This document shows, in pieces, positions 1 to 64,000 of a stretch of DNA of 64,000 bases. Position 1 is the first letter of the stretch; the number at the start of each line of letters is the position of its first letter. The DNA lies in assembly GCA_016930595.1 (NCBI GenBank), contig JAFGGJ010000065.1, positions 1 through 64,000 on the forward strand, written 5' to 3'. The position numbers and the translations under genes were made by a program. The notes below the pieces were generated by a model. That model was given only the letters and a program-made list of their open reading frames with translations. It did no database searches and had not been told where the DNA came from. The stretch comes from Planctomycetota bacterium. Its GTDB lineage: Bacteria > Planctomycetota > SZUA-567 > JAFGGJ01.

Positions 1-79
1 AAGGGACATGACATTATATTTCATGTAAGGAGAATCCCCGTTTTGACGCCCGGCCCTGAAATAAAGCGTTATGTCCCTT
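1..79. repeat. Imperfect inverted repeat (REP-like palindrome)
   Basis: Bases 1-22 and the reverse complement of 58-79 agree at 18 of 22 positions, both arms starting AAGGGACAT and ending ATTTC, around a 35-base loop. A related string, attaagtattgtgtcccc, follows at about 109-126. From memory, such GGGACA/TGTCCC palindromes are common around REP-associated Y1 transposases. No transposase is visible here, and the element lies at the window edge. Confidence 0.5.
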
Positions 80-123
80 TTTATTCCCCGGCCCCAAGCC
101 TGAACCGAATTAAGTATTGTGTC

Positions 124-153
124 CCCATAATCTCCCATAATCTCCCATAATCT
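124..153. repeat. Three-copy 10-bp tandem repeat
   Basis: The unit cccataatct occurs three times head to tail at 124-133, 134-143 and 144-153, directly after the palindromic element and about 100 bases before the first gene. No function can be read from it; slippage-derived repetition is the simplest explanation. Confidence 0.8.
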
Positions 154-255
154 AGGCGGACGCGTATTAAATGGAAAAGGGCGGCGAACCAGTTGACCGC
201 GGCGCACAAGGTGAGACAATACGCGGCCGATTCAGGCAACCAGCGGGAGGACGGC

Positions 256-1326
256 ATGAACGATCGCGAGCTGTGGCAGGAAATAATGAACTACGGGGAA
301 TTCGACCGGATGCCGGTGATACACTGGACCGGCTGGCCGGAAACTCACGAACGCTGGTACGCCGAAGGCATGCCCCGCGACGTGAACCACCACGAGTATT
401 TCAACGCGAAACCGTGGTCTGCCGGGGTAGGAGTGGACCTGGGCCTCATGCCGGCGTTCGAAGAGGAACTGCTGGAGGAAACCGACGAGTACAGGATATT
501 CCGCGCCAGCGACGGGGTGATACAGCAGGACTGGAAGCACAAGAGCTGCATACCGCATTTCATAGACTTTACGTTCAAGACGGCGAAGGACTGGGACAAC
601 TACAAGAAGCGGCTGCAGCCGGACCCTGCGCGCGTGCCCGCGGACATCGACGAGAGGATAGCGAAGGCCGAAGCGGCGGGGCTGCCGATATCGGTGCGGA
701 CCGCGTCGATGATGGGGTGGCTGAGGAACTGGATGGGCGTGGTGAACATGTCGTACCTGATGTACGACGCCCCGGACGTCTACGCGGACGTGGTGCAGAC
801 GCTGGCGGACCTGACCTGCTGGGGCATCGACCAGGTGGTGCCGAGGATGAAGACGGTGCCGGACATAGGATTCGGGTGGGAGGACATCTGCGGGAAGTCG
901 GGGCCGCTGGTGAGCCCGGAGATATTCCGGAAACACGTGGCGCCGGGATACCTGAAGATGCGGAGCAAGCTGGAGGAATACGGGATCAAGTTCCTGGGTC
1001 TCGACACCGACGGGTACGTCGAGCCGCTGCTGCAGGAGTGGATGGACGCCGGAGTGAACGTGCAGTTTCCGATAGAAATCGGGACGTGGGAAGCGGACCC
1101 GATGAAGCTGAGGAAGAAGTTCGGGAAGGAACTGCGGATAATAGGCGGACTGAACAAGCTGGAGCTGGAGAAGGGGCGGGAAGCCATAGACCGCGAGATA
1201 GAGAAGCGAGTGCCGCTGATGAAAGAGGGCGGATTCGTGGTGATGCCCGACCACCTGATAACGCCCGGCGTGCCGCTGGAGGACTACAAGTATTATCTCG
1301 AAAAGATAAGGACGCTGCGGTTCTGA
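256..1326 (+). CDS. Uroporphyrinogen decarboxylase (UroD/MtaA)-family protein
   Basis: A 356-residue TIM-barrel protein of the UroD-like superfamily, which includes haem-pathway UroD and many methyltransferase-type paralogues. Family-like segments are the N-terminal DRMPVIHW, a central GFGWEDICGKSGPLVSPEIF (about 205-225) and a C-terminal GGFVVMPDHLITPGVP (about 330-345). I start it at ATG 256 because GGGAGG sits eight bases upstream; an in-frame ATG at 193 lacks such a site. It leads a tight plus-strand group with a nucleoside transporter, an epimerase and a phosphoesterase, not haem genes, so a paralogous catabolic or methyl-transfer role is more likely than haem synthesis. The substrate cannot be read. 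Confidence 0.8.
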   Translation: MNDRELWQEIMNYGEFDRMPVIHWTGWPETHERWYAEGMPRDVNHHEYFNAKPWSAGVGVDLGLMPAFEEELLEETDEYRIFRASDGVIQQDWKHKSCIPHFIDFTFKTAKDWDNYKKRLQPDPARVPADIDERIAKAEAAGLPISVRTASMMGWLRNWMGVVNMSYLMYDAPDVYADVVQTLADLTCWGIDQVVPRMKTVPDIGFGWEDICGKSGPLVSPEIFRKHVAPGYLKMRSKLEEYGIKFLGLDTDGYVEPLLQEWMDAGVNVQFPIEIGTWEADPMKLRKKFGKELRIIGGLNKLELEKGREAIDREIEKRVPLMKEGGFVVMPDHLITPGVPLEDYKYYLEKIRTLRF

Positions 1327-1357
1327 GCGGCTGGCGCCGGAAGACGAAGGGGACGAG

Positions 1358-2560
1358 ATGTACAGGGCGGTAAGCTTTGCGGGGTATTTCGCGTTCGTGG
1401 CGCTGGCGTGGTGGATTTCTGAGGACAGGAGGAAGGTGCACTGGCGCGCGGTGACGTGGGGGACGGGACTGCAGTGGGCGCTGGGAGCGATAGTGATATG
1501 GCTGCCGCCCGGGAAGAAGCTGTTCGAGCTGCTGGGCGGGCTGGTGGACACGCTGATAAAGGCGTCGGACGAGGGAGCGGGGTTCGTGTTCGGGAGGCTG
1601 ACGTCGGAGTTCTGGACATTCGGGACGGCGGTGGGTTTCAGGGTGCTGCCGATAGTGGTGTTCGTGTCTGCGGCGGCGGGGCTGCTGCACCACTGGGGAA
1701 TAGTGCAGGCGGCCGTGCGGGGCATGGCGTGGCTGATGAAGAGGACGATGAGGATAAGCGGGCTGGAAGCGCTGGGTGCGGCGCTGTTCGTGTTTTTCGG
1801 GATAGAGACGGTGACGGGGATATCCGGGTACGTGAAGAAATCGACACGGTCGGAGATGTTCACGCTGATGACCGCGTTCATGGCGACGATAGCGGGATCG
1901 GTGCTGACGGCATACGTTTCGATGGGGATAGAGGCGAAGCACCTGCTGGCGGCGAGCCTGATGAGCGCGCCGGCGGCCATAATGACAGCGAAGCTGATGG
2001 TGCCGGAGAAGGAGGCGCCGGAGACGTCGTGGGAAGCGACGTACCGGCCGGAGATCACGAGCACGAGTTCCGTGGACGCGCTGTCACAGGGAGCGATGGC
2101 GGGGATGAAACTCGCCCTGAACATAGCGGCGTGCCTGATAGCGTTCGTGGGGGCGGTGAAGCTGGCGAACATGGGGCTGGAATGGGCGTTCGGCACGAGC
2201 GTGGAAAAGCTGCTGGGGTACGTCCTGAGCCCCGTGGCGCTGCTGATGGGAGTGCCGCTCGCGGACGCGATGAACGTCGGAGAGCTGCTGGGGATAAAGA
2301 CGGTGCTGAACGAGTTCCTGGCGTACGAGCGGATGACGGACATGGCGAACGCCGCGGACCTGTCGGAGCGCGGGAAGCTGATAGGGACGTACGCCCTGTG
2401 CGGGTTCGCCAATTTTGGAAGCATAGCGATACTGGTGGGCGGGATATCGACGATAGCGCCGGAGAGACGTTCGCAGGTGGCGGCGCTGGGGCTGAAGGCT
2501 CTTGCCGGAGGCACGCTGGCGGCGTTCCTGACGGCGTGCGTGGCGGGCACGCTGGGATAG
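1358..2560 (+). CDS. Concentrative nucleoside transporter (CNT/NupC family)
   Basis: A 400-residue polytopic inner-membrane protein, the usual length of NupC, which imports nucleosides coupled to H+ or Na+. Family landmarks are GIETVTGISGYVKKSTRSEM near residues 148-167, corresponding to the CNT substrate/Na+ motif, and CGFANFGSIAILVGGISTIA near 348-367, corresponding to the conserved FANF...GG..LAP segment. The first helices span about 1-60. The gene begins 31 bases after the UroD-like gene and precedes the epimerase by 48 bases, consistent with cotranscription. Ligand specificity (nucleoside or other) is not resolved. Confidence 0.9.
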   Translation: MYRAVSFAGYFAFVALAWWISEDRRKVHWRAVTWGTGLQWALGAIVIWLPPGKKLFELLGGLVDTLIKASDEGAGFVFGRLTSEFWTFGTAVGFRVLPIVVFVSAAAGLLHHWGIVQAAVRGMAWLMKRTMRISGLEALGAALFVFFGIETVTGISGYVKKSTRSEMFTLMTAFMATIAGSVLTAYVSMGIEAKHLLAASLMSAPAAIMTAKLMVPEKEAPETSWEATYRPEITSTSSVDALSQGAMAGMKLALNIAACLIAFVGAVKLANMGLEWAFGTSVEKLLGYVLSPVALLMGVPLADAMNVGELLGIKTVLNEFLAYERMTDMANAADLSERGKLIGTYALCGFANFGSIAILVGGISTIAPERRSQVAALGLKALAGGTLAAFLTACVAGTLG

Positions 2561-2608
2561 CCGGCGCGCGCCGGGCGCGGCAGCGGCACACCTGGAGAAG
2601 GGCGAGGC

Positions 2609-3853
2609 ATGAAAGACTACCTGGAAAAGACCGAGCGATACCTGCGGGAGAGGCTGATACCGTTCTGGGCGGAGCGTGCGGCGGAGCCGGCGTACGGGGG
2701 GTTCCAGACGAACTACGACAGGAACGGGAGGCGGACGGAGGTCACGGAAAAGACCCTGCTGTGCCAGGCGAGGTGCCTGTTCACCATATCGCACGCGGTG
2801 CGGCTGGGGTACGACTGGGAAGGCTGGGAGGAGGCGACGGGGCGGGGGATAGAATTCCTGCTGGGGCATTTCCGCGACGAGGAGTACGGGGGGTATTACT
2901 GGACAACGGAGGAAGACGGGAAGGCGAAGGACGAAGCGAAGGTGGTATACGGGCACGCGTTCCTGATATACGGGTTTTCGGAACACGCCCTGCTGACGGG
3001 GGAGCGGCGGTCGGCCGAGGAGGCGGCGGGCATATTCGAGCTGCTGCAGGAAAAGGCGGCGGATTCCGTGAACGGGGGGTACCACGAACATTTCGCCAGG
3101 GATTTCAGCCCGGCGTCGGTGCGGGAAGGGACGGGCCACAAGTCGCTGGACGTCCACATGCACCTGATGGAGGCGTTCACGACGCTGTACGAACTGACCG
3201 GGGAGGAAACGCACCGCCGCGCGCTGGAAGAAGTGACGGAACTGATATTCGGGAAGATGACGGACGGGAAGACGGGCGTCGGGATATCGATGTTCAGGCC
3301 GGACTGGACGCCGATAAGCAACGTGGAACTGGCGACGGTGTGGGGGTCGGACCGGTTCAACAGGGAAGGCAAGCCGCCCGACATAACTTCGTACGGGCAC
3401 AACATCGAACTGGCGTGGCTGTACCTGCATTCGCTGGGAGTGCTGGGGAAGGAAGCGCGCGAAGGAGAGGCCCGCGTGAAGCCGATATTCGAGCACACGC
3501 ACCGGCACGGCGTCGACTGGGAACACGGGGGGCTTTTCGTGGAGGGAAGGCGGGAGGGTGAGGCGACGGAGAGGAACAAGGAGTTCTGGCAGCAGGCCGA
3601 GGCGCTGGCGGGGTTCGGCGACGCCTACCTGCTGACGGGGGAAGAGAAATACCTGGAGGCGTTCCGGAACGTGCACGATTTCGTGTTCGGGAAGATGATC
3701 AGCCCGGAACAGGGGGAATGGTACCCGCTGCTGGGACGCGAGGGGAACATAATCTGGGACTACATGGGGCACAACTGGAAGACATGCTACCACACGGTGC
3801 GCGCGATGTGCGAGGCGACGGCGAGGCTGCGCAGGATAACGGGGACGCGTTGA
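2609..3853 (+). CDS. N-acylglucosamine/cellobiose 2-epimerase-family protein
   Basis: A 414-residue (alpha/alpha)6-barrel protein of the AGE family, which epimerises or isomerises the reducing-end sugar. Characteristic segments in order: EVTEKTLLCQARCLFTI (about 44-60), VVYGHAFLIYGFSEH (about 112-126), VHMHLMEAF (about 182-190), YGHNIELAWL (about 262-271), WQQAEALAGFG (about 330-340) and WKTCYHTVRAM near the C terminus. The histidines of GHNIE and CYHT (H395) match the two general acid/base histidines of the family. A purine-rich ribosome site (GGAGAAGGGCGAGG) precedes ATG. Native substrate (GlcNAc, mannose or cellobiose) is undetermined. Confidence 0.9.
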   Translation: MKDYLEKTERYLRERLIPFWAERAAEPAYGGFQTNYDRNGRRTEVTEKTLLCQARCLFTISHAVRLGYDWEGWEEATGRGIEFLLGHFRDEEYGGYYWTTEEDGKAKDEAKVVYGHAFLIYGFSEHALLTGERRSAEEAAGIFELLQEKAADSVNGGYHEHFARDFSPASVREGTGHKSLDVHMHLMEAFTTLYELTGEETHRRALEEVTELIFGKMTDGKTGVGISMFRPDWTPISNVELATVWGSDRFNREGKPPDITSYGHNIELAWLYLHSLGVLGKEAREGEARVKPIFEHTHRHGVDWEHGGLFVEGRREGEATERNKEFWQQAEALAGFGDAYLLTGEEKYLEAFRNVHDFVFGKMISPEQGEWYPLLGREGNIIWDYMGHNWKTCYHTVRAMCEATARLRRITGTR

Positions 3854-3904
3854 AGGGCGGGCGTCCGGCGGGTATAACCGGGAACGCAGGGAGGAGGGCC
3901 GAAG

Positions 3905-4948
3905 ATGGGAACCTTGAAGCGTGTATGCGTGTGCAGTATTCTGGTTGCAGCGGCGGCGGCGGCCGGCGAAACGCCGTACAGGAGCGGGACGGACTACAGC
4001 TTTGAGCCGCTGCTCGAGAAGGCGGTACGGAAAGCGGGGAAGAGCGGTCCGTTCAAGTTCGTGGTGATGAGCGACACGCACCTGGGGAGGAACGTCCCGT
4101 CGATCCTGGAGCTTACAGGAAAGCTGAAGCCGGACATGGTAGTCCACTGCGGAGACCGCGTGAACCGTGGATCCGGCGACATAGGCGAATGGCACCGGAT
4201 GGAAGAGCAGCTCGGACCGCTCGCCCGCATGCTGCCGTTCATTCCGGTAGAGGGCAACCATGAAGGTATGGGCGGACCGATGAAGACGGGAAGGCAGCGC
4301 TTCCTGAAGTTCTACGGGCTGGAGAAGGCGTATTATTATTTCGACGCGGCGAACTGCCGGTTCATCGTACTGTCGTGGGAGTTCAACGAGGACGATGAGC
4401 AGGTGGGGTGGCTGGAGAAAACGCTGCGGGGCGGAGCGGGAAAACACATCTTCGTATGCGTGCATACTCCGTTCTACACGGTGGGGCACAAGAGCGCGAG
4501 CGAGATTTCTAACAGGGACAATCGTTTTACGCGGATGTTCACCGGGCACGGGGTGACGATGGTGATATCCGGGCACGATCACACGTACTACCGGACCGAC
4601 AGGAACGGCGTCACGTACGTGGTGGCCGCCGGGGCAGGAGACGAGAAATACCCGCTGGAGAGGAAGGCCGAGGCGCAGGCCGGGGACGTATACATGGGAC
4701 AGATACCCGGCAGGGACGGGAAGTACGTGAGGCTCGACCCTGCAACGGGCCGGGAAGTGCCGGAGCCGGACGGGATGTTCGTACTGGAAGTGCTGGTGAA
4801 AGGAGCGCAGGTGGTCTGCCGGGCGGTGAACACGTCCGGGAAGGAATACGATCGTTTCGAGCCCGTGCGGCTGAGGAGGGGCGCCCGTCCGGCGGCGGAA
4901 CGGCCGCAGGAGAAGCTCACGGCGGCCCGCATCACCGCTGAGGATTAG
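3905..4948 (+). CDS. Secreted calcineurin-like metallophosphoesterase
   Basis: A 347-residue protein with a short N-terminal signal-like segment (residues 1-20, alanine-rich end) followed by a two-metal phosphoesterase domain. All five metal motifs are present: SDTHLG (about 57-62), HCGDR (about 79-83), EGNHEG (about 116-121), VCVHTPF (about 180-186) and SGHDHTYYR (about 220-228). It is therefore likely an active periplasmic or exported phosphatase or phosphodiesterase. The start is backed by GGGAGGAGGG upstream. It closes the first plus-strand cluster; the substrate cannot be deduced. Confidence 0.88.
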   Translation: MGTLKRVCVCSILVAAAAAAGETPYRSGTDYSFEPLLEKAVRKAGKSGPFKFVVMSDTHLGRNVPSILELTGKLKPDMVVHCGDRVNRGSGDIGEWHRMEEQLGPLARMLPFIPVEGNHEGMGGPMKTGRQRFLKFYGLEKAYYYFDAANCRFIVLSWEFNEDDEQVGWLEKTLRGGAGKHIFVCVHTPFYTVGHKSASEISNRDNRFTRMFTGHGVTMVISGHDHTYYRTDRNGVTYVVAAGAGDEKYPLERKAEAQAGDVYMGQIPGRDGKYVRLDPATGREVPEPDGMFVLEVLVKGAQVVCRAVNTSGKEYDRFEPVRLRRGARPAAERPQEKLTAARITAED

Positions 4949-4969
4949 CGGAGGTCCGGGCCGGGGAGG

Positions 4970-7345
4970 TCACGGGCCGGCGGGAGGCCTGGGGGGCGCG
5001 GGGACGCGTTCGTGCATGTGGGGGCGGGGGACCATTTCGTGCATATGGGGGGGGCGGGGCGCCATTTCGAAGGGGAGGGTGGAGCGGATGGCCGCCTTGA
5101 GGTCTTCGGGGCCGAAATAGAGGATGAAGCGCTTACCGAAGGCCTGCGGGACGGCGACAGTGCGCTGGAGCAACCTGGATACGATGGCTTCGGCGGTAGC
5201 TTCGTTGACCCCCGCGCCCGAAACGGAAGCTTCGGCGATACCGCCTTGAGCGTCGAGCCTGACGGCGATAGTGATACTGTCAACCTTCCACGAGATGAAT
5301 CCCGCGACATCCGGGAGGAGGTCCCTGGTAAAGACATCGTGGATGAGAGCCGGATCGCCGGTTTCGGGGGAGGGTTCCGGAGCGGGAGCAGGCTGCGGAG
5401 CGGCGGCGCGCAGTTCGGCGGCGGAAAAGGCCAGGCGGAAAGACTTGCCGAAGGCATCCGGATTGTCCGTGGTGAAGGACCTGGCGATAGCGGAGAGAGC
5501 GTCGCGGTCGGCGCCGGAAATACCGCCGGACAAGACATAGGCGTCTGAGGCCCTTCCGTCGCGATCGACGACGATGAGGACCTCGATATCCGAGGGTTGG
5601 ACGCGTGCGGCGATACGTGCAAGGAGCAGGCGCGAGAAATCATCGCGAAGCAGGGACTGGTCGCCGAAGGGAGGGCCGGAGTATTCCGGGGCCATTTCGC
5701 AGACGTGGGGAGGGATACAACCGGGTTCGGAGGCAACGATGGCGGCGACGAGGCCCGCTGCGGCGGCGGTCCTGCCGGCCCAACGTGCGAAGCCGCTGCG
5801 GCTGGAGCGGTCTGCAAAGGAGCGCACGTCGGAGAGAATCGCGGAGCCGCGGTCGTAGAGGAGGCGGTCATCTGCGGCGATACGTGCGGAGAAGCCGCGC
5901 AGGAAGGAGGAGCGAGCCGCCGGGCCGCGGAAGCCGGCTTTGACGGCGGCGACGAGTTCGTCAAGGTAGGCGCAGGTGTTCAGGTTGACGGCGGCGATGT
6001 AATCCTTGGTGCGGCGGCGAAGGGACCGGGAAGTGCCGAAGAAGTGGGAGAGGACCTGGTGCTCGTAGTCGACTTCCATGACTTTGTGGTGGACGCCGCG
6101 GTCGCCGTAGTTGCGTTGGCAGAAGGCCGTGTAGACGAGTTCGAAGAGGAGCTGTGCGCCGGGGTCGGCGATGAGGTAATCGTAGCCCCAGTAGTCGCCG
6201 ATGAGGCGGTTTTCGCGGCGGAGCTTAATTTCGAGGGGCGTGCCGGCATAGATTTCGGTACGGCAGAAGTTCATGGGGTTGTGCGGGCGGCGCTTGAGGA
6301 AAGCGACGTTGGCGGCGAAGTCGTCGAGGGTGGAATCGGGGTTGAGCATGAGGAGGTTGAAGCAGCAGTGGATATCGAGGAGGTTGACGACGTCGAGGGC
6401 GCGTTCGTTGTCGGAGAGGGACTGGCCGCGTCCCAGGCGCCGGAGGGATTCGGCCGTGCCGGCTTCGACGCCGAGAAAGACCCTGAAGAGGCCGATGGAC
6501 TTGAGGTAGGCGAAGAGGTCGCGGTCGACTTCGTCGGGGCGCGCCTTGATGGCGAAGGCGATGTCCGTGAGGCCGCGTGAAGCGAAGGCGGAGCCGAGAG
6601 AGCGTGCGCGGTCCCATGCGGCGGCGGGATCGCGCGGGAGGAAGTTGTCGTCGTGGAAGTTGAAGATGCGGGCGCCTTCATTGTAGAGAGCGGCCATTTC
6701 GTCGGCTACGGCGCCGGGGCGGCGCATGCGGAAGCGTTCGCCGCCGCAGAGTCTGTGCCACGCGGAGATGGAACAGAAGGCGCAGGAATGCGTGCAGCCC
6801 CGCGACGAAAGCATGTTGACGATGGGGAGGCCGAGATAGGTGTCGAAGGGACGGCGGTGTACGGCGAAGGGGCGGGAGTCGAGGTCGGCGGGTTTTTCCG
6901 CGGGAGCGTTGGTATGGACGCAGCCGGAAGCATCACGGTAGACGAGGCCTGGGACGGAGGGAAGGTCGTGAAGGGAGCGTGCGAGGCGGCACATGATTTC
7001 TTCGCCTTCGCCGAGTGCGACGGAATCGAAGGCGGGGACGTCGGAGAGGAGGGCCGCCGCGTTGAAGGCCGCGAAGTGACCGCCGGCCGTGAGATGGCCG
7101 GCGTAGCCGAGCTCGCGGGAGCGTGCGGCGAGGCGTGCGAATTCGGCGGCGCGGTAGGTGAAGACCATGGAGAAGCCCGCGAGGTCGGCGGAGGAGGAGG
7201 CGATGCGGCGAGCGGCATCTTCGGTATGGGCGGAATCGTTGAAGACGACAAGGGAGACGTGGTGGCCGGCGGCATCGAGGGCGGCCCAGATGGAGCGGAG
7301 GGCGAGGTTTTCTTCGAGTTCGGCGCCGACGAGGACGATGCGCAC
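4970..7345 (-). CDS. B12-binding radical SAM protein fused to membrane and TonB-C-like domains
   Basis: A 791-residue fusion. Residues 1-130 look like a cobalamin-binding domain, and 180-400 a radical SAM barrel with the cluster motif C184-x3-C188-x2-C191. A hydrophobic helix lies near 522-538. Two similar segments follow (about 585-645 and 687-750), each ending AFGK.F.L.F and resembling TonB C-terminal domains. CIPPHVCEMAP at 543-553 is echoed by PPHMHEMVP and RPHMHERVP at the extreme C terminus. The start is GTG 7345 with AGGAG six bases upstream. No obvious partner gene adjoins, so the reaction is unknown. The radical SAM call is firm; the TonB-like call is inference. Confidence 0.85.
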   Translation of the reverse strand: MRIVLVGAELEENLALRSIWAALDAAGHHVSLVVFNDSAHTEDAARRIASSSADLAGFSMVFTYRAAEFARLAARSRELGYAGHLTAGGHFAAFNAAALLSDVPAFDSVALGEGEEIMCRLARSLHDLPSVPGLVYRDASGCVHTNAPAEKPADLDSRPFAVHRRPFDTYLGLPIVNMLSSRGCTHSCAFCSISAWHRLCGGERFRMRRPGAVADEMAALYNEGARIFNFHDDNFLPRDPAAAWDRARSLGSAFASRGLTDIAFAIKARPDEVDRDLFAYLKSIGLFRVFLGVEAGTAESLRRLGRGQSLSDNERALDVVNLLDIHCCFNLLMLNPDSTLDDFAANVAFLKRRPHNPMNFCRTEIYAGTPLEIKLRRENRLIGDYWGYDYLIADPGAQLLFELVYTAFCQRNYGDRGVHHKVMEVDYEHQVLSHFFGTSRSLRRRTKDYIAAVNLNTCAYLDELVAAVKAGFRGPAARSSFLRGFSARIAADDRLLYDRGSAILSDVRSFADRSSRSGFARWAGRTAAAAGLVAAIVASEPGCIPPHVCEMAPEYSGPPFGDQSLLRDDFSRLLLARIAARVQPSDIEVLIVVDRDGRASDAYVLSGGISGADRDALSAIARSFTTDNPDAFGKSFRLAFSAAELRAAAPQPAPAPEPSPETGDPALIHDVFTRDLLPDVAGFISWKVDSITIAVRLDAQGGIAEASVSGAGVNEATAEAIVSRLLQRTVAVPQAFGKRFILYFGPEDLKAAIRSTLPFEMAPRPPHMHEMVPRPHMHERVPAPPRPPAGP

Positions 7346-7564
7346 GGCAGGCTCCTTTCATGAGGGCGCGTAGCACCCGCATGCTATAACATGCTGGAGG
7401 GGCGTGGGTCACGACGGTATGGAATTGCAGGGGTCCCGTGGGACCGGGTCGAAGGAACTCCAAGTAAAAAGGTTCCGGCCGGCCGGCTCCGACGAGTCTT
7501 GCGGACCCATTCTCACCGGACGGCCATGCGAACCCGCCGAACTGCTCACTCCCAAGCGACTGGA
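7346..7564. other. Intergenic segment between radical SAM gene and array distal end
   Basis: No gene is visible. It holds short palindromes, including GGTCCC...GGGACC near 7431-7445 and GGAAC/GTTCC at 7454-7458 and 7472-7476. On the minus strand the latter has a T-run in its loop and could help end array transcription. The radical SAM promoter should lie near 7370-7390, where gcatgctataacatgc forms a small palindrome. No degenerate CRISPR repeat was seen here. Confidence 0.5.
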
Positions 7565-8261
7565 GTTGTCGTAACCCCTCAATTCACGGTCGCCTGAAGC
7601 TGAATACGTGGAATGTGTGCGGTGTGGGAGGTTGTCGTAACCCCTCAATTCACGGTCGCCTGAAGCGGAATCTTGATTGGCTGTTCATGGTGTGGGGTTG
7701 TCGTAACCCCTCAATTCACGGTCGCCTGAAGCCGGGCGTATCTCCACGACAAGAGCCATGCAGTTGTCGTAACCCCTCAATTCACGGTCGCCTGAAGCGG
7801 GGGAAGCAACCGGCCATTCTCATACCATGTTGTCGTAACCCCTCAATTCACGGTCGCCTGAAGCAGTTGACCAGGACTATCTCCCCGACTGGTAGTTGTC
7901 GTAACCCCTCAATTCACGGTCGCCTGAAGCCCGTACGGCGGCTGCCACTTCCCGCGGCGGTTGTCGTAACCCCTCAATTCACGGTCGCCTGAAGCGGATA
8001 TATGGGTACGTGTTTATCCTCGCACGTTGTCGTAACCTCTCAATTCACGGTCGCCTGAAGCCGCCGACGCCAATCAGACCTACTTCAGGTTCGTTGTCGT
8101 AACCCCTCAATTCACGGTCGCCTGAAGCGTACTTACCCGCGTATATGACCGCGTATGGGGTTGTCGTAACCCCTCAATTCACGGTCGCCTGAAGCGCGAG
8201 GACGGCTGCGAAGTCTTTTCCAGCGGTTGTCGTAACCCCTCAATTCACGGTCGCCTGAAGC
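7565..8261 (-). CRISPR. Type V-G CRISPR array, 11 repeats and 10 spacers
   Basis: Eleven 36-bp repeats start at 7565, 7631, 7697, 7763, 7829, 7895, 7960, 8026, 8093, 8160 and 8226. On the plus strand they begin GTTGTCGTAACCCC and end GGTCGCCTGAAGC. All are identical by eye except the repeat at 8026, which reads CCTCT where the others read CCCCT. Spacers are 29-31 bases, mostly 30. The adjacent tracrRNA candidate and its promoter place transcription on the minus strand, so the processed repeat would begin GCTTCAGGCG and end TTACGACAAC next to the spacer. The leader then lies at 8262-8348 and the newest spacer is probably 8196-8225. Spacer targets cannot be searched here. Confidence 0.98.
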
Positions 8262-8348
8262 CCACCGGCTGCAACCTGTTGCGTCCTAATGGCTTAGGCC
8301 AAAAACCACAACAAAAAAATGGCCTAAACACCGCTTTTCACAGAGCAA
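8262..8348 (-). promoter_or_regulatory. Putative CRISPR leader
   Basis: An AT-rich stretch between the tracrRNA candidate and the array, unlike the GC-rich surroundings. It contains an 8-bp inverted repeat (TTAGGCCA at 8294-8301, TGGCCTAA at 8320-8327) whose loop is T-rich on the minus strand. This could be a leader signal, a weak terminator or processing structure after the tracrRNA, or both. A weak minus-strand promoter-like pair (TTGTTG, CATTAG) lies within it. Confidence 0.5.
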
Positions 8349-8349
8349 A

Positions 8350-8451
8350 ACCGTGAATTAATGGGTTAGTTACCTCCGGCTCTGGGTTCCATCCTTCGGC
8401 GTCGAAACACCTCGGAAGTATGCCAGAGCTAACGACTCACGACAAGGTAAC
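8350..8451 (-). ncRNA. tracrRNA candidate for Cas12g
   Basis: Read on the minus strand, 8368-8350 is TAACCCATTAATTCACGGT. It can pair with bases 11-29 of the minus-strand repeat with one A-G mismatch and one G-U pair. TTGTCG at 8445-8440 can pair with repeat bases 30-35, so together the two segments cover repeat 11-35. Between them is a long hairpin: GTTA-GCTCTGG (8433-8423) faces CCAGAGC and TAAC (8385-8379, 8372-8369). GTTACC at 8451-8446 can alternatively pair with GGTAAC at 8374-8369. The predicted 5' end at about 8451 follows a consensus promoter; the 3' end is uncertain. Known Cas12g requires a tracrRNA, which agrees. Confidence 0.85.
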
Positions 8452-8457
8452 GAATCT

Positions 8458-8485
8458 ATTATACCCGAATATCGCGAAGTGTCAA
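8458..8485 (-). promoter_or_regulatory. Consensus sigma70-type promoter for tracrRNA/array
   Basis: On the minus strand a perfect TTGACA (8485-8480) and a perfect TATAAT (8463-8458) are separated by 16 bases. The -35 box starts five bases after the cas12g stop codon. Initiation is expected near 8451, exactly where the antirepeat-containing RNA begins. This is the best promoter match I found in the window and it fixes array polarity. Confidence 0.88.
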
Positions 8486-8489
8486 AGAG

Positions 8490-10784
8490 TCATTGGTCTG
8501 GAAGAACAATATCACCCCAGAAAACCCGGCCAAGCACCTTCGCCGCATTTTCATCGCAGTCCATTCGATTGTTGCATCCATCATATTCGCAAATGAAGCT
8601 GCCATTCCCCTTATTCGTGCGCCACAGGCGATGGTTCCCCTGTTTTCTGCCGCACTCAGAACAGGTCTGTGAAGAATAGAAGTAAGGTGTCGTCACAACA
8701 CGCATTCCACGCTCCACGGCCTTTTCCGTTACTTTGTGGCGCACACGCCCGTGCGCGTAAAAAGCGAGACGGCGTTTCTTGTCACTGTCATACTTGGCAA
8801 CTTTATCATATCCCGGCAACGGGAAGCCTCTCTGGCTTTCAAAAACGATAAGGTCGACATCGTTTTCTTCCGCTTTCTTGATTACCCGTGAAGCAACCAG
8901 CCGCGCCCAGTCGCGTATCATCCAACGTATATGCAGTGAGAAGCGCCGCATGTCATTCGGGCCGAGTTGCGGTTGGTCCCGGGTGTCCGTCCCTGAAGCA
9001 GGTTTCTTACCGGGGCTGCGTTTTTGGCTTATCTGCGACGCCTCAGCGGCCCAAGCCTCAAGATGTCTGCCTATATGGTCCTTTGTAAGGCCACTATACG
9101 GTTTTTTGTTACTGCCGGAACCGGATTTTTCATCTGGGAAAATGAGTTTGTCCAGTTTCAGCGTTTTCAGTTTTTCGCTCTTCTGAAATTGTCTGCCGTT
9201 AAACAGGGCAATCGCATTACCGACCTGGCCTGTATCGACGCACAGGATCTTGAGTTCCTTTTCCGGATCGCCGCTGAAGGATTCCAGCAACAGCTTGCGG
9301 GCCTCACGCAAGAAGGCATTGTCCTGACGCCATCGAGGATATTTACGGCTGCGCAGGTCAGCTATGTCATCCTGGCTGACGGCAAACCGTGATTGTTTAT
9401 GCTCGACTTTGAACCGGAATCCGACGCGGGCCCTTGAGCCGATGAAATGAATCTGAACGCTCGATATTTCAGCATTACCAGGCTGGATGTCATATTCCGG
9501 CGGCCAGGGATGAAAGCCGAACGGGATGAACTCGTCTGCCGCCATCGTATCCATGCGGAGCCTGAGAATGGAGTGTTTATAATCCACACCATAGTAATCC
9601 TTGCCAAATATTTTGGGGATAGAGAGGCGGCGCTTCGAGGGATAGGTGAAGGAAGGTTTTTTAGGCCCGGAGAGGAAATCCTTGCGCCACTCCCGGTAGA
9701 GCGAATCTAGTTCTTGCAGTCGCGGTTCACTTGAAAGCCGCGCCTTGTACAGCTTGCACTTTTCGGTGTGCTCATTGTACGGACAAGGTTCCTTATCATC
9801 ATTCTTTTGGGGGCAGTGCGGGAGGTCGCCATTGCCTTTTCTGGCAACAGTTCCTTCGGTAATACCCAGTGCCTGTAGATAATCAGCCCACCAAGTCTTT
9901 GAAAATTTGTGAGCTTGGGGTTCTTTTTTCAGAAGCAGTTCCATGAGCTTTTTTCGGTTGTTGTGCAAGTGGGGATTTTTCTGGCGGATAGCAAGGTACG
10001 TGCGAACATTCTCCTCGAAATACTTATTAGCTTCGCTGTTGGCCCGGAATTTGAGGTATTTCACACAAAGCTGAGCGTGGTTTTTTATGCGAAAACGTTC
10101 TCCATTATACAGGCAACCGGTATTGCCTTTCTGCAATTGTTCCCAGGTGCAAACCCGCGGATTTTTCCTGTCAACGCCAAGGTCTTTGAAAATACGGTTA
10201 AACTTGCTGATGGCATCTTCGGTCAGTTGCGGATGTTTTTTCTCCCATGCTTCCTTTTCTTTCAGCCATTCTTCCCTGCGCCTCTTCCAGTTTTCAAACG
10301 GCATGAGATAACGAGCAACTATAAGGTCTGCAGAAGCTTTGAGGAGCACCACAATATGCCTGTCATCATAACCGGCCACTCTCTTGAACAGATTGGTTGC
10401 AGTCTGTGTGGGAGGAATGCGCTTTACATGGTCTGTAGAAGAAACAACCTCGTCGGGCACATTACTTAACGCTTTTTCTGCATTTCCCAATCCTGCCGCG
10501 GATTTGAAAGCAGCCAGGCGAGTACGATCGACGAGTTTTTCGTCGTCGATGAATTGTTCCGGCTCGAGGAAGAAGCTCCAGAAAGGCTCCGTCTCTTTCC
10601 CTCTTTTGCCGTCCGGACGGAAACTCATAACCCACTGGCAAATTTCAGACACGTCCAGATTGAACTGTTCAAAATGCCTGCGGAGCTTGCGGACGTTTGA
10701 TTTGAACTCCAGCCTGCTTTGCCCATCAAGCCGACGGAGTCCTCTTACAAGCGTTCTTTCTTCGCGATATCTTGTTGCGGACAC
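8490..10784 (-). CDS. cas12g: Cas12g, type V-G RNA-guided effector nuclease
   Basis: 764 residues from GTG 10784, or 776 if read from GTG 10820. I recognise Cas12g from memory of Cas12g1: RYREERTLVR near the start, QFN.DVS..CQW...FRP, EISSV..HF.G.R.R.GFRF, IRDWARL, VTEKAVERGMRVVT and VLGRVFWG at the end. Numbering from GTG 10820, the RuvC triad is D529 (LCVDTG), E661 (LIVFESQRGF) and D756 (CDENAA), with a zinc ribbon C720, C723, C744 and C749. Characterised Cas12g is a tracrRNA-dependent RNA-targeting RNase with collateral RNA and ssDNA cutting. The 10784 start is preferred because GGGAAGG precedes it and a TATAAT lies only three bases before 10820. Base composition is less GC-rich and less skewed than that of its neighbours. 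Confidence 0.96.
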   Translation of the reverse strand: MSATRYREERTLVRGLRRLDGQSRLEFKSNVRKLRRHFEQFNLDVSEICQWVMSFRPDGKRGKETEPFWSFFLEPEQFIDDEKLVDRTRLAAFKSAAGLGNAEKALSNVPDEVVSSTDHVKRIPPTQTATNLFKRVAGYDDRHIVVLLKASADLIVARYLMPFENWKRRREEWLKEKEAWEKKHPQLTEDAISKFNRIFKDLGVDRKNPRVCTWEQLQKGNTGCLYNGERFRIKNHAQLCVKYLKFRANSEANKYFEENVRTYLAIRQKNPHLHNNRKKLMELLLKKEPQAHKFSKTWWADYLQALGITEGTVARKGNGDLPHCPQKNDDKEPCPYNEHTEKCKLYKARLSSEPRLQELDSLYREWRKDFLSGPKKPSFTYPSKRRLSIPKIFGKDYYGVDYKHSILRLRMDTMAADEFIPFGFHPWPPEYDIQPGNAEISSVQIHFIGSRARVGFRFKVEHKQSRFAVSQDDIADLRSRKYPRWRQDNAFLREARKLLLESFSGDPEKELKILCVDTGQVGNAIALFNGRQFQKSEKLKTLKLDKLIFPDEKSGSGSNKKPYSGLTKDHIGRHLEAWAAEASQISQKRSPGKKPASGTDTRDQPQLGPNDMRRFSLHIRWMIRDWARLVASRVIKKAEENDVDLIVFESQRGFPLPGYDKVAKYDSDKKRRLAFYAHGRVRHKVTEKAVERGMRVVTTPYFYSSQTCSECGRKQGNHRLWRTNKGNGSFICEYDGCNNRMDCDENAAKVLGRVFWGDIVLPDQ

Positions 10785-10822
10785 AGCAACCCTTCCCTGT
10801 TTGCGGCCCCTACTGCCCACAC

Positions 10823-10853
10823 ATTATACATGCGGCAACGGTATGCGTCACAA
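10823..10853 (-). promoter_or_regulatory. Promoter of cas12g
   Basis: A perfect TATAAT (10828-10823, minus strand) lies downstream of a TTGTGA element (10853-10848) at a long 19-base spacing. Initiation would be near 10815, inside the longest reading frame. This supports translation from GTG 10784 and an effector transcript separate from the capA operon upstream. Confidence 0.6.
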
Positions 10854-10872
10854 GGCGGGAGCGTCGGAGGCG

Positions 10873-12060
10873 TTACTTTTCGTAGCGGCTGGAGGGGCGG
10901 TTGAATTCGAGGAAGTCCTTGTGGGAGGAGGCTTCGGAGCGGAAGCGTTCTTCGGCCATGCGGACGAGTTCGGAGACCCACGAGCGGTTTTCGCGTACTC
11001 CGGCAAGAACCCAGGCCCAGCGATCCATGAAGTCTTCTGCGGACATGCCTTCAACGCGCTTCAGGTAGATGCGCAGCATGTCCATGCAGCGAGCGCGCCA
11101 GTTGGCGAGGACGACGGCGTCGTCGGCGAGAGCGGCGTCGAGGTGTTCCAGGTAAGCAAGCGCTTCCGGGAGGCGGTCTTCGGGATACGGCACGGGGCGT
11201 TCGGGCGGGGACGATATTTCGAAGGGGAGGCGCTGGAAATCTTCGGCGCCGCGTGCGGAAAGGCGGACTCTGAGCACGAACGAATGGGCGGTGTGCGGGC
11301 CGTTGTCTTTCATGTACGACGAAGTGTGGGAGTTGAAGACGCAGTTGCCGAGACTGTAGGCGATGAGGGAGCGTCCGCAGCGTTCGACGCCCTGCGGCAC
11401 GTGGGGATGGGTGTGAAGGACGAGGTCGGCGCCCGCCGCTGCGAGCCTGCGGGAGAGGTCGCGCCGCCAGACGGCGGGCGTTTCCATGAATTCCAGGTCG
11501 GAATGGAGACTGAGGACGAGTACGTCGACGTCGGGGCGGAGTGCGGCCAAGTCTTCGAAGACGTCGCTTTCCACGAGATAAGCGGGACCTGCGCCGAGGT
11601 GGCCGTAGGTGTAGTTGCAGTCTTCCTGGTAGCCGAGGAAACCGACGGCGAGGCCGTTCTTTTCGACGACGAGAGGGGTGCGGGCTTCCTGCGGGGACAG
11701 GCCCGCGCCGAAAGAGCGGATGCCGTGCGAAGCGAGGACTTGCCGCGTGTTAAGGAGCCCGGCGGTGCCGCAGTCGAGGACGTGGTTGGCGGCCAGGTTC
11801 ATGACGTCGAAGGCGGCGTCGGCGAGAGCGGCGGCGTGCCGGCCCGGAGAGGCAAGGGCCTTGGGATTGAGCCTGTCTTCCGGGAAACCGTCCGGGATGA
11901 AGACGGATTCCATGTTGCCGAAGCGGATATCGGCGTCGTCGAGCCAGGGGCGGATCTTTTCGAAGGGATAGGAGGGGCCGTGTTCGTCCACGCCGTCGCC
12001 GGAAGTGCCGCGGAACGAGACGTCGCCCACCGCCGCGAGAAGGATGGAATCGTCTGGCAT
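10873..12060 (-). CDS. CapA-family metallophosphatase (poly-gamma-glutamate capsule-type)
   Basis: A 395-residue protein of the CapA/PgsA calcineurin-like family. Motifs in order: AVGDVSFRG (about 9-17), IRFGNMESV (about 45-53), NLAANHVLDCG (about 88-98), LVLHTHPHVPQG (about 200-211) and IAYSLGNCVFNSH (about 220-232), the expected metal-binding set. There is no clear N-terminal membrane anchor, unlike classical Bacillus CapA, so it may be cytoplasmic. It is the last gene of a minus-strand operon with an acyltransferase, a glycosyltransferase and a serpin-like exported protein, suggesting an envelope-polymer role. Whether it handles polyglutamate is unproven. Confidence 0.88.
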   Translation of the reverse strand: MPDDSILLAAVGDVSFRGTSGDGVDEHGPSYPFEKIRPWLDDADIRFGNMESVFIPDGFPEDRLNPKALASPGRHAAALADAAFDVMNLAANHVLDCGTAGLLNTRQVLASHGIRSFGAGLSPQEARTPLVVEKNGLAVGFLGYQEDCNYTYGHLGAGPAYLVESDVFEDLAALRPDVDVLVLSLHSDLEFMETPAVWRRDLSRRLAAAGADLVLHTHPHVPQGVERCGRSLIAYSLGNCVFNSHTSSYMKDNGPHTAHSFVLRVRLSARGAEDFQRLPFEISSPPERPVPYPEDRLPEALAYLEHLDAALADDAVVLANWRARCMDMLRIYLKRVEGMSAEDFMDRWAWVLAGVRENRSWVSELVRMAEERFRSEASSHKDFLEFNRPSSRYEK

Positions 12061-12088
12061 GCTGGAACCTTTCGTGTAAACGGGCCTG

Positions 12089-13249
12089 CTATTCCTGTTC
12101 GACGACGCTGAGGAGCTCGTCGTTGTCGATCCACATGGCGAAGTAGGGCAATTCGCGTCCGGAGCGTTTCATCATGACGAGGAAGGGAGGTCTGACGTCG
12201 AGGAGCCTGCCGGAAAGCGGAGCGACGGCGGCACAGCCGCCGCTGACAATGACAGCTTCGGACTTGAGGTAAACGCCTTTTTCGTCAAGGATGAAGTTGA
12301 CGGTCTGGAGGGCCTGCTGGAGGACCCAGCGGTTTTCGCGCAGGCCCGGATTGAGGTAGCGGCGGCCTTCGATTTCCGTATAACGGCGCGTCAGGTCGAA
12401 GTCGAACCTGGGCACGCGAAACCGGTCAGCCGGGCCGAGAGGTTCCGGCGCGCCGGCCTCGACGCGTTGATTGACGGCGCCGACGAGGTCCCGCAACGTG
12501 GGGGAAGGAGGGATCCTGGCGATGAGCAGGCGGTCGTCGGGTTCGGTCGTTACGAGTTCAATGATGAAGTCCGAGTTGGAGACGTAGTCGAGGATGCGCA
12601 CCTGCCCGCGCATGGGGGCGGCGGCGGGGTCGTCGGGGACGTCGATGCCGAAAGCCCTGACGTAATAGTAAATTCCGTCGGGGCCCGGGACGTACATGTT
12701 GGTTTTGCCGAACGGGGTGTTGAAGTGGAGGTCTTTGAGAAGCATGGAGTACTGTATCGACTGGTAAGGGCCGGTGGGCTGCACGAGGGTGAGTGGCAGG
12801 TCGAGCTTTCTGCCGGGGAACTTGTCTGCGGCCTGCCGGAGGACGAAATCGCGCACCGACTGCGGTCCCGGGCCGGACAGCGCCGCGATGATACAGGAAG
12901 CGGGGTCGACGTCGTCGGAGGAGACGGTCGAGGCGTTCAGGCGGGCGGCCATGGGGGGGTCGCCTTCGAGGAGGACGTCGCCGCCGACCCAGGCTTTGGT
13001 CTGGTTCCATACGAGCTGCATGGTGATGCACCACACGAGGCTGCGGCCCGGACGGATCGGTTCATCGAGATGAGCGGTGACGAACGTGCGTTTCAGGGCG
13101 GAAGCGTCGGCGAGTTTAAGGGCTTCGACCGAATCGGCGTCCCTGCGCCTGCAGGCCAAGGAGCCCGGCCACGCGAGCAGGACGCAGAGGGCCGCAAGCA
13201 GGAGGTACCGGAGAGGGCCGACGGAGCCTTCGGGAGGACCGGCGGGCAC
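12089..13249 (-). CDS. Exported protein with serpin-like features
   Basis: A 386-residue protein with a hydrophobic N-terminal segment (about 14-32) ending near a cysteine (SLAC), so probably exported and possibly a lipoprotein. The middle and end recall the serpin layout: VWCITMQLVWNQTKAW near the start, FRVPRFDFDLTRRY in the centre, ILDEKGVYLKSEAVIV before a small-residue loop, and PPFLVMMKRSGRELPYFAMW at the end, resembling the serpin FLF.IR....ILFMG strand. This is pattern resemblance, not a firm family call. It starts at GTG 13249, fifteen bases after the GT4 gene, with capA 28 bases downstream. Confidence 0.6.
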   Translation of the reverse strand: MPAGPPEGSVGPLRYLLLAALCVLLAWPGSLACRRRDADSVEALKLADASALKRTFVTAHLDEPIRPGRSLVWCITMQLVWNQTKAWVGGDVLLEGDPPMAARLNASTVSSDDVDPASCIIAALSGPGPQSVRDFVLRQAADKFPGRKLDLPLTLVQPTGPYQSIQYSMLLKDLHFNTPFGKTNMYVPGPDGIYYYVRAFGIDVPDDPAAAPMRGQVRILDYVSNSDFIIELVTTEPDDRLLIARIPPSPTLRDLVGAVNQRVEAGAPEPLGPADRFRVPRFDFDLTRRYTEIEGRRYLNPGLRENRWVLQQALQTVNFILDEKGVYLKSEAVIVSGGCAAVAPLSGRLLDVRPPFLVMMKRSGRELPYFAMWIDNDELLSVVEQE

Positions 13250-13264
13250 GGCACACCAACCTTT

Positions 13265-14350
13265 CTAGCGCGCCGGCGAAGCGTCGGCGAGTTCCGCAAA
13301 AAGCGCGGCATAAGCGCCGCCGGTCGCGGACATGGCGAATTTTTCAGCGGCCATGTCGCGGCCTTCCTGGCCCATGACGGCGGCTTCACGCGGGTGCTGA
13401 AGAAGCCAGAGGATTTTCTGTGCGAGGGCGTCGGGGTTGTCGGGGGGGACGAGAAAGCCTGTCCTGCCGTCGACAACGGCGTCGAAGGCGCCGCCCACGG
13501 CGGTCGCGATGACGGGTTTGCCGCAAGCGGCGGCTTCGATGAGGCCCAAGCCCAGGCCTTCTTCGAGGGCGGCGGAGACGTAGACGTCGAAAACGGGTAT
13601 GACGGATTCCGGGGGAACGTAGTCGAAGAGGAAACTGACGCGGTCGCGAATACCGAGATCGCCGGCGAGGGCGCCGAGACGTTTTTCTTCGGGCCCCTGC
13701 CCTGCGATGACGAGTTCGACGCCCGGGGCGTCTTTCTGGACGATGACGGCGGCGCGAAGCAGGACGGGAAGTCCCTTTTCGGGGACGAGGCGCGCAAGGG
13801 TGCCTATGACGGGACGCGACTTATCGCGCAGGTCCGGGATCGCGGAGGGGTAGCGTTCGGGGACGATGCCGTCGTGGATCATGGTGACAACGGAACGATC
13901 CACGCCGACGGAATTGACAAGGTCGACCCTGACGGCTTCGCTGACGGCGACGATGGCGCGGGCGCGGCAGGACCTGAGAGCAGCGGCGTCGGAGCCGCCG
14001 GCGTTCCTGTGGACGGAAACGCTGAGAGGGAGGGAGAGTTTCGAGGCGAGCACCCGTGCTACTGGCACCGAGGAGGCGGAAGCGGCGTGGACGACGCGGT
14101 AGCCGACAGGGAGTTCGCCGGCGAGCCCGCGAAGAGCGAACCAGCCGATGAGGGGGCGCGTGATTTCCGGGATGGAGCGGATATCGACGCCGGGGATATC
14201 GTCGATGGGCCTGTCGCGTCTGCCCGTGAGCAGGAAGACGGAGATGCCTTCGGAGTGGAGATAGCGGGCGAGGTCGAGGGCCTGGTTGGTGACGCCGTCG
14301 GGGGAGGCCCTGTCGAGCACGATGATAACGCCGAAAGAACGAGCTTTCAT
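13265..14350 (-). CDS. GT4-family glycosyltransferase
   Basis: A GT-B fold glycosyltransferase of 361 residues from ATG 14350, which overlaps the upstream acyltransferase stop as ATGA and so implies translational coupling. The C-terminal donor domain shows IGTLARLVPEKGLPVLLRA, VIAGQGPEEKRL and the family EX7E motif in ALEEGLGLGLIEAAACGKP, followed by GFLVPPDNPDALAQ. The N-terminal acceptor domain starts SFGVIIVLDRASPDGVTNQA. It probably adds a sugar to lipid A-core, a capsule or another envelope glycolipid at the inner face of the cytoplasmic membrane. The acceptor is unknown. Confidence 0.9.
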   Translation of the reverse strand: MKARSFGVIIVLDRASPDGVTNQALDLARYLHSEGISVFLLTGRRDRPIDDIPGVDIRSIPEITRPLIGWFALRGLAGELPVGYRVVHAASASSVPVARVLASKLSLPLSVSVHRNAGGSDAAALRSCRARAIVAVSEAVRVDLVNSVGVDRSVVTMIHDGIVPERYPSAIPDLRDKSRPVIGTLARLVPEKGLPVLLRAAVIVQKDAPGVELVIAGQGPEEKRLGALAGDLGIRDRVSFLFDYVPPESVIPVFDVYVSAALEEGLGLGLIEAAACGKPVIATAVGGAFDAVVDGRTGFLVPPDNPDALAQKILWLLQHPREAAVMGQEGRDMAAEKFAMSATGGAYAALFAELADASPAR

Positions 14351-15273
14351 CCGGAGCCTTTCGCGACGTGTTCCGGGAGCGTCTTCCACCTGCGATGGAA
14401 CCAGGCCCACTGGCCGGGGAAGCGCCTGACAGCGGCTTCAACAGCTTTCTGCCAGGACGCGGTAAGGAGGCTGATCGTATCGTCCGTGCGCCTGGGAGGC
14501 GGGAGAATAAGTTCGTCGACGACAAGCCTGTAGGCGCCGGCGTGACGGACGCAGAAAACGGGGAGTATGGGTACTCGGGCCAGGAGGGAGAGTGCGGCGG
14601 GTCCGACGGGAGTGTAGGCGTCACGGCCGAAAAAAGGGACGAAGATACCGGCATTGTGGGAAATGTCCTGGTCCGGGACAAGGCCGAGGAGACCGCCGTC
14701 CCTGACGAAAGAGGCCATTCCCCTGACGGGGTCTTCCTGATAGAAGACGCCGTAGCCCAGACGAGAGCGGAGGTTCATGAGTGCGGCATCGTAGGGTTCG
14801 TAATAGATGTGCCTGGCGACGGCGCGCGTGTTGAACCGGAGAGCAAGGACGGCGCCGAGGAGCTCCCAGCTTCCGATATGGGCGGTGACGACAATCAGGC
14901 CGTTGCGGAGGGCGTGGGCGCGTGCAACGGCATCCAGGGCGGAGGAAAGGGCATCGCCGTCAAAGAGGGAATGAAGAGCGGCCGGCCAATGGTGCGAGGC
15001 GTAAACGAGGTCCAGTGCGGCCCGGCCGAAGCTGGATACGAGCGACCTGAAAAACGAGGGGAAGGGGAAGGGGCATCCAGCGGGGAAGGCGATGCGAAGA
15101 TTGTCCCTGACGAACGTGCGTTCACGGCGCATGAGGGGACACGCGGCGGCCGCGAGAAGGTCCGCCAGGACGGCGTTGCGGCGTGGATGGAGCCGCGGGC
15201 CGGCAGTTTCGACAAGCCTGCGTACGGCCCACGCGCCCAGTCTCCGCCGGAAAGGTGTTTTTTCAGCGGCCAT
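14347..15273 (-). CDS. LpxL/HtrB-like lysophospholipid (lipid A) acyltransferase
   Basis: About 308 residues from ATG 15273. The catalytic Hx4E motif is in VTAHIGSWELLG, followed by a conserved LRSRLGYGVFYQEDPVRGM and DGGLLGLVPDQDISHNAGIFVPFFGR, the latter the usual DQ......FFG block of LpxL-type acyltransferases. The C terminus has WFHRRWK, the usual W.HrRwk ending. Longer in-frame extensions to 15531 overlap other features and look non-coding. A TATAAT at 15286-15281 sits so close that the transcript may be leaderless at ATG 15273. First gene of the envelope operon; its presence supports a lipopolysaccharide-bearing outer membrane. Confidence 0.88.
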   Translation of the reverse strand: MAAEKTPFRRRLGAWAVRRLVETAGPRLHPRRNAVLADLLAAAACPLMRRERTFVRDNLRIAFPAGCPFPFPSFFRSLVSSFGRAALDLVYASHHWPAALHSLFDGDALSSALDAVARAHALRNGLIVVTAHIGSWELLGAVLALRFNTRAVARHIYYEPYDAALMNLRSRLGYGVFYQEDPVRGMASFVRDGGLLGLVPDQDISHNAGIFVPFFGRDAYTPVGPAALSLLARVPILPVFCVRHAGAYRLVVDELILPPPRRTDDTISLLTASWQKAVEAAVRRFPGQWAWFHRRWKTLPEHVAKGSG

Positions 15274-15280
15274 GTGGGAC

Positions 15281-15286
15281 ATTATA
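15281..15286 (-). promoter_or_regulatory. -10 element of the acyltransferase-GT4-capA operon
   Basis: A perfect TATAAT on the minus strand, in the local context TGTATAATG also seen before cas12g and near 25083. Initiation would fall at about 15274, next to ATG 15273, implying a leaderless or very short 5' end. The -35 region is weak. Confidence 0.5.
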
Positions 15287-15367
15287 CATGGGGAACGGGG
15301 ATGGCGGAAGGGGCGAAGAGGAGCGGGGACGATGCGGAGGGAACCGGCTTCGAACGGCGCCGCGGGC

Positions 15368-16048
15368 CTAGCGCCAGCCGGAAGGTTTTCCGTAGACATG
15401 GACGATGCGGAGTGCCGGAGAGCGCGAGACGCCGCCTGGGTTGATGCCGGGACGGCCTTCCGGCACAGGGGAGTCCAGCTTCCGGAAGTAATCGGCCCAC
15501 GCCGGGAAGACTGCGCCGGTTTCCGGATCATTAAACGTCATGGGCCGCAGTTCGAAGAGCGGACGGCCGCCGTTGGCGGTCCGGAAGATTTCATAAACAA
15601 GCTCGGAGCAGTAATACTTGTCGTTGCCGACGGCAAACACGTCGTCATAGGGCTTCCCCAGGCAGGCTTCTGCGGCGGCGAGTGCCGCCGGGACCAGGTG
15701 CGTGAAGCGGGGGAGCAGGCGGCCGACGATGACTTTCGGGTTTCCGCCGGGATCGGAGCTGCGGGCAAGAAAATCATGCAGTGGTGTGCGGACGACGCCT
15801 GCCGGCATAGCCTCTATGACGCCGTCCGGGGAAGCGACGAAGACGGCCACGTGAGAAAGCTGCGCCCCGCGAAACCCGGAGGTGACTTTTTCGATGGCGT
15901 CGCAAAGGGGTCCGGCGTCCAGGTCCTGAAAAAGCAGATCGCCGGGCTGCGGTGAAAAGCCGGCAGCGCCGCAGCCGGACGAGACGGCGACAAGGAGGGC
16001 GGCCGTCGAGGCTAACGCCGCATGGAAGGCCCGGCAGCGTGGAGACAA
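15368..16048 (-). CDS. YiiX/YebB-like permuted NlpC/P60 cysteine amidase, exported
   Basis: A 226-residue protein with an N-terminal hydrophobic signal ending SSGCGAAG, possibly a lipoprotein. The mature part has GDLLFQDLD, the catalytic histidine in LSHVAVFV (about 67-74) and the catalytic cysteine in KYYCSELVYEIFR (about 140-152), the order of permuted papain-like YiiX enzymes. Likely a periplasmic peptidase or amidase acting on peptidoglycan or lipid-linked substrates. TTG 16048 is chosen as start because AAGGAG lies just upstream. It has its own promoter divergent from the DUF3108 gene. Confidence 0.8.
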   Translation of the reverse strand: MSPRCRAFHAALASTAALLVAVSSGCGAAGFSPQPGDLLFQDLDAGPLCDAIEKVTSGFRGAQLSHVAVFVASPDGVIEAMPAGVVRTPLHDFLARSSDPGGNPKVIVGRLLPRFTHLVPAALAAAEACLGKPYDDVFAVGNDKYYCSELVYEIFRTANGGRPLFELRPMTFNDPETGAVFPAWADYFRKLDSPVPEGRPGINPGGVSRSPALRIVHVYGKPSGWR

Positions 16049-16082
16049 GCACAGCTCCTTACCAACACGTACGGAACCCGGA

Positions 16083-16110
16083 ATTATAGCGCAGGCGGGC
16101 CCGCGGACAA
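16083..16110 (-). promoter_or_regulatory. Promoter of the YiiX-like gene
   Basis: Minus-strand TTGTCC (16110-16105) and perfect TATAAT (16088-16083) with 16 bases between them, about 35 bases before the TTG start at 16048. Confidence 0.7.
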
Positions 16111-16169
16111 GAACGCCAGGAAGGACGGGACGGGAGGAGAGCGGAATGGGGGCGGGCGGGATATTCCAC

Positions 16170-16198
16170 TTGTGCGGGCGAATTGTCGATGGTAGAAT
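16170..16198 (+). promoter_or_regulatory. Promoter of the DUF3108 gene
   Basis: Plus-strand TTGTGC (16170-16175) and TAGAAT (16193-16198), spacing 17. Expected initiation near 16205 agrees with translation starting at GTG 16224, not at the upstream ATG 16146. Confidence 0.65.
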
Positions 16199-16223
16199 TA
16201 ATAGGGACGCAGACGGGGGATCC

Positions 16224-17216
16224 GTGTTGTACGAGGCACGTCATACCGGCGGAGGCCGGAAAAGACACTGGGCGGCGGCGGCGATCATGGCGATGGCAGC
16301 GTGGATGCCCGCGGTCACGGGCGACGCCCTGCCGGAGCGGACACGGACCGTGCCACAGGAGACAGAGCCGGTCTTTTACCCGTTTACGCCGGTACAGCTT
16401 GCGCTGCGCCCCGGGGAGCGGCTGGAATACGAGGCCCGGTGGATGGGGTTCCCCGCGGGGACGCTCGTGCTTGAATGCCGCTGGCCGGCGAACAAGGGGG
16501 ATCACGAGGCGTATTACGTCCGTGCGAAGATCGTGTTGAACAACCTGACGAACCCGTTCTACAAGGTGGACAACGAAGCGATAAGCATAATCAACAAGGA
16601 AGACGGGTCGAGCGACCAGTTCACGCTGAGAAGGAACGAAGGGGCGGTGCGGCAGCGCGAGAACGTGGTATACGACTATGCCAAGATGCTGGCGGTCTAC
16701 ACGCGGCGGTCGCCGAACAAGCCGGACGAGAAGCACGAGGTGTCGGTACAGCTGCTGGACAAGGTGGTGGATCCGTTTTCGTTCCTGTACTACCTGCGCG
16801 GCACGGAGCTGCGCCCGCAGAAGGACGTGTACATGCTGGTGAACACGTCGCAGCGCAACTGGAACATGCGGGTGCGAACGCTGAAGAGGATGAAGCTGAC
16901 GGTGCCGAGGGGCGAATTCAACGCCCTGAAAATAGAGCCGGTGGCGTCGTTCCCCGGACTGATCGAGCGCCGCGGGAGGATGTACCTGTACGTGGAGGAA
17001 ACGACACACGTGCCGCTGCTGATACAGACGGACATACCCATCGGGAGCATAACGTTCTCGCTTTCGGGGTCGGCCAATTCGCCGCTCGACGAAGCAGGCG
17101 ACGGGGACGTGGAAGGTACGCCGGCCGGCAAAGCGGCTGCGGGCAAGACGGCGGCGGCGGAGAGGGACGAGGGGGAAAAGGGCGTGGCAGAGGAAGAGGG
17201 CGGCGGGAAGCGTTGA
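16224..17216 (+). CDS. DUF3108-domain exported protein
   Basis: A 330-residue protein starting at GTG 16224, behind GGGGGA and downstream of a recognisable promoter. An N-terminal hydrophobic stretch (WAAAAIMAMAAWMPAVTGDA) acts as signal sequence. The body matches the DUF3108 pattern: PGERLEYEARWMGFPAGTLVLE, YYVRAKIVLNN, VVDPFSFLYYLR and a closing IGSITFSL strand. DUF3108 proteins are predicted periplasmic beta-rich proteins of unknown function. The last 50 residues are low-complexity alanine, glutamate and glycine, probably disordered. The downstream neighbour is a convergent kinase gene. Confidence 0.8.
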   Translation: MLYEARHTGGGRKRHWAAAAIMAMAAWMPAVTGDALPERTRTVPQETEPVFYPFTPVQLALRPGERLEYEARWMGFPAGTLVLECRWPANKGDHEAYYVRAKIVLNNLTNPFYKVDNEAISIINKEDGSSDQFTLRRNEGAVRQRENVVYDYAKMLAVYTRRSPNKPDEKHEVSVQLLDKVVDPFSFLYYLRGTELRPQKDVYMLVNTSQRNWNMRVRTLKRMKLTVPRGEFNALKIEPVASFPGLIERRGRMYLYVEETTHVPLLIQTDIPIGSITFSLSGSANSPLDEAGDGDVEGTPAGKAAAGKTAAAERDEGEKGVAEEEGGGKR

Positions 17217-17229
17217 TGGGGCGGGGAGT

Positions 17230-19008
17230 CTATTCGGACAGGTTCACGAGAACGGGGCGGCTTTCCTGCACGGCGAGGCTTGCGACAGCGAGGACGCGCC
17301 GCGGGGAGGTTTCAAGCGTGAGGTTATAGTAGAGGCCGGTGGAGAGGGCATCGCCGGCGGCGGGCCACCTGTGAAAAGCGGTCCTGTCGATAAGGATATC
17401 TTCGAACCGGCCGGCGGAGAGCCTAGTACGGGCGGTATAGAGGGCGCCGTCCTGGGCCTGGAGCCAGACTATCAATTCACAATCCGAGCGTGCGGCGGCG
17501 GAAATTCTGAGGCGAAAGCGGCGCTTGGTTTCCCAGGCCACGCTGGAAAGCTGAAGGCGGCCGGAATCATCGGAGAGCAATACGCTCCTGCCGAGATACG
17601 TACTTAGAGAGCCGCCCCGCCAGCCCTGCGCGCCGAAGTTGTCGCCGGAGAAGACGAAGTTGGTCGTATCGGCGGGCCCGCCGGGGCCGGAGAGGTGGAT
17701 ACCAACGGCGGCGCCCAGCACAAGCAGTGCGACGGCAACGAGAGGAGCCAGATAGAAATAGGCGGGGCGGGAGGGCGGGGGCTTGGCGGGAACGGCTTTC
17801 GCCGTGGGGATGCGGCGTTCCCTCGGCGTGCCGAGCGGAGTGGGGCGTTCCCTGGGGAGGGTTTCGCCCGGGAGAGGGTCGGCGGCGACAAGGCTGTCGG
17901 AGCCGATATCGACGGAACGTAAGGCATGGGGCTCGCGCAGCCGCACGGGATCTTCGCCCCTGTAGACGACGAGGAGGTCTTTCATGAGCTCGCGTGCGGA
18001 CTGGTAGCGATCTTCACGTTCCTTGCCCATCATGCGCGTGATGACGTTGCAGATGCCGTCGGAGAGCGTACGTTCGATTTCGCGCGGGCTGGGGAGCTCG
18101 CGCACGAGGTGCTGAGTGAGGATATCGGCGGCGGTCTTGCCTCGGAAGGGCGGGAGACCCGTAAGGAGTTCATAGAGGGTGGTACCGAAGGAGTAAATAT
18201 CGCTGCGGATATCCAGATCCTTTTCGCCGCGTGCCTGTTCCGGGGAGATGTAGAAGGGTGTACCCATCATCCTGCCGGAGAGAGTGAGGCGAGGCATGGG
18301 GCGTTCGACCCAGAGTGCGAGACCCATGTCGGCGAGCTTGGCGACGCCTTCATGATCGACGAGGATATTACCGGGCTTGATATCCCTGTGAACGAGGCCC
18401 TGGTCGCTGATATGTTCGAGAGCGCGGGCGATCTGGATGGCCATGGAAAGGGTATCGCGTTCGGGGATACGGCCGCTTTCGGAGAGCATTTCCGCGGTGC
18501 TCATACCCTGAACGTATTCCATGGCGATGTAGTGATAGCCGTCGGAGTAATCGGCATCGAGGACCTTGACGATGTTGGGGTGGTCGAGGATGGAGCCGGA
18601 GAGGGCTTCCCTGCGGAAACGTTCGAGGAGGTTGACGCGGCGCGCGTGGCTGCGCGGGAGGACTTTGAGGGCCACGGTGAGGCCGCTATCGAGGTCCTGG
18701 GCCTTGTAGACGGCGCCCATGCCGCCTTCGGCGCGTAGGGCCAGGAGCCTGTAGCGGCCGATACGCGTGACTTTAGCGGCGAGGGCCTTCTGCTGCCTGA
18801 GGAGACGGCGGAGCTGGCTTCTGGTGAGGGAGCCGTGCCTGACGAGGCACTGTCCGATGGGACAGTACCTGCCGGCGGCTTCGTTTTCCTGCTGGTCACA
18901 GAGAGCGGTATGCAGGTCGTCCTCTTCGAGGAGACCGGCCTTGAGGGCCAACTGGCCGAGGCGAATATCTTCGAGCAAGAGACGTCTCCATGGCACATTC
19001 CGCGTCAT
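17230..19008 (-). CDS. Membrane Hanks-type serine/threonine kinase with GspE_N-like head
   Basis: A 592-residue receptor-like kinase. Residues 10-75 resemble the GspE N-terminal domain (RLGQLALKAGLLEEDDLHTAL). The kinase spans about 84-350 with glycine loop RAEGGMGAVYKA, K115 in VALKVL, HRDIKPGNI (D209) and SPEQARGE. The magnesium motif is DMG (227-229), not DFG, which some active kinases tolerate. One transmembrane helix lies at about 417-437, and an extracytoplasmic beta-rich domain of about 150 residues follows. The kinase at 25222 has the same head domain twice, hinting at a shared signalling scaffold. Confidence 0.9.
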   Translation of the reverse strand: MTRNVPWRRLLLEDIRLGQLALKAGLLEEDDLHTALCDQQENEAAGRYCPIGQCLVRHGSLTRSQLRRLLRQQKALAAKVTRIGRYRLLALRAEGGMGAVYKAQDLDSGLTVALKVLPRSHARRVNLLERFRREALSGSILDHPNIVKVLDADYSDGYHYIAMEYVQGMSTAEMLSESGRIPERDTLSMAIQIARALEHISDQGLVHRDIKPGNILVDHEGVAKLADMGLALWVERPMPRLTLSGRMMGTPFYISPEQARGEKDLDIRSDIYSFGTTLYELLTGLPPFRGKTAADILTQHLVRELPSPREIERTLSDGICNVITRMMGKEREDRYQSARELMKDLLVVYRGEDPVRLREPHALRSVDIGSDSLVAADPLPGETLPRERPTPLGTPRERRIPTAKAVPAKPPPSRPAYFYLAPLVAVALLVLGAAVGIHLSGPGGPADTTNFVFSGDNFGAQGWRGGSLSTYLGRSVLLSDDSGRLQLSSVAWETKRRFRLRISAAARSDCELIVWLQAQDGALYTARTRLSAGRFEDILIDRTAFHRWPAAGDALSTGLYYNLTLETSPRRVLAVASLAVQESRPVLVNLSE

Positions 19009-19039
19009 ACGGAGGGACCGGGAACAGACGGCCCTGTAA

Positions 19040-19069
19040 TTGACGCGGCACTCCCTATAACCTTATAAT
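19040..19069 (+). promoter_or_regulatory. Promoter of the GNAT-pgsA-malic enzyme operon
   Basis: TTGACG (19040-19045) and perfect TATAAT (19064-19069) with 18 bases between. The start codon at 19098 follows with AAGGAGG at 19086-19092. The ATG at 19068 overlaps the -10 box and is therefore unlikely as a start. Confidence 0.75.
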
Positions 19070-19097
19070 GGAGCGCCGTAAAATCAAGGAGGAGAAA

Positions 19098-20102
19098 ATG
19101 TACGAGCGGCTCGGGTCGATGAAGCTGAAGACGGGGGAAGAGGTGGAACTGGGAATGATAACCGGGCCGGACATGGAATGGTCGGAGAAGCTGAAGCCGT
19201 TCCTTGCCCACAAGGGGGAACCGTGGAACAGCCAGGTGGAGGCGACGTCGGAGAAGGACCTGAGGCCGCTGGAGACGAGGCATTTCGTGCTGACATCGGA
19301 CCCGGAGACGGTGTACGCGAACGTGTGCACGTGGACGAGCGGGAGCGTAGCGAACCTTGGGCACGTGTACACGGCGCCTGAACACCGGCGCAAGGGAGCG
19401 GCGAACATCCTGATGAAGGCGGCGGTGGAGAGGTTCGTGGAAGGCGGGGGAGAGGCGATGTACCTGGAGACGGGGTACGATACGCCGCCGTTCCACATAT
19501 ACGAGACGTGGGGTTTCCGGGGGGTTTTTGCGGGGACGGGATTCATGGAGTACTATTCCGCGGGACGGGAGGAATTCCTGGGGAGGCATTTTGCGGCGCA
19601 GGGCTCGCGCGTGACGGGACTGGACTGGTACCACTGGCCGCTGACCATAGCGCTGATGGGGCAGGAAGAGGGCGGGGTGATACGGCTGCCGGGAGAGGCG
19701 GCGAACGGGAGAACCAACTACGAGTCGCGTTTCGTCCAACTGCAGCACAGCAAGGAACCGACCGGCAAGAGAGCGTACGTGCTGGAAGGGGCGTCCACGG
19801 GGTGCGCCGGGGGCATAGCGATAACGGGCCCGGACAGGCGTCTGTGTGAGGGGGTGAAGATGCTGGACATATTCGTGCATCCGAACTTCGCCCGCGCCCT
19901 GCCGGAACTTGCGGCGAGGGCGACGGAAGACGTGGGAGAGAAGATCGTGGCGTACGTGGATTCTGCCGGGAAGGCGCGGCTGGAGGGGCTGGGTGCCGCC
20001 GGATTCAAGGAGGAAGGGCGCGTGAAAGGCGTGGTGGTATCTCCCGCCGGGCTGGGGGACGCCGGCGCCCGGCATGATTTCATAATCATGACCAGGGGGT
20101 AG
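19098..20102 (+). CDS. GNAT-family N-acetyltransferase (double-domain)
   Basis: A 334-residue protein. The N-terminal half carries a GNAT fold with the acetyl-CoA loop in HVYTAPEHRRKGAANILMKAA (about 88-108), then ETGYDTPPFHIYETWGFRGV typical of the last GNAT strands. The C-terminal half (about 205-330) looks like a second, degenerate GNAT unit (MLDIFVHPNFARALPELAARA). Start chosen at ATG 19098 from its strong ribosome site. It precedes pgsA by only seven bases, but no functional link to phospholipid synthesis is evident. Substrate unknown. Confidence 0.8.
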   Translation: MYERLGSMKLKTGEEVELGMITGPDMEWSEKLKPFLAHKGEPWNSQVEATSEKDLRPLETRHFVLTSDPETVYANVCTWTSGSVANLGHVYTAPEHRRKGAANILMKAAVERFVEGGGEAMYLETGYDTPPFHIYETWGFRGVFAGTGFMEYYSAGREEFLGRHFAAQGSRVTGLDWYHWPLTIALMGQEEGGVIRLPGEAANGRTNYESRFVQLQHSKEPTGKRAYVLEGASTGCAGGIAITGPDRRLCEGVKMLDIFVHPNFARALPELAARATEDVGEKIVAYVDSAGKARLEGLGAAGFKEEGRVKGVVVSPAGLGDAGARHDFIIMTRG

Positions 20103-20109
20103 GTGGGTC

Positions 20110-20727
20110 ATGAAAGCGCGTGCGATACCCAACATACTGACGCTGATGCGTCTTATCATGTGCCCGGTGTTCATGACACTGGCGTCGACGGACGTGGAAG
20201 GGTTGAGGTGGACGGCGTGGGTGCTGGTGGTAGTCGCCCTTGCAACGGACGTAGTGGACGGTGCGCTGGCAAGGAAATACGGGTGGGTATCGAAGATCGG
20301 AGTGTACCTGGACCCGGCGGTGGACAAGATAGTGTTGCTGACGGGATTTTACCAGATGACGTGGTGGGGGTGGCTGCCGCTGTGGGTGCCGGTGGTGCTG
20401 ATGTCGCGTGAGCTGATCGTGAATTCGATGCGAAGCGGAGCGGCGATAGAAGGGAAGCTGGTGGCCGCCAACTGGATGGGGAAGACGAAGGCGCTCGGGA
20501 TGAGCCTGACGATGGGGACGGGGTATTTCACACGGGCGTACTACACGGTGGAAGGGGAATGGTTCACGGGGTGGCTGAGGACCGTGCAGGGGATGAGCTA
20601 CGCGGTGACGGCGGCATCGGTAGTGTTCGGAGTGATGTTCGTATACCTGCACAGGCGGGTGTTCTTTGAGAAGACGGCTGAGGGGGCAGGAGAGCCGGAG
20701 CAAAAGAGCGAGGAAGAAGGTGCGTGA
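20110..20727 (+). CDS. pgsA: CDP-diacylglycerol-glycerol-3-phosphate 3-phosphatidyltransferase
   Basis: A 205-residue polytopic membrane enzyme making phosphatidylglycerophosphate from CDP-diacylglycerol and glycerol-3-phosphate. The CDP-alcohol phosphotransferase motif is complete: D47, D50, G51, A54, R55, G64, D68 and D72 within DVVDGALARKYGW and SKIGVYLDPAVD. It begins IPNILTLMRLI, the usual PgsA N terminus. The last 20 residues are acidic and disordered. Its stop overlaps the next start by one base (TGATG), so it is cotranslated with the malic enzyme gene. A related CDP-alcohol transferase is the main alternative. Confidence 0.85.
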   Translation: MKARAIPNILTLMRLIMCPVFMTLASTDVEGLRWTAWVLVVVALATDVVDGALARKYGWVSKIGVYLDPAVDKIVLLTGFYQMTWWGWLPLWVPVVLMSRELIVNSMRSGAAIEGKLVAANWMGKTKALGMSLTMGTGYFTRAYYTVEGEWFTGWLRTVQGMSYAVTAASVVFGVMFVYLHRRVFFEKTAEGAGEPEQKSEEEGA

Positions 20728-21872
20728 TGGCGGAAAAGGCGTTCTACCCCAAGCTGGAAGACGTGCTGAAGCTCACGGAGCGAGGCAAGCTGGAGTTGGC
20801 GGCGCGCGTGCACATCAATTGCATGGAAGACCTGAGGACCATATACACGCCCGGGGTGGCGGAGGTCTGCCGGATAGTGGAAAAGGACCCGGACGCCGCG
20901 TACAAGTACACGTGGATAGGCGACACGGTGATCATCGTGACGAACGGGACGGCGGTGCTGGGGCTGGGGGACATCGGACCGCTTGCGGGGCTGCCGGTGA
21001 TGGAAGGGAAGGCCGTCATACTGAAGGAATTCGGAAACGTGGGATGCGTGCCGATACTGATGAAGGAAAAGGATCCCGACACGATAGTGGACGTGGTGAG
21101 GCGGATAGCGATCGGATACGGAGGCGTGATGCTGGAAGATATCGCCGCGCCGGAGTGCTTCGAGATAGAAAGGCGGCTGGACGAGGCGCTGCCGATACCG
21201 GTGTTCCACGACGACCAGCACGGGACCGCCGTGGTGGTGCTGGCGGCGCTGATAAAGGCGCTGGAGAGCGTAAGGAAGGGGCCTTCCGACCTTGACGTGG
21301 TCATGAGCGGAGCCGGTGCGGCGGGCTGCGCTATAGCGAGAATGCTGCTCGACTATGGGGTAAACGACGTGGTGCTGGTGGACAGCAAGGGAGCGGTATA
21401 TGCGGGCCGCGAGTGCAACACTGCGGCGAAGGAAGAGCTGGGGGCATTCACCAACAAGGAACGCAAAGCGGGTTCGCTGAAAGAGGTGCTGAAAGGTGCG
21501 GACATGTTCGTCGGGGTAAGCCGGCCCGGACTGCTGACGGAGGAAGACATCCGGAGCATGGAGGAGGAAGCCATAGTGTTCGCGATGGCGAACCCTGTGC
21601 CGGAAATCGAGCCGGACGTGGCGCTGGAAGCCGGAGCGGCGGTGGCCACGGACGGAAAAACGCTGAACAACGCCCTGGCGTTCCCCGGGATAATGCGCGG
21701 TGCGCTGGACGCCCGTGCGGGGAGCATCACGATGGAAATGAAGAAGGCGGCCGCGACCACCATAGCGGGCAAGGCGCGCAAGGGCGAACTGGTGCCGGAC
21801 ATGATGGACCCGGCGCTGCACAAGGCGGTGGCGGAGGCGGTGGCGGAGGCGTCTAGCGGCGGAGGTTCCTGA
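20727..21872 (+). CDS. NAD(P)-dependent malic enzyme (short, oxaloacetate-decarboxylating type)
   Basis: A 381-residue single-unit malic enzyme lacking the C-terminal phosphotransacetylase domain of long forms. Conserved blocks: YTPGVAEVCRIVEKDP (about 40-55), the substrate region TNGTAVLGLGDIGPLAGLPV (about 75-94), the metal and catalytic region LEDIAAPECFEIE and VFHDDQHGTAVVVLA, the nucleotide fold VVMSGAGAAGCAIARML and FAMANPVPEI. It oxidatively decarboxylates malate to pyruvate with NAD(P)H formation, linking C4 acids to pyruvate. It converges with tadA, their ends overlapping by about 20 bases. Confidence 0.93.
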   Translation: MAEKAFYPKLEDVLKLTERGKLELAARVHINCMEDLRTIYTPGVAEVCRIVEKDPDAAYKYTWIGDTVIIVTNGTAVLGLGDIGPLAGLPVMEGKAVILKEFGNVGCVPILMKEKDPDTIVDVVRRIAIGYGGVMLEDIAAPECFEIERRLDEALPIPVFHDDQHGTAVVVLAALIKALESVRKGPSDLDVVMSGAGAAGCAIARMLLDYGVNDVVLVDSKGAVYAGRECNTAAKEELGAFTNKERKAGSLKEVLKGADMFVGVSRPGLLTEEDIRSMEEEAIVFAMANPVPEIEPDVALEAGAAVATDGKTLNNALAFPGIMRGALDARAGSITMEMKKAAATTIAGKARKGELVPDMMDPALHKAVAEAVAEASSGGGS

Positions 21873-22311
21873 AGAAAGCGCTGAGGAGAGAGGCGGCTTC
21901 GGCGGCAAGGACGCCTGAGACCACTTCGACATCGTGATTGAAGAGGCCCGGCTCGAAGAGGTCGACAACCGAGCCCGCCGCTCCCGCCTTGGGATCGGCC
22001 GCTGCAAAGACCAGGCGTGGGACGCGCGCCTGGATAATGGCGCCCGCGCACATGGCACAAGGTTCGAGGGTAACGTAGAGGGAGGCGCCATCGAGGCGCC
22101 AGGAGCCGAGAGCGGCGGCGGCCTGTGTAAGAGCAATCATTTCCGCGTGGGCGGTGGGGTCGGCGAGCAGTTCCCGCTGGTTATAAGCCCTTGCGATTAT
22201 CCTGCCGTCATGAACGACGACGCATCCGACGGGGACTTCGCCTTCCGCCGCGGCGGTGTGAGCGAGCAGCAGTGCGGAGCGCATGCAGAGTTCATCGGGG
22301 GTATCGGGCAC
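21853..22311 (-). CDS. tadA: tRNA(Arg) adenosine-34 deaminase
   Basis: A 152-residue zinc deaminase from GTG 22311, which has GGAGG eight bases upstream; the reading frame extends further but that part lacks family resemblance. The zinc and catalytic motifs are HAEM (H55, E57) and PCAMC (C85, C88), with the TadA-specific GEVPVGCVVV and the asparagine in AYNQRE. It converts A34 to inosine in tRNA-Arg(ACG), an essential decoding step. The normal length is about 150-170 residues. Confidence 0.92.
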   Translation of the reverse strand: MPDTPDELCMRSALLLAHTAAAEGEVPVGCVVVHDGRIIARAYNQRELLADPTAHAEMIALTQAAAALGSWRLDGASLYVTLEPCAMCAGAIIQARVPRLVFAAADPKAGAAGSVVDLFEPGLFNHDVEVVSGVLAAEAASLLSAFFRNLRR

Positions 22312-22376
22312 GTCCGGATCCTCCAGGAAAAGGAATGATACCCCGGCGCGGCGGAAGTGCAAAAACAGGGTGCGGT

Positions 22377-23051
22377 TCAGCGCGTGCAAAAGAGGCGTCT
22401 GAAGCCGTCGGAGGCGTTTTCCGCATCATCGGCGACGCGTCCGGAGGCTTCGATAAGCCTGAGTATGAAGAAGACCGAAACGGCGTCGATATCGTCTTCA
22501 TGAGCGAAGAGGTCTTCGATGGCGTCCTGCTGGCACTGGTCGGCGTTGTATTCATCGAGCGCTACCTGGCGGAGGAGTTCTTCGATGCGAGCAGATTCCT
22601 GGCGGACGTGCTGATGTTCTTCCAGTTCGCGTATGACGGCGATGGCGTCTGCGAGGGAATGGACGCTCTTGACGACGGCATCCATGAGGCTTTTCATGCG
22701 GGCTTGAAGATACTCGGGTATCACGGTGGGCCTTGTGGCGGCGAACTTGGCGAGGTCCTGGCAGCGGTCGGCGATGGCGTCGAGGAGTTTGACGAGGAGA
22801 AGGATTTCGCTGCGTTCGACGGAGGAGAAGAAGGACCTGGAAAGGTTGCCGCGAATTTCGTCCTTGATATCGTCGGTCTGGCCTTCAAGACGATTGATGG
22901 TATCCGCGACGGCCTGGAGGTGTCTGCGTTTTGCGTCGAAAATCGCCTGGAAGAGGCCGGGCAATTCATCCACGGTTTCGCGGACTTTGACCATCTGCTC
23001 GGACAAGGGCCCGAGGGCCGACCTGCCGAAAAAGCCACCAATCTGTCTCAT
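22377..23051 (-). CDS. TIGR00153/DUF47 PhoU-like phosphate transport regulator
   Basis: A 224-residue, almost wholly helical protein typical of DUF47/PhoU-like regulators: LPGLFQAIFDAKRRHLQAVAD, RLEGQTDDIKDEIRGNLSRSFF and an E/D-rich metal-binding helix pattern (ERSEILLLVKLLDAIADRCQDLA). Its start overlaps the stop of the Na/Pi cotransporter gene by four bases, so the pair is translationally coupled. The likely role is modulating phosphate uptake by the neighbouring NptA-type carrier in the cytoplasm. Confidence 0.85.
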   Translation of the reverse strand: MRQIGGFFGRSALGPLSEQMVKVRETVDELPGLFQAIFDAKRRHLQAVADTINRLEGQTDDIKDEIRGNLSRSFFSSVERSEILLLVKLLDAIADRCQDLAKFAATRPTVIPEYLQARMKSLMDAVVKSVHSLADAIAVIRELEEHQHVRQESARIEELLRQVALDEYNADQCQQDAIEDLFAHEDDIDAVSVFFILRLIEASGRVADDAENASDGFRRLFCTR

Positions 23052-25021
23052 TGCCTGTTCCCCTTTTCGCTGTAATGGTAGAAACCGCCGGTCTCCGGGG
23101 GATTGAGGAGGACGCCGGCCATATCGCCGGCAATGGCATACAGGTGCCGTAGAACGGCGATGGCATCGGTAAAAACCGAATCTGCGACTTTTGCTTCGAC
23201 GACGCCGGAGGTCATTGCGGAGAAATGGCCGGCCTGTGCTTCGATAACGACCTTGCCGATGCCCGCGGCGCGATCCTGGACTTCCTGAAGGGCGTCGTTG
23301 ATATCGCCCTGGGGGACGGGGAGGCCGGTCCTTGCGGCGGAGCGGAGGCCTTTTTCAATGCATTCGAGGGAGCGAGCCATGCCGGCGGCGAGTTTTCTTA
23401 CTGCGGCCATGTCGCCCATGGCGAAGAGCCTGTCGGCGTCGAGCCGCTTGAAGCCTATGGGGACAATATCCTTGCTGACGAGGTCGCCGACGGCTTCGAG
23501 GTCCCTGAGGATATAGAGGGTGGCACCGAGGGAGCGGGCTTCGTTCTTGGTCATTTCGTTGAGTGCGGTTTCCCTGACGTAGTCGACGGCCAGGCGGTGG
23601 CGGGCGTCGATGACTTCATCGGCATTCTGGAGGCGTTCGAGGTCGATGGAGGAATAGTCGAAGAGTGCGGGGGGTATTTCTTCAGTGGACTTTTTGAGGA
23701 GAGCGGTCATATCGGCGGCGGCGAGCATGACGGCACCGACGGCGGAAGCGGGATCGCCCAGAAGAGCCGGGTCGAGGGGGGAATCGCGATCGGCACCTGT
23801 TTTCTGTGGGATGAGGCGTTCGGCAATTCTGGATATGAGGCGTGTGAAGGGCAATGCGCCGAGGCTCCAGAAGACCGCGAGGCAGGTCAGGAGATTGGCA
23901 ACGCCCCTGGGAGAGGCGAGCGTCCAGCCGAACCTGGCGGGGAGGGCTGAAAGCAGGCCGACGAAGGGCAAGAGGAGGAGGGCGCCGGAAGCCTTGTAGA
24001 CGAAAGTGGCGAGCGCGACTCTGGCAGCGGTCCTGGTGGCGCCAATGGAAGCCAGGAGGGGCGTAATGGCGGAGCCGGCATGAGCGCCCAGGAGCATGGC
24101 CACAATGGCGGGAGGAGCGATCGATCCGCCGGCGACAAGGGTCATGAGGAGGGCGGCCGTAGCGGCGCTCGACTGCACGGCCGCGGTGAAAACCATTGCG
24201 GCGAAGAAGGCCAGGAAGGGCTTATTGCCGAGGCCGAGGAGGAGAAGTGCGGTGTTTTCACTGTGCTCAAGGGGAGCGATTCCCTGGCGCATGAAGCCCA
24301 TTCCGAGGAAGATCAGGCCGAAGCCCAGGACGGTCCGGCCGACGTAAGACCAGAGCTTGTAGGGCGCCACAAGTGCGATCAGGGTGCCTGCGGCTATTAT
24401 GAAAAGGGCGTAATCGGCAAGATTGAAGGCAATAATCTGGACCGTGACGATGGAACCGAGGGAAGCGCCGACGGCCACGGGCACGGCCTGCACGAGGGTG
24501 ATGACGCCTGCGGCGGCCATCCCCACGAGCATAACGGCGGCGGCGGTGGAGGACTGGAGGGCAGCGGAAATAACGGCACCCACGCCGGCGCTCAGGACAC
24601 GATGCGAGGCAAATTTTTCGAGGAGCGGCCTGAGGTAGGCGCCGGCGGCCTTGTTCAACGAGCGGGAAATAAGATGCATGGCGTAAAGGAAGAGTGCCAG
24701 TCCGCCCAGGAGGCGTGCGAAATCCGCAAGGCCGGTGCCCGCCGCATCTAACAGGCCCAGCGTCTTGCCGGTATCCGGCGACTGAACTCTATAGACGCCC
24801 GGCGAATCGGGTGTGAAGCTGAGGAGGGTACGGCCGTGGGACTGCCACAACCTGCAGGGGAATTCCTCGCCATCGGGAGAGATGACCACGCCGTTGACGC
24901 CTTCGGGCAGCGGGAGATAGACTTCGCGTGCGAGCGGGACCTTGACCGTATCGCCGAGTGCGGGAGTGGAAGCAGCAAGGATGACGGGCAACAGGAATAA
25001 TGTCGTACGCAGTCGAGTCAA
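23048..25021 (-). CDS. Na+/phosphate cotransporter (NptA family) with PhoU-like tail
   Basis: A 657-residue inner-membrane carrier. It has an N-terminal signal sequence and a roughly 65-residue extracytoplasmic beta domain. The Na/Pi transporter core follows with the duplicated signature ALQSSTAAAVMLVG (about 155-168) and AVQSSAATAALLM (about 282-294), about eight to nine helices in all. A cytoplasmic helical PhoU-like domain occupies about 435-640. It imports phosphate with sodium. The extracytoplasmic leader domain before the carrier is less usual. It is coupled to the DUF47 gene downstream; a TATAAT at 25088-25083 probably begins the transcript. Confidence 0.9.
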   Translation of the reverse strand: MTRLRTTLFLLPVILAASTPALGDTVKVPLAREVYLPLPEGVNGVVISPDGEEFPCRLWQSHGRTLLSFTPDSPGVYRVQSPDTGKTLGLLDAAGTGLADFARLLGGLALFLYAMHLISRSLNKAAGAYLRPLLEKFASHRVLSAGVGAVISAALQSSTAAAVMLVGMAAAGVITLVQAVPVAVGASLGSIVTVQIIAFNLADYALFIIAAGTLIALVAPYKLWSYVGRTVLGFGLIFLGMGFMRQGIAPLEHSENTALLLLGLGNKPFLAFFAAMVFTAAVQSSAATAALLMTLVAGGSIAPPAIVAMLLGAHAGSAITPLLASIGATRTAARVALATFVYKASGALLLLPFVGLLSALPARFGWTLASPRGVANLLTCLAVFWSLGALPFTRLISRIAERLIPQKTGADRDSPLDPALLGDPASAVGAVMLAAADMTALLKKSTEEIPPALFDYSSIDLERLQNADEVIDARHRLAVDYVRETALNEMTKNEARSLGATLYILRDLEAVGDLVSKDIVPIGFKRLDADRLFAMGDMAAVRKLAAGMARSLECIEKGLRSAARTGLPVPQGDINDALQEVQDRAAGIGKVVIEAQAGHFSAMTSGVVEAKVADSVFTDAIAVLRHLYAIAGDMAGVLLNPPETGGFYHYSEKGNRQ

Positions 25022-25082
25022 AGCGGAACCTTACCGGCCGCCGGGCCAAGAACACAAGACAAAACAGCGTGCCGGAGGGGGC

Positions 25083-25088
25083 ATTATA
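25083..25088 (-). promoter_or_regulatory. -10 element for the Na/Pi cotransporter operon
   Basis: A perfect minus-strand TATAAT in the context TGTATAATG, about 62 bases before the start codon at 25021. No strong -35 box is evident. Confidence 0.5.
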
Positions 25089-25221
25089 CACCGGGATGGC
25101 AAGGACGCAGGGGCAAGAAGCTGCAAAAGTCAAAAAGGGCGGCAGGTTTTGCAATGACGGGACATAGACAATATAATCAGCGTGCCGGGGCAGGCGCGCC
25201 ATCCGGCACGGAAGAGTGGAC

Positions 25222-26664
25222 ATGGCATCAAAGGAAGAAATGCTGCTGGGGCGGCTTGCCGTGCTCCACGGCGAGATGACCCAGGACCAGCTCGACGAAT
25301 GCCTGAGCGTGCAGGCGCGCACGCGGCCGCCGGTTCCGCTGGAAGACCTGATAATGGAACGTTCGTACCTGACGGCGCAGAAAATGGAAAGCCTGAAGGA
25401 GCTGTCGCGCAAGGATCTTACGGTGAAGCGGCCCAAGCAGTCGAACCCCAACGCCGAGCGTTTCGGGCGCATGGCGATAGCGAAAGGATGGATAACGCCG
25501 GACCAACTGGCGGAATGCCTGAACGTGCAACGGCGGATGCAGGAGCACAACCTCTATCCGAACATCGGGGACATAATGGTGGAGAAGGGTCTCCTTACGC
25601 AGGAGCAAGTGAAGGAGCTTCTATCGGACCAGGGGAAGACGCTGCTGAAGTGTCCGGCGTGCGGTGCAAAGTACAATGTCTCCGCATACGACCCGGAGCG
25701 GCATCACCTGCAGTGCAAGGTGTGCGCCGCGCCGCTGGAGCCGGCCCGCAAGGTGGTGGTGACTTCGGTCGACGGGCAGATAGATGCGGAGCGGAAAGGG
25801 AAGAAGGCGCGCCAACCCGGGACGACCACGACGATCGGACGGATCATCCGCGAAGGGGACGTGGTAGCGGGCTACCGAATCGAGAAGCAGATCGGGCAAG
25901 GGGGCATGAGCCGGATCTACCTGGCCAAGCAGGTGGCGCTGGAACGTGCGGTGGCGATAAAGGTACTGCCGCCGTACCTGGCGGAAGAGGCGAAACTCAT
26001 CAACCGGTTTCTGAAAGAAGCGCGGGCGCTGGCCAAGCTGGAGCACCCGAACGTCGTCCAGATAATGGATCTTGGGCGGGCGCGCAACCAGTACTACATG
26101 GTCATGCAGTTCATAGACGGGGAGACGGTGAATGAGATCATGGCAAAGCGTGGTCCGTTCGAGCCGGGGTGGGCCGCGAAGGTAATGAAGGATATCGCCT
26201 CGGCGCTGGGGTACGCCCACAGGAGGGACATACTCCACAGGGACATAAAGCCCGGCAACATAATGGTGACGAAGGAAGGATTCGTGAAACTGCTGGACTT
26301 CGGGCTCACGAAGAACCTGCAGTCAACAACGAACCTCACGACGGAAGGGATGGTAATCGGGACGGTCCACTACATGAGCCCGGAACAGGCTGCCGGGGAA
26401 CGGCTGGACAACCGCAGCGACCTGTATTCGCTGGGGACGACGTGGTACGAGATGGTGAGCGGGCGGCCGCCGTTCGAAGGAGACAACCCGTGGTCCATAC
26501 TGCTGAAACACCGGAACGAACCGGCGGAGAACGTGCGCTCTCATAACAGCAAGGTTCCTCGGAAGATGGCAAAGATCATAATGCGTCTGCTTGAAAAAGA
26601 CAGGAACCGGCGGCCGGCGACGGCGGAAGAACTAATAAGCGAAATCGACAGGGCCGGGTATTGA
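25222..26664 (+). CDS. Cytoplasmic Hanks-type kinase with two GspE_N-like domains and a zinc ribbon
   Basis: A 480-residue protein without a membrane helix. Two GspE_N-like units lie at about 6-65 and 80-140 (LGRLAVLHGEMTQDQLDECL, FGRMAIAKGWITPDQLAECL). A zinc ribbon with C144, C147, C165 and C168 comes next. The kinase domain spans about 215-478 with GQGGMSRIYLAK, K247, HRDIKPGNIM (D341), intact DFG (359-361) and SPEQAAGE. The duplicated head is the same type as in the kinase at 17230 and may bind a common partner. It is followed at 19 bases by an SDR-like gene and butyrate kinase. Confidence 0.9.
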   Translation: MASKEEMLLGRLAVLHGEMTQDQLDECLSVQARTRPPVPLEDLIMERSYLTAQKMESLKELSRKDLTVKRPKQSNPNAERFGRMAIAKGWITPDQLAECLNVQRRMQEHNLYPNIGDIMVEKGLLTQEQVKELLSDQGKTLLKCPACGAKYNVSAYDPERHHLQCKVCAAPLEPARKVVVTSVDGQIDAERKGKKARQPGTTTTIGRIIREGDVVAGYRIEKQIGQGGMSRIYLAKQVALERAVAIKVLPPYLAEEAKLINRFLKEARALAKLEHPNVVQIMDLGRARNQYYMVMQFIDGETVNEIMAKRGPFEPGWAAKVMKDIASALGYAHRRDILHRDIKPGNIMVTKEGFVKLLDFGLTKNLQSTTNLTTEGMVIGTVHYMSPEQAAGERLDNRSDLYSLGTTWYEMVSGRPPFEGDNPWSILLKHRNEPAENVRSHNSKVPRKMAKIIMRLLEKDRNRRPATAEELISEIDRAGY

Positions 26665-26683
26665 TGAAACAGGAGAAGCCGCG

Positions 26684-27535
26684 TTGAAGGACGACGAGGA
26701 ACAGGCCGGCGGAGAGAGAAGCACGAAACTGGCGCTGGTAGCCACGGAAGCCGTAAGCGGACTGCTCAAAAACGGCCTGGCAGAGGCTGGGGGGCGCGCG
26801 GTGACCATCGGGTGGGAGGAAGAGTCGTTTCCGGTCGAAGCGTTGCCGGAGGAGGCCGACGCTCTCGTCGTATGCGCCCTGCGGCTGTCGGCAGGCACCA
26901 GGAAGCTGGCGTCGCTGCTGGTGAAGTACCCCCGGCTGGCGGCGGCGGCGGCGCAGGAGAAGGGGATAAGAAAGATTATATACGCCGTGCCGGAAGTCCG
27001 CGGCATACAGGACGAAACGGGTGCGGCCTTGCGAGCGAGCGTGGTGATGATGCAGCACAAGTACGGTGCGGTGGTACTGCGCTGCGGGATGCTGCGGGGA
27101 CTGGGAGGTGCCATAGAAGGGTGGAGCACAGGACCGGTCACGATAATCCCTGGGCAGGGGTGGGGGATGCTGAACGTGCTGGAGGCGGAAGATCTTGCAG
27201 CGGGACTCGTCGCTCTTGCGAGAGGGCCGGTGGAGGAGAACGGGCGGGAACGATCATTCGGCCTGGCGTCGAGCGAAGGGGGCATATCGCTGGGGGACTA
27301 CATACAGTTGACGCGTGGCGGAGTCATCCGGCTGCACATACCGGTATCGGTGGTTGGGCTATTGAAGAGCGGGAGCGGCGAAAGCCTGGAAGAACGGGCG
27401 TTGCTGCAGGGGGGCTCGGCAGGGGTTGAGGCGAATGATTCGGAGAAGCTTATCGGGAAGAAGGCCGATGCGCTGTCGAAATTCGCCAGAGGAAAGGTAC
27501 CGAGGTGGCTGGACACCCCCGCATCCTCACAATAA
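26684..27535 (+). CDS. Atypical SDR/NAD(P)-binding-like protein
   Basis: A 283-residue protein beginning at TTG with an AGGAG site. The order of segments recalls atypical extended SDRs (NmrA/NDUFA9-like): IIYAVPEVRGIQ, a HKYGAVVLRCGMLRG strand, then GPVTIIPGQGWGMLNVLEAEDLAAGLVAL. The N-terminal glycine-rich nucleotide motif is poorly conserved, so cofactor binding is doubtful. It overlaps the butyrate kinase start by 31 bases. Function not known; the family call is tentative. Confidence 0.5.
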   Translation: MKDDEEQAGGERSTKLALVATEAVSGLLKNGLAEAGGRAVTIGWEEESFPVEALPEEADALVVCALRLSAGTRKLASLLVKYPRLAAAAAQEKGIRKIIYAVPEVRGIQDETGAALRASVVMMQHKYGAVVLRCGMLRGLGGAIEGWSTGPVTIIPGQGWGMLNVLEAEDLAAGLVALARGPVEENGRERSFGLASSEGGISLGDYIQLTRGGVIRLHIPVSVVGLLKSGSGESLEERALLQGGSAGVEANDSEKLIGKKADALSKFARGKVPRWLDTPASSQ

Positions 27536-28569
27536 ACCCCGGATCGACATCGACAAAGCTGGGGATATTCCGCGGCAGCGAGCTGGAGGCGGCCGAAGAG
27601 ATCCACCACGACGCCGAGCATCTGGGGTTGTACCGGACGGTGCCCGAGCAGGAAGGGTACCGGCACAGCCTGCTCGAGAACTTCCTGGAAGAGCGCGGTG
27701 GAGTGCTGGACGCCGTGGCGGGACGCGGCGGCATACTGAGACCTCTAATCGGAGGCATCTACGTCATAGACGCCGTGATGCTGCGGGACCTGCGGGAAGA
27801 GCGCTACGGGAGCCACGCCAGCAACCTTGGAGCGCCACTGGCATACCGCGTTGCGGAGAAACGGGGAATCCCCGCGTATATAGCCGACCCGCCGACGGTG
27901 GATGAACTCGATGAAATAAGCCGGATAACGGGGCATCCGCTGGTAAAGAGGAGGAGCATTTTCCACGCCCTGAACCAGAAGGAGACGGCGCGGCGGTTTG
28001 CGGCATCGGAGGGGAAGAGATATGAAGATCTCGACCTGATCGTAGCCCACCTGGGGGGCGGGATTTCGGTGGGCGTGCACCGCGGCGGGCGTGTGGCCTG
28101 GGTGAACACGGCACTCGACGGGGAAGGGCCATTCACGCCGGAAAGGTCGGGGGGGCTCCCTGCGATGGGGGTGCTGGAACTGGCGTTATCCTGGAAATAC
28201 ACGGCCGACGACCTGAGGAAGATGATGGTGGGCGGGGGAGGGCTGCTGGCGCACCTTGGCACGAACGACCTGAGGAAAGCGCTCGCCATGAAGACAAGCC
28301 GTGCGCAACTGGTGGTGGATGCGATGGCGCTGGCGGTGGCGCGTGAGATATCGGCAGGGGCCGCGTTTCTCGGGAAGGTGCCCGACGCGGTGATCCTGAC
28401 GGGCAACATGATCCGGAGCGAGGAGTTCACGGGGAAGATCGTGGAGCGGCTCGGCAGCATCTACCGGGTGGAGGCGATGGCGGGCAGCTTTGAGCTGCAC
28501 GCCCTGGCTTCGGCGGTGATGCGCGTGCTTGCGGGGAAAGAGGAAGCCAAGGCATACGTGACGATCTAG
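27505..28569 (+). CDS. buk: Butyrate kinase (acetokinase family)
   Basis: A 354-residue kinase: ILTINPGSTSTKLGIF at the N terminus (phosphate 1 motif), LDLIVAHLGGGISVGVHRGGR near 175-195, and VILTGNMIRSEEF near 295-307 are typical of butyrate/branched-chain fatty acid kinases. It interconverts butyryl-phosphate plus ADP with butyrate plus ATP. No phosphotransbutyrylase is adjacent in the window. GTG 27505 is used as start. It lies downstream of a kinase and an SDR-like gene in one plus-strand group and ends at a large inverted repeat. Confidence 0.9.
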   Translation: MAGHPRILTINPGSTSTKLGIFRGSELEAAEEIHHDAEHLGLYRTVPEQEGYRHSLLENFLEERGGVLDAVAGRGGILRPLIGGIYVIDAVMLRDLREERYGSHASNLGAPLAYRVAEKRGIPAYIADPPTVDELDEISRITGHPLVKRRSIFHALNQKETARRFAASEGKRYEDLDLIVAHLGGGISVGVHRGGRVAWVNTALDGEGPFTPERSGGLPAMGVLELALSWKYTADDLRKMMVGGGGLLAHLGTNDLRKALAMKTSRAQLVVDAMALAVAREISAGAAFLGKVPDAVILTGNMIRSEEFTGKIVERLGSIYRVEAMAGSFELHALASAVMRVLAGKEEAKAYVTI

Positions 28570-28653
28570 GCCGTGTCCCGTAAATCTTCCTGCCACCGAC
28601 CGGCGGGCGTTTCACGCGGTCCCTGGCGCACGGCGGGCTTACGGGACACGGCC
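28569..28653. repeat. Perfect 15-bp inverted repeat between convergent genes
   Basis: GGCCGTGTCCCGTAA at 28569-28583 is mirrored by TTACGGGACACGGCC at 28639-28653 around a 55-base loop. It starts on the last base of the buk stop codon and ends before the convergent FG-GAP gene. It may be a bidirectional terminator or a small mobile palindrome; the GGGACAC core resembles the repeats at 1-79 and 44715-44777. Confidence 0.75.
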
Positions 28654-28663
28654 CGGGCGCGGG

Positions 28664-29746
28664 CTAATCAACACCTTCGTTGAAGAAAACAACGAGGCCG
28701 TCCTTGCCCGGTGCGACCAGGTCGAGGCGACCGGAGCCGCGCAGATCGGCGACGGCGAAATGGATGCCGCAGCCGGAGGCCGCCGCGGGGGGGCCGTAGT
28801 CGATAACCTGCTTGGAAAAGCTCTCTCCCGTCCACTTGAAATAGTAAATGCCGATATCGTCGAAGGCCCCCGGGTCCTTGCCGCAGTGAGCGCGGTAGCG
28901 CTTGCCGGTGAGGAGTTCGCATTCACCGTCGCCGTCGATGTCCACCCACATCAGGTCATGGTACTGCGAGTTGAAAGGATCGATGGGGTGCTTGATCCAG
29001 CGACGTTCGCCGTTATCCATCCGCTGCTCCCACCAGTGGAGGCCGTACCTGTGGGACTGACCGACGATAAGGTCGTTGAGGCCGTCGCCGTTAACGTCCA
29101 CGACGAGAATGGGAACGCTTGCGCTGCCGAGGTCGAAATCGGGATGGAAGAGCCAGCGGCCGGAGAAAGGGTCCTGGGGCGCTTCGAGCCAGCCGGAGGC
29201 CAGGACGAAATCACCGCGGCCGCTGCCGCTTACGTCGCCGAAGCCGAGGCCGTGGCCCTGAGGAGCGTCGTATATGTTGTGAGCCGAGAAAAGACCCGTG
29301 CCGCGGCCGGAGTCGCCGGCAACCAGCTTGTAGACGACGAGAGGGCCGTTGGGGGTGTTGGGGACGATTTCCAGGAAGCCGTCGCCGTCCATGTCCCAGG
29401 CGCGGGTGGTTTCCACATTGCCGCATTCGGCAATGACGTGTTCGGGCCATTCGCTGTCGGGGTCGCCGGGGTTTTCGCGCCAGCGCAGGGTTCCGCCCCA
29501 CCAGCCGCCGGTAATGAAGTCCGTGAAGCCGTCGCCGTTGACGTCCAGGGGGATGGTGGAGAAATCATCGTAGTATTCGCCTTCGGCGCGCACGCGGCCC
29601 ACGGGATGGACCCTTTTGAAATCCGGCCCCTGGTACCAGTAAGCGCCGGAAACAATGTCGAGGCAGCCGTCGTTATCGACGTCGAAGACGCCCGCGGATT
29701 CGAAAGTTTCGTCGGAAATGCGAACCTTATTGAATTTGAGAGGCAT
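28664..29746 (-). CDS. FG-GAP/VCBS repeat protein
   Basis: A 360-residue beta-propeller-type protein built of repeats with calcium-binding loops such as DVDNDGCLDIV, DVNGDGFTDFI, DMDGDGFLEIV, DVNGDGLNDLI and DIDGDGECELL. There is no signal peptide from ATG 29746, the start supported by AAGGAG, so it is predicted cytoplasmic, unlike most family members. It follows the Gfo/Idh/MocA gene by 26 bases on the minus strand; such pairs are frequent in sugar-acid gene clusters of Lentisphaerota-like bacteria. The ligand is unknown. Confidence 0.85.
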   Translation of the reverse strand: MPLKFNKVRISDETFESAGVFDVDNDGCLDIVSGAYWYQGPDFKRVHPVGRVRAEGEYYDDFSTIPLDVNGDGFTDFITGGWWGGTLRWRENPGDPDSEWPEHVIAECGNVETTRAWDMDGDGFLEIVPNTPNGPLVVYKLVAGDSGRGTGLFSAHNIYDAPQGHGLGFGDVSGSGRGDFVLASGWLEAPQDPFSGRWLFHPDFDLGSASVPILVVDVNGDGLNDLIVGQSHRYGLHWWEQRMDNGERRWIKHPIDPFNSQYHDLMWVDIDGDGECELLTGKRYRAHCGKDPGAFDDIGIYYFKWTGESFSKQVIDYGPPAAASGCGIHFAVADLRGSGRLDLVAPGKDGLVVFFNEGVD

Positions 29747-29772
29747 GACATACTCCTTGTGCGAGCGGCTGC

Positions 29773-30828
29773 TCAACAACCGGTGAGGAGCTCGATGTAG
29801 CGCCTGGCAACCTTAAGGTCTTCGAGGGCCTCTTCCGGCCCGCAGGGAGGAGCGGTTTCGCCGCGTATGACGTTTAGGAAGACGGCGGCCTGGTTTCTCA
29901 TGGAATGCCTGCGAGGCAGGTCGGGGAGCAAGGTCTCCGGGGTTTTGCCCTGGCCGGGGTCGCGGAACACCTCGACGCGGCCGGCGCGGTTCGAGGCCAA
30001 AGGGGGCGCCATGTCCAGGCGGACGAAGCCCTTTTCAAAGGTGGTAAAAGCGCTCTCCTGCCAGCCGACGGTAGTGTTGTAAGTGGCCATTTCAATGACA
30101 CCCGGGGCTCCGCTTTGGGCCGTAACAGCCAGGAGGCGGCCGGAGGGATGAGCATAAGACACGGTGTAAGGCTCGCCGAGGAGATGTCGCATGAGGTTGA
30201 CCTGGTGGATGTAGTAGTTGACGAAAGCCTTGTAGCGGCTGAAGACGTCGTCGGACATGCCGGCGGGCCTGTCTTCCGCGAGAGGCGGAACGGGCTCATC
30301 GGTCCTGACAAGGTCGTCGAAGCCGCCCTGTATCCAGTCGCCGGGGGGCATGACGATACGGACGCAGGTCAGGCAGCCGAGGTCGCCCGAGGCCTTGAGG
30401 CGGTCTATTTCCGCCTTGGCGTAAATGGTGGCCGGGTCGCTGCGCTTGTTGTAGCCGACCATGATCTGGACACCGGTCTTCCGTTTGGCGGCAAGGATTT
30501 TCTCGGCGCTTTCGATGGAACAGGCGAGAGGTTTCTCGATGAAAATGGGCACACCGGCCTTCATCAGTTCGGGGACGATCTGCCCGTGCCTGCTGAAGGG
30601 CTGGGAGGCGACGAGGCCGTCGAGACGCTCCGCATCGAGCATTTCTGCATGAGAAGAGTAAACGTGGGGAATGCCGTACTTGGCAGCGACGCGATTTCCG
30701 AGGTCGGGGCGGACTTCGGCCAGTGCGACGACTTCGCACGAATCAATGGCCGCGTAGTTCTTGAGGTGAGCGCACTGGCCCATGCCGCCGACGCCCACGA
30801 ACCCTAACCTGACTTTATCTTTCGCCAT
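29773..30828 (-). CDS. Gfo/Idh/MocA-family NAD(P)-dependent oxidoreductase
   Basis: A 351-residue dehydrogenase with Rossmann motif LGFVGVGGMGQCAHLKNY (about 8-25), FIEKPLACSIESAEKIL (about 96-112, containing the EKP lysine) and the C-terminal substrate domain. The usual catalytic histidine corresponds to YIHQVNLMRHLLGEP (about 205-219). It oxidises or reduces a sugar, polyol or inositol derivative. Transcribed first in a two-gene operon with the FG-GAP protein, divergent from an AraC regulator that may control it. Confidence 0.9.
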   Translation of the reverse strand: MAKDKVRLGFVGVGGMGQCAHLKNYAAIDSCEVVALAEVRPDLGNRVAAKYGIPHVYSSHAEMLDAERLDGLVASQPFSRHGQIVPELMKAGVPIFIEKPLACSIESAEKILAAKRKTGVQIMVGYNKRSDPATIYAKAEIDRLKASGDLGCLTCVRIVMPPGDWIQGGFDDLVRTDEPVPPLAEDRPAGMSDDVFSRYKAFVNYYIHQVNLMRHLLGEPYTVSYAHPSGRLLAVTAQSGAPGVIEMATYNTTVGWQESAFTTFEKGFVRLDMAPPLASNRAGRVEVFRDPGQGKTPETLLPDLPRRHSMRNQAAVFLNVIRGETAPPCGPEEALEDLKVARRYIELLTGC

Positions 30829-30920
30829 TGAAGCCTCCCGGCATCTTTAGCCAAAATTGCTGTTGAAACGGACCCGCATGACACGCCAAGGCACTTGCCC
30901 TGCGCCTGCCGCCGACTATA

Positions 30921-30949
30921 ACTATTCCCGAAAGAGAGAAGAGCGTCAA
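30921..30949 (-). promoter_or_regulatory. Promoter of the oxidoreductase/FG-GAP operon
   Basis: Minus-strand TTGACG (30949-30944) and AATAGT (30926-30921) with 17 bases between. It lies in the divergent region shared with the AraC gene, about 100 bases before the oxidoreductase start. Confidence 0.5.
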
Positions 30950-30986
30950 TGGCCCGGGTTGCTATATTTTGTCAGGAGTTGCGGTC

Positions 30987-31721
30987 ATGAAAAATAACGG
31001 ACCCGAATTGTCCGCGGTGGGGCGGCTGGCTCCGGACCCCGACTGGAGCATGGGCCCGCAGGTACACGCCAACCACGAGATGATAGTGGTTCTGAGCGGA
31101 TCGATGCACCTGGAACTGGCGGAGGACAGGATCGTCGGCGGCCCCGGCGACGTACTGCTGTACCGTGCCGGGGTGCGGCACGTGGAGAGATCCGATCCCG
31201 GGAATCCGGTGGAAATCATCTACATGGCTTTTCAGTGGGACCGGGTGGACGGCGACATGCCGGCGCGTATCCGGGACATCCGCGGGCGGATACGTGAAAT
31301 CGCCGTCTGGCTGCACCAGGAATTCACATCGGGCGAAAGGAGCGATTCAACGTGCGGGGCGTTTTTCAACGCGCTGATCGCTGAATGGCTGAGGCTGAAG
31401 GAACACCGGGAAAGTCCGCTGGTGGAGACGATACGGTCGTATGTGTGGCGTAACATCAGCCGGCGGATAGACCTGGAGAGGCTTGCCCGCGAAGCAGGGC
31501 TGAGCAAACATCATTTCGTGCGCACGTTCAGAAAACTCGCCGGGACGACCCCGATGGACTACGTGCGGAAGATGCGGGTGCACTACGCCCGGGGCCTGAT
31601 AATGACGACGGGGCTGCCGCTCAAGATAATAGCGCGCCTTGCCGGACTCGGCGACGAATACCGCCTGTCCAGGGTGTTCATGCGGGTGCTAGGGAAGCGA
31701 CCCGGCAGCCTGAGGACATGA
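30987..31721 (+). CDS. AraC-family transcriptional regulator
   Basis: About 244 residues from ATG 30987, with AGGAG nine bases upstream. The N-terminal cupin sensor has HANHEMIVVLSGSMHLEL and GGPGDVLLYRAGVRHVE. The C-terminal double helix-turn-helix has IDLERLAREAGLSKHHFVRTFRKLAGTTPMDYV and LIMTTGLPLKIIARLAGLGD, the expected AraC layout. It is divergent from the Gfo/Idh/MocA-FG-GAP operon, which it probably regulates in response to a sugar-like ligand. Confidence 0.9.
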   Translation: MKNNGPELSAVGRLAPDPDWSMGPQVHANHEMIVVLSGSMHLELAEDRIVGGPGDVLLYRAGVRHVERSDPGNPVEIIYMAFQWDRVDGDMPARIRDIRGRIREIAVWLHQEFTSGERSDSTCGAFFNALIAEWLRLKEHRESPLVETIRSYVWRNISRRIDLERLAREAGLSKHHFVRTFRKLAGTTPMDYVRKMRVHYARGLIMTTGLPLKIIARLAGLGDEYRLSRVFMRVLGKRPGSLRT

Positions 31722-31871
31722 CGGCAGGGCTGCCGGCGGGGCTGTTTTTTTCGGCCAAGGGGGGCTCTTTTGCTTTTCTGCAGGGCTGGGGGCGGTATCA
31801 TCACTGGTAACAGACGCCGGGCGGGTTACCGCGGGGCGTCCGTCCGGCAGAACATGAGGAAAGCGACGGAG

Positions 31872-33086
31872 ATGAACCGCGAAGAGGCGGACACCATAGA
31901 ACACGTTCCCGACACGCGCGGGCGGTTCGGCAATTACGGGGGGCGGTACGTACCCGAGACGCTAGTTCCCTGCCTGGAAGAGTTGGAAGCCGCTCTGATG
32001 GAGGCGCTGGGGGATTCGTCGTTTCAAGAGACCCTGGGGGGCCTGCTGCATCACTATGCAGGACGGCCGACGGCGCTCTACCTTGCCAGACGATTGACGT
32101 CGGCGGCCGGGGGTGGGCGGATATACCTGAAGCGCGAAGACCTGCTACATACCGGGGCCCACAAGATAAACAACACTCTTGGGCAGGTACTGCTGGCCCG
32201 GCGGCTGGGCAAGAAGCGCATAATAGCGGAGACCGGGGCCGGGCAGCACGGGGTGGCCACGGCCACGGTAGCGGCTCTCTTCGGGCTCGAATGCCACGTA
32301 TACATGGGCGAAGAGGACATGCACCGGCAGGCGCCCAACGTGCGCAGGATGCAGCTGCTGGGCACCGAAGTGATTCCCGTGTCGTCGGGTTCCAAGACGC
32401 TGAAGGACGCGATGAACGAGGCCATCCGGGACTGGGTGACCAACGTCCGGACGACGTTCTACATAATCGGGTCGGTAGCGGGGCCGCATCCCTACCCGCT
32501 GATGGTCCGCGAGTTCCAGCGGGTGATCGGGGAAGAAAGCCGGCGGCAGATCCTTGAAGAAGAAGGGCGTCTGCCGCGTGCGGTGGTCGCCTGCGTGGGC
32601 GGGGGGTCGAACGCCATGGGTATTTTCCGCGCGTTTATCCCCGACAAGTCCGTGGAGTTGGTGGGTGTGGAGGCAGCCGGGCACGGGCTGGAGGGACCCA
32701 ACGGTGCGAGCCTGGCGGCCGGAAGGCCCGGGATTCTCCACGGAAGCCTGTCCTACATCCTGGACGACGACGACGGGCAGATCAAGGTGGCGCATTCGGT
32801 GGCGGCGGGTCTGGACTATCCCGGGGTGGGGCCGGAACACGCCTATCTGAAGGACACGGGGCGTGTGCGTTACACGACGGTCACCGACGAAGAGGCTCTC
32901 GAAGCCTTTGAAACGCTGAGCCGGCTGGAAGGCATAATACCGGCGTTCGAGAGCGCCCATGCCATTGCGTATGCGACGAGGCTGGCCGCGCAAATGCAGA
33001 AAGAGGACGTGATCATCGTGAACCTGTCCGGCCGCGGCGACAAGGATCTGGAAGCGTACTGGGAGCTGAAAGGCCTGCAGGGTTGA
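31872..33086 (+). CDS. trpB: Tryptophan synthase beta subunit
   Basis: A 404-residue PLP enzyme from ATG 31872 (upstream in-frame codons lack family resemblance). It shows [15 protein letters not shown] at 17-31, the PLP lysine K98 in [25 protein letters not shown], and the phosphate-binding [12 protein letters not shown]. It condenses indole from the alpha subunit with serine to give tryptophan. trpA follows with a four-base overlap. No other trp biosynthetic gene is in the window. Confidence 0.97.
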
Positions 33087-33874
33087 ACGAGCGGATGAAA
33101 AAGCTGGAAGGACTGATGCGGTCGGGCCGCAAGGCTCTGATACCGTATTTCACGACGTGCTATCCCGGGGCCGCGGAGAGTCTGGAGACGTTCAAGGCGC
33201 TGGCCGCCGCGGGAGCGGACTGTCTTGAAATAGGGATACCGTTCAGCGACCCACTGGCTGACGGGGCGACCATCCAGGCTTCAAGCCACCGTGCGATCGA
33301 AGCCGGGGGCAGCCTGAGGCAGGGGCTTGGCGCCGCGGGACAATTGCGCTCGGCGGGGGTTGAAATTCCGTTAATTGTTTTCACCTATTACAACCCGGTG
33401 TATCGCATGGGGCTGATGAATTTCGCCCGCAAGGCGGCGGAAGCCGGCGCCGACGGCGTGCTTGTGCCCGACCTGCCGGTGGAAGAATCCGGCCTGCTGA
33501 GGGAAGCGCTTGCGGCGTTCGACATGGGTATGGTGTTTCTGGCGGCGCCGACCAGCACCGCCCAGAGGCTGCGTTACGCCCAGGAGCATTCCACTGGTTT
33601 CGTGTACGCGGTAAGCGTGGCCGGGGTAACGGGGGCGAGGAAGAGCATAGCCGAGCGCCTGCCTGCATTCATCGAAAGAGTAAGACAGGCCGGGGACTTG
33701 CCCGTCGGTGTCGGGTTCGGGGTTTCCGACCCGGAGCAGGCGGTCGAAGTGGCGGGCTGTGCCGACGGGGTCATCATCGGGAGCGCGTTTATAGACGCAT
33801 ATGAAAAAGGCGGCCCTGAAGCGGTGGGGCGCCTTGCAGGTGAAATAAGGACAGCGCTCGACGGCGCCTTTTGA
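33083..33874 (+). CDS. trpA: Tryptophan synthase alpha subunit
   Basis: A 263-residue TIM barrel that splits indole-3-glycerol phosphate to indole and glyceraldehyde-3-phosphate, channelling indole to TrpB. The catalytic residues E49 ([12 protein letters not shown]) and D60 (LADG) fall at the canonical numbering. Further markers are [17 protein letters not shown] and [11 protein letters not shown]. The start is TTG 33083, overlapping the trpB stop; ATG 33095 is an alternative. Its end overlaps the reading frame of the zinc-ribbon gene. Confidence 0.97.
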
Positions 33875-33948
33875 CCGACGCCGTCGGGCAGGTACGAGCG
33901 ACCCGCCGTGGTCTGCCATCGTACCGAGCGGACGGAAAGGTCGGTGAC

Positions 33949-34686
33949 ATGGCAGTAGTCGACACGCTGGTACCCTTGGACAATATCGATTCGCTGATCC
34001 GTGCGGCGGAAGACGAGATAGCGGAAGGGCCTCCGGCCATAGCCGAGGCGGAAGAAAAGCTGCGTCTTGCCCGTGGACAGCTCGAAAGGGTCACGTCCCA
34101 GTCGTCGGATGTATCAAAGCAGATACACGAACTCGAAGTGGACATCGACGGCATCAGCCAGGACATAGAGAAGACACGCACTCACCAGAAACAGGCCAAG
34201 AGCAACAAGGAATACCAGATCTTCAACGACAAGATAAACGCCGACCAGGAGAAGATAAACGGGATCGAAGAGAAGATACTGGTGCTGATGGAACAGCAGG
34301 AGGAGTCGCGGACGTCGGCCGAGAAGGCGCGGGCCGCTGTGGGGGACGCGGAAAAGACCGTGGCCGAAACCACTGAAAGCGTGGCCTCCCGGCGCGTGGA
34401 ACTGGAAGGGCAGCTGGCCGGGCTGAGGGAACAGCGGGCCGCGGCATCAGCGGCGATCGACCCGGAAGACCTTGTGCTGTACGAACGTGCGCGCAAGAGC
34501 GCCCGCGGGCAGAGTGCCCTGGCGCCGCTGCGCGGCACCGTGTGCGGAGCATGCAACGTGAAGCTGCCGCCGCAAACGATCAACCTTGTCATCATCGGGA
34601 AGGACATCGTGACGTGCCTGTCGTGCCGGAGGATTCTTTTCACCGACGACATGTCGGACCCCCGCAAGGACGAGGAGGAGCAGTGA
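33949..34686 (+). CDS. Coiled-coil C4 zinc-ribbon protein (CT398/zf-RING_7 type)
   Basis: A 245-residue protein from ATG 33949. Residues about 10-170 form a long helical hairpin or coiled coil rich in glutamate, lysine and alanine, with the family block SNKEYQIFNDKINADQEKI. The C terminus is a zinc ribbon, C-x2-C (CGACNVKLPP) and C-x2-C (CLSCRRILF). Members are widespread and, as I recall, have been linked to flagellar or sigma-factor-related and nucleic-acid functions. The next gene, an RNase HI, overlaps it by four bases, a common genomic pairing. Confidence 0.85.
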   Translation: MAVVDTLVPLDNIDSLIRAAEDEIAEGPPAIAEAEEKLRLARGQLERVTSQSSDVSKQIHELEVDIDGISQDIEKTRTHQKQAKSNKEYQIFNDKINADQEKINGIEEKILVLMEQQEESRTSAEKARAAVGDAEKTVAETTESVASRRVELEGQLAGLREQRAAASAAIDPEDLVLYERARKSARGQSALAPLRGTVCGACNVKLPPQTINLVIIGKDIVTCLSCRRILFTDDMSDPRKDEEEQ

Positions 34687-35105
34687 CGCCTGTCGGGCCG
34701 GTCGTAATACGATTTGACGGAGGAAGCAGGGGCAACCCGGGGCCTGCGGCTTCCGGCTTCGTCATCGAAGTGGACGGTGAAACGGTAATAGAAGAAGGGC
34801 ACTACCTGGGTCGCGGAACGAACAACGAAGCGGAATACGACGGGCTCATACGCGGGCTGGAGCGCGCCCTCGATTTACACCTTGGAACCGTCGTCGTATG
34901 CGGCGACAGCGAGCTGGTCATCCGGCAGATGGAAGGGAAGTACAAGGTGAGGGCGGCGCACCTGAAGAAGCTCCACAAGGAAGCTGCGTCGCTGGTTCTG
35001 CGATTTGCGTCCGTGGAATTCTGCCACGTGCCGCGGAGCGAAAACGCTGCTGCGGACAGGATACTCAACCAGGCGCTGACACGGGAAACGGACGTACTGG
35101 AATAA
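34683..35105 (+). CDS. RNase HI-fold protein (reverse transcriptase-like)
   Basis: A 140-residue RNase HI-type protein starting at GTG 34683, behind GAGGAG and overlapping the previous stop as GTGA. Acidic residues typical of RNase HI appear in order: D in IRFDGGSRGNPGPA, E in TNNEAEYDGLIRGL, D in VCGDSELVIRQM, and a later D in NAAADRILN. It would cleave RNA in RNA-DNA hybrids. Linked with the zinc-ribbon protein as often seen in other genomes. Confidence 0.88.
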   Translation: MTPVGPVVIRFDGGSRGNPGPAASGFVIEVDGETVIEEGHYLGRGTNNEAEYDGLIRGLERALDLHLGTVVVCGDSELVIRQMEGKYKVRAAHLKKLHKEAASLVLRFASVEFCHVPRSENAAADRILNQALTRETDVLE

Positions 35106-35129
35106 GGCGGATCAGGAGACTGCGCCGTT

Positions 35130-37028
35130 CTACGGAGGGGGCGGGGGGGCTTCGCGTCGCCTCTTCGACAGCAGCAACATGTCCTTTAATTCTTCTTCGC
35201 CGCGAGCCTTAAGCCAGCGGTCGATGAAGCCGGGCTCTTCGATAATGTGTGCTATGGTCATAAGCGCCCTGAGGTGGTAATTTCTCTCGTCCATTGTCCC
35301 CGCGAGGACGAAAACGGTGGTAACCGGCTGATGCAGTTCGGAAAAGACCACGCCGCTCCTGCAGCGGACAAGCAGGAGATCAAATATGCCTTCGCCCTGG
35401 AGGACGACATGGGGGATCGCGATGCCGGGATGAACGACCGTGCTGGATTCCATTTCGCGCTTGAGGAATAGGCGGTAGAGGGCGTCTTTATCCATGGCGA
35501 CGCGAGGGGCGAGCTTTGCGGCGACGGCCTTGAACATTTCCTTGGCCGACATGCAGGTTCCGCTGTCTATCACGCCGGCGTTTGTCACGAGGCGGTCGAA
35601 GCGGTCGAGCGAGACTTCGTCCCTTTCCAGCGTGATGTGCTTCAGTTCATCTTCGAGGCCGCTGCGTCCGATGTCTTTTGCGAGAATGTTCTTGACCAGG
35701 AAGACGAAAGCGGATTCTCTTTCTATACGTGGTCTGACGTAGGCGAGGTACCAGATGCCCGCCGCCAGAGCGAAAGCTCCGGTCAGGATGAGAGGCACGC
35801 GTCCCATCTCAACAATAAGGAAGCCGTAAAGGATGATGGCGGCCACCTGCAGCCAGGGGTAGAGGGGGGCACGGAAGGTGGGGCGGTAGTTCTGGAGGCC
35901 GCTCTGCCGCATGATTATCGTGGCGGCGTTAACCATCATGAACATCAGGATCATCATGGTCGAGGCGGTTTTGACGAGGTCTTCGACGGAGAGGAAGGCC
36001 ACGACGGCGCCCATGAAAACGGCGGTGGCAATAATAGCGGTGTGGGGGGTGGAAAAGCGGCGGTTGGTTTTCGACAGGAAGGCCGGCAGGAGGCCGTCGC
36101 GGCTCATGGCCATGGGGGAACGTGCCGCGGCCAGAATGCCGGAATTGGCCGTGGTTGCAAAAGCGAGGAAGGCGGCGGTTTCCAGCAGGAGAACCCCGAC
36201 GGGCCCGAGAGCGGCGTCGGCCCCGGCGGCTATCGGAGCGAGGTTGCCGGCGAGGGTATGGGGGTCCACCGCGCCTACCGTCACGAACACGACGGCGACA
36301 TAGAGAAGGCTGACGATTGCGAAGGCAAGGAACATACCGAGGGGAAGGTTGCGCGCGGGATTGCGCACTTCCTCCGCCACACTCACAACCTTGGTGAGGC
36401 CCCCGAAGCTGACAAAAACCATACCGGCCACGGCGAAGACGGCGGGCGAGCCGTGAGGCATGAAGGGACTGAAGCGGGTAACTTCGACCGAGCCCATGCC
36501 TTTGCCGACGTATATGCCGATCATGAGAAGGAGGCCCAGAACCAGCAGTATCTGGAGCCTGCCCGCGCCCTTGAGACTCACCAGATTCACAAGCGCGAAG
36601 AACGCACATGCGGCCAGAGCCGTGCCTTTGAGCCCCAGGTGGGGCAGAAGGACCTCGCCCAGCGTGCCTATGCCGACGAGAGCGAAGGCGGACTTGAGGG
36701 ATATGGATACCCAGTTGGCGAAGCCGGCGAAAGTCCCGGGGAGCGGCCCGAGGCTGCGCTCGATGAAGAAGTAACTGCCCCCGGACTTCGGCATGGCCGT
36801 GGCCAGTTCGGCCTTCGAAAGCATGGAGGGGATCATCAGGAGCGAGGCGAGGGCATAGGAGAGGATCACGGCCGGGCCGGCCTTTGCAAAGGCCAGGCCC
36901 GGAAGCACAAAGAGGCCCGAGCTGATCATGGCGCCGGCAGCAACACTGAAGACGCCCATGAGGCCGAGTTCGCGTTTAAGGCCGGAGTGCCCGGCGCCTG
37001 TTTCCGGTAGCTGTTGCGCCAATGCCAC
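35130..37028 (-). CDS. APC-family amino acid permease fused to a PTS EIIA-like domain
   Basis: A 632-residue protein. Residues 15-440 form about twelve helices of an amino acid/polyamine permease (GLMGVFSVAAGAMISSGLFVLPG at the N terminus; SVAEEVRNPARNLPLG in the centre). Residues about 490-615 resemble a PTS EIIA (nitrogen/fructose) domain with the phospho-accepting histidine in VVHPGIAIPHVVL. Such fusions suggest transport controlled by phosphorylation or by PII-like sensing. GTG 37028 is the start, preceded by AAAGGA. Convergent with the RNase HI gene. Confidence 0.87.
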   Translation of the reverse strand: MALAQQLPETGAGHSGLKRELGLMGVFSVAAGAMISSGLFVLPGLAFAKAGPAVILSYALASLLMIPSMLSKAELATAMPKSGGSYFFIERSLGPLPGTFAGFANWVSISLKSAFALVGIGTLGEVLLPHLGLKGTALAACAFFALVNLVSLKGAGRLQILLVLGLLLMIGIYVGKGMGSVEVTRFSPFMPHGSPAVFAVAGMVFVSFGGLTKVVSVAEEVRNPARNLPLGMFLAFAIVSLLYVAVVFVTVGAVDPHTLAGNLAPIAAGADAALGPVGVLLLETAAFLAFATTANSGILAAARSPMAMSRDGLLPAFLSKTNRRFSTPHTAIIATAVFMGAVVAFLSVEDLVKTASTMMILMFMMVNAATIIMRQSGLQNYRPTFRAPLYPWLQVAAIILYGFLIVEMGRVPLILTGAFALAAGIWYLAYVRPRIERESAFVFLVKNILAKDIGRSGLEDELKHITLERDEVSLDRFDRLVTNAGVIDSGTCMSAKEMFKAVAAKLAPRVAMDKDALYRLFLKREMESSTVVHPGIAIPHVVLQGEGIFDLLLVRCRSGVVFSELHQPVTTVFVLAGTMDERNYHLRALMTIAHIIEEPGFIDRWLKARGEEELKDMLLLSKRRREAPPPPP

Positions 37029-37110
37029 CTGTCCTTTCAGCTCGAGCCCGGGTTTCCATTATAGCGGCGGGGGGGGATTGTGCTTGCCGCGACCCGGCCG
37101 GCAGGATAGG

Positions 37111-38691
37111 ATGCGGCACATGGAGGACCCGCCGATCATACAGGGGCCGCGCCGCGCGGTCCAACTGGTGAAATCCGGCGTCTCGCTGCTGGCCGCCGTT
37201 GCGATCATCATCACGGGAACATGGGGGGCGTTCTATTACCAGGCGTCGCTCAGGCTGAAACGCGCCATGGGGGCCGCTACCGCGGCCGGGATCCCCACGA
37301 CGCTGGCCGAACTGCTGCCTGCCCCCGCCGATCCCGAACAGGATGCTTCCCCGGTATACGCCGCCTTGTCGGAAGCCTACATGGAGATTGTCTCGCAAAA
37401 CGGTCGTTCCGCCGAACACAACGCTTTCGTCGGCGCTTACCTGCTGCTGCACCCGCGCTCCTTTTCGCACCGCGACACGGAACCGGCCCGCTGGGACAAG
37501 TCATGGACGACTTTCGAACAGGAGGTTCCCGCCCTGCGAAGCTGGATGAGCCTGAGCGCCGAGGTGACGGCCCTGCTGGAACGGCTCCCTGCCTCAGCCC
37601 GGTCCACATGGGCGCGTGAGACCGGCCCCGAGGCATGGCATGAATGGTGGAAACACGATTGGGGCATGCTCGCTGCGGGCCGCTACGCGGGAGCGCAGGG
37701 GCTGCTCGCCCTTCACGACGGCGACGTGCGGCAAGCTGTCCGCTCATTCGCAATCCTGTCCGCTGTGGACCGGCACTACGCGGATTCGCCGGCATGGAAC
37801 GACGCGGCCACGCGTTCGGGCCCGTGCAGCACGCAGCTGGCGCTTGGCGCGCTCATTCTTTCAACGGACGTCCCCCCCGACGTTCTTACTGCGATGCAGG
37901 AATCCGTGGCCGACCCCGCAGACGAAGAGACGCTGCGCCGGTCGGTCGCCGCCACGTACATCGTCAGCCGCCAGATGGCCGGCGCCATTCTCGACAAGGA
38001 TCCTGCAATAGACATCCGTGGGTCGAGATCCGAATCGGCCTTCCGGTATCCGTGGAGCAGGATAAACATCGAGCGATATTTTGCCGAGAGGTGGGAATCC
38101 CTGGTAGACACCTGGCCTCGCCTTGCCGTCCCCGTCAGTAACAGCCCGTACGTGCAGCTGCAAGGAGAAACCCGCCGCCGCGTGAGCGCCTCGTTAAGCG
38201 GCTTCGATCTCGACCTGCCCGGCGGGCTCGGCGAATGTGCCAACGCGCGCGTCTACCGGGATCTGCTGAGGCTCTCGATAGCGATCCGTCGCTTCCAGAT
38301 CGCCAGGGGCGCATTTCCGCAAAGGCTTTCCGATCTCGTCTCCGGAGGGTTCATCAAGTCGCTTCCCCGGGACGCCTACGGTGGAGCGCACTACAGATAT
38401 GTCCGCGGTGAAAAAAGCGTCACCGTGTACAGCATCGGGCCGGACATGGATAACGACAGCGCAGTGTCGTTCGCCCACCGGTGGTGGGCCTGCGACGAGC
38501 AGGGCTACCCCACCAATCCCCCAAACGACGACGGCGATATTTTTGTGACGCTGGACGCCGAACCCGCGCCGCCGTGGGAACGCGTCGCCCTGCCCGAATG
38601 GCGGCAGCGCATCAAAGATATACAGGCGGAAAAAGCGGCCCGCACCAAACCCGGGAAGCGTACCGCCCGGCCCCGGAAAACCATCGAATAG
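37111..38691 (+). CDS. Membrane-anchored exported protein of unknown function
   Basis: A 526-residue protein from ATG 37111 (or ATG 37120), with a signal anchor at about 20-45 (VSLLAAVAIIITGTWGAFYY) and a large helical extracytoplasmic region. The C-terminal part has FPQRLSDLVSGGFIKSLPRD followed by YVRGEKSVTVYSIGPDMDND, a module frequent at the ends of planctomycete-type exported proteins and similar to the end of type II secretion pseudopilins. The coding strand is C-rich, opposite to the plus-strand G excess of the surroundings. No function can be assigned. Confidence 0.75.
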   Translation: MRHMEDPPIIQGPRRAVQLVKSGVSLLAAVAIIITGTWGAFYYQASLRLKRAMGAATAAGIPTTLAELLPAPADPEQDASPVYAALSEAYMEIVSQNGRSAEHNAFVGAYLLLHPRSFSHRDTEPARWDKSWTTFEQEVPALRSWMSLSAEVTALLERLPASARSTWARETGPEAWHEWWKHDWGMLAAGRYAGAQGLLALHDGDVRQAVRSFAILSAVDRHYADSPAWNDAATRSGPCSTQLALGALILSTDVPPDVLTAMQESVADPADEETLRRSVAATYIVSRQMAGAILDKDPAIDIRGSRSESAFRYPWSRINIERYFAERWESLVDTWPRLAVPVSNSPYVQLQGETRRRVSASLSGFDLDLPGGLGECANARVYRDLLRLSIAIRRFQIARGAFPQRLSDLVSGGFIKSLPRDAYGGAHYRYVRGEKSVTVYSIGPDMDNDSAVSFAHRWWACDEQGYPTNPPNDDGDIFVTLDAEPAPPWERVALPEWRQRIKDIQAEKAARTKPGKRTARPRKTIE

Positions 38692-38785
38692 CCGGCGAGC
38701 CCCCGCCTGAACATCCCCCCTGCTCTACGGGCCGGATCAGCGGGCGCGGAAACAGAGGCTGCGGGACGCGATATTGAATTTCCAC

Positions 38786-39715
38786 TCAGGCCCTGGGGTG
38801 GGCCCTGTCGTAAATCTCGCGCAGGCGCTCGGTAGTCAGGTGAGTGTAAATCTGCGTGGTGGAGAGATTTTCGTGGCCGAGGAGTTCCTGGACGGCGCGC
38901 AGGTCGGCGCCGCGGTCCAGCAGGTGGGTGGCGAAGGAATGCCTGAGGGTATGAGGGCTGGCCTCGGCGTTCAGACCGGCAATACGCATGTACTTGGCCA
39001 CGATCCTGTGAACCGAGCGCACGGAAAGGCGGGTGCCGTTCTTGTTCAGGAAGAGGGCTTCGGTATCCCTGCGCTTTCTGGGTGCGAGCCTGTGCTTGCG
39101 GGAAATGTAAGCGCCGAGGGCGTCGGCGGCGTTGCGGCCTATGGGAGCGAGTCTTTCCTTGCGGCCCTTGCCGGTGACGCGTGTCACGCACTGTGCGAGG
39201 TTGAGGTCCTTCTCGTCCATGGCCACGAGTTCGCTGACCCGGAGGCCACCGCCGTAGAGGGTCTCCAGGATAGCGCGGTCCCTGAGGGAGCTGACGGAGC
39301 CGCCGCGAGGAGCGGAGAGGAGTTTCTCAATTTCCGCAACTTCCAGGAACCTGGGGAGTCTTCTGTTAACGCGTGGGGTCTTAAGGCCGACGGTGGGATT
39401 GCTGGGAGCGACACCGCGCCGCTCGAGGAACCTGAAGAAGGTTCTGACGGCGGCCAGCTTTCGCGCCATGCTGCTTCTCGAGTAGCCTGCGCCGGAAAGC
39501 CAGGCCATGAAGTTTCTGACCGAAAGCCTGCCGACCTTGTGAGGGAAACTATCCTCCTCGCCTTCCGTCTCGAGGAAGGCCATGAACTGGTCCACGTCGA
39601 CACTGTAGCCGTGCAGCGTATGATCGCTGAGGTTCCTGTCAAACTTGAGGTGGTCCAGAAACTCCTGGACCAGTGACGGTCCGGCGCCGGTGTCTGCGCG
39701 GGCGATATCTGACAT
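38786..39715 (-). CDS. Tyrosine recombinase, XerC/XerD type
   Basis: A 309-residue recombinase with an N-terminal SAM-like DNA-binding domain (about 13-100) and the catalytic set R159 (GGGLRVSEL), K183 (GKGRKER), H255-x2-R258 (PHTLRHSFATHL), H281 (LLGHENLSTTQ) and nucleophile Y290. Length and motifs match chromosomal XerC/XerD, which resolve chromosome dimers at dif. No attachment site or element boundary is recognisable next to it, so housekeeping Xer is favoured over a phage integrase. Confidence 0.92.
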   Translation of the reverse strand: MSDIARADTGAGPSLVQEFLDHLKFDRNLSDHTLHGYSVDVDQFMAFLETEGEEDSFPHKVGRLSVRNFMAWLSGAGYSRSSMARKLAAVRTFFRFLERRGVAPSNPTVGLKTPRVNRRLPRFLEVAEIEKLLSAPRGGSVSSLRDRAILETLYGGGLRVSELVAMDEKDLNLAQCVTRVTGKGRKERLAPIGRNAADALGAYISRKHRLAPRKRRDTEALFLNKNGTRLSVRSVHRIVAKYMRIAGLNAEASPHTLRHSFATHLLDRGADLRAVQELLGHENLSTTQIYTHLTTERLREIYDRAHPRA

Positions 39716-39824
39716 GAATTCTCGGGCCTTTCCAACGCGGCTATTCTGCGGGTTCTACGTAAGGGTATATCGGCAGATGAGATGCGTTCCTGAAAATTGA
39801 GGAGGATCTTGTGAAATTTTTCCG

Positions 39825-41108
39825 TCAGGTGCCAGAGGGGGGGGGAGGGTCGCCGATGGGAGATTCCCGCCCGTTTTTTTCCTTTTCGCCGGGATTTTGC
39901 GTATTTTCCTTTTCCTCCAGGTATTCGTGCGGGCCGGAACTGGACAGCGCCTGCTGTTCGCCGGACACTATCCTGCAGACCGTCGCCTTTGTCTCTCCGT
40001 AGGGCGGTTCGCCCTGGAAGAAACCGTAGGTGGCGTGCATACCGTCCGGGTAATAGCCGTCGAGATGGTAAAGGCGCTTCCCCGATTCGACCGTTCCCAG
40101 CTCCTTGCATGCTGCGTTCGTATAGTCGTAGGAGCCGAGACTGAGTCTGTAGCGAGGGGTGACGCCGTCCCGGTTCATCACGTAGAAGACGTATTTCACG
40201 CCAAACGGGCCCTGGAGCGCGAAATGCTCGAAAACCATGACTTTTGTTCCGGCGGTCTCGAATTGGTCCCTTCCGAAAAAGCCCCTTCTGCTCAACACCG
40301 GTGCTTTGCCGCTCTCATACAGGGCGTAGATGGCATGCAGTTGAGCGTCTCTCTTGGAGGTTTCGCCCGTGGCTTCATAGACCTGAACGAGCTTGGAAAG
40401 CGCCTGGTCGTCTTCGGGCCTTAAGGCCGCGGCTTTAAGAAAGGGCGCTTCGGCTTTGGCCGGCTTGCCGTCCATCTGCCAGGCAAGCCCCATGTTGTAG
40501 TGGGCCTGGGAGGACTTGGGGTCCAGCGTGACGGCCCTGGTGTACTCTTCGACGGCCTTGTCCCTGCGACCCATGGCGAGGTGTACGTTGCCTGCGAGAG
40601 TAACGGCGTCGGCGCGGCCGGGTGCTTTCTGCAGGACTGCCTGAACGACCTTGAGGGCGCCATCGCCATCGCCTCTCGAGAGTTTAATCTCGGCGAGCAT
40701 CAGGCTGAAATCGAGGTTGGCCGGGGCGAGCCTTGCAGCCTTGTCGATCTCCGCCTCGCATCCTTCCAAGTCGCCGACGGCATGGAGGAGGGCGACTTTT
40801 TTCAATATGAAGTCGGTGTTTTCGGGCTGCAACCTGCAAGCTTTATCATAGGCGTCGAATGCGTCCCGTGCCGCGCCGAGGTCCATGCAGACGTCGCCGT
40901 AGAGCACAATAGCGGCGGCATCGCCGGGATTCTTCTTCACGTACTCGCCTATCCGGGCCAGTGCTTCCTCGAGAAGCTTCGTCCCTTCATCGATCCTGCC
41001 GGAAGCGAGCATCTTCCTTGCCTGCTCGAGGCCGGCATCGGCGTCCATACCTGCGGCGGGCAGAGCCAGCAGAAGAGCGGCGGCGAAATGCAGCCATTTT
41101 TTGATCAT
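39825..41108 (-). CDS. Exported TPR-repeat protein
   Basis: A 427-residue protein with an N-terminal signal sequence (WLHFAAALLLALPAAGMDA), then about six tetratricopeptide repeats (about 25-260), and a non-repeat C-terminal domain beginning near FFGRDQFETAGTKVMVFEHF. TPR arrays mediate protein-protein contacts; location is periplasmic. It follows mlaD by 85 bases on the minus strand and may be part of, or read through from, the mla operon. The tail is charged and proline-rich. Confidence 0.8.
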   Translation of the reverse strand: MIKKWLHFAAALLLALPAAGMDADAGLEQARKMLASGRIDEGTKLLEEALARIGEYVKKNPGDAAAIVLYGDVCMDLGAARDAFDAYDKACRLQPENTDFILKKVALLHAVGDLEGCEAEIDKAARLAPANLDFSLMLAEIKLSRGDGDGALKVVQAVLQKAPGRADAVTLAGNVHLAMGRRDKAVEEYTRAVTLDPKSSQAHYNMGLAWQMDGKPAKAEAPFLKAAALRPEDDQALSKLVQVYEATGETSKRDAQLHAIYALYESGKAPVLSRRGFFGRDQFETAGTKVMVFEHFALQGPFGVKYVFYVMNRDGVTPRYRLSLGSYDYTNAACKELGTVESGKRLYHLDGYYPDGMHATYGFFQGEPPYGETKATVCRIVSGEQQALSSSGPHEYLEEKENTQNPGEKEKNGRESPIGDPPPPSGT

Positions 41109-41193
41109 AACGGTCTCCCTGGGGATAAGGATCCCTGCCCTACCCTACTCTACACCCGACAGGGAGCAGGCGCAAGGAGTCAAGCGAACGGCG

Positions 41194-42615
41194 TCACTGT
41201 TCCAGGAGGGGATATTCGGCCGCCGGGCGCCGGTCTTTTTCGAAGCCGTCGCCGGCGTTTTTCCTGTCGAGGGGACGAAGGACATCCGCCATGGCTTCAG
41301 CGGCCCTGCGGAGATTATCCGACGTCTCCTTGAGGTCGGCCGCGGTCCTGGAAAGGCGATCAGCCTCTTCCGGGTTCGCCGCCTGGCGGGCTTCGAGTTT
41401 AGTTGCGGCATCCTGGGCGCGGCCGGCGGCGTCCAGCATGAGCCTGGCGAGGGAGACGAGGTCCTGCTCCCCGCGGTCGGCGCCGCGCGGAGCACGCAAC
41501 AGGAGCCATGGTTTGCGGCTGAGCAGGGCCGTGAGCTCGGACATGTTCTTCGTGGCGTCCTTGACGTTCAGGGTGGTGCGCCGGATGTCGGCTCTACCCT
41601 CTGCAACCATTTCATTCGTAGTGGATACCAGCTTGTCCGCGTTGTCGGACAGCGATTCCATCTTGTCGCTGAGGCGGCGAGCGCCTGCGACAAGAGGGTC
41701 CACATGGGGACTGACGACTTCGAGCATTTTCCTGATCTTCGCCGTGGACACGCTCACGTTTTCCGTAATGGGGTCGACGTCTTTCTCGACTCTTCCGAGT
41801 ATTCTGGAAAGCTGTTCAGAAACCTCGCGGCTCGTCTTCGTCAGTTTGATGACGTCGCTTTTCGAGGCGGTCAGGACTTCGTTGACGGAGACGCTTATTT
41901 CCTTGAAATCGTCGGTAGCGCTGACAAGGTTGTTGGCAGCGGTGTCCACCTTGCGGAAGATGCCGCCGAAGTCTGCGCCGCCGGCAGAGAGAGCGGTCCC
42001 GGCGGAGCGGAGGAGATATCTTATTTCCTCCACGGACTCGCTTATCCTGGTGAACATGCTGCCGGAGCGGCCGAGGAGTATCGCATCGGGCTTGGCGACT
42101 TCGGCCGCGCCAGGGCTTATCTGCACGCTGGTGTCGCCCATCATCGTGCTTTCCACCATGACGTAGTCGTCCACGCGCACGGTGTCCATGATGTGTGCGT
42201 CCACTTCCATTTCCAGGACCACAATATCGCGGCCCTTGATCAGCTTCCTCGCCTCGGCGTCGAAGAGCGTCCGGTCCCTGATCACGCGCAGTTTGTCCAT
42301 GGTGGACGGGTCTTCGATCGGGAGCTCGTAGAGCATGTCCATCTGGACGGGGACGAGTTTTTTGAGAAAGGCGTCGTCGACGGTGAGCACGGACACGCTT
42401 TTGACCCGGCCGACTTCGACGCCGGAATAGTTCACGGGACTGTTGGCCTGCAGGCCGACGACGTGCTTGAAGGCGACGCTAATCATTTTCTTGTGGCGGA
42501 AGTACTTGCCGACGTCGCTGGTTACGGCGACGAGAACCAGGAGCAGAATCACGCTCACGGTGACCAGTATGCCGACCTTTACGTCCTTCGCCGAATATCT
42601 TGCGTCCTGCGCCAA
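41194..42615 (-). CDS. mlaD: MlaD-type MCE lipid-binding protein
   Basis: A 473-residue single-pass protein: transmembrane helix about 15-35, MCE domain about 40-150 (VGLQANSPVNYSGVEVGRVKSV), then about 250 residues of predicted coiled coil (NADKLVSTTNEMVAEGRADI and similar). It presents phospholipid or other hydrophobic ligand in the periplasm to the MlaE permease. The long helical tail is larger than E. coli MlaD and more like PqiB/YebT or actinobacterial Mce proteins. Encoded directly after mlaF. Confidence 0.88.
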   Translation of the reverse strand: MAQDARYSAKDVKVGILVTVSVILLLVLVAVTSDVGKYFRHKKMISVAFKHVVGLQANSPVNYSGVEVGRVKSVSVLTVDDAFLKKLVPVQMDMLYELPIEDPSTMDKLRVIRDRTLFDAEARKLIKGRDIVVLEMEVDAHIMDTVRVDDYVMVESTMMGDTSVQISPGAAEVAKPDAILLGRSGSMFTRISESVEEIRYLLRSAGTALSAGGADFGGIFRKVDTAANNLVSATDDFKEISVSVNEVLTASKSDVIKLTKTSREVSEQLSRILGRVEKDVDPITENVSVSTAKIRKMLEVVSPHVDPLVAGARRLSDKMESLSDNADKLVSTTNEMVAEGRADIRRTTLNVKDATKNMSELTALLSRKPWLLLRAPRGADRGEQDLVSLARLMLDAAGRAQDAATKLEARQAANPEEADRLSRTAADLKETSDNLRRAAEAMADVLRPLDRKNAGDGFEKDRRPAAEYPLLEQ

Positions 42616-42633
42616 CTGGTACCTCCCAATTAT

Positions 42634-43428
42634 CTATGCGGAAGCCATGGCGGACCTGTGCGAGACGGGACCGTCGGGGCGGCCTTCCACGAACTGTTCG
42701 ACGACGGGATCGCTGCTGGTCCTGAGGTGATCCACGGTCCCGTTGAAATAGACCTTGCCTTCGTAAAGCATAATCACTCTGTCGGCGACGGCGTAGCAGC
42801 AATTCATATCCTGGGTAATGACGAGGCTGGTGACGCCGAGTTTCCTGTTGAAATCGGTAATGAGGCGGTTCACGGTGCCGGCCATAATGGGGTCGAGGCC
42901 GGTAGTGGGCTCGTCGTAGAACATGACTTCAGGGTCCAGCGCGAGGGCGCGTGCGAGGGCGACGCGTTTCTGCATCCCGCCGGAAAGCTGTGCGGGCATG
43001 AGATCTTCGGTGCCGCCTAGGCCGACGAGGTCGAGTTTCATGCGGACCATGATTTCAATGACGGGGTCTGCAAGGTCGGTATGCTCACGCATGGGAAGTG
43101 CGATGTTTTCCCCGACGCTCATCGAGGTGTAGAGAGCGCCCTGCTGGAAGAGGATCCCCAGGCGGCGCCTGAGCGGGAGCCATTCGTCTTCGGACGCTGT
43201 TGTGACGTCCCTGCCAAGGAGGCGCACGGAACCGCCGTCCAGGCGGTAGGCGCCGATGACGCTTCTGAGGAGGGTCGATTTGCCGCAGCCCGATATGCCG
43301 ATGACGACAAGAACCTCGCCCGGGTCGACATGCATGTCAACGCCGCTCAGCACTTGCCTGCCCCCGAAGGCCTTGACCAGGCCTTCGGTTTTTATGGCGG
43401 GCCCCGAATAGTCAGGCTCTTTGGCCAA
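42634..43428 (-). CDS. mlaF: MlaF-type ABC transporter ATPase
   Basis: A 264-residue ATPase with Walker A GISGCGKST (44-52), Q-loop ILFQQGALYTSMSVGENIALP, signature LSGGMQKR (149-155 region) and Walker B with D172-E173 in MFYDEPTTGLDP. The switch position normally held by histidine (usually THD) reads TQD, Q206. It powers lipid movement through MlaE at the inner membrane. Arranged mlaB-mlaE-mlaF-mlaD on the minus strand. Confidence 0.93.
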   Translation of the reverse strand: MAKEPDYSGPAIKTEGLVKAFGGRQVLSGVDMHVDPGEVLVVIGISGCGKSTLLRSVIGAYRLDGGSVRLLGRDVTTASEDEWLPLRRRLGILFQQGALYTSMSVGENIALPMREHTDLADPVIEIMVRMKLDLVGLGGTEDLMPAQLSGGMQKRVALARALALDPEVMFYDEPTTGLDPIMAGTVNRLITDFNRKLGVTSLVITQDMNCCYAVADRVIMLYEGKVYFNGTVDHLRTSSDPVVEQFVEGRPDGPVSHRSAMASA

Positions 43429-43437
43429 AGTTCATTC

Positions 43438-44241
43438 CTATGCCATTACGTAGTTGAAGACGGTTGCAAAAAACAGGTTGGAAAAGATCAGGAGGAAAAT
43501 CGAATAAACGACGCTGTTGGTGGTAGCGCGACCCACACCCACGGCGCCGCCCCTGACCGCCAGGCCCTGCTGGCAGGCGACCACGGTTATTATGACGGCG
43601 AAGGCCTCGGACTTGACGAGGCCGGCGATAACGTCTTTGAGGTAGAGAGCGTCGTTGTTGAGCGTAAGATACCGGACCGGTCCGATTCCCAGGAAGAGGG
43701 TCCCGACGGCGTAGCCCCCGAACATACCCGCCACGTCGGCGATCACGGTGAGGCATGGGAGCATGGCCATGACGGCCCAGAGTCTCGGCACGACAAGGAA
43801 CCTGATGGGGTTGAGGGCTGAGGTTTCCAATGCGAGGACTTCTTCGCTGGCGGTCATGGCGCCAATTTCGGCAGCCATGGCGGCCCCGACGAAACCGCTC
43901 ATGATTATCGCGGTCATGAGAGGCGCCAGCTCCCTCGTGGTGGCCACGGCTATCACCTGGGCGATCCAGGAGAGGACGCCGAGGCTGTCCAGGAGTTCCG
44001 AGGTACTGACGGCAAGAATCATGCCGACGAAGACGTTGCAGAGGACGACAATGGGGAGGGCGTCCACGCCCACCCTGACCATCTGAGCGAAAAGGTCGCT
44101 TCTTCTGACATGGGCCCTGCCGACGGCCACTCTGAGCGACCAGTAGAGTGCCTGTCCCAGCAGGCCGAACATCTCCGCGGCGACGCGAAAGAAGCCGCGC
44201 GCCCGTTTCCCCGCCGCCCCGAAGAAATCCTCAAGCACCAC
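43438..44241 (-). CDS. mlaE: MlaE-type lipid ABC transporter permease
   Basis: A 267-residue integral membrane protein, about five to six helices, of the MlaE/YrbE family: LPIVVLCNVFVGMILAV, TTRELAPLMTAIIMSGFVGAAMAAEIGAM (the conserved RELxPxxTAiivaGrvGaaiaAEiG block) and ALNPIRFLVVPRLWAV. It is the membrane channel of the Mla complex. Its start overlaps the STAS gene end by eleven bases. Confidence 0.94.
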   Translation of the reverse strand: MVLEDFFGAAGKRARGFFRVAAEMFGLLGQALYWSLRVAVGRAHVRRSDLFAQMVRVGVDALPIVVLCNVFVGMILAVSTSELLDSLGVLSWIAQVIAVATTRELAPLMTAIIMSGFVGAAMAAEIGAMTASEEVLALETSALNPIRFLVVPRLWAVMAMLPCLTVIADVAGMFGGYAVGTLFLGIGPVRYLTLNNDALYLKDVIAGLVKSEAFAVIITVVACQQGLAVRGGAVGVGRATTNSVVYSIFLLIFSNLFFATVFNYVMA

Positions 44242-44602
44242 GGGGCTGCTCCTTCCCCAGCAGTGCCGCTGCTTCTGCGGCGTCCGCGCAGAAACGGAAG
44301 CGGTCGTCGAGCTTCGTGATGGAGAACATCTGGCGCATTTCGTTCTTCAATCCCGTTATCACCATTTTTCTACCGGCAGCGGCCAGTCGATTCAGGAGTT
44401 CCACGAGGGTGGCCATGCCGGAGGAATCCAGGTATTTCACTTCCGACATGTCCATAAGCACGCCCTTCACGTCGCCTCCGCACAGTCCGATAATGCGGCT
44501 GCGGAGGGCCGGGCTGGATTCGAGGTCCACCAGGCCCTTGACCTTTACAACCGCCAAGCCGTCCTTGAGCTCCACGCTGACATTCAACCGCCCGCGCTCC
44601 AT
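44231..44602 (-). CDS. STAS-domain protein, MlaB-like
   Basis: A 123-residue single STAS domain from ATG 44602. The phosphorylatable serine region is VKYLDSSGMATLVELLNRL (S60/S61), typical of anti-sigma-factor antagonists and of MlaB. Its position at the head of the mlaE-mlaF-mlaD operon, overlapping mlaE, argues for MlaB, the subunit binding MlaF, over a sigma regulator. Confidence 0.85.
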   Translation of the reverse strand: MERGRLNVSVELKDGLAVVKVKGLVDLESSPALRSRIIGLCGGDVKGVLMDMSEVKYLDSSGMATLVELLNRLAAAGRKMVITGLKNEMRQMFSITKLDDRFRFCADAAEAAALLGKEQPRGA

Positions 44603-44714
44603 TTTCCGGCAACATAACGCCCGCGCGCGCCACGAAACGCCCGCGTAACTGTGTTTATCGGACATTTGCACAGGTTTCTGTAAGGGCCTCACCGACCCAC
44701 GCTGCCTGCCGCAT

Positions 44715-44777
44715 GCATAAAAGACACCCTGTCCCCCACACAGACCATCATATGGTTACGGCGTGTGTCTTTTATGC
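44715..44777. repeat. Perfect 13-bp inverted repeat
   Basis: GCATAAAAGACAC at 44715-44727 and GTGTCTTTTATGC at 44765-44777 with a 37-base loop, in the divergent gap between the mlaB-like gene and a lipoprotein gene. It resembles the other AGACAC/GGGACA palindromes in this window and could be a member of the same REP-like family. Confidence 0.7.
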
Positions 44778-44869
44778 GGGCCACAGACGCTGGGGAGGGG
44801 GGGGGAGCTTGACTTGCGGAATGCAGCCGCTATCTTGCGCGCATGGCAGTCTTTATAAGGAGTCGTACG

Positions 44870-45433
44870 ATGAAATTCCCGCCTGTAGCCGTGATGATCG
44901 CCGTTTCAGTACTTGCGGGCTGCGCCCCGGAGGCGGTTTCTTCGGCCGCACCGGCGCAAAAGGCAACCGCCGCCGCCCAGAAGCCCGCCGGGCTCCAGGT
45001 ACTGCCCGAAGGTCTGTCGGAAAACAGCGTCGCCTTGGAACTTTCCACGGTCATATTGAGTCCGACGCCGGTAGACCGTCTGCCCGACATCAATTACATG
45101 AACAGCGCCGCCGATCTTCCATCCGCCGTCAACTGGCAGGTGAGGTATGAATTCGCCGACAGCAGATCCTCGATCAACGGCATCATAAATCGTGTTACGA
45201 TCAACGGGGCTCCGCGGTCGATGGCGATAGCGTCCGGCAAGGGCGTGATAACCGGCGAAGACGCGTCGTGGCACACCACGGTGCTGCTCTTCGCCAAGAT
45301 GCAGCAGCTGAAAGGCACCGGGACGCTGAGGTTTGCTCTGTTCCACCCGGAAGTGGTGGACGACAAGGGCAACTTTCTCGACGCCGGCCGCATTTCGAAC
45401 TGGCTGACCATGCCGGTTTCCTTCAACCGGTAA
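44870..45433 (+). CDS. Small lipoprotein of unknown function
   Basis: A 187-residue protein from ATG 44870 with AAGGAG upstream. The N terminus is a classic lipoprotein signal: MKFPPVAVMIAVSVLAGC with a VLAGC lipobox, followed by an alanine/proline/glutamine linker. The mature domain (about 45-187) appears beta-rich with no recognisable family. It probably sits in the outer or inner membrane, facing the periplasm. No operon partner is evident; it converges with the mannosidase gene. Confidence 0.8.
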   Translation: MKFPPVAVMIAVSVLAGCAPEAVSSAAPAQKATAAAQKPAGLQVLPEGLSENSVALELSTVILSPTPVDRLPDINYMNSAADLPSAVNWQVRYEFADSRSSINGIINRVTINGAPRSMAIASGKGVITGEDASWHTTVLLFAKMQQLKGTGTLRFALFHPEVVDDKGNFLDAGRISNWLTMPVSFNR

Positions 45434-45466
45434 GGCGGAGCAGGAATCGGTTTCCGGATCCCGCGT

Positions 45467-48400
45467 CTATGCGGGCGCCCGGCATTTCAGCCGCAGGGTC
45501 TTGACCTCAAACGGCCTGAAATCCAGCAGTGCCGCGCCTTCGTTCAGTTCATGGATCTGGCCGGTGGGGTTCTCGAGGAAGTTGACTTCTTCCGATTCGG
45601 CGATGCCGCTGAAAAGCCGCACCCGGGCCGAGCAGGGGCTGCCGGCGGTTTCCCACAGCCGGAGGATGAGGTGGTCGGAATTTTCGGCGCGGCGGAGAGC
45701 CGAGCAGACAATGGAGGGCGCACCTTCTATCACGAGGCCCGGAGCGCCGTCAGCCGGCGCCTTAGTGCGGACGGCGTACAAGGGCCGGTTGAAGGACATG
45801 CCCTCGCGCACCAGGTCCGCGTTGGGCTTGCCGGGCGCGTGCGGCGCAAAGGCGAACCGCACCGTGTGGCGGCCGTTGTCCGTTTCGGGATCGGGGCTGT
45901 AGCCGTTCCGCAGAAGGGTCAGCCTGAGACGGGGGCCCAGGGCATCGACGCCGTACTTGGAATCGTTGAAAACCGCAAAACCGAAATTGTCGCCCGTGAC
46001 AGCGGCGAACTTCTGGGTCGGCCGCTCCACGCCGTCAGCCGGATGCACCGTAACCGTGTAGGGCCCTTCGGTACGGAAGCGTGCGGCGGAAACCGCGGCG
46101 GCGAAGGAGACTTTCAGGTCCGGCACACCGACTTCCGGCGAGCCCTTCTCCCGCCAGTCGATATCCGCCTGGAAATCGATCCTGCGGAGGCAGTCGTAGA
46201 CCACTATGTCTTCGGTAATGGCGGAGCCGCGGAACTTGTGCTTCACGCGGAAGCGTGCGAACACCGGGCCTTTCTCGACGAGCCTGACGTCCGCGCCTTG
46301 CAAGAGGTTGCTTTCCTTCATGTGGTGGTTTATGTGCCAGGCGGCCATACCGTTGGGCGCTTCGTCTATTATCTGGAAAACGTTCAATGCGAGGTCGGTG
46401 CGCGTCACGCCGGAATGGCTGATGGGCTTGGGCAAACCGTAGGAAACCAAGTCGTCGGGGGCCGCGTCCGTGGCCGCCATGCCCGGCTCGCAGCAGATCT
46501 CTCTGTCGCGATAGGAACTGACCACGCCCGACGAGCGGTCGATCTGGACGGTTGCATGGCACGTTTCCACCATGTAGGTGTTGAACGAACCGTTCTCGCT
46601 CACGGCGGGGCCTGCACAGCGGGCGTCCGAAGGAAGGCTACTGAGCGCCGTGTATCCCCTGCTCGAAAACGCGGGCACGTTCTCGGCTATGAAGACGTAG
46701 TCCCTGCCGCTCTTTTGAACCGGCACCAGGCCGCCGCCGTCGTCTTTCAGCGCCTTCGTCCCGGCCGGCAACTGCACGCGAACCGGCTCACTGCGCGTGA
46801 ATCCCAAGGTATTCCAGACGACGACATCCGCCCCTTGGGAGACTGGGGGCGAAAGGTTCTTGAGTGCCTCGGAGACGATCTTGCGCCCCGCAGCAAGGGC
46901 CTTCGCGCCGCGCCTGTCCGCATCGATGTAAGTATCGTGAACGGCGGCCCCGTCGAAGATATCGTGGAAATGGTTGAAGAGCATGGTGGTCCAGGCGGAC
47001 CCGAGAGCCTCGACACGGTCCAGGCCGGCCAACACGGCGAGCGTCTCCGCCGCCAGGAGAGCCGTTTCGCACGCGCGGTTCGAACGCTTGACCGACGCGT
47101 GGGTCGTGAAGCAGCCTTCGAACAGGTTGTAGGTTTCGCCGCGGTTGGACGGGAGGGGGGTCTTTTCTTCCTGGACGGCTTTCAGCAGCCTGCCGATCGT
47201 GCTGAAGCGGAAGGCCGGCATGACGGGCTTGTCTCTGCAGCTGTCGAGGATCCCGATCTGGAAGCGGCTCATGCCGCCGCCATGGTCACCCACGCCCCAC
47301 ACATGGAGGATGTTGGAGAAGCCCGCCTGGAGCCCCGAGAGCAGGTTATCGAGTATGGTGCCTTCCGGCTGCAGGGATGCGTTGTAGACCGTGGAAAAGG
47401 CCGTGATGGCGGTGCCGTCTATGCCTTCCCATCGACGCACGGGCCAGTTGCGGTAGCGGCCCGGGTTGCAGCGCATGTGAAAATAGGCGTCGAACTCGCC
47501 CAGCCTTGCGAGCTGCGGCATGTTACCCGGGTGGCCGAAGGTATCCGGTTCCCACAGGACGCGAGCCTTGGAATCCAGGTGTTGCCGGGTGTAGGCCGCC
47601 GCGTAGAGCATGTGGCGAGCGATCGATTCGCCGTCGGCCATGTTCAGATCGCCCTCGACCCATGTACCGGCGGCGTTTTCCCAGCGGCCTTCGGCCACGC
47701 GCCCGCGCACCCTGGCGAAGACGGCCGGATCCATCGTCCGCGCGACCTCATAGGTCGGGACCTGGCTGTGAGTGAAAGTCAGTTCGGGGAAATCATCCAT
47801 CAGGTCTGCGACGGACCTGAAGTCCCTGCGGATGCAGTGCACCGTGTCGGGCCAGGTCCACATCCAGTCCATATCTATGTGCGAATGACCCACGATGTGA
47901 ACCGTGGCGCGGCGTGCGCTGTCGCTGAAGGGAACCAGTGTTTCTTCCATCCGTCGGACGGACGCGAGGAATTTCGGCCAGCGGCCGGCACGGAGGGCAC
48001 CTGCGTCGAGCAGGTTTTCGGCCTTTGCGAGCAGTTCCTTACGCTCGTGGGAGTCCGCCAGCACGCGGGCGTACTTCAACTGGGCGTAGGCGGCCCCTGT
48101 CTGCACCGCCGTATCGACCGCCGCCCGGAACTTGATGCCCACGTTCACCGCGACCGTGTCGTTCGGCAGTTCCGTCGGCTGGACGCGCAACACCAGCCGG
48201 TGTTTCTTCCCCGGCTTAATTTCCAGCGGGAACGGGTCCACAATCGGGCCGGTCGCCATCCACGCGTGTTCTTCCCGGAACAGCTCCTTTCCGTCCAGCC
48301 ACAGGGTGAAGGGCATCCATCCGTGCACGAAGATGAGGGCCTGCGAACCTTTCAGTCCCACGCCGCAGAAATTCTTGGGGAACGAGAAATCCGCGTAGAA

Positions 48401-48586
48401 CCAGTTCGCCTTATTCTTTTTCCAGGGGCCCGCCATTCCCGGCTTGAACACCGGCCAGGACTTCAGGGGCTTTGCTTCAAGCGGCTTGCGGGGCGCTTTG
48501 GGAGGATAGCGCCATTCGAGCGGCAGCGAGCCGTGCAGTTCACGGGTTTTCTGTGCAAGCAGCGCAAGAAGCTTGTCGGATTCCAT
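45467..48586 (-). CDS. GH38 alpha-mannosidase
   Basis: A 1039-residue glycosidase from ATG 48586 (AAGGGG eight bases upstream; longer in-frame starts lack a site). It has an N-terminal beta domain with a jelly-roll look (ALIFVHGWMPFTLWLDGKEL), then the GH38 catalytic domain. The zinc motif is GHSHIDMDWMW (H236, D238) and the nucleophile aspartate is D348 in LWEPDTFGHPGNMPQL. The three-helix and large C-terminal beta domains follow. It hydrolyses alpha-mannosides, probably in the cytoplasm since no signal peptide is present. The promoter TTGGAG-N16-TATAAT lies upstream. Confidence 0.93.
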   Translation of the reverse strand: MESDKLLALLAQKTRELHGSLPLEWRYPPKAPRKPLEAKPLKSWPVFKPGMAGPWKKNKANWFYADFSFPKNFCGVGLKGSQALIFVHGWMPFTLWLDGKELFREEHAWMATGPIVDPFPLEIKPGKKHRLVLRVQPTELPNDTVAVNVGIKFRAAVDTAVQTGAAYAQLKYARVLADSHERKELLAKAENLLDAGALRAGRWPKFLASVRRMEETLVPFSDSARRATVHIVGHSHIDMDWMWTWPDTVHCIRRDFRSVADLMDDFPELTFTHSQVPTYEVARTMDPAVFARVRGRVAEGRWENAAGTWVEGDLNMADGESIARHMLYAAAYTRQHLDSKARVLWEPDTFGHPGNMPQLARLGEFDAYFHMRCNPGRYRNWPVRRWEGIDGTAITAFSTVYNASLQPEGTILDNLLSGLQAGFSNILHVWGVGDHGGGMSRFQIGILDSCRDKPVMPAFRFSTIGRLLKAVQEEKTPLPSNRGETYNLFEGCFTTHASVKRSNRACETALLAAETLAVLAGLDRVEALGSAWTTMLFNHFHDIFDGAAVHDTYIDADRRGAKALAAGRKIVSEALKNLSPPVSQGADVVVWNTLGFTRSEPVRVQLPAGTKALKDDGGGLVPVQKSGRDYVFIAENVPAFSSRGYTALSSLPSDARCAGPAVSENGSFNTYMVETCHATVQIDRSSGVVSSYRDREICCEPGMAATDAAPDDLVSYGLPKPISHSGVTRTDLALNVFQIIDEAPNGMAAWHINHHMKESNLLQGADVRLVEKGPVFARFRVKHKFRGSAITEDIVVYDCLRRIDFQADIDWREKGSPEVGVPDLKVSFAAAVSAARFRTEGPYTVTVHPADGVERPTQKFAAVTGDNFGFAVFNDSKYGVDALGPRLRLTLLRNGYSPDPETDNGRHTVRFAFAPHAPGKPNADLVREGMSFNRPLYAVRTKAPADGAPGLVIEGAPSIVCSALRRAENSDHLILRLWETAGSPCSARVRLFSGIAESEEVNFLENPTGQIHELNEGAALLDFRPFEVKTLRLKCRAPA

Positions 48587-48625
48587 CGCGTAACCCCTTT
48601 CCATGCCGAGCCGGGCGTGGCCGGG

Positions 48626-48653
48626 ATTATAGCAGGACGCAGTACGACTCCAA
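48626..48653 (-). promoter_or_regulatory. Promoter of the GH38 gene
   Basis: Minus-strand TTGGAG (48653-48648) and perfect TATAAT (48631-48626), spacing 16, about 40 bases before the start codon at 48586. Confidence 0.65.
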
Positions 48654-48852
48654 GGCAGATGGGCGAAAAAGTATTTCCCCCGCCCTCCCTCCTGCCGGCG
48701 GCCTGCATGTGAAAAGACACTGTACCCATGCAACAGTCACCATGCGAGGGATCCTGCAAGCAAGCGCTCTCTTCGGACAGGCTCCTGTGAACACGGCCTT
48801 GTCCATAAGTTGTGCTGCCTTGCCCAAAGCAGGGGCGGCACAGCCCAATGTG

Positions 48853-48882
48853 GTGGGTGGGTGGGTGGGTGGGTGGGTGGGT
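48853..48882 (+). repeat. GGGT tandem repeat, potential G-quadruplex
   Basis: About seven consecutive GGGT units on the plus strand reach the stop codon of the minus-strand secreted-protein gene (stop 48884-48882). The plus strand is the template for that transcript, so a G-quadruplex could impede RNA polymerase just after the gene. It may equally be a slippage-prone simple repeat. Confidence 0.85.
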
Positions 48883-51800
48883 CAGAGGATGTTGAACACC
48901 AGGTTCACCTGCCTGACATTGCCGCTGGCGTCTTCCGCCGTGATGGTGATCGGGAAAGGATCGCCGGCGACGGCCATGTCCGTGGCGGACCAGTCGTTGC
49001 CCGTGACCGGGCAGGACACACCGTTCACCATGACTTCGCCCGGAACGGAGGAATTGTCGTCCACGGTGCCGACAATGGAAACGGCCGTCACGGCGATTCC
49101 CGGAGGAAGGGTGTCTGGCCCGGAAGCGGTTATTTCAAAGGAGTAAGCCGACACCGCGTCAGGGGTCACATCGCCGCTCTTGACAATTCTTATCCAGATC
49201 GAGGAAGAGACGACGGGGGAATTCCAAGAATAGGCCCCGTCGTTGGCCTGGCCGGCGGCGATACCGGTCCAAGGACCACCGGCCCCTGCAGTCGAATACT
49301 GGATATCGACGAGGTCCACGGGCCCGGAACCACCCCAGAGCACCTGCAGGGGTGAGGCGTCCGTGTACGTCTCACCGGGCGATGCGCCGGGGCGGACGTT
49401 GCCGAGAGATTCGGGCGTGGTCGCCGCCGGGTCGATATAGAAGAGTTCCAGGTACGCCTCGCCGGGGTCCCAGTCCCACTGGAAACTGTCCTTTTCGCCG
49501 GCGAAGAAAGCACCGGTGTCCAGGGTGCCCGGTACGGCGTTATCGTCCACGCAGAGGAGGAAGCCGTTCTGGGGTTCGGGGGAGCCGGCGTAGGCGCCGC
49601 GGCCGAGCCATGCTTCGACGCCGTCCGTCACGTCATACATTACGGAGCCGGTGGTGTTCATGAACTGCGTGTCGAGCGGGACGATTGGGCTGGTGTCCGA
49701 GCCGTCCTGGTCAACACCGGTCATGGAAGAGATGTCGGCCCAAGCGGACGAAGAGGAAAGCGTGTCGGCGGGGTCCATCCTGTGAACAGTGCTCGAGCCG
49801 GTGTTGTTGACGCGCACGACGTTGAAGTGGAGACGCGCTTCGGTAAGTGTGTAGGAGGCACCGAGAGAGACGGGATCGAAGTTTATGTAGGCGCGGCTGT
49901 GTTCGCCGGTGCCGTAGGCGCCGCCGTAGGTGCCGGAGCAGCGCATGCGGCCGCTGCCGGTAACGGAGTCATTCCAGATGTTGAGGCTGGTGTTGATTTC
50001 GGCTTCTTCGGTGACCGGGTAGACGAGGGACTGTTCGGCGGCGACGTCGGGAGTGACGGCGACCCACGCGGTGCGGACTTCGGACCTGCCGGTGGAATCG
50101 GTGACTCTCAGGCCGACGATATGGGTGCCGACGGAATCGAAGAGGTGGCTGACGGTAACGCCGGCGGCGTCGGCGCTGAAAGTGATGTTGTCGTAGTCGA
50201 AATCCCATTCGCAGCCGGTGATCGCGCCGCCGGTGGAAGTGGTACCCGTGGCGTCGCAGACGGCGACGACCCTGGCTGGGCCCGTGTCAGGAGCGATGTT
50301 CAACTGCACGTCGATGAGGCTCTGGCCCTGTGGTTTCACGGCGATGACGCGCTGGGCGCCGTTATCGATGAAGTTGTACCTGCCGCAGGAAGTAGCTTCG
50401 GTGACGAGAACGTAGAGAACGCCGTTAACGGCCATGATATCGTTGACTCTCGCACCGCCGTTGGAGGCGGCCGGTATGCCGAGATCGTAGGAGAAAGGAA
50501 CAGGCTGGTTGGGGTGGCTCTGTGGGACGGGAGCGGTGATGTCGAGCGAGAGAACTTTGAGCAGTGCGTTGCCTCCGGAGGAAGTGTCCACCCATGCGAT
50601 GACGGCGTATTTGCCCGCAAGGACCATGCGGGAGCATTCGAAGTAGAGCACGACGGGGTTGGGTGGCAGGTCGGGATAATTGCCGGAAGCGGAGGGGTTG
50701 TTGAGTTCGTAGGTCCACTTGACGGAGCCGGCGTCGGCGTCGAAGACGACAAGCGAGGCGGAGCCATTGGGAAGGGCCGGGGAGGCTTCCGTGCCGGAGA
50801 AGGCGTTGGCGGCGTAATAGACGATGTATTCTTCGCCTGGGCCGAGGTTCTGGTAGGCGATGTTGGGCCAGAGTTCCTGTGGCTGGAGGCCCGCGCCGAC
50901 GCCGAGGTCGTAGGACTGGTTGACGGAGGTGGTGGCGCGCACGAGCTGGACGGTGCTGCTTACGCTGGGCTTCCACGCGACCCAGACGCCGTCGCCCTGG
51001 ACGAGCCAGGCCTTGTTACGGTAATTGTTGTCGCTTTCGTTCCAGGCGCTGCCATCGGCGGGAGGGGATTCGTACTGGTAATGGAAGAGGGCGGTGGAAT
51101 TGGGATGTGCGGTCTCGGCCGCGGCGGGGCCGGAGTAACCATCGTTGGCGAAATTGTCGGAGGGGATCATCTGGAGGCAGGCGACCTGCATGCCGAGAGT
51201 GCTGTTGCAGAGGTCCGCGGCGGAAGCGCCGGCTTCGTAGGGGCCCAGGTAATAGATCCTGTCGCCGTCGACGAGTTGGCCGTTCCACATCTTGAAGATG
51301 GGGAACCCGGCGTCGGAATAGGTGTACTGGTCCCAGTCTTCCTTGGCGCACATGCCGCTGTACTTGTGGGCGATGTCGTCGGCCTGGGCATCGCCGTGGC
51401 CGGCGCCCTTGTTGATGACCATATAGGGTGAGCCTGGCTGCATGTCGAAGAAGCCGCAGCGATTGGGGTAGGTATTCTGGGAATCCCATTCGTTAACGGG
51501 GAGAGGGGGGCTGGCGTCATGGATACTGGTTTCTTCGGAGCGGGTGTGGTTCCGGGAGCTCCTGAGGCCCGGGTATTCGTTCTGCAGGTCGAGGTAGGCG
51601 CCGATGCCTGCCTGGAAGGCACCGGAAAAAGATGCGGCGTTGGCGAGCGGGAGTAAGGCGGAGTGGCCGGGCATGTCGCCGCCGATGGAGAGGAAGACAA
51701 TGCCGGTGTCCGGGTCCCAGGAGAGGATCTGTTCGCCGAGGCCGGTTTCGATAGCGTCCCACATGTTCTTGTAGCCGCCGTTGTACTGACTGGTGGTTAC

Positions 51801-52154
51801 GCAGTTGATCACCGAACCGTCGGCGGCGTCGAGGATGGTGAGCGGGGCGAGTTCGGCGGGGTAGTCGGGATACGCGGGGTCGGCGTTGAGCGCAACGGCG
51901 ACCATGCCGTTGAAGAAGGCGAGGTTGCGGGAATGCATGTACCCGGTGATGCCCCACGTGGTGGAATCGGGAATGTAGCTGAGGTTGGAATATCGCTTGT
52001 CCCAGGCTACAACAAGCGTGCCTTCAATGGGCACCGGAGAGGACGACTGGTGCCTGAGGCCTTCGTAGCCGGGCCAGTTCTCAGCACGGGCTTCCGGAGC
52101 GCAGAGGACGAAGGAGAGGGTGACGGCGGATAGCAGGGCGGCATGGAATTTCAT
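48882..52154 (-). CDS. Large secreted multidomain protein (PKD and DNRLRE-like modules)
   Basis: A 1090-residue protein with signal peptide MKFHAALLSAVTLSFVLCAPEARA. The first 650 residues look like a beta-propeller-type ectodomain. A PKD domain follows at about 665-735 (CEWDFDYDN, HLFDSVGTHIVGLRVTDSTG), then a DNRLRE/disaggregatase-like beta-sandwich (SRAYINFDPVSLG..YTLTEARLHF) and a final Ig-like region. Such modules occur in surface or extracellular proteins that bind carbohydrates. No catalytic motif was recognised. Codon strand is C-rich, following the local skew. Confidence 0.8.
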   Translation of the reverse strand: MKFHAALLSAVTLSFVLCAPEARAENWPGYEGLRHQSSSPVPIEGTLVVAWDKRYSNLSYIPDSTTWGITGYMHSRNLAFFNGMVAVALNADPAYPDYPAELAPLTILDAADGSVINCVTTSQYNGGYKNMWDAIETGLGEQILSWDPDTGIVFLSIGGDMPGHSALLPLANAASFSGAFQAGIGAYLDLQNEYPGLRSSRNHTRSEETSIHDASPPLPVNEWDSQNTYPNRCGFFDMQPGSPYMVINKGAGHGDAQADDIAHKYSGMCAKEDWDQYTYSDAGFPIFKMWNGQLVDGDRIYYLGPYEAGASAADLCNSTLGMQVACLQMIPSDNFANDGYSGPAAAETAHPNSTALFHYQYESPPADGSAWNESDNNYRNKAWLVQGDGVWVAWKPSVSSTVQLVRATTSVNQSYDLGVGAGLQPQELWPNIAYQNLGPGEEYIVYYAANAFSGTEASPALPNGSASLVVFDADAGSVKWTYELNNPSASGNYPDLPPNPVVLYFECSRMVLAGKYAVIAWVDTSSGGNALLKVLSLDITAPVPQSHPNQPVPFSYDLGIPAASNGGARVNDIMAVNGVLYVLVTEATSCGRYNFIDNGAQRVIAVKPQGQSLIDVQLNIAPDTGPARVVAVCDATGTTSTGGAITGCEWDFDYDNITFSADAAGVTVSHLFDSVGTHIVGLRVTDSTGRSEVRTAWVAVTPDVAAEQSLVYPVTEEAEINTSLNIWNDSVTGSGRMRCSGTYGGAYGTGEHSRAYINFDPVSLGASYTLTEARLHFNVVRVNNTGSSTVHRMDPADTLSSSSAWADISSMTGVDQDGSDTSPIVPLDTQFMNTTGSVMYDVTDGVEAWLGRGAYAGSPEPQNGFLLCVDDNAVPGTLDTGAFFAGEKDSFQWDWDPGEAYLELFYIDPAATTPESLGNVRPGASPGETYTDASPLQVLWGGSGPVDLVDIQYSTAGAGGPWTGIAAGQANDGAYSWNSPVVSSSIWIRIVKSGDVTPDAVSAYSFEITASGPDTLPPGIAVTAVSIVGTVDDNSSVPGEVMVNGVSCPVTGNDWSATDMAVAGDPFPITITAEDASGNVRQVNLVFNIL

Positions 52155-52354
52155 ATCATAAACCTCCAGTCACACGAACGGGGCCATATAAGGAATTCTT
52201 CCATCAGAGACGCCGGAAGGCCACAGGGCGGCGCGTGGGAACGGGGATTTTTCTGCACATGTGCGGCAAAAAGGGGGGTTTTATGTAAAAATATGCCGTT
52301 CAGGCAAGGGGATGGGATTCTGCGGCGAGGGCGAAAACACATTCGGGAGCCGAG

Positions 52355-53386
52355 TCAGGGCTTGTACTCGTAGAGGGAAGAGCTGTCACAGAGGACCTTT
52401 CTGGGAGGTGCCTGGGGATCGCGGCAGCGGTCAAGGAGAAGCTGCATGGCCCTGGAGCCGAGTTGGGCGGAGGGGACGGCGACGCCGCTCATGCGATAGT
52501 TCCTGAGGGTTGCCCGGACGCCGATGGACATGATGGGGGGAAGCGGAACGCCGAGACGTGAGAAGAGTTCTTCGAGGAGAGGCTTGAGGCCGATGTAGTG
52601 GACGAAGACGGCGTCGAAGCGGATACCCGATTCGATGAAGCCGGCGAGCGGCTTGATGTCGTCGCCGGAAAAGGCGGGAAACCAGGTGACCCTCTCGTGC
52701 GGAACGGCGAGTTCGTCCATGATCTGCCTGATGCCGAGGTCCCTGTCGAACTCCGGCGGGGCGAAGGTGCGCCGTGAACAGATGAGGACGCGGCGGAAGG
52801 ACTGCTGTGTGAAAAGCCGTCGGCCCATGCGTCTGCCGAGTGCCACGTTATCGAATTCGACGGAGTCGATGCCTGGCAGGGAGTAATCCACGGTGCAGAC
52901 GGGGATGTTGAACCTGCGGAGGAAGCGGACGGCTTCGGTCTCGCGTTCGGTGCCGACGACGAAAGAGACGATGGCGCCGAGAACGCCACCCGACTTGACG
53001 AGAGGGATAACGTCGTCGAAATCCCTGACGAAGACAGTGCGGAGATTGAGAGGCATGGCGTTGGCGGCCTTGCGTACGGCAGCGGTCAGATCGACCATGA
53101 AGGGGGAATCCCACGCGCCATGAGAGGCCACGTAGAGTACGCAGGAACCGGCTTCGAACGGCGCCGGGCGCTGTGAGCTGATGCGCAGGCGGCGGCCTCT
53201 GCCGGCGAGCAGGATACCTTCGCTCCTGAGGAGGCGGACCGCCCTGGCAACGGTCTTGTGGTTAACGCCGAGGTCGCGGGCGATATCCGCGATGGTCCTG
53301 CCTACAGGGGCACCGGGGGGCATGGTGAGGAACTGGCTGCGGAGTGTCTGGTAGACGCGCTGCCACTTGCTGCTTCCGGGGGCCAT
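52355..53386 (-). CDS. GntR-type HTH regulator with LacI-like sensor domain
   Basis: A 343-residue regulator. Residues about 5-70 are a GntR winged helix (GRTIADIARDLGVNHKTVARAVRLLRSEGILLAGRGRRLRI). Residues about 80-343 form a periplasmic-binding-protein-like sensor with repeated alpha/beta units (IPVCTVDYSLPGIDSVEFDN). This combination is frequent in Lentisphaerota-like sugar regulators. It is flanked by the secreted-protein and porin genes, either of which could be its target; no operator was identified. Confidence 0.88.
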   Translation of the reverse strand: MAPGSSKWQRVYQTLRSQFLTMPPGAPVGRTIADIARDLGVNHKTVARAVRLLRSEGILLAGRGRRLRISSQRPAPFEAGSCVLYVASHGAWDSPFMVDLTAAVRKAANAMPLNLRTVFVRDFDDVIPLVKSGGVLGAIVSFVVGTERETEAVRFLRRFNIPVCTVDYSLPGIDSVEFDNVALGRRMGRRLFTQQSFRRVLICSRRTFAPPEFDRDLGIRQIMDELAVPHERVTWFPAFSGDDIKPLAGFIESGIRFDAVFVHYIGLKPLLEELFSRLGVPLPPIMSIGVRATLRNYRMSGVAVPSAQLGSRAMQLLLDRCRDPQAPPRKVLCDSSSLYEYKP

Positions 53387-53500
53387 CGCGGGTCTCCTGA
53401 AGGCGAAAAGAGCTTCCGTCGCCCCGAAGAAGGGCGTGGGGCTTCTTCCAGTGATAATACAGGTTCATGGGCGGGCGGGTAACGCCGCGACGTTTGCGTA

Positions 53501-53528
53501 TTGCCCGGTGGCCCGGTACCGGTAAGAT
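53501..53528 (+). promoter_or_regulatory. Candidate promoter of the porin gene
   Basis: TTGCCC (53501-53506) and TAAGAT (53523-53528), spacing 16, about 128 bases before ATG 53656, leaving a substantial untranslated leader in which no riboswitch was recognised. Confidence 0.4.
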
Positions 53529-53655
53529 GGCGCATATTGTCGTGAACGGAAAAACGCGGCCTGCGTTTAAAGCACCTGTGGAAAAGATGGAGCGTTTTCA
53601 TCAAGGCGTTTCAATATTGGTTGAAGAACTGTTGAAACATGAAAGGGGAACAAAC

Positions 53656-54729
53656 ATGGCCGGTTGTCGGTGGATATGCGTGGCTGTGGCGGCGGTGACG
53701 CTGAGCGCCGGGGCGGTACGGGCGCAGGAGCCAAGTGGTGAGGCCGGCGAGAGCAGGTTCGAGGTCGGGGGGGAGATGGAGCTGATAGCAAGATTTTTCC
53801 GGCAGCAAGACCAGGGGGGGGCGATAGACGAGCCCGTGGAGTGGTACCCGGAAGTGTGCCTGAAGCTGGACTTCCACGCGGCGTCGGACAGCCTGGGGCA
53901 CGTCAAGCTGGACCTGGAAGACACGACTCCCAGCGGGGACCTTATCGAAGAAGCTTACTGGAAGTTCAGTGACATAGGCGGGGGCCCGCTAAGCCTGCTG
54001 TTCGGCAAGCACGAGGTGAAGTACGGACAGGACATGAAAATCAAGGGGACGGACGGGCTGGTGCACGGAGGACCGACGGGCCTCGATACCACGAACATGA
54101 TAGGAGAGTTCCCCGGCGAAAAAGATAATATTATGGGCATCCAGGCAGGGATCCAGTGCGGCGAAACAACCACGATATACGCCACGACGTTCCAGAACGT
54201 GCTGGGGACGACGGGCGGCGAGCCGGATGACACGGGATTTTTCCAGTCATACGCCGTCAAGGCGGAAATGAAGTTGGGGGGGGCGGATGTCGAGATCAGC
54301 TACATCAATTGCCACGACGGGAGCGAAACACTGACCGAGAATGAGAGCGCTGTCAGCGTGGGGGCCTGCTATGAGACTGCCGGCGGCATCAAGCTGTTCG
54401 GGGAGTTCGTACTGGGGATGGATCGGGACTACAACCCGGACGTGTCGAGTAGGCTTTTCCAGGTGGGGGCGATGTGCCCGATACCCGGCGGGCCGTTCAG
54501 CGTCGGATTGATGTTTGAAAGCGGAGTTATAGACAACGATACCGCCGGCGCTGACTTCGCGGAAGAAAAATACACCGAAATGGCCGTATCGTTCATGGCC
54601 GACGTGAACGACAAGTGCTGCATCGTCCTGGAATATATGAGCCAGAAGGTCGAAGGATCGGGCGGCGTGGCGGGAGACGCCGATTCGACAGCGGGCATCG
54701 TGAGGCTTGGTTCGATCTGGAAGTTCTAA
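53656..54729 (+). CDS. Porin-like outer-membrane beta-barrel protein
   Basis: A 357-residue protein from ATG 53656 with AAAGGGG upstream and a signal peptide ending AGAVRAQ. The mature part alternates hydrophobic and polar residues in short strands (FEVGGEMELIARFF, LSLLFGKHEVKYGQ, VEISYINCHDG, YTEMAVSFMADVN) and ends in IWKF, a terminal aromatic typical of BAM-inserted barrels. It resembles carbohydrate-selective or general porins of Gram-negatives. Solute specificity unknown. Confidence 0.82.
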   Translation: MAGCRWICVAVAAVTLSAGAVRAQEPSGEAGESRFEVGGEMELIARFFRQQDQGGAIDEPVEWYPEVCLKLDFHAASDSLGHVKLDLEDTTPSGDLIEEAYWKFSDIGGGPLSLLFGKHEVKYGQDMKIKGTDGLVHGGPTGLDTTNMIGEFPGEKDNIMGIQAGIQCGETTTIYATTFQNVLGTTGGEPDDTGFFQSYAVKAEMKLGGADVEISYINCHDGSETLTENESAVSVGACYETAGGIKLFGEFVLGMDRDYNPDVSSRLFQVGAMCPIPGGPFSVGLMFESGVIDNDTAGADFAEEKYTEMAVSFMADVNDKCCIVLEYMSQKVEGSGGVAGDADSTAGIVRLGSIWKF

Positions 54730-54745
54730 GGGAGGCAGTTCGGAG

Positions 54746-55342
54746 CTACGCCGGGTCGCGCACGGGGAAACACGGCGCGAGGAGGTCCTGCCGATAATCG
54801 TCTAGCAGGCCGAGGGAGCGGAGGATGCCTTCCCAGCGGGCCCTGTGCGTGTCGTCGCGCATCGCGGGCCTGAAACCCAGGCGCAGGTAGGTCTTGAGAG
54901 CGGGGATGCGGAAGTCGTCGGTTTCAAGCACGGCGTCGGTGCGGTTTTCACGGACCATCTGCTGCAGGGCGGCGAGCGTAACGGCGGCACCAAGCCGCCT
55001 GCCGGCGTGGTCGGGATGCGTACCGACGTAGTGGATGTAGCCGGTGTCCGCTCCGTACTGCGGACGGTACCACGCCGAAGCGGTGGCCGCATGAGAGCCG
55101 CCGGGAGCGATGACGAACCAGACCCGCTCGGGCCGGAAAGCCGGGTCCTGCTGCATGGTCCTGTCAAAGGGTATCTGTCCCGGGGCTTTGCCGAAAGAGG
55201 CTTCGATGACGTCTTGCCAGCCGGCTTCGTCGCCGGCGCGGAAGGACCTGCAGGAATAGCCCGTGGGAAGTTCCGGGGGGGACAGGTTCTTGAGAGAAGG
55301 CAGGTGCATCAGGAGCTGGGTTGGGGAACTCTGTCCGGTCAT
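54746..55342 (-). CDS. GNAT-family N-acetyltransferase
   Basis: A 198-residue acetyltransferase with the acetyl-CoA loop YVGTHPDHAGRRLGAAVTLAAL (about 104-125, R-R-x-G-A) and the closing strand ALKTYLRLGFRPAMRDD typical of GNATs. The substrate is unknown. Convergent with the porin gene and separated by about 95 bases from the thiolase gene upstream in the same direction, so probably transcribed separately. Confidence 0.85.
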   Translation of the reverse strand: MTGQSSPTQLLMHLPSLKNLSPPELPTGYSCRSFRAGDEAGWQDVIEASFGKAPGQIPFDRTMQQDPAFRPERVWFVIAPGGSHAATASAWYRPQYGADTGYIHYVGTHPDHAGRRLGAAVTLAALQQMVRENRTDAVLETDDFRIPALKTYLRLGFRPAMRDDTHRARWEGILRSLGLLDDYRQDLLAPCFPVRDPA

Positions 55343-55437
55343 AATTCATCCGCCTTTGCACGAAGGGGCGCCTGCGGCGGTATTGTACAGCAGAAGGTAC
55401 AACTGCAAAAGGATGAACCGGAGAATCGGGCGGGGCG

Positions 55438-56670
55438 TCAGGCCGATTCGACGGCAGTAGCGAAAGCCCCGCCGGAAGCGAAACATATGGTCGCGAGACC
55501 TCGATGCAGGTCGTAGCGGCGCATCGCGTGCAACATGGTGACCATGATGCGAGCGCCCGCCGCTCCGAGCGGATGGCGCAGGGCAACCGCTCCGCCGTGG
55601 ACATTCTGTTTCTCAATGGGGATTTCTTCGCGGAAGAGCGGTATCTGCAGGCCGAATGACTCGTTGCCTTCGAAGATGTCGAATTCGCCGCCGAGCGCAT
55701 CCATGAGCATGCGGGCTGCCGCGACCGGGGCGGCGATGAAGTCCTGCGGGGCAACATCCACGCGGGAGAAACCCGTCACCCGCGCGACGGGCTGGAGGCC
55801 CAGCTCGCGGGCCCGGTCGGCGCCGGCAAGGAGAAGGGCCGCGGCACCGTCGCCCAGGGACGGGGCGTTGTAGGATGAGCAGGGCGAGGCGGACTTGGCG
55901 CGCAGGGTCTGCTGGAGTTCCGGGGAAGCAATTTCATCGCGCGGAATACCGTCCACGGGAACGGTTTCATCGTCGAAGAAACCCCTGTCGCGGGCGTTCT
56001 CGGCCGCGGCGTAGCTGGCGGCGGCGTATTCATCCACAAAGGCAGCGTCCCAACCGCGTGACGCGGCGTACTTTTCGGCGTAGTCCTTCATGGACACGCC
56101 TTCGTTGAAGGGGCAGGCGAGAGCTTCGAAAGTGTTGGATTCTTTAAAGCCCGCCACGCGCAGGGACCGTACGGTCTGCCTGTAATCGTCGACCGTGGCG
56201 TCGGGCCCCGGGAAAGCGGGCGTGAAGGAATAGCCGCGGATCTCGCCCCGGACGCGGTTGCCTTTTTTATCGACGGGCCCGAAGAGAAACGGTGCGTGCG
56301 TGCGGGATTCCATGCCGCCGGCCACAACGACGGAGGCGGTGCCGGAAAGTATGGCGCGGCAGGCTTCGATAACAGCGGCCATGCCGCCGGAGCAGACGGT
56401 GTTGACCGTGGTGCAGTGGACGGCGTCCCGGAGGCCGGCGCCGCGGGAGGCCTGCTTGGCGGGATTCTGGCCGAGGCCCGCGCCGACAACGTTACCCATG
56501 AAGACTTCGTCCACGGCGCCGGGGTCGATGCCGGAGCGTTCGACGGCGGCTTTTACGGCAAAGGCGCCCAGGGCCGTTGCCGTGTGGCCGGCCAGGATGC
56601 CGTCGAGGGTGCCGATGGGGGTGCGTGCGGCGGAAGCGACGATTACTTCACCGTCAAGTGTGCGGAGCAT
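55438..56670 (-). CDS. Thiolase-family acyl-CoA acyltransferase
   Basis: A 410-residue thiolase. The nucleophile is C93 in NTVCSGGM, the catalytic histidine is H366 in ALRHPLGAAGAR, and the second cysteine is C396 in ICFASGG. Small departures from consensus (AL-R-HPLG for AL-G-HPLG; CFASGG for CxGGG; NESFGLQ for NEAFA) suggest a divergent specificity. It condenses or cleaves acyl-CoA with acetyl-CoA. Third gene of a minus-strand operon after the mannitol-dehydrogenase-like and fused E1 genes, 32 bases from the latter. Confidence 0.9.
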   Translation of the reverse strand: MLRTLDGEVIVASAARTPIGTLDGILAGHTATALGAFAVKAAVERSGIDPGAVDEVFMGNVVGAGLGQNPAKQASRGAGLRDAVHCTTVNTVCSGGMAAVIEACRAILSGTASVVVAGGMESRTHAPFLFGPVDKKGNRVRGEIRGYSFTPAFPGPDATVDDYRQTVRSLRVAGFKESNTFEALACPFNEGVSMKDYAEKYAASRGWDAAFVDEYAAASYAAAENARDRGFFDDETVPVDGIPRDEIASPELQQTLRAKSASPCSSYNAPSLGDGAAALLLAGADRARELGLQPVARVTGFSRVDVAPQDFIAAPVAAARMLMDALGGEFDIFEGNESFGLQIPLFREEIPIEKQNVHGGAVALRHPLGAAGARIMVTMLHAMRRYDLHRGLATICFASGGAFATAVESA

Positions 56671-56702
56671 ACCGGGTTCCTTCCAAGCGGCCGTGCACGG
56701 GG

Positions 56703-58853
56703 TCAGCTCTTGTCCGCGACGCGCGTAACGGCTTCTTCGATGCGCCTGGCGCTGGGGATGAAGACGTCTTCCAGGTTGGAGGCCATGGGAACGACGCCGT
56801 CGGGAGCGGTGACGGTTTCGAAACGGAAGGGGCCGAGAGCCGCCGCGAGTTTCGAGACGAGGGTATGGACGATGTTACCCGTATCGGTGCCCTGGCTGAC
56901 GGCGACGAGACGGCCGGTCTTCTTCACGGATCCGGCGACGGTGTCGACATCCAGCGGAGATATCGTGCGGGGATCGATGACTTCGCAGGAGATGCCTTTC
57001 CGTTCGAGCCGCCGGGAAGCATTATAGGCGTTGTGGAGCATCCTCGAATACGCCCAGACGGTGACGTCGGAACCTTCGCGCACGACGGACGCTTTCCCAA
57101 ACGGAATACGGTAGAGCTCTTCAGGCACTTCGGCCCCGATGGTGGAAGTACCGTACAGGAGCTGGTGTTCGAAGAAAAGGACCGGGTCGTCCATGTAGAC
57201 GGCTTCGACGAGCAGGCCCTTGGCGTCGAAGGGCGTGGACGGCACGGCGATACGGATCCCGGGCAGGTTGGCGTACTTGGAGACGAGTTCCTGGCCGTGC
57301 TGGCACGAATAACCCTTACCGCCGCCGATGGTGGTCCGTATGACGAAACGCGGAAAGGCTTTGCCGCCGTACATGTAGCGCGCCTTGGCGGTCTGGTTCT
57401 GGATCTGGTCTTCGGCCTGAGCGAGAAAGTCGTTATACATGATTTCGACGACGGGGCGGAGGTGTCCGGTCATGCCCGCGCCGAGGCCGAAGCCGACGAT
57501 GGCGTTCTCGGATATGGGGGCGTTCCAGATCTTCCCTGAACCGAACCTCTCAAAAAGACCCTTCGTCGCGCCGAAGGCCCCTCCGTACGCGCCGACGTCT
57601 TCGCCGAAGACGACCACGCGTTCATCACGTTCAAAGAGAGCCGCGATGGTTTCGATGATGGCCGAGCGGACGTCAATCTTGCGGTCCGTGCCGGCCGGAG
57701 CTGTTTCCATGACGGGGATATCGTTCGCGGCGGGGTCGAGCGTGCCGGAATAGACGTCGTCCACGAGGGTCTTGACGTCGGGGAGAGGTTCGGCCCAGGC
57801 GTATTCGACGGCGTCGTCGATGACGGCCTGGACTTCGGCGTGGAGGGCTTCGACCTGCGGAGGGGTCAGGACACCGGCGTCGAGGAGTTTCTTTTCATAG
57901 GACGCGACGGCGTCGCGTGACATCCATTCGGCTTCTTCCTCTTCGGTCCTGTAGGAGCGGCAGTCGTCGGAGAGGGAATGCCCCTTGTAGCGGATGGTCT
58001 TGAAGACGTAGAGAAGCGGGCCGCCGCTGGAGCGGAGTATGGCGGCCGCTCTGCGAAAGGCGTCGAGGCAGGCGAGGACGTCCATGCCGTCGACGACTTC
58101 GCCCGGAATACCGTAGGCCCAGGCCCTGACGGCCAACTCGTCGACGTTGGTAACTTCATCGACGCGTCCGGTCATGCCGGCGCCGTTGTCTTCTATGGCG
58201 TACAGCACGGGGACATGGAGCTGGGAGGCCATGTTGAGCGATTCGTGAAAGCTGCCGGTGTTCATGGAGCCGTCGCCGGCAAAGGCGAAGACGATCTGCC
58301 CCGAGCCTGCGCGTGAGGCGGCCAGGCCCGCGCCGCCGGCAATGGGGTACCCGCCGCCGACGACGCCGTTGGCGCCGAGGTGGTTTTTTTCGAATTCGGC
58401 GATATGCATGGATCCGCCCTTGCCGCGGCAGATGCCGGACGCCTTGCCGAACATCTCCGCCATCATAGCCCGCACGTTCGTCCCCTTGGCAATGGAATGG
58501 CCGTGGCCGCGGTGGTTGGAAGTGATAAAGTCGGAGTCTTGGAGAACAAGGGCGATGGGGGCTTCGCAGGCTTCCTGTCCGACACAGAGATGGCTGGCGC
58601 CCTGGTACTTGATTTCGGGGTTCCTGTATTCACCTGCCTTGATTGCCACGATGGTCATTTCGAAACGTCGGATGGTGATCATCGTGCGCAGCAGGCCAAC
58701 GGCGTCGTCAGAGGAAAGGTCGCCGGAGCGGAGCATTTCCGGGAGCGAGCCGTTGAAGGTGAATTTGGGGATCGGCGGGGCGGAGATCATCCCCGGCGTA
58801 TTGTCGAAGCGCCGTAGCGGAGAGCGGCAATTACCGGCCGTGTTGTCAGTCAT
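56703..58853 (-). CDS. Fused alpha-beta E1 component of a 2-oxoacid dehydrogenase-type complex
   Basis: A 716-residue fusion of E1-alpha (about 40-365) and E1-beta (about 390-716). The thiamine diphosphate motif is G193-D-G through N223 (FAGDGSMNTGSFHESLNMA, EDNG). The beta half starts DVRSAIIETIAALFERDERV with FGEDVGAYGG. It would decarboxylate a 2-oxoacid, or cleave an acetoin-like compound, and acylate a lipoyl domain. Usual E1 subunits are separate in bacteria. The start has GGAGG and overlaps the upstream stop as ATGA. A free lipoyl domain is encoded divergently at 60272; no E2 core or E3 is visible. Confidence 0.92.
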   Translation of the reverse strand: MTDNTAGNCRSPLRRFDNTPGMISAPPIPKFTFNGSLPEMLRSGDLSSDDAVGLLRTMITIRRFEMTIVAIKAGEYRNPEIKYQGASHLCVGQEACEAPIALVLQDSDFITSNHRGHGHSIAKGTNVRAMMAEMFGKASGICRGKGGSMHIAEFEKNHLGANGVVGGGYPIAGGAGLAASRAGSGQIVFAFAGDGSMNTGSFHESLNMASQLHVPVLYAIEDNGAGMTGRVDEVTNVDELAVRAWAYGIPGEVVDGMDVLACLDAFRRAAAILRSSGGPLLYVFKTIRYKGHSLSDDCRSYRTEEEEAEWMSRDAVASYEKKLLDAGVLTPPQVEALHAEVQAVIDDAVEYAWAEPLPDVKTLVDDVYSGTLDPAANDIPVMETAPAGTDRKIDVRSAIIETIAALFERDERVVVFGEDVGAYGGAFGATKGLFERFGSGKIWNAPISENAIVGFGLGAGMTGHLRPVVEIMYNDFLAQAEDQIQNQTAKARYMYGGKAFPRFVIRTTIGGGKGYSCQHGQELVSKYANLPGIRIAVPSTPFDAKGLLVEAVYMDDPVLFFEHQLLYGTSTIGAEVPEELYRIPFGKASVVREGSDVTVWAYSRMLHNAYNASRRLERKGISCEVIDPRTISPLDVDTVAGSVKKTGRLVAVSQGTDTGNIVHTLVSKLAAALGPFRFETVTAPDGVVPMASNLEDVFIPSARRIEEAVTRVADKS

Positions 58854-60031
58854 GATATACCTCCAAGTTCCCGGTAGACGTCCATTATTCTACGGCAGAT
58901 TTCCGCGTCCGCACGGTCAACATCCATCCGTGCGAATTTGCAAAGTGCGGCGGCGGGCCCGTTTTCGGCGATAAAGTCGACAAAAGAAGCATCCTGGGGA
59001 AAGAGACGGCCGTCCTCGCCGGGCTTGCGGAAGAGAAGCGCCGCTGCAACCGCCCTGACGGTCCACGCCGGGTCCACGCCTGCGGCCAACTGCATCCTGA
59101 GGGAACCGATGAGGCGGTCGTCGGGCCTGAGCTTGCGGGGCAGGTCGCGCCCGACTCTGAAGACGGTGTCGCCCAAGGCGCGGTTGCGGAAACGTTTGAG
59201 CAGATCTTCAATGTGCGCGAGCATTTCGCCGCGTGACCATTCTCCGGGATACCTGGAGAGAAGGCCGTTCCCGGATTCGTTCATCGAGCCCCTGGCGGCG
59301 TCGCGGGCGTCGGGTATTTCCATGGATTCCCAAATGGCGTCGGCGCCGTGAAGGGCCCCGAAATAGGCGCAGGCCGCGTGCCCCAGGTTGTGCACGTAGA
59401 GCTTGCGGTCGACGTAGGCGGAGAAGTTGGACTTGGTGACAAGGCCGTCCACGTCGGGGATGGGCGTGATGAAGGCTTCGCGGTCCGCTATAATCCGGTT
59501 GTAGGCTTCGGCCCAGACGAGCGTCGGGTCCGCTTCTCTGACATCGGCGGGCATGATGGGGACCATCTTGCCGATACTGGTCTCGACGAGGCCGACGGGC
59601 CAGTCGGCCGAAGCATCCCACGCGGGGGATTTCCGGAGACAGGCGCGGAACAGAGAAGCCGCTCCGCGCTGGTTTTCACAGAGCAGCAGGTCGATGGGCC
59701 TGCCGTTTCTCAGCCTGAGACCTTCGGCGAAGAGATCCGCCACGGCTTCGAGGGCGCGCGGCCCGACGGCGGTTCCAGCGAAATCGGCGTCCGCCACGGA
59801 ACGGGCCACGGCCTGCCTGTCCCACGCGCCGACGGCGCGTACACCGGAGACGACGATTTCTTCGGGGCATTCGTCCTTTACGACGATCCGGTAGCTTCCG
59901 GCGGTGTTCAGAGCGTCGACAAGCCGGCGGTCCAAGTCAACGAAGATCACGTTATAACCGGCGCGGCTCATGAGCGCCCCGGCCAGCGACCGGCCTATAT
60001 TGCCAGCTCCAAACTGTACGAAATCAGCCAC
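58850..60031 (-). CDS. Mannitol dehydrogenase-family protein (MtlD-like)
   Basis: A 393-residue NAD-dependent polyol dehydrogenase of the long-chain mannitol/MtlD type, starting at GTG 60031 with AAAGG upstream. The nucleotide motif is FVQFGAGNIGRSLAGALMSRAGY. The catalytic K-x(4)-N-x2-H region is DRKLYVHNLGHAACAYFG (K, N and H present). Other blocks are CENQRGAA and VETSIGKMVPIMP. It likely interconverts mannitol-1-phosphate or another hexitol phosphate with the keto sugar phosphate. First gene of the minus-strand operon with the E1 fusion and thiolase. Confidence 0.88.
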   Translation of the reverse strand: MADFVQFGAGNIGRSLAGALMSRAGYNVIFVDLDRRLVDALNTAGSYRIVVKDECPEEIVVSGVRAVGAWDRQAVARSVADADFAGTAVGPRALEAVADLFAEGLRLRNGRPIDLLLCENQRGAASLFRACLRKSPAWDASADWPVGLVETSIGKMVPIMPADVREADPTLVWAEAYNRIIADREAFITPIPDVDGLVTKSNFSAYVDRKLYVHNLGHAACAYFGALHGADAIWESMEIPDARDAARGSMNESGNGLLSRYPGEWSRGEMLAHIEDLLKRFRNRALGDTVFRVGRDLPRKLRPDDRLIGSLRMQLAAGVDPAWTVRAVAAALLFRKPGEDGRLFPQDASFVDFIAENGPAAALCKFARMDVDRADAEICRRIMDVYRELGGIS

Positions 60032-60225
60032 CTGGCGCCTTTCCGGGTCGAAGCATCCGGGCATGAACGATACCGTGGCGAAACACCGCCCGCACAACGC
60101 ACCCGTGCCCGCCGCGGCAGGCCGCGGCGAGTTGCGCGGAGGGGAACCCGTTTTACATCGGCCGAGGCCGGGAGTCAAGGTTAGAAAGGGGCGCCGGGCG
60201 TATGGGACGGCGGACTGCGGGAGCT

Positions 60226-60234
60226 TGATATAAT
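60226..60234 (+). promoter_or_regulatory. Extended -10 promoter of the lipoyl-protein operon
   Basis: TGATATAAT, an extended -10 element (TG-N-TATAAT), lies about 38 bases before ATG 60272. The -35 region is weak, as is common with extended -10 promoters. Confidence 0.6.
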
Positions 60235-60271
60235 GGACGCGCGCGCTAGACTGTGGTCCGAGGAGGCTGAC

Positions 60272-60496
60272 ATGGAAGTGAAGATTTCGGGGCTCGAAGC
60301 GGACGCCGAAGCCAAGGTGTCGTTCTGGTATTACGACGAGGGCGAGCAGGTCGAAGAGGGAGAAGACCTGGTGGAAATGGCCACGGACAAGGCGGTTTTC
60401 AACGTGCCCGCGCCGTCATCCGGCAAGCTTGTGAAGATCATGGTCCAGGAAGGCGACACGGCGAAAAACGACGACGTGGTCGCCGTCATCGAGTAA
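60272..60496 (+). CDS. Stand-alone lipoyl (biotinyl/lipoyl attachment) domain protein
   Basis: A 74-residue protein that is almost exactly one lipoyl domain, with the modified lysine in EMATDKAVFNVPAP. ATG 60272 follows GAGGAGG. It lacks the subunit-binding and acyltransferase domains of E2. It sits divergent from the E1 fusion operon and begins a plus-strand group with an isomerase, SDR and MDR dehydrogenase. It may act as a free swinging-arm carrier for the fused E1, analogous in size to GcvH-like carriers; that pairing is inferred from position. Confidence 0.88.
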   Translation: MEVKISGLEADAEAKVSFWYYDEGEQVEEGEDLVEMATDKAVFNVPAPSSGKLVKIMVQEGDTAKNDDVVAVIE

Positions 60497-60605
60497 CGCG
60501 GGAAACCGGCGGCGGGCCCGCATGCGGCCGACGCGGCCGCGCCCGGTGCCGGATGGCCGCGGTCCCGAAACGATCCTGCAGGGGCCGGGCCGCAAGGAGC
60601 AGGCC

Positions 60606-61592
60606 ATAACGACGTTTCAACTCATAGCAAACAACGGGTTCACCACGGAAGACTATCCCCAGCCCGGAATCTGGGCGGACGTCATCAGGCGCATGGGGCT
60701 GCGACAGTTCGAGTATTTCGCCGACCACATGGAGCCGGTGATCTTCCGGGAGGTCGTCCGCGGGCAGAGCCGCTTTTTCCAGGCGACGCTCGACGCGATG
60801 CGGGAGCGGGGCCTGCAGGCCTGGTCGGCGGCGACGGCGCGGGTTTCCTACCTGCTGAACCTGCTGAGCCATCCTTACGACGACATGCGGGCGGCAGCGC
60901 GGGAATGGCTGCACGCCTTCATCGACCTGGCCGTGGCGCTCCAGGCGCCGTACATCAGCGGGCACTACGACTGCATTTCGCGACCGCAGACGGCCGAACT
61001 GGACAGGTGGATGGACAACGCCTGCGATGAGATCGTCCTGGCGTCCGAATACGCCGCCGCAAAAGGTCTTAAAGCCATTTTTCTCGAGCAGATGCACCGG
61101 CCGCAGCTCCAGCCCAACACTATCGAGCGGGCGCATTACATGCTGGACAGAATCAACCGCTCAAGCGCCGTCCCGGTCCACATGCACCTGGACACGGGAC
61201 ACATGGCGCACGTCAAGGGGGACCCCGCGCACACGGATACGGACAAGGACCCCATCAACTGGTTCGGCACCCCGTGGGGCGCCAACGAAATCCTCCTGGT
61301 CCATGCACAGCAGACCGACGACCTCGCCAGCAGGCACTGGCCGTTCACGGTGGAATGCAACGGGAGGGGGATCATCGACGCCGGGGAGATAATCCGTGCG
61401 ATCGAGAAGTCGGGAGTGAAGCGAGCGGTGATCGCGCTGGAAGTGCTCTTCCCACGGGGCAGCGATATAGAGGAAATTGAAGGCCCGCTGGTCGAATCCG
61501 CGGAGTACTGGCGGAAAGCCCTGGGCGAAGCGGGGTATTCTCCGTGGAACGACGTGTTCAGTAAGGAGCCGATAGCCAATGACGCCGAATGA
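60606..61592 (+). CDS. TIM-barrel sugar (phosphate) isomerase/epimerase-like protein
   Basis: About 328 residues of xylose isomerase-like TIM barrel. Metal-ligand-like residues appear in order: E in KAIFLEQMHRP, D and H in HMHLDTGHMAH, H in ILLVHAQQTDD, and E in AVIALEVLFPRG. An ideal AAGGAG (60594-60599) lies six bases before ATA 60606, whereas ATG 60522 lacks a site and adds 28 residues that look non-coding. I therefore propose the rare ATA start or an unrecognised upstream start. It precedes the SDR gene with a 14-base overlap. Likely acts on a ketose or tetrulose (phosphate). Confidence 0.8.
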   Translation: MTTFQLIANNGFTTEDYPQPGIWADVIRRMGLRQFEYFADHMEPVIFREVVRGQSRFFQATLDAMRERGLQAWSAATARVSYLLNLLSHPYDDMRAAAREWLHAFIDLAVALQAPYISGHYDCISRPQTAELDRWMDNACDEIVLASEYAAAKGLKAIFLEQMHRPQLQPNTIERAHYMLDRINRSSAVPVHMHLDTGHMAHVKGDPAHTDTDKDPINWFGTPWGANEILLVHAQQTDDLASRHWPFTVECNGRGIIDAGEIIRAIEKSGVKRAVIALEVLFPRGSDIEEIEGPLVESAEYWRKALGEAGYSPWNDVFSKEPIANDAE

Positions 61593-62394
61593 ATGCAGGC
61601 TGCTGAATGACAGGACGGCGGTCGTGACGGGGGCGGGCAGCGGCCTGGGCCGCGGCATCGCCATGGGGTACCTGCGGGCCGGAGCCCGGGTTGCGCTGCT
61701 GGACGTAAGCGGAAAACGGCTGGAAGAAGCCGTTGCTGAGGCACACGGTATCGCCGAGCCTGAACGCGCCGTGGGCATCCTGACTGACGTGACGGATGCG
61801 GGAGCGGTCGAAGAGGCTTTTCGCAGGGTGGCCGAGTCTCTCGGGGCAGTAGACATCCTGGTGAACGCGGCGAGCATTGCGCCGAGCCGGCCGCTGGTCG
61901 AATATGATCTTGCCGAATGGCGCAGGACGCTGGAGCTGAACCTGACGGGGTATTTCATCTGCGCGCGGGAAGCCGCCCGGCTCATGATCCGCCAGGGTAC
62001 CGGCGGCTGCATAATAAACCTGAGCTCCAAGACGGGACTTGAGGCGTCGAGGAACAACTCCGCGTACAACGCCACCAAGGCTGCCGAGATCCACCTCGCC
62101 CGGGGCTGGGCACTGGAACTGGGCGAGCACAACATTCGAGTCAACAGCATTGCCCCGGGGAACGTCTTCGAAGGCTCCATGATCTGGAACGAAGATTACA
62201 TTAAAGCCTGCGCGGAGAAACGCGGCATAAAGCCCGAAGAAGTAATCCCGTACTACGTGGGCCTTACGGCGCTCAGGCGGGAAATTAAACCCCGGGACGT
62301 CGCCGACGCCGCCGTTTTTCTGGCCAGCGAAATGGCGTCGATGATCACCGGGCAGGTAATCGTGCCGGACGGCGGCCAGGTTTTCGTCAGGTAG
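61579..62394 (+). CDS. Short-chain dehydrogenase/reductase (sorbitol-6-phosphate dehydrogenase-like)
   Basis: A 271-residue classical SDR: TGAGSGLGRG (about 16-25), NAAS (about 97-100), catalytic serine in INLSSKTG, Y-x3-K in AYNATKAAE, and PGNVFEGSMI after the active site. It ends with the usual ITGQVIVPDGGQV. Start ATG 61579 has AAGGAG upstream and overlaps the isomerase gene. In context with the MDR and mannitol-type dehydrogenases it probably oxidises a polyol (phosphate) to a ketose (phosphate). Confidence 0.93.
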   Translation: MTPNECRLLNDRTAVVTGAGSGLGRGIAMGYLRAGARVALLDVSGKRLEEAVAEAHGIAEPERAVGILTDVTDAGAVEEAFRRVAESLGAVDILVNAASIAPSRPLVEYDLAEWRRTLELNLTGYFICAREAARLMIRQGTGGCIINLSSKTGLEASRNNSAYNATKAAEIHLARGWALELGEHNIRVNSIAPGNVFEGSMIWNEDYIKACAEKRGIKPEEVIPYYVGLTALRREIKPRDVADAAVFLASEMASMITGQVIVPDGGQVFVR

Positions 62395-62409
62395 CGGATG
62401 GAGAAATTC

Positions 62410-63624
62410 ATGCCGGCATATTCAGACGTCAGCGGCGTCAAGGTTCCGGAAGAACAATTGTTGCTGCACCTGTACTCGGCGGGGATGGAAAACCTGAAGC
62501 TCGAGACCGAAGGCGTCCACGAGCCCGGTCCCGACCAGCTGCTCTGCCGGACGGACGCCGTGGGCGTGTGCGCCAGCGACTACAAGCTGATCATCCAGGG
62601 GGAGAAGCACACCCGGGTAAGGGGCAAAGACCTGGGGGCGGACCCCGTAGTGCCCGGCCATGAAGTGGCCATGACCGTGGTGAAAGTCGGCACGGCCCTG
62701 CGGGACAGGTACCGCCCTGGCGAGCGCTACACGGTCCAGGCGGACATTTACATAGAGGGGGTAAACAAGGCGTACGGATACTGGTTCCCCGGGGCCTTCC
62801 GGCAATGGCAGCTTGTGGGCCCGGAGATCTACGGCGGGGGGTACCTGCTGGCGATACCGGAAGGGCTGGGGTATTCGCAGGTGGCGCTGGCGGAGCCATG
62901 GGCGTGCGTCCTGTTCGCGTACGAAAAACACCGGCCGACCAAATCCGTGCTGCCGGGCGGCACGGCCTGGTACGTGGGGGCCGGCCCCATCGGCATGATG
63001 CACGTGGAAAAGGGGATTGCCGACGGGGCGGCGCGGCTGGTCGTTTCGGAGCTGAACGATGAGCGGCTGGCGCGCGCTGCCGCTGCCTTGGGACCGCTGG
63101 CGGCCAGGAAGGGGGCCGAGCTCGTCATCGTGGACCTGAAGCAGAAAAAGATCCAGGATATCCTGAAGCCCGGCGACGTCGACGACGTCATCGTGGTTGC
63201 GCCCGTGGCTTCCGCCGTCGAACAGGCGCTGGAGCTCGTCGGCAAGGACGGATACATCAACGTCTTCGCGGGGTTCCCCAGCAGGGACGTCGCGTTCGCG
63301 AACGTGAATCTGAACGACATGCATTACAAAAACGTGACGATGCTGGCGACGAGCGGCTCCCCCATCAGCTCGCTGAAGCGGGTCCTGGAACTCGCTGCGG
63401 CCGGGGACATAGACCCGAACAATTCAGTTGCGGCGGTGGGCGGGATGAAAGCCGCGCGGGACGGTATCGAAGCTGTCCACACGGGCGCCTACCCGGGCAA
63501 GATAGTGATATATCCGCAACTCGCCGACCTGCCGCTGGTGTCCACGGACGAGCTTACGGGAGGCCGCCTGTGGACGGCAGCCGAAGAGGCGAAACTGCTG
63601 AAGGGGCGTCGCCTTAGGTCTTGA
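62410..63624 (+). CDS. MDR-family zinc-type dehydrogenase (sorbose-1-phosphate reductase-like)
   Basis: About 404 residues from ATG 62410 (GGAG six bases upstream; ATG 62398 is an alternative). Alcohol dehydrogenase-like N-terminal domain with VGVCASDYKLI and PVVPGHEVAMTVV, so the C and H-E zinc/catalytic residues are present. The nucleotide-binding fold is WYVGAGPIGMMHVEKG. Overall layout recalls L-sorbose-1-phosphate reductase. It ends the plus-strand polyol operon; its stop codon lies inside the tRNA-Pro promoter. Confidence 0.87.
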   Translation: MPAYSDVSGVKVPEEQLLLHLYSAGMENLKLETEGVHEPGPDQLLCRTDAVGVCASDYKLIIQGEKHTRVRGKDLGADPVVPGHEVAMTVVKVGTALRDRYRPGERYTVQADIYIEGVNKAYGYWFPGAFRQWQLVGPEIYGGGYLLAIPEGLGYSQVALAEPWACVLFAYEKHRPTKSVLPGGTAWYVGAGPIGMMHVEKGIADGAARLVVSELNDERLARAAAALGPLAARKGAELVIVDLKQKKIQDILKPGDVDDVIVVAPVASAVEQALELVGKDGYINVFAGFPSRDVAFANVNLNDMHYKNVTMLATSGSPISSLKRVLELAAAGDIDPNNSVAAVGGMKAARDGIEAVHTGAYPGKIVIYPQLADLPLVSTDELTGGRLWTAAEEAKLLKGRRLRS

Positions 63625-63649
63625 CGCGGGCGGCGGCGAATGGTATATT
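63621..63649 (+). promoter_or_regulatory. Promoter of tRNA-Pro
   Basis: TTGACG (63621-63626) and TATATT (63644-63649), spacing 17, about 15 bases before the tRNA 5' end. The -35 box overlaps the stop codon of the preceding dehydrogenase. Confidence 0.7.
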
Positions 63650-63663
63650 GGGAGATGCTTGGT

Positions 63664-63741
63664 CGGGGCGTGGCGCAGTCTGGCTAGCGTGCCTGAATGG
63701 GGTTCAGGAGGTCGGTGGTTCGAATCCACTCGCCCCGACCA
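63664..63741 (+). tRNA. tRNA-Pro(GGG)
   Basis: A complete cloverleaf: acceptor CGGGGCG pairs with CGCCCCG, the anticodon stem CCTGA/TCAGG encloses ATGGGGT with anticodon GGG, and the T arm holds GGTTCGAATCC. Discriminator A and CCA (63739-63741) are encoded. It decodes CCC (and CCU) proline codons. The 3' half is overlapped on the opposite strand by a recombinase reading frame. Confidence 0.97.
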
Positions 63742-64000
63742 TTTTTCAAAAACGGCCGTTCGGCGAGATAGTCGAACGGCTGTCTCTTTGTCAGGGCGAG
63801 ACTTACGCCCGATAGGGTACGGTTCGAACTGACGCACTCCAAGATGGTCCGCCGGGACGCGAAGTTCGAACCGCGCCAGATATCCGCCAAGTTCTGGCTG
63901 AAATCGAAGACCGAAAGCGCGAGCCTGCCGTTCTCCTCCGTGATTTCCCCGCCCTCGAGTTGCCGTTCGATTTCGTTCAGTTGCCCCTTCAGTTCCGCTG
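63684..64000 (-). CDS. Serine recombinase, C-terminal fragment (continues beyond window)
   Basis: Open to the window end and terminating inside the tRNA-Pro gene on the opposite strand. The translation includes QLNEIERQLEGGE, VFDFSQNLADIWRGSNFASR, ILECVSSNRTLSGVSL and TKRQPFDYLAERPF, the pattern I know from the C terminus of large recombinase-family proteins (coiled coil, then ..RGSNF...R..IL......N.TL..VSL...KR.PFD.LAER). The final residues (NGRGEWIRTTDLLNPIQAR) are simply antisense tRNA, so the native stop seems to have been lost or replaced on integration. The catalytic serine domain would lie beyond the window. Confidence 0.75.
   Translation of the reverse strand, partial: AELKGQLNEIERQLEGGEITEENGRLALSVFDFSQNLADIWRGSNFASRRTILECVSSNRTLSGVSLALTKRQPFDYLAERPFLKNGRGEWIRTTDLLNPIQAR

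Follow-up and report, generated by a model that had tools for sequence, protein, structure and literature searches.

The locus considered here raises the question of why an enzyme with a B12-binding domain and a radical SAM domain should continue into a C-terminal tail that contains a hydrophobic segment, TonB-like domains and several copies of a short Pro-rich motif. The gene lies in the window, by which we mean the whole stretch of DNA that was analyzed (64,000 nt of the Planctomycetota contig JAFGGJ010000065.1). The original prediction, made from the sequence alone, regarded this combination as unexpected and offered two readings of the motif, namely as a metal-binding site or as a peptide modified by the enzyme itself. 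The comparison with relatives described below suggests that the protein represents a previously undescribed enzyme family that modifies its own tail. It is likely, with room for doubt, that a cobalamin-dependent radical SAM enzyme here carries its own substrate and modifies an acidic-Pro motif in its own exported C-terminal tail. The wider proposal of a new and widespread self-modifying system, in which repeated acidic-Pro motifs are modified and the tail is exported via an internal lipoprotein signal and displayed outside in lineage-specific dialects, is put forward more tentatively, at somewhat short of an even chance.

Enzyme and tail of the window protein

The reading frame starts with GTG, with AGGAG located 5' of this codon, and its features are collected in Table 1. 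The B12-binding domain and the radical SAM cysteine cluster that had been claimed for the N-terminal half were borne out by the domain search: the PF02310 and PF04055 matches both exceed the gathering score, while all three cysteines of C184-x3-C188-x2-C191 are invariant across the aligned relatives (33/33). Pfam reported no domain in the 791-aa protein beyond these two. In the AlphaFold2 model, built from the alignment of relatives (mean pLDDT 84, pTM 0.70), the N-terminal 500 residues have as their nearest PDB structures in Foldseek OxsB (5ul3, E 2e-20), TsrM, MgmA, CysS, and TokK, with E values ranging from 2e-20 to 3e-13 and 16–19% identity. By its domains, cluster, and fold match the window protein has the architecture of a cobalamin-dependent radical SAM enzyme. 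None of the NCBIfam cut-offs was reached by the window enzyme (HpnR 96.6 vs. 650, BchE 79.6 vs. 481, ApyD 63.2 vs. 750 bits) and the same holds for the relatives of the split and distant clades described below, the best relative of the split enzyme L040 being ApyD (78 bits, cut-off 750). CUAEP scored 55 bits on the window protein (cut-off 500), and a literature search on an analogy with the CUAEP selenocysteine or tail gave no paper.

A basic, Trp-containing stretch precedes a hydrophobic segment (residues 530–544), which includes Cys543. A membrane helix had been placed at residues 522–538; the hydrophobic segment exists, but its position is slightly later. Compared to the lipobox consensus the E-P-G-C of the window is a poor lipobox, and the signal is internal. 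The two repeats that had been described were recovered as HMM hits, with AFGK.F in each. Their designation as TonB-C-like fits the predicted order of structural elements (H-E-E-H-E-H, as in TonB/TolA-C), but finds only a sub-threshold counterpart in the sequence, since NCBIfam tonB_Cterm scores 19.1 bits on the window tail (cut-off 27.1) and Pfam gives no tail match. Three motif copies had been recognized and were confirmed, while a fourth, LPFEMAP, had been missed. Shuffling of the sequence never reproduced the four E[MR][AV]P occurrences of the tail (0 of 20,000), and 16 similar 7-mer pairs were counted vs. at most 6 in 100 shuffles. The segments that contain the motifs (residues 529–566 and 756–791) are predicted to be disordered, and the model, with a pLDDT below 50 there, shows no docking of the motifs.

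Within the window genome, which is 82% complete, tblastn with the C-terminal half found the motif in the gene at 4970–7345 only. Likewise the DNA pattern PHMHE[MV], with up to two mismatches allowed, located the motif in this gene only, next to two other two-mismatch matches. The other B12/radical SAM matches in this genome are frames of 485–630 aa, indicating that the long tail is not a general property of such enzymes in this organism. The window also contains a CRISPR array (7565–8262; 11 repeats of 37 nt, spacing about 66) beside a gene for a 776-aa effector (8490–10820, minus strand) that matches Cas12g in PADLOC (E 5.5e-284); judged by these sequences, the two are a type V-G locus.

Table 1. 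Features of the window gene and of the motif proteins encoded near distant relatives.
Feature	Residues	Position	Strand	Basis or remarks
Whole gene, B12-binding radical SAM enzyme with motif-bearing export-type tail	791 aa	4970..7345	minus	
B12-binding domain	11-121	6983..7315	minus	Pfam PF02310, E 1.2e-12
Radical SAM core, cluster C184/C188/C191	180-345	6311..6808	minus	Pfam PF04055, E 9.1e-13; invariant Cys
Internal lipoprotein-like signal, FARWAGRT + hydrophobic stretch + Cys543	519-543	5717..5791	minus	hydropathy; 34 fused tails compared
Motif copy 1, PPHVCEMAP	545-553	5687..5713	minus	directly after Cys543; predicted disordered
TonB/TolA-C-like domain 1	566-648	5402..5650	minus	HMM hit; H-E-E-H-E-H in AlphaFold2; tonB_Cterm sub-threshold
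TonB/TolA-C-like domain 2	668-752	5090..5344	minus	HMM hit; AlphaFold2
Motif copy 2, LPFEMAP	757-763	5057..5077	minus	
Motif copy 3, PPHMHEMVP	765-773	5027..5053	minus	
Motif copy 4, RPHMHERVP	774-782	5000..5026	minus	
DPxP proteins of distant relatives		L091 861-1430; L092 1060-1386; L090 about 3131-3745 (-); L089 1018-1296		motifs DPPPDDF / DPAPDDW / DPVPDW / DPIPP

Fused and split relatives

A first search of 60 related genomes yielded two homologues with 58–59% identity to the window enzyme. A scan with the enzyme part over a collection of 84,980 species genomes gave 63 loci, of which 59 were used; L072 and L075–L077 (fragments or distant) are excluded from all counts, and L016/L017 are the same records as L002/L003. 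The genome collections searched consist largely of metagenome-assembled genomes. A motif tail is fused to the enzyme in 36 of the 59 loci (25 EMAP-type loci in the tree, L052, L057, and nine of the DPLP-type), so that the survey of homologues proposed with the original prediction provided 36 other fused relatives. Sixteen loci have a short non-membrane end. The rest comprises L017, a stand-alone enzyme among signal-peptide proteins, L066, which has neither a tail nor a gene for the EPAH protein introduced below, L022 and L034, where the contig stops within or before the tail, and three fragments. The origins of the loci include Myxococcota, Planctomycetota, Verrucomicrobiota, Geobacterales, Acidobacteriota, Nitrospinota, Candidatus Brocadia, and Methanoperedens/ANME-2; the fused form is found in Planctomycetota, Myxococcota, and Verrucomicrobiota and the split form in Geobacterales, Acidobacteriota, Brocadia, Nitrospinota, and Methanoperedens. 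The distribution of the family is patchy, with 9 of 392 Planctomycetota genomes positive at E <= 1e-60, four of which (L089–L092) are more distant.

The fused tails have a common layout. Behind the hydrophobic stretch, 6–24 residues from its start, 31 of 34 tails have a Cys, with the motif soon after; from the Cys content of the tails one would expect this placement in about 9% (L017, L022, L033, L034, L052, and L057 are omitted from this count). A frameshift or fusion artefact was rejected, as 34 fused tails from many genomes, that of the window included, show the same plan. Motif-like repetition exceeds that of 100 shuffles (P <= 0.02) in 29 of 35 tails (L017, L022, L033, L034, and L052 omitted), no significant repetition against these shuffles being seen in the tails of L016, L029, L032, L051, L058, and L069. 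Among 10 pairs of relatives there are 9 in which the motif positions are better conserved than the other tail positions, for instance 61% vs. 33% between the window and L016, the exception being the pair L018/L021 (82% vs. 84%). In many fused tails (e.g., L019, L030–L033, L035, and the DPLP clade) the motifs are kept and no TonB/TolA-like domain was confidently detected. The neighborhoods of the fused loci, judged by eye, contain no conserved neighbor gene and no conserved biosynthetic neighbors.

Homologues that lack the C-terminal half had been regarded as potential evidence against the original prediction. Such homologues exist, but they have the motif protein encoded next door, which argues for the prediction. 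For 15 of the 16 tail-less enzymes the downstream gene on the same strand encodes a protein with EPAH motifs, directly adjacent in 14 cases and one gene away in L038, while in the sixteenth locus (L043) the contig stops; in L060 the enzyme frame itself is frameshifted and the EPAH gene is still adjacent. The EPAH protein (230–310 aa) contains a TonB/TolA-like domain and 4–6 copies of E-P-x-H and starts without a hydrophobic segment. Three of its EPxH copies have an invariant E, P, and H in all 15 proteins that were aligned. Searching 47 locus genomes with the EPAH alignment (genome-sharing loci and fragments were not entered separately) gave 16 positives, which are exactly the 16 tail-less ones including that of L043, and none among the 31 others. 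Similarly, the protein occurs in 2 of 392 Planctomycetota genomes, the two with a tail-less enzyme. The AlphaFold2 model of the EPAH protein of L047 (mean pLDDT 71, motifs weakly predicted) has the same H-E-E-H-E-H order as the fused tails. Structural comparison of this split-protein model mainly points to C-terminal domains of the TolA/TonB type, which make up 23 of the 25 matches listed, with a best Z of 4.9 (TolA) that is no more than suggestive, and Foldseek gave no match for it below E 0.097. Homology between the fused and split domains is weak at the sequence level (E 8e-4 from a very small set; by hhalign, a probability of 13% and P 0.0022) and is counted only as support alongside the predicted fold.

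Other arrangements occur as well. In the Planctomycetota locus L014 (G002, JAKLDR010000198) the enzyme, 59% identical to that of the window, stands alone with 525 aa, and the product of the gene ending 9 bp upstream of it begins in the manner of a signal peptide and has THMKEMVAPDPRP as its C-terminal tail (motif THMKEMVAP). An in-frame TGA at this locus is the normal stop codon of the stand-alone enzyme. Around this enzyme (2352–3929) lie tandem signal-peptide paralogues (564–6561, minus strand) that have weakly HEAT-like middles, bear YGV(x)RPP-type motifs close to each of their two ends, and may be further substrates. In the distant loci L089–L092 a small protein with DPxP motifs is encoded upstream in four of four cases (Table 1), and by gene order this layout is a third arrangement beside the fused and split ones. 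Near the split pairs of L039 (8924–14274) and L060 (12891–14295) there are extra radical SAM-like genes together with ORFs of ~70–80 aa, in tandem in L039, and these small ORFs look like peptide precursors. The split pairs of L038 (11789–15981) and L041 (1–327, a fragment judged by eye) are adjoined by genes for a papain-like peptidase and a DUF900 hydrolase, the products of which could process the motif protein.

Motif dialects and the role of the tail

The motif differs between lineages. Across 99 EMAP-like instances the consensus reads T-H-x-x-E-M-A-P-x-P, another fused clade has YPPPPDPLPPP, in which His, Met, and Cys are absent, and the EPAH motif has neither Met nor Cys. Common to all dialects are only an acidic residue followed by Pro, Met, or Ala, and a nearby Pro or His. 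In a 56-row tree of the enzymes (omitting L022, L034, L052, L057, L060, L068, L070, and L071, which are fragments, contig-end cuts, near-copies or frameshifted) the EPAH enzymes form one supported clade, and the six substrate groups need five changes, which is the minimum, compared to an average of 26.6 for shuffled labels. Single Myxococcota genomes can contain several fused paralogues, with EMAP, EAAP, and DPLP dialects (L023/L031/L052/L074, L033/L057/L061, and others). An enzyme-blind search of 18 genomes with the DNA pattern [TS]-H-x-x-E-M-[AV]-P gave 16 matches vs. one for the reversed control. Fourteen of the 16 fall in fused genes of the enzyme family; for three of these (L100, L109, L113) the fetched stretch starts past the cluster cysteines and they were recognized by their tails as L020, L015, and L053. 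The remaining two lie in an unrelated enzyme gene (L099) and a glycosyltransferase-like gene (L107). Two new fused paralogues with THMCEMAP copies (L101 and L111, in the genomes of L018 and L033) were found by the DNA pattern alone. The DPLP pattern gave 21 matches in nine genomes (control 6), 18 of which are on contigs whose one inspected place is a fused gene.

Several other functions of the tail have to be weighed against self-modification. The order of membrane segment, Pro-rich stretch, and TonB/TolA-like domain resembles TonB, and together with the 19.1 bits for tonB_Cterm and the TolA/TonB matches of the split protein this would fit a membrane-anchored Pro-rich arm holding the enzyme at the envelope or at a transporter, with the motif as spacer or docking peptide. 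However, many fused tails keep their motifs though the domain is not confidently detected, the motifs occur on both sides of the domain and are better conserved than the spacers, and the EPAH protein has an invariant EPxH yet no hydrophobic start, which makes a tether unlikely, if still deserving consideration. The top NCBIfam scores, far under their cut-offs, are for HpnR and BchE, and an enzyme that acts on a small molecule or lipid like these relatives, with the motif protein as carrier, anchor or inhibitor, could be envisaged. Against this speak the lack of conserved biosynthetic neighbors around the fused loci, as judged by eye, and the combination of repeats, invariant residues, and clade dialects, which typifies modified core peptides rather than anchors, and we regard such a function as distinctly unlikely.

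The reading as a metal- or cofactor-binding or chaperone segment, in which His, Met, Cys, and Glu would supply or sense metal or cobalamin for the enzyme, draws on the abundance of His, Met, and Cys in the window copies and on the HMCEM of some relatives. Because these residues are not conserved across the dialects, with none of the three in DPLPPP and no Met or Cys in EPAH, the metal-binding half of the original prediction is weakly supported, and we consider it very unlikely. Finally, an internal translation start could yield a free lipoprotein, so that enzyme and substrate would be separate products of one gene. It is true that 37 of 40 tails have an in-frame GTG, ATG, or TTG before the hydrophobic stretch, and 6 of 40 a Shine-Dalgarno-like match, but a control region is similar (35/40 and 2/40) and the single candidate of the window scores 2 of 6; this explanation is hardly credible. 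For the other half of the original prediction, in which the enzyme itself modifies the motif peptide, strong comparative support comes from the fused and split relatives, as tail-less enzymes have the motif protein encoded next door, from the dialects that track the enzyme tree, and from the near confinement of the motifs to fused enzymes.

For self-modification, we infer that the motif is the substrate of the enzyme and that the internal signal exports the tail; by analogy with known enzymes the product is probably a C-methylation. The radical SAM domain would cleave SAM reductively and generate a carbon-centered radical on a motif residue, either the acidic one or a neighbor, after which a methyl group would most likely come from methylcobalamin, in the manner of ApyD, TsrM, or MgmA. 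The motif segments, flexible and predicted to be disordered, could enter the active site of their own chain or that of a partner subunit, and the TonB/TolA-like domain could act as a folded scaffold for recognition or as a spacer. Once modified, the tail would cross the membrane by means of the internal signal and be displayed on the cell exterior as a lipoprotein, perhaps with release by cleavage at the Cys. In the split systems of Geomonas, Brocadia, Methanoperedens, and others, a substrate of this type would be a separate neighboring protein. A point against self-modification is that a cytoplasmic Fe-S enzyme must act before export, yet the internal signal could export the tail first. Further points against it are the poor lipobox of the window, locus L066 with its lack of both tail and EPAH gene, the six tails in which repetition is not significant, the weak homology between the fused and split domains, and the AlphaFold2 model, which shows no docking of the motifs.

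A literature search that covered few subscription journals found no description of the fusion or of the EPAH protein. We know of no earlier radical SAM counterpart to the borosin precursors, which are fused and modify themselves, and the system, if real, would be the first. It would also connect radical chemistry on proteins with those that are exported or located at the surface instead of with small secreted peptides, and provide a function for a family outside Pfam and NCBIfam that is present in several bacterial phyla and in methane-oxidizing archaea. The motif dialects predict a substrate for each enzyme clade, and the split and fused versions offer two ready experimental systems, the split one in the named isolate Geomonas oryzae.

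Comparison with known systems

The nearest structures, OxsB, TsrM, MgmA, CysS, and TokK, share the fold of the N-terminal 500 residues at the low identity given above, and to our knowledge none of them has a motif-bearing fused tail. Proteins with a TonB/TolA C-terminal domain have the order of helices and strands that is predicted for the window tail domains and match the tail in sequence below the threshold, whereas the window domains, apart from missing the family cut-off, are duplicated, flanked by motifs, and fused to an enzyme. With the tested cut-offs missed, the system is by sequence not assignable to HpnR, BchE, ApyD, or TonB.

Closer in the proposed chemistry are two B12 radical SAM enzymes that act on ribosomal peptides: ApyD, which catalyzes C-beta methylation of Tyr (PMC10635010), and PbsB, which forms a C-C cross-link (PMC12257519). 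As proposed here for the window enzyme, each of them is a cobalamin radical SAM enzyme with a short motif in a ribosomal peptide as its target. However, they have separate short precursors, an RRE domain, and multi-enzyme clusters, whereas the substrate here would be fused, the motif is not aromatic, and there is no such cluster. In gene arrangement the borosins come nearest, with a methyltransferase that is fused to its precursor in types I–III and split from it in type IV (PMC8429565). Like here, enzyme and core are found in one chain (OphMA) or in separate genes (SonM/SonA, type IV), and the borosin precursor is described as autocatalytic (PMC8429565). In the window protein, too, the enzyme and presumed core share one frame and have split relatives. 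The borosin enzyme is an ordinary SAM alpha-N-methyltransferase, in contrast to the cobalamin radical SAM enzyme of the window, whose tail additionally carries a putative signal for export and multiple copies of the motif round a folded domain. By this analogy the system may work like a borosin, but it is not one.

Follow-up and report, generated by a model that had tools for sequence, protein, structure and literature searches.

A type V-G (Cas12g) CRISPR-Cas locus with a tracrRNA candidate and putative phage-derived spacers in a draft genome of Planctomycetota

Cas12g is rare and belongs to the small group of type V effectors that act on RNA. Two other Cas12g proteins have been tested, and both cleave RNA (PMC10511118, PMC10707612). 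The tested proteins possess no PAM-interacting domain, target RNA in a PAM-free manner, cleave it with the RuvC site and display collateral RNase and ssDNase activities, and one of them, Cas12g1, is unable to process its own pre-crRNA unaided (PMC10511118, PMC10707612). The zinc fingers of Cas12g (HCCC, CCHC and CCCC) are required for activity (PMC10511118). Structures of Cas12g1 are available (PDB 6XMF, 6XMG, 8I16 and 8I3Q), and its gene was found here in the Terriglobia MAG HOT.MAX.039 (genome G392; JAIMAG010000003, locus L001), with 100% identity over 748 aa; the locus occupies positions 9935-13257 of L001 and includes a 13-repeat array. The second tested protein, the 768-aa Cas12g from the Karmadon hot spring, was examined in vitro and assigned to Terriglobia; its closest homologues come from candidate divisions and from Planctomycetota and Terriglobia, and the origins of the spacers of this locus were reported as unknown (PMC10707612).

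The locus described here (positions 7565-10853) lies in a stretch of 64,000 nucleotides analyzed as a whole and referred to below as the window. It encodes a new ortholog of Cas12g rather than a new kind of effector, in a family that is rare but already characterized, and judging by its components, namely the effector, the tracrRNA candidate and the array, it very probably represents an intact type V-G CRISPR-Cas system. The locus resembles that of Cas12g1 in the size and domains of the effector, in the RuvC and zinc ligands, in the arrangement of promoter, tracrRNA and array directly downstream of the effector on the same strand, in the order of the tracrRNA elements, in the 36-nt repeats and spacers of about 30 nt, and in belonging to a genome without detected Cas1 or Cas2. 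It differs in protein sequence (about 47% identity), in the unrelated repeat sequence, in a longer spacing within the C-terminal ribbon (C-x4-C), and in host group and genomic place. By its published description, the Karmadon locus is also similar, with a tracrRNA region and an array of 10 repeats (36-nt repeats, 30-nt spacers) after the effector. The closest relative found, at 51-52% identity, is the Cas12g of genome G059 (L002/L007), from the same phylum and a different class, which shares the C-x4-C ribbon and the locus layout; its contig stops after three repeats. The window locus offers a further candidate for a compact RNA-targeting nuclease with a well-defined tracrRNA, the protein being less than 50% identical to the Cas12g of known structure.

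A second Cas12g from the class to which the Cas12g1 host belongs (L033, G1006:C55) is 66% identical to Cas12g1 and has, like it, the same MoxR-type ATPase gene as a neighbor; its contig breaks off within cas12g, and Cas2 is encoded elsewhere in this genome (L036). The phylum of the window also holds a compact 693-aa Cas12b-type effector (536 bits; L009, G040:C8:253000-271000, positions 6849-12000), the C-terminal half of which resembles Cas12g (50 bits). An array of 5 repeats, each about 37 nt long with GGACAC at the end, accompanies it, and downstream lies a Cas4-Cas1 fusion followed by a 96-aa frame, possibly Cas2.

The effector and its active site

The open frame at 8490-10820 on the minus strand comprises 776 codons from GTG 10820 or 764 codons from GTG 10784. 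The shorter form is favored and the longer one appears less likely, because the -10 TATAAT of the promoter-like site upstream ends at 10823 and abuts GTG 10820, so that this promoter-like pair would set the transcription start near or inside that codon, and because a ribosome site stands just ahead of GTG 10784 (Table 1).

The Cas12g profiles of PADLOC match the protein with 942 and 890 bits over residues 15-775, that is, nearly the full length, against 43 bits for the next family and 38 bits for the Cas12b profiles. The solved Cas12g (PDB 6XMF) is matched with 671 bits (E 2.5e-200) over residues 16-774 in the 776-aa numbering, N-terminal domains included, at about 47-48% identity. By these sequence comparisons the 764-aa protein is a Cas12g, as the sequence-only reading had proposed. 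Pfam and NCBIfam detect only a generic TnpB/Cas12f-type C-terminal domain and report no Cas12g match for the 8490-10820 protein, which is named by PADLOC and PDB only; because of this, routine annotation may call such cas12g genes TnpB-like.

The RuvC triad D517/E649/D744 of the 764-aa form (D529/E661/D756 in the 776-aa numbering) aligns with D513/E655/D745 of Cas12g1. All 12 zinc ligands are conserved (C212, C224, H339, C343; H236, C240, C324, C334; C708, C711, C732, C737), the last four constituting the CxxC...C(x4)C ribbon. An intact triad and this ribbon had been claimed from the sequence alone, and the alignment to Cas12g1 bears out both the residue numbers and the spacing. Since all catalytic residues are kept at about 47% overall identity, the active site appears to have been under selection.

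Guide RNA features and the array

Table 1. Features of the Cas12g locus (all on the minus strand), listed from the effector towards the array
Feature	Position	Strand	Details
Promoter-like site for cas12g	10823..10851	(-)	GTGACG-17-TATAAT, 10/12 consensus matches
cas12g	8490..10784	(-)	764 aa, GTG start, GGAAGG ribosome site 10796-10791
Sigma-70 consensus promoter for tracrRNA, probably also array	8458..8485	(-)	TTGACA-16-TATAAT, 12/12 matches
tracrRNA core (candidate)	8350..8451	(-)	comparison with L001 and L002
tracrRNA closing stem	8451-8445/8375-8369	(-)	7 bp, GTTACCT/AGGTAAC
Anti-repeat 2	8445-8440	(-)	TTGTCG, 6 bp, inside closing stem
tracrRNA inner stem	8429-8423/8385-8379	(-)	GCTCTGG/CCAGAGC
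Anti-repeat 1	8368-8350	(-)	directly after closing stem
Inverted repeat between tracrRNA and array	8294..8327	(-)	TTAGGCCA/TGGCCTAA, T-rich loop
CRISPR array	7565..8261	(-)	11 repeats GCTTCAGGCGACCGTGAATTGAGGGGTTACGACAAC, 10 spacers of 29-31 nt
Spacer 1 (leader end)	8196..8225	(-)	25/30 to phage C5-cytosine methyltransferase genes
Spacer 6	7865..7894	(-)	24/30 to gut phage gene

The order cas12g, promoter, tracrRNA and array is maintained on one strand, and the intergenic stretch between cas12g and the array is 228 nt long. The consensus promoter starts 4 bases past the cas12g stop codon, and similar promoter elements are seen at the equivalent place in L001 and L002. Anti-repeat 1 pairs with the repeat at 18 of 19 positions, with one G-U. 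Of 2000 shuffled versions of the intergenic region, 10 contained an ungapped match of equal quality, and the anti-repeat score of a control region was 10 versus 17 for the intergenic region; the duplex-energy test was weaker than the shuffle test. In L001 a 12-bp anti-repeat comes immediately after the closing stem GATGCTT/AAGCATC, and in L002 a 9-bp anti-repeat comes after the closing stem GTCGTTTC/GAAACGAC. For anti-repeat 2, L001 offers a weak match of 4 bp and L002 an ambiguous one. The same order of elements, built from wholly different sequences in the three loci, provides good comparative support for the predicted tracrRNA. Minimum free energy folding of the window tracrRNA alone does not show the closing stem; because anti-repeat 2 makes this layout a pseudoknot, it is argued here by comparison and not by folding energy. 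The coordinates given in the sequence-only reading proved right, and its same-strand promoter, tracrRNA candidate and 11-repeat array were upheld.

No standard terminator was found between the tracrRNA and the array, where the inverted repeat may possibly serve as a leader or a weak terminator. Ten of the eleven 36-nt repeats are identical, the distal one included, and the repeat at 8026 carries one change. Comparison of the whole array with phages, plasmids and 41 genomes revealed no self-target, second array or strong match.

Spacer origins and mode of action

No exact protospacer was found for any window spacer. The 25/30 matches of spacer 1 lie on a phage scaffold in GenBank and on two IMG/VR contigs, and one more distant gene also matches; in 2.3 billion bases of phage DNA, this spacer alone has an E-value of 4e-3. 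The in-frame peptide AGKDFAAVL corresponds to KGKDFAAVL/I in the phages (motif GKDFAAV), and the crRNA runs in the sense direction of the methyltransferase mRNA and therefore could not bind it. For spacer 6 the nucleotide E-value is weak (8), and the assignment depends on the in-frame peptide, VDQDYLPDW versus VDQDYLPEW of the gut phage, the crRNA being antisense to the gene. In the Cas12g1 array, the complement of spacer 3 encodes DERHLWPHW, a peptide of the Burkholderia phage BcepC6B methyltransferase and of Erythrobacter phage ZS04, and the crRNA is antisense to the BcepC6B gene. IMG/VR was scanned with exact 17-18-nt cores of spacers 1, 2, 3, 7, 8 and 9 and with a degenerate peptide pattern for spacer 6: spacers 2 and 7 gave no match, and the single core matches of spacers 3, 8 and 9 were dropped, as they did not extend beyond the core. 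Spacers 4, 5 and 10, compared with phage and plasmid records only, gave no convincing match.

A phage protein containing QDYLPDWY (L022) was rejected as the source of spacer 6, since just 21 of 30 bases agree. Window spacer 6 and Cas12g1 spacer 10 have TACCAGTCGGG in common, PDWY being a possible reading of the complement in both cases, and CATKCCACGYATTCA is common to spacer 10 of the window and spacer 1 of Cas12g1. This sharing was set aside as evidence (p about 0.03-0.04 by shuffling).

The matched phage genes are distant relatives of the true spacer sources, and dsDNA phages are tentatively suggested as the targets of Cas12g. The orientations suggest spacer uptake without strict strand choice, three spacers being too few to establish a bias. 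A plausible reading, held with somewhat less than even confidence, is that Cas12g arrays contain pieces of dsDNA-phage genes, including those of DNA methyltransferases, in both orientations, inserted by a strand-blind, non-local Cas1-Cas2, and that only the antisense pieces can act on viral mRNA. If true, this would be the first target assignment for type V-G, so far as the literature consulted shows. With the putative protospacers, it would become possible to test whether Cas12g naturally defends against DNA phages through attack on their transcripts.

Across the whole bin, which is 82% complete so that absence is not final, neither Cas1 nor Cas2 was detected, and none was found in G059 or in the Cas12g1 genome; the earlier description of the locus as complete thus holds for the effector, tracrRNA and array and not for adaptation. 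RNase III is encoded in all four Cas12g genomes examined, the window bin included. In the proposed pathway, Cas12g would be expressed from its own promoter, and the consensus promoter just 3' of cas12g would drive the tracrRNA and, most likely, the array. The tracrRNA would bind the 3' part of each repeat via the two anti-repeats, and, given that Cas12g1 is unable to mature its pre-crRNA itself, a host nuclease, RNase III or another, would probably trim the transcripts. By analogy with the tested relatives, from which the RNA targeting, PAM independence, collateral activity and processing route of the window protein are inferred, guide-loaded Cas12g would bind complementary RNA without a PAM, cut it with the RuvC site and then act as a collateral RNase and ssDNase. 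Destruction of phage transcripts is the likely cellular outcome, and collateral cleavage may perhaps lead to dormancy. Because no Cas1-Cas2 was seen in the bin, new spacers would have to come from an earlier host or through a pair whose genes lie elsewhere.

The missing adaptation genes also bear on a different, rather doubtful reading, in which the V-G locus has become a static relic, with its effector and guides still expressed but its array, frozen for want of an adaptation module, protecting against past phages only. The lack of Cas1/Cas2 in all three genomes (G000, which contains the window, G059 and G392) and the imperfect matches of known phage genes to the spacers are consistent with a relic, but the bin is incomplete, the repeats have remained identical up to the distal end of the array with a single exception, and the preserved catalytic residues argue for selection on activity. 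Most Cas12 subtypes cut DNA, and an effector of this usual kind, in a branch that lost RNA targeting or never had it, would agree with spacer 1 lying on the wrong strand for mRNA targeting. Such an activity is very improbable for a protein with full-length similarity to Cas12g and every Cas12g zinc ligand kept, given the antisense orientation of two spacers, window spacer 6 and spacer 3 of Cas12g1, relative to their matched genes, and given that the tested Cas12g proteins, without a PAM-interacting domain, target RNA (PMC10511118, PMC10707612). That the protein is some other compact Cas12 (Cas12b-like, Cas12f or TnpB-like), similar to Cas12g in the C-terminal half only, as the generic domain seen by Pfam and NCBIfam might suggest, is refuted by the profile scores: those libraries gave no Cas12g match, the dedicated Cas12g models lead all others by about 900 bits over residues 15-775, and the 6XMF alignment spans the N-terminal domains too.

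Genomic setting and distribution

The contig is 69 kb long and carries ordinary metabolic genes on both sides of the locus, together with a tRNA-Pro; radical SAM, capsule-synthesis, nucleoside-transporter and epimerase-type genes are among them. The chromosomal setting proposed earlier is upheld by these neighbors, whereas its value as host context for a mainly metagenomic family was overstated, the window itself being derived from a draft genome that resembles a metagenome bin. Nor is such context new: Cas12g1 already has it, because L001, with this protein at 100% identity, lies on a contig of 211 kb from a Terriglobia MAG. Homologues from Planctomycetota have been reported (PMC10707612), and the phylum is already represented in a published tree.

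In the phylum of the window, which comprises many families and genomes of up to 9 Mb, Cas12g is encoded in 2 of 392 genomes, namely the window genome and G059 from another class, and no further one was found among 28 genomes of the class of the window. For the Cas12g1 host, the corresponding counts are 1 of 396 genomes of its phylum and 2 of 299 of its class, G1006 being the second in the class. No Cas12g was found on plasmids or viral contigs. The cas12g gene has a GC content of 50% and a GC3 of 0.55, compared with 62% GC for the window and a GC3 of about 0.80-0.86 for the neighboring genes. Because of the patchy distribution and the A+T-richer composition, horizontal arrival of the locus is suggested.

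FtsZ was not detectable in the bin or in 25 relatives, which, taken with the many families and the genome sizes of the phylum, suggests Planctomycetota. At 4970-7345 on the minus strand, the window encodes a radical SAM protein of the B12-binding type, extended at the C-terminus by a stretch with tandem repeats (27-30 bp units at 4991-5069).

Follow-up and report, generated by a model that had tools for sequence, protein, structure and literature searches.

The guide RNA of Cas12g1 (PDB 6XMF, 6XMG, 8I16 and 8I3Q) has been described as an sgRNA with two stems, two anti-repeat regions and two R:AR duplexes, in which mutation of the GUC at −100 to −98 of the short duplex leads to loss of activity, and mutations of the protein residues K539, E541, H576, D631 and H624 abolish or severely reduce activity via the same duplex (PMC10511118). 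The tracrRNAs of V-B, V-F and V-G have been placed in one group, in which a long duplex is combined with a short one and a pseudoknot, the last being stated for Cas12b, Cas12f1, Cas12g and Cas12l (PMC11246509), and another cas12g locus, Karmadon Cas12g, has its tracrRNA in the same place as the locus described here, between cas12g and the array (PMC10707612). Our locus lies in a 64,000-nucleotide stretch of planctomycete DNA (contig JAFGGJ010000065.1), which we call the window. The original prediction for this DNA, made from the sequence alone, proposed a two-part antirepeat tracrRNA and knew of no such arrangement for Cas12g. Since two-duplex V-G guides are described in PMC10511118 (two R:AR duplexes) and PMC11246509 (pseudoknot), the guide arrangement is already known, and it is the locus itself that is a new type V-G example. 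It leaves knowledge of the guide architecture unchanged. What it contributes is a well-formed Cas12g locus, together with eleven related loci from planctomycetes and a V-G tracrRNA model backed by covariation, which is useful when single guides are to be designed for further Cas12g proteins.

The locus occupies the minus strand of 7565–10820 and runs in a single direction, from cas12g through a promoter and the tracrRNA to the CRISPR array:

8490–10820 (−): cas12g effector gene, an open frame of 776 aa from GTG 10820, with PADLOC and PDB matches
8458–8485 (−): sigma-70 promoter for the tracrRNA, TTGACA-16-TATAAT, agreeing with the consensus at 12/12 positions
8350–8451 (−): tracrRNA, placed by promoter position, homology and a covariance-model match at 8443–8372; both ends predicted, the 5′ end at about 8451
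7565–8261 (−): CRISPR array of 11 repeats of 36 nt with spacers of ~30 nt; the crRNA repeat is GCTTCAGGCGACCGTGAATTGAGGGGTTACGACAAC on the minus strand

The direction and order of the array match those in other Cas12g loci. Karmadon Cas12g shares the 36-nt repeats and 30-nt spacers, and differs in having 10 repeats, an effector of 768 aa and an assignment to the class Terriglobia; the tracr part of its sgRNA is 91 nt (PMC10707612). The V-B (Cas12b) and V-F (Cas12f1) tracrRNAs resemble ours in the long and short repeat:antirepeat duplexes and the pseudoknot (PMC11246509), but belong to DNA-targeting systems with effectors of other subtypes. We are highly confident that the whole is best explained as a canonical type V-G CRISPR–Cas locus with a tracrRNA and a pseudoknotted two-duplex guide architecture. 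It combines a Cas12g effector, RuvC D-E-D residues, an adjacent array with ~36-nt repeats and a tracrRNA with a long antirepeat; a second, short repeat:antirepeat duplex and the pseudoknot are supported through homology, with the exact register predicted. The sequence, the promoter match, the conservation, the covariation and the conserved protein residues are direct observations. No profile match to cas1 or cas2 was found among the ten genes neighbouring cas12g, which fits a single-effector locus, and searches of viral contigs, phages and plasmids found no Cas12g.

The 776-aa frame matches PADLOC Cas12g with an E-value of 5e-284, and its residues 16–774 match Cas12g1 (PDB 6xmf) with an E-value of 2.5e-200; the two effectors are homologous over their full length. 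A likely promoter, GTGACG-17-TATAAT, lies upstream of the gene at 10851–10823 (−). Since its −10 box ends at 10823, 3 bases before GTG 10820, the true start is probably GTG 10784 (764 aa), behind GGGAAGGG. With regard to the RuvC D-E-D catalytic residues, D529 aligns with Cas12g1 D513, and E661 and D756 are invariant in protein alignment A1. The short-duplex residues of Cas12g1 named above (K539, E541, H576, D631, H624) align with K555, D557, H586, D637 and H630 of the window protein: E541 is replaced by aspartate, whereas the other four are kept, and K555, H586, H630 and D637 are invariant across the three planctomycete proteins compared.

Transcription from the minus strand, as originally predicted, is supported by the 12/12 promoter at 8485–8458, from which we place the tracrRNA start near 8451. 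In 11/12 loci, TTGAC stands 16–17 nt ahead of a TA-rich hexamer in the same place. Rfam holds no matching family for the tracrRNA; a mir-92 match fell below the gathering score and was ignored. Between the tracrRNA and the array of the window no consensus terminator was found. A hairpin, TTTAGGCCA...TGGCCTAAG, with a T-rich loop lies between the tracrRNA and the first repeat (8279–8325, −); it is possibly a leader element, and in several of the related loci, too, a hairpin seems to precede the first repeat.

Within the tracrRNA we distinguish the following segments, from the 5′ end:

8445–8451 (−): 5′ strand of stem P1, GTTACCT, pairing with 8375–8369, with a counterpart in 12/12 loci
8440–8445 (−): TTGTCG, the short antirepeat originally proposed; present, overlapping P1 by one base, and here the alternative
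8433–8438 (−): conserved GAGTCG, whose GTCG (8436–8433) is the most likely short antirepeat, predicted to pair with repeat CGAC 30–33; aligned by the covariance model, with a compensatory change in one relative
8423–8429 (−): 5′ strand of stem P2, GCTCTGG, covarying helix
8398–8411 (−): apical hairpin P4, GGTGT-TTCG-ACGCC, covarying helix
8379–8385 (−): 3′ strand of stem P2, CCAGAGC, covarying helix
8369–8375 (−): 3′ strand of stem P1, AGGTAAC, covarying helix
8350–8368 (−): long antirepeat AR1, TAACCCATTAATTCACGGT, pairing with repeat 11–29, supported by RNAcofold

The long antirepeat was confirmed as first described: TAACCCATTAATTCACGGT pairs with crRNA repeat 11–29 with one mismatch and one G-U, and nothing else outside the array comes within 3 mismatches of that segment's complement, where 100 shuffles give an expectation of 0.00. 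Its resemblance to the repeat in reverse orientation would also suit a degenerate, non-functional repeat remnant, a reading that we find hardly credible given the promoter, the conserved covarying scaffold and the identical placement in 12 loci. A 12 × 12 matrix of tracr–repeat duplex energies was too noisy to reveal coevolution of the antirepeat, the repeat from the same locus coming out on top in only part of the rows.

A search of planctomycete genomes found eleven further Cas12g loci carrying the same module. In each relative, promoter-like hexamers lie 5–49 nt past the cas12g stop (with TTGAC in 11/12 loci, window included), and the RNA opens with a P1 strand, followed by GAGUC in 10/11 and then by the array in the same direction. 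The order cas12g–promoter–tracr–array is thus common to 12/12 loci, one of which (G1301) retains a single repeat before its contig ends. The cas12g of another (L017, in G938) contains one in-frame TGA, and its promoter, tracrRNA and array look intact.

From nine of these homologs, all of them planctomycete and with the window excluded, we built an RNA alignment and a covariance model, R1. RNAalifold on the nine returned stems P1, P2, P3 and P4 with 11/22 pairs doubly changed, a covariation higher than in any of the 500 shuffles or any slid control, which provides the check across homologous loci that had been proposed. The best match of R1 in the unseen window falls at 8443–8372 (−), a modest match of 18.8 bits (E 0.022), and the next has an E-value of 1.2; a search of the whole genome with R1 came back empty and is uninformative. 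In the closest relative, G059 (protein 51% identical), R1 has no match at the tracr position, and P1, P4, GAGUGG and the antirepeat were identified by visual inspection together with cofolding. We also exchanged stem partners between loci: own-locus partners formed 79/84 pairs in P1 against a mean of 58.6 for partners from different loci, and also paired better in P2 and P4, a result that supports the stems and does not prove them since the segments were hand-picked. For the short duplex the same test gave P 0.17; this duplex hardly varies, and its covariation comes from one locus. An extra hairpin, GAAGGGGGCCTCATGGCCTTC, directly follows GAGTC in the G1198 tracrRNA (L027:10114–10213), and G059 also seems to carry one after its equivalent segment.

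The general fold held as proposed, with GCTCTGG and CCAGAGC self-folding between the antirepeats (our covarying P2) and the duplex contiguous on the crRNA side and split on the tracrRNA side. Cofolding of the tracrRNA with the minus-strand repeat (RNAcofold) gives the proposed nested structure as the minimum, at −57.1 kcal/mol. An alternative fold with GTTACCTT paired, in which P1 is formed, lies at −56.7 kcal/mol, equal within error, and leaves the 3′ end of the repeat free for a further short duplex. The pairing of GTTACC with GGTAAC had itself been foreseen, as an optional pseudoknot or switch. The pairing stands, but the switch does not, because every one of the 12 loci has the stem, with differing sequences and covariation. 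Together, P1 and the short duplex are predicted to make the guide complex a standing pseudoknot.

As originally predicted, TTGTCG (8445–8440) is present and complementary to repeat 30–35, and one further base lengthens the match to 7 nt (TTGTCGT with repeat 29–35). When 83-nt cores were shuffled, 5.4% still contained a complement to repeat 29–36 of 6 nt or longer and 1.2% one of 7 nt or longer, so this complementarity alone lies only weakly beyond chance. TTGTCG could be the short antirepeat, the duplex then being a plain nested three-way junction that lacks P1: the pairing belongs to the cofold minimum, its 6–7 bp duplex is stronger than that of the GUCG segment (−7.1 versus −4.6 kcal/mol as lone duplexes) and falls at the 5–7 bp given for short duplexes (PMC11246509), and UGUCGU could still pair with P1 formed. 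We nevertheless consider it unlikely, since P1 is conserved in 12/12 loci and GAGUC, adjoining P1, stands alone in ten of the eleven relatives; relative to these ten, an additional TGTCGT hexamer separates P1 from GAGTCG in the window and creates the second GUCG. GAGUC is invariant in alignment A3, and in the ten relatives the repeat ends in GACACC, so that GUC can pair with repeat 31–33. G059 shares GUCGUGAGU with the window, but its repeat has CCAC(ACC) where the window has CGAC, and its tracrRNA has the matching GAGUGG for GAGTCG, while its first GUCG copy is kept although it cannot pair with that repeat. The short antirepeat here is therefore most likely GUCG at 8436–8433, a register indicated by one compensatory change and positional homology. 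The homologous antirepeat is thus probably the GTCG within GAGTCG, 7 nt beyond TTGTCG, a placement that fits the published GUC, which by the stated lengths falls ~18 nt from the 5′ end of the 94-nt Cas12g1 tracrRNA. Compared by published description, the two RNAs also agree in the number of stems, anti-repeat regions and R:AR duplexes, two of each.

The two GUCGU copies (8443–8439 and 8436–8432) could instead be alternative registers, with guide assembly switching, through sliding of the short duplex or opening of P1, between a nested form in which TTGTCG pairs and P1 is open, and a pseudoknotted one in which P1 is closed and GAGUCG pairs. Both copies can pair, and the nested forms have equal energy whether P1 is formed or not; however, the other loci have no pairing-competent second copy, the tandem arrangement may be accidental or have a different role, and we regard two usable antirepeats as very improbable.

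With the GAGUCG segment as the preferred short antirepeat, we infer transcription, RNA ends, binding and RNase activity as follows. The dedicated promoter just downstream of cas12g would transcribe a tracrRNA of ~100 nt, whose 5′ part would fold as P1 around a hairpin (P2–P4) with the GAGUCG segment exposed, and whose 3′ part would be the long antirepeat. The latter would pair with crRNA repeat 11–29 and the GUCG segment with repeat 30–33, so that the two duplexes would follow one another without a break along the crRNA; P1 and the hairpin, both on the tracrRNA side, would complete the pseudoknot. Cas12g would hold the short duplex where the guide channel begins, and RNA complementary to the spacer is the predicted cleavage substrate of the complex. 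RNA-guided RNA cleavage with collateral activity is a trait of type V-G.

Protospacer searches of phages and plasmids gave no match better than chance. When three spacer 20-mers were compared with viral contigs, only one matched: the spacer nearest the tracrRNA (8196–8225, −) is identical at 25/30 positions, 22 of them contiguous, to two related contigs (L029 and L030). The target is a DNA cytosine methyltransferase-like gene, in sense orientation and with the mismatches at the 5′ side, and the match is probably due to chance. Elsewhere in the window, a serine/threonine kinase at 17230–19008 (−) has strong PADLOC matches to PD-T4-6; kinases of this kind are common in planctomycetes, and the match need not imply a role in defence.
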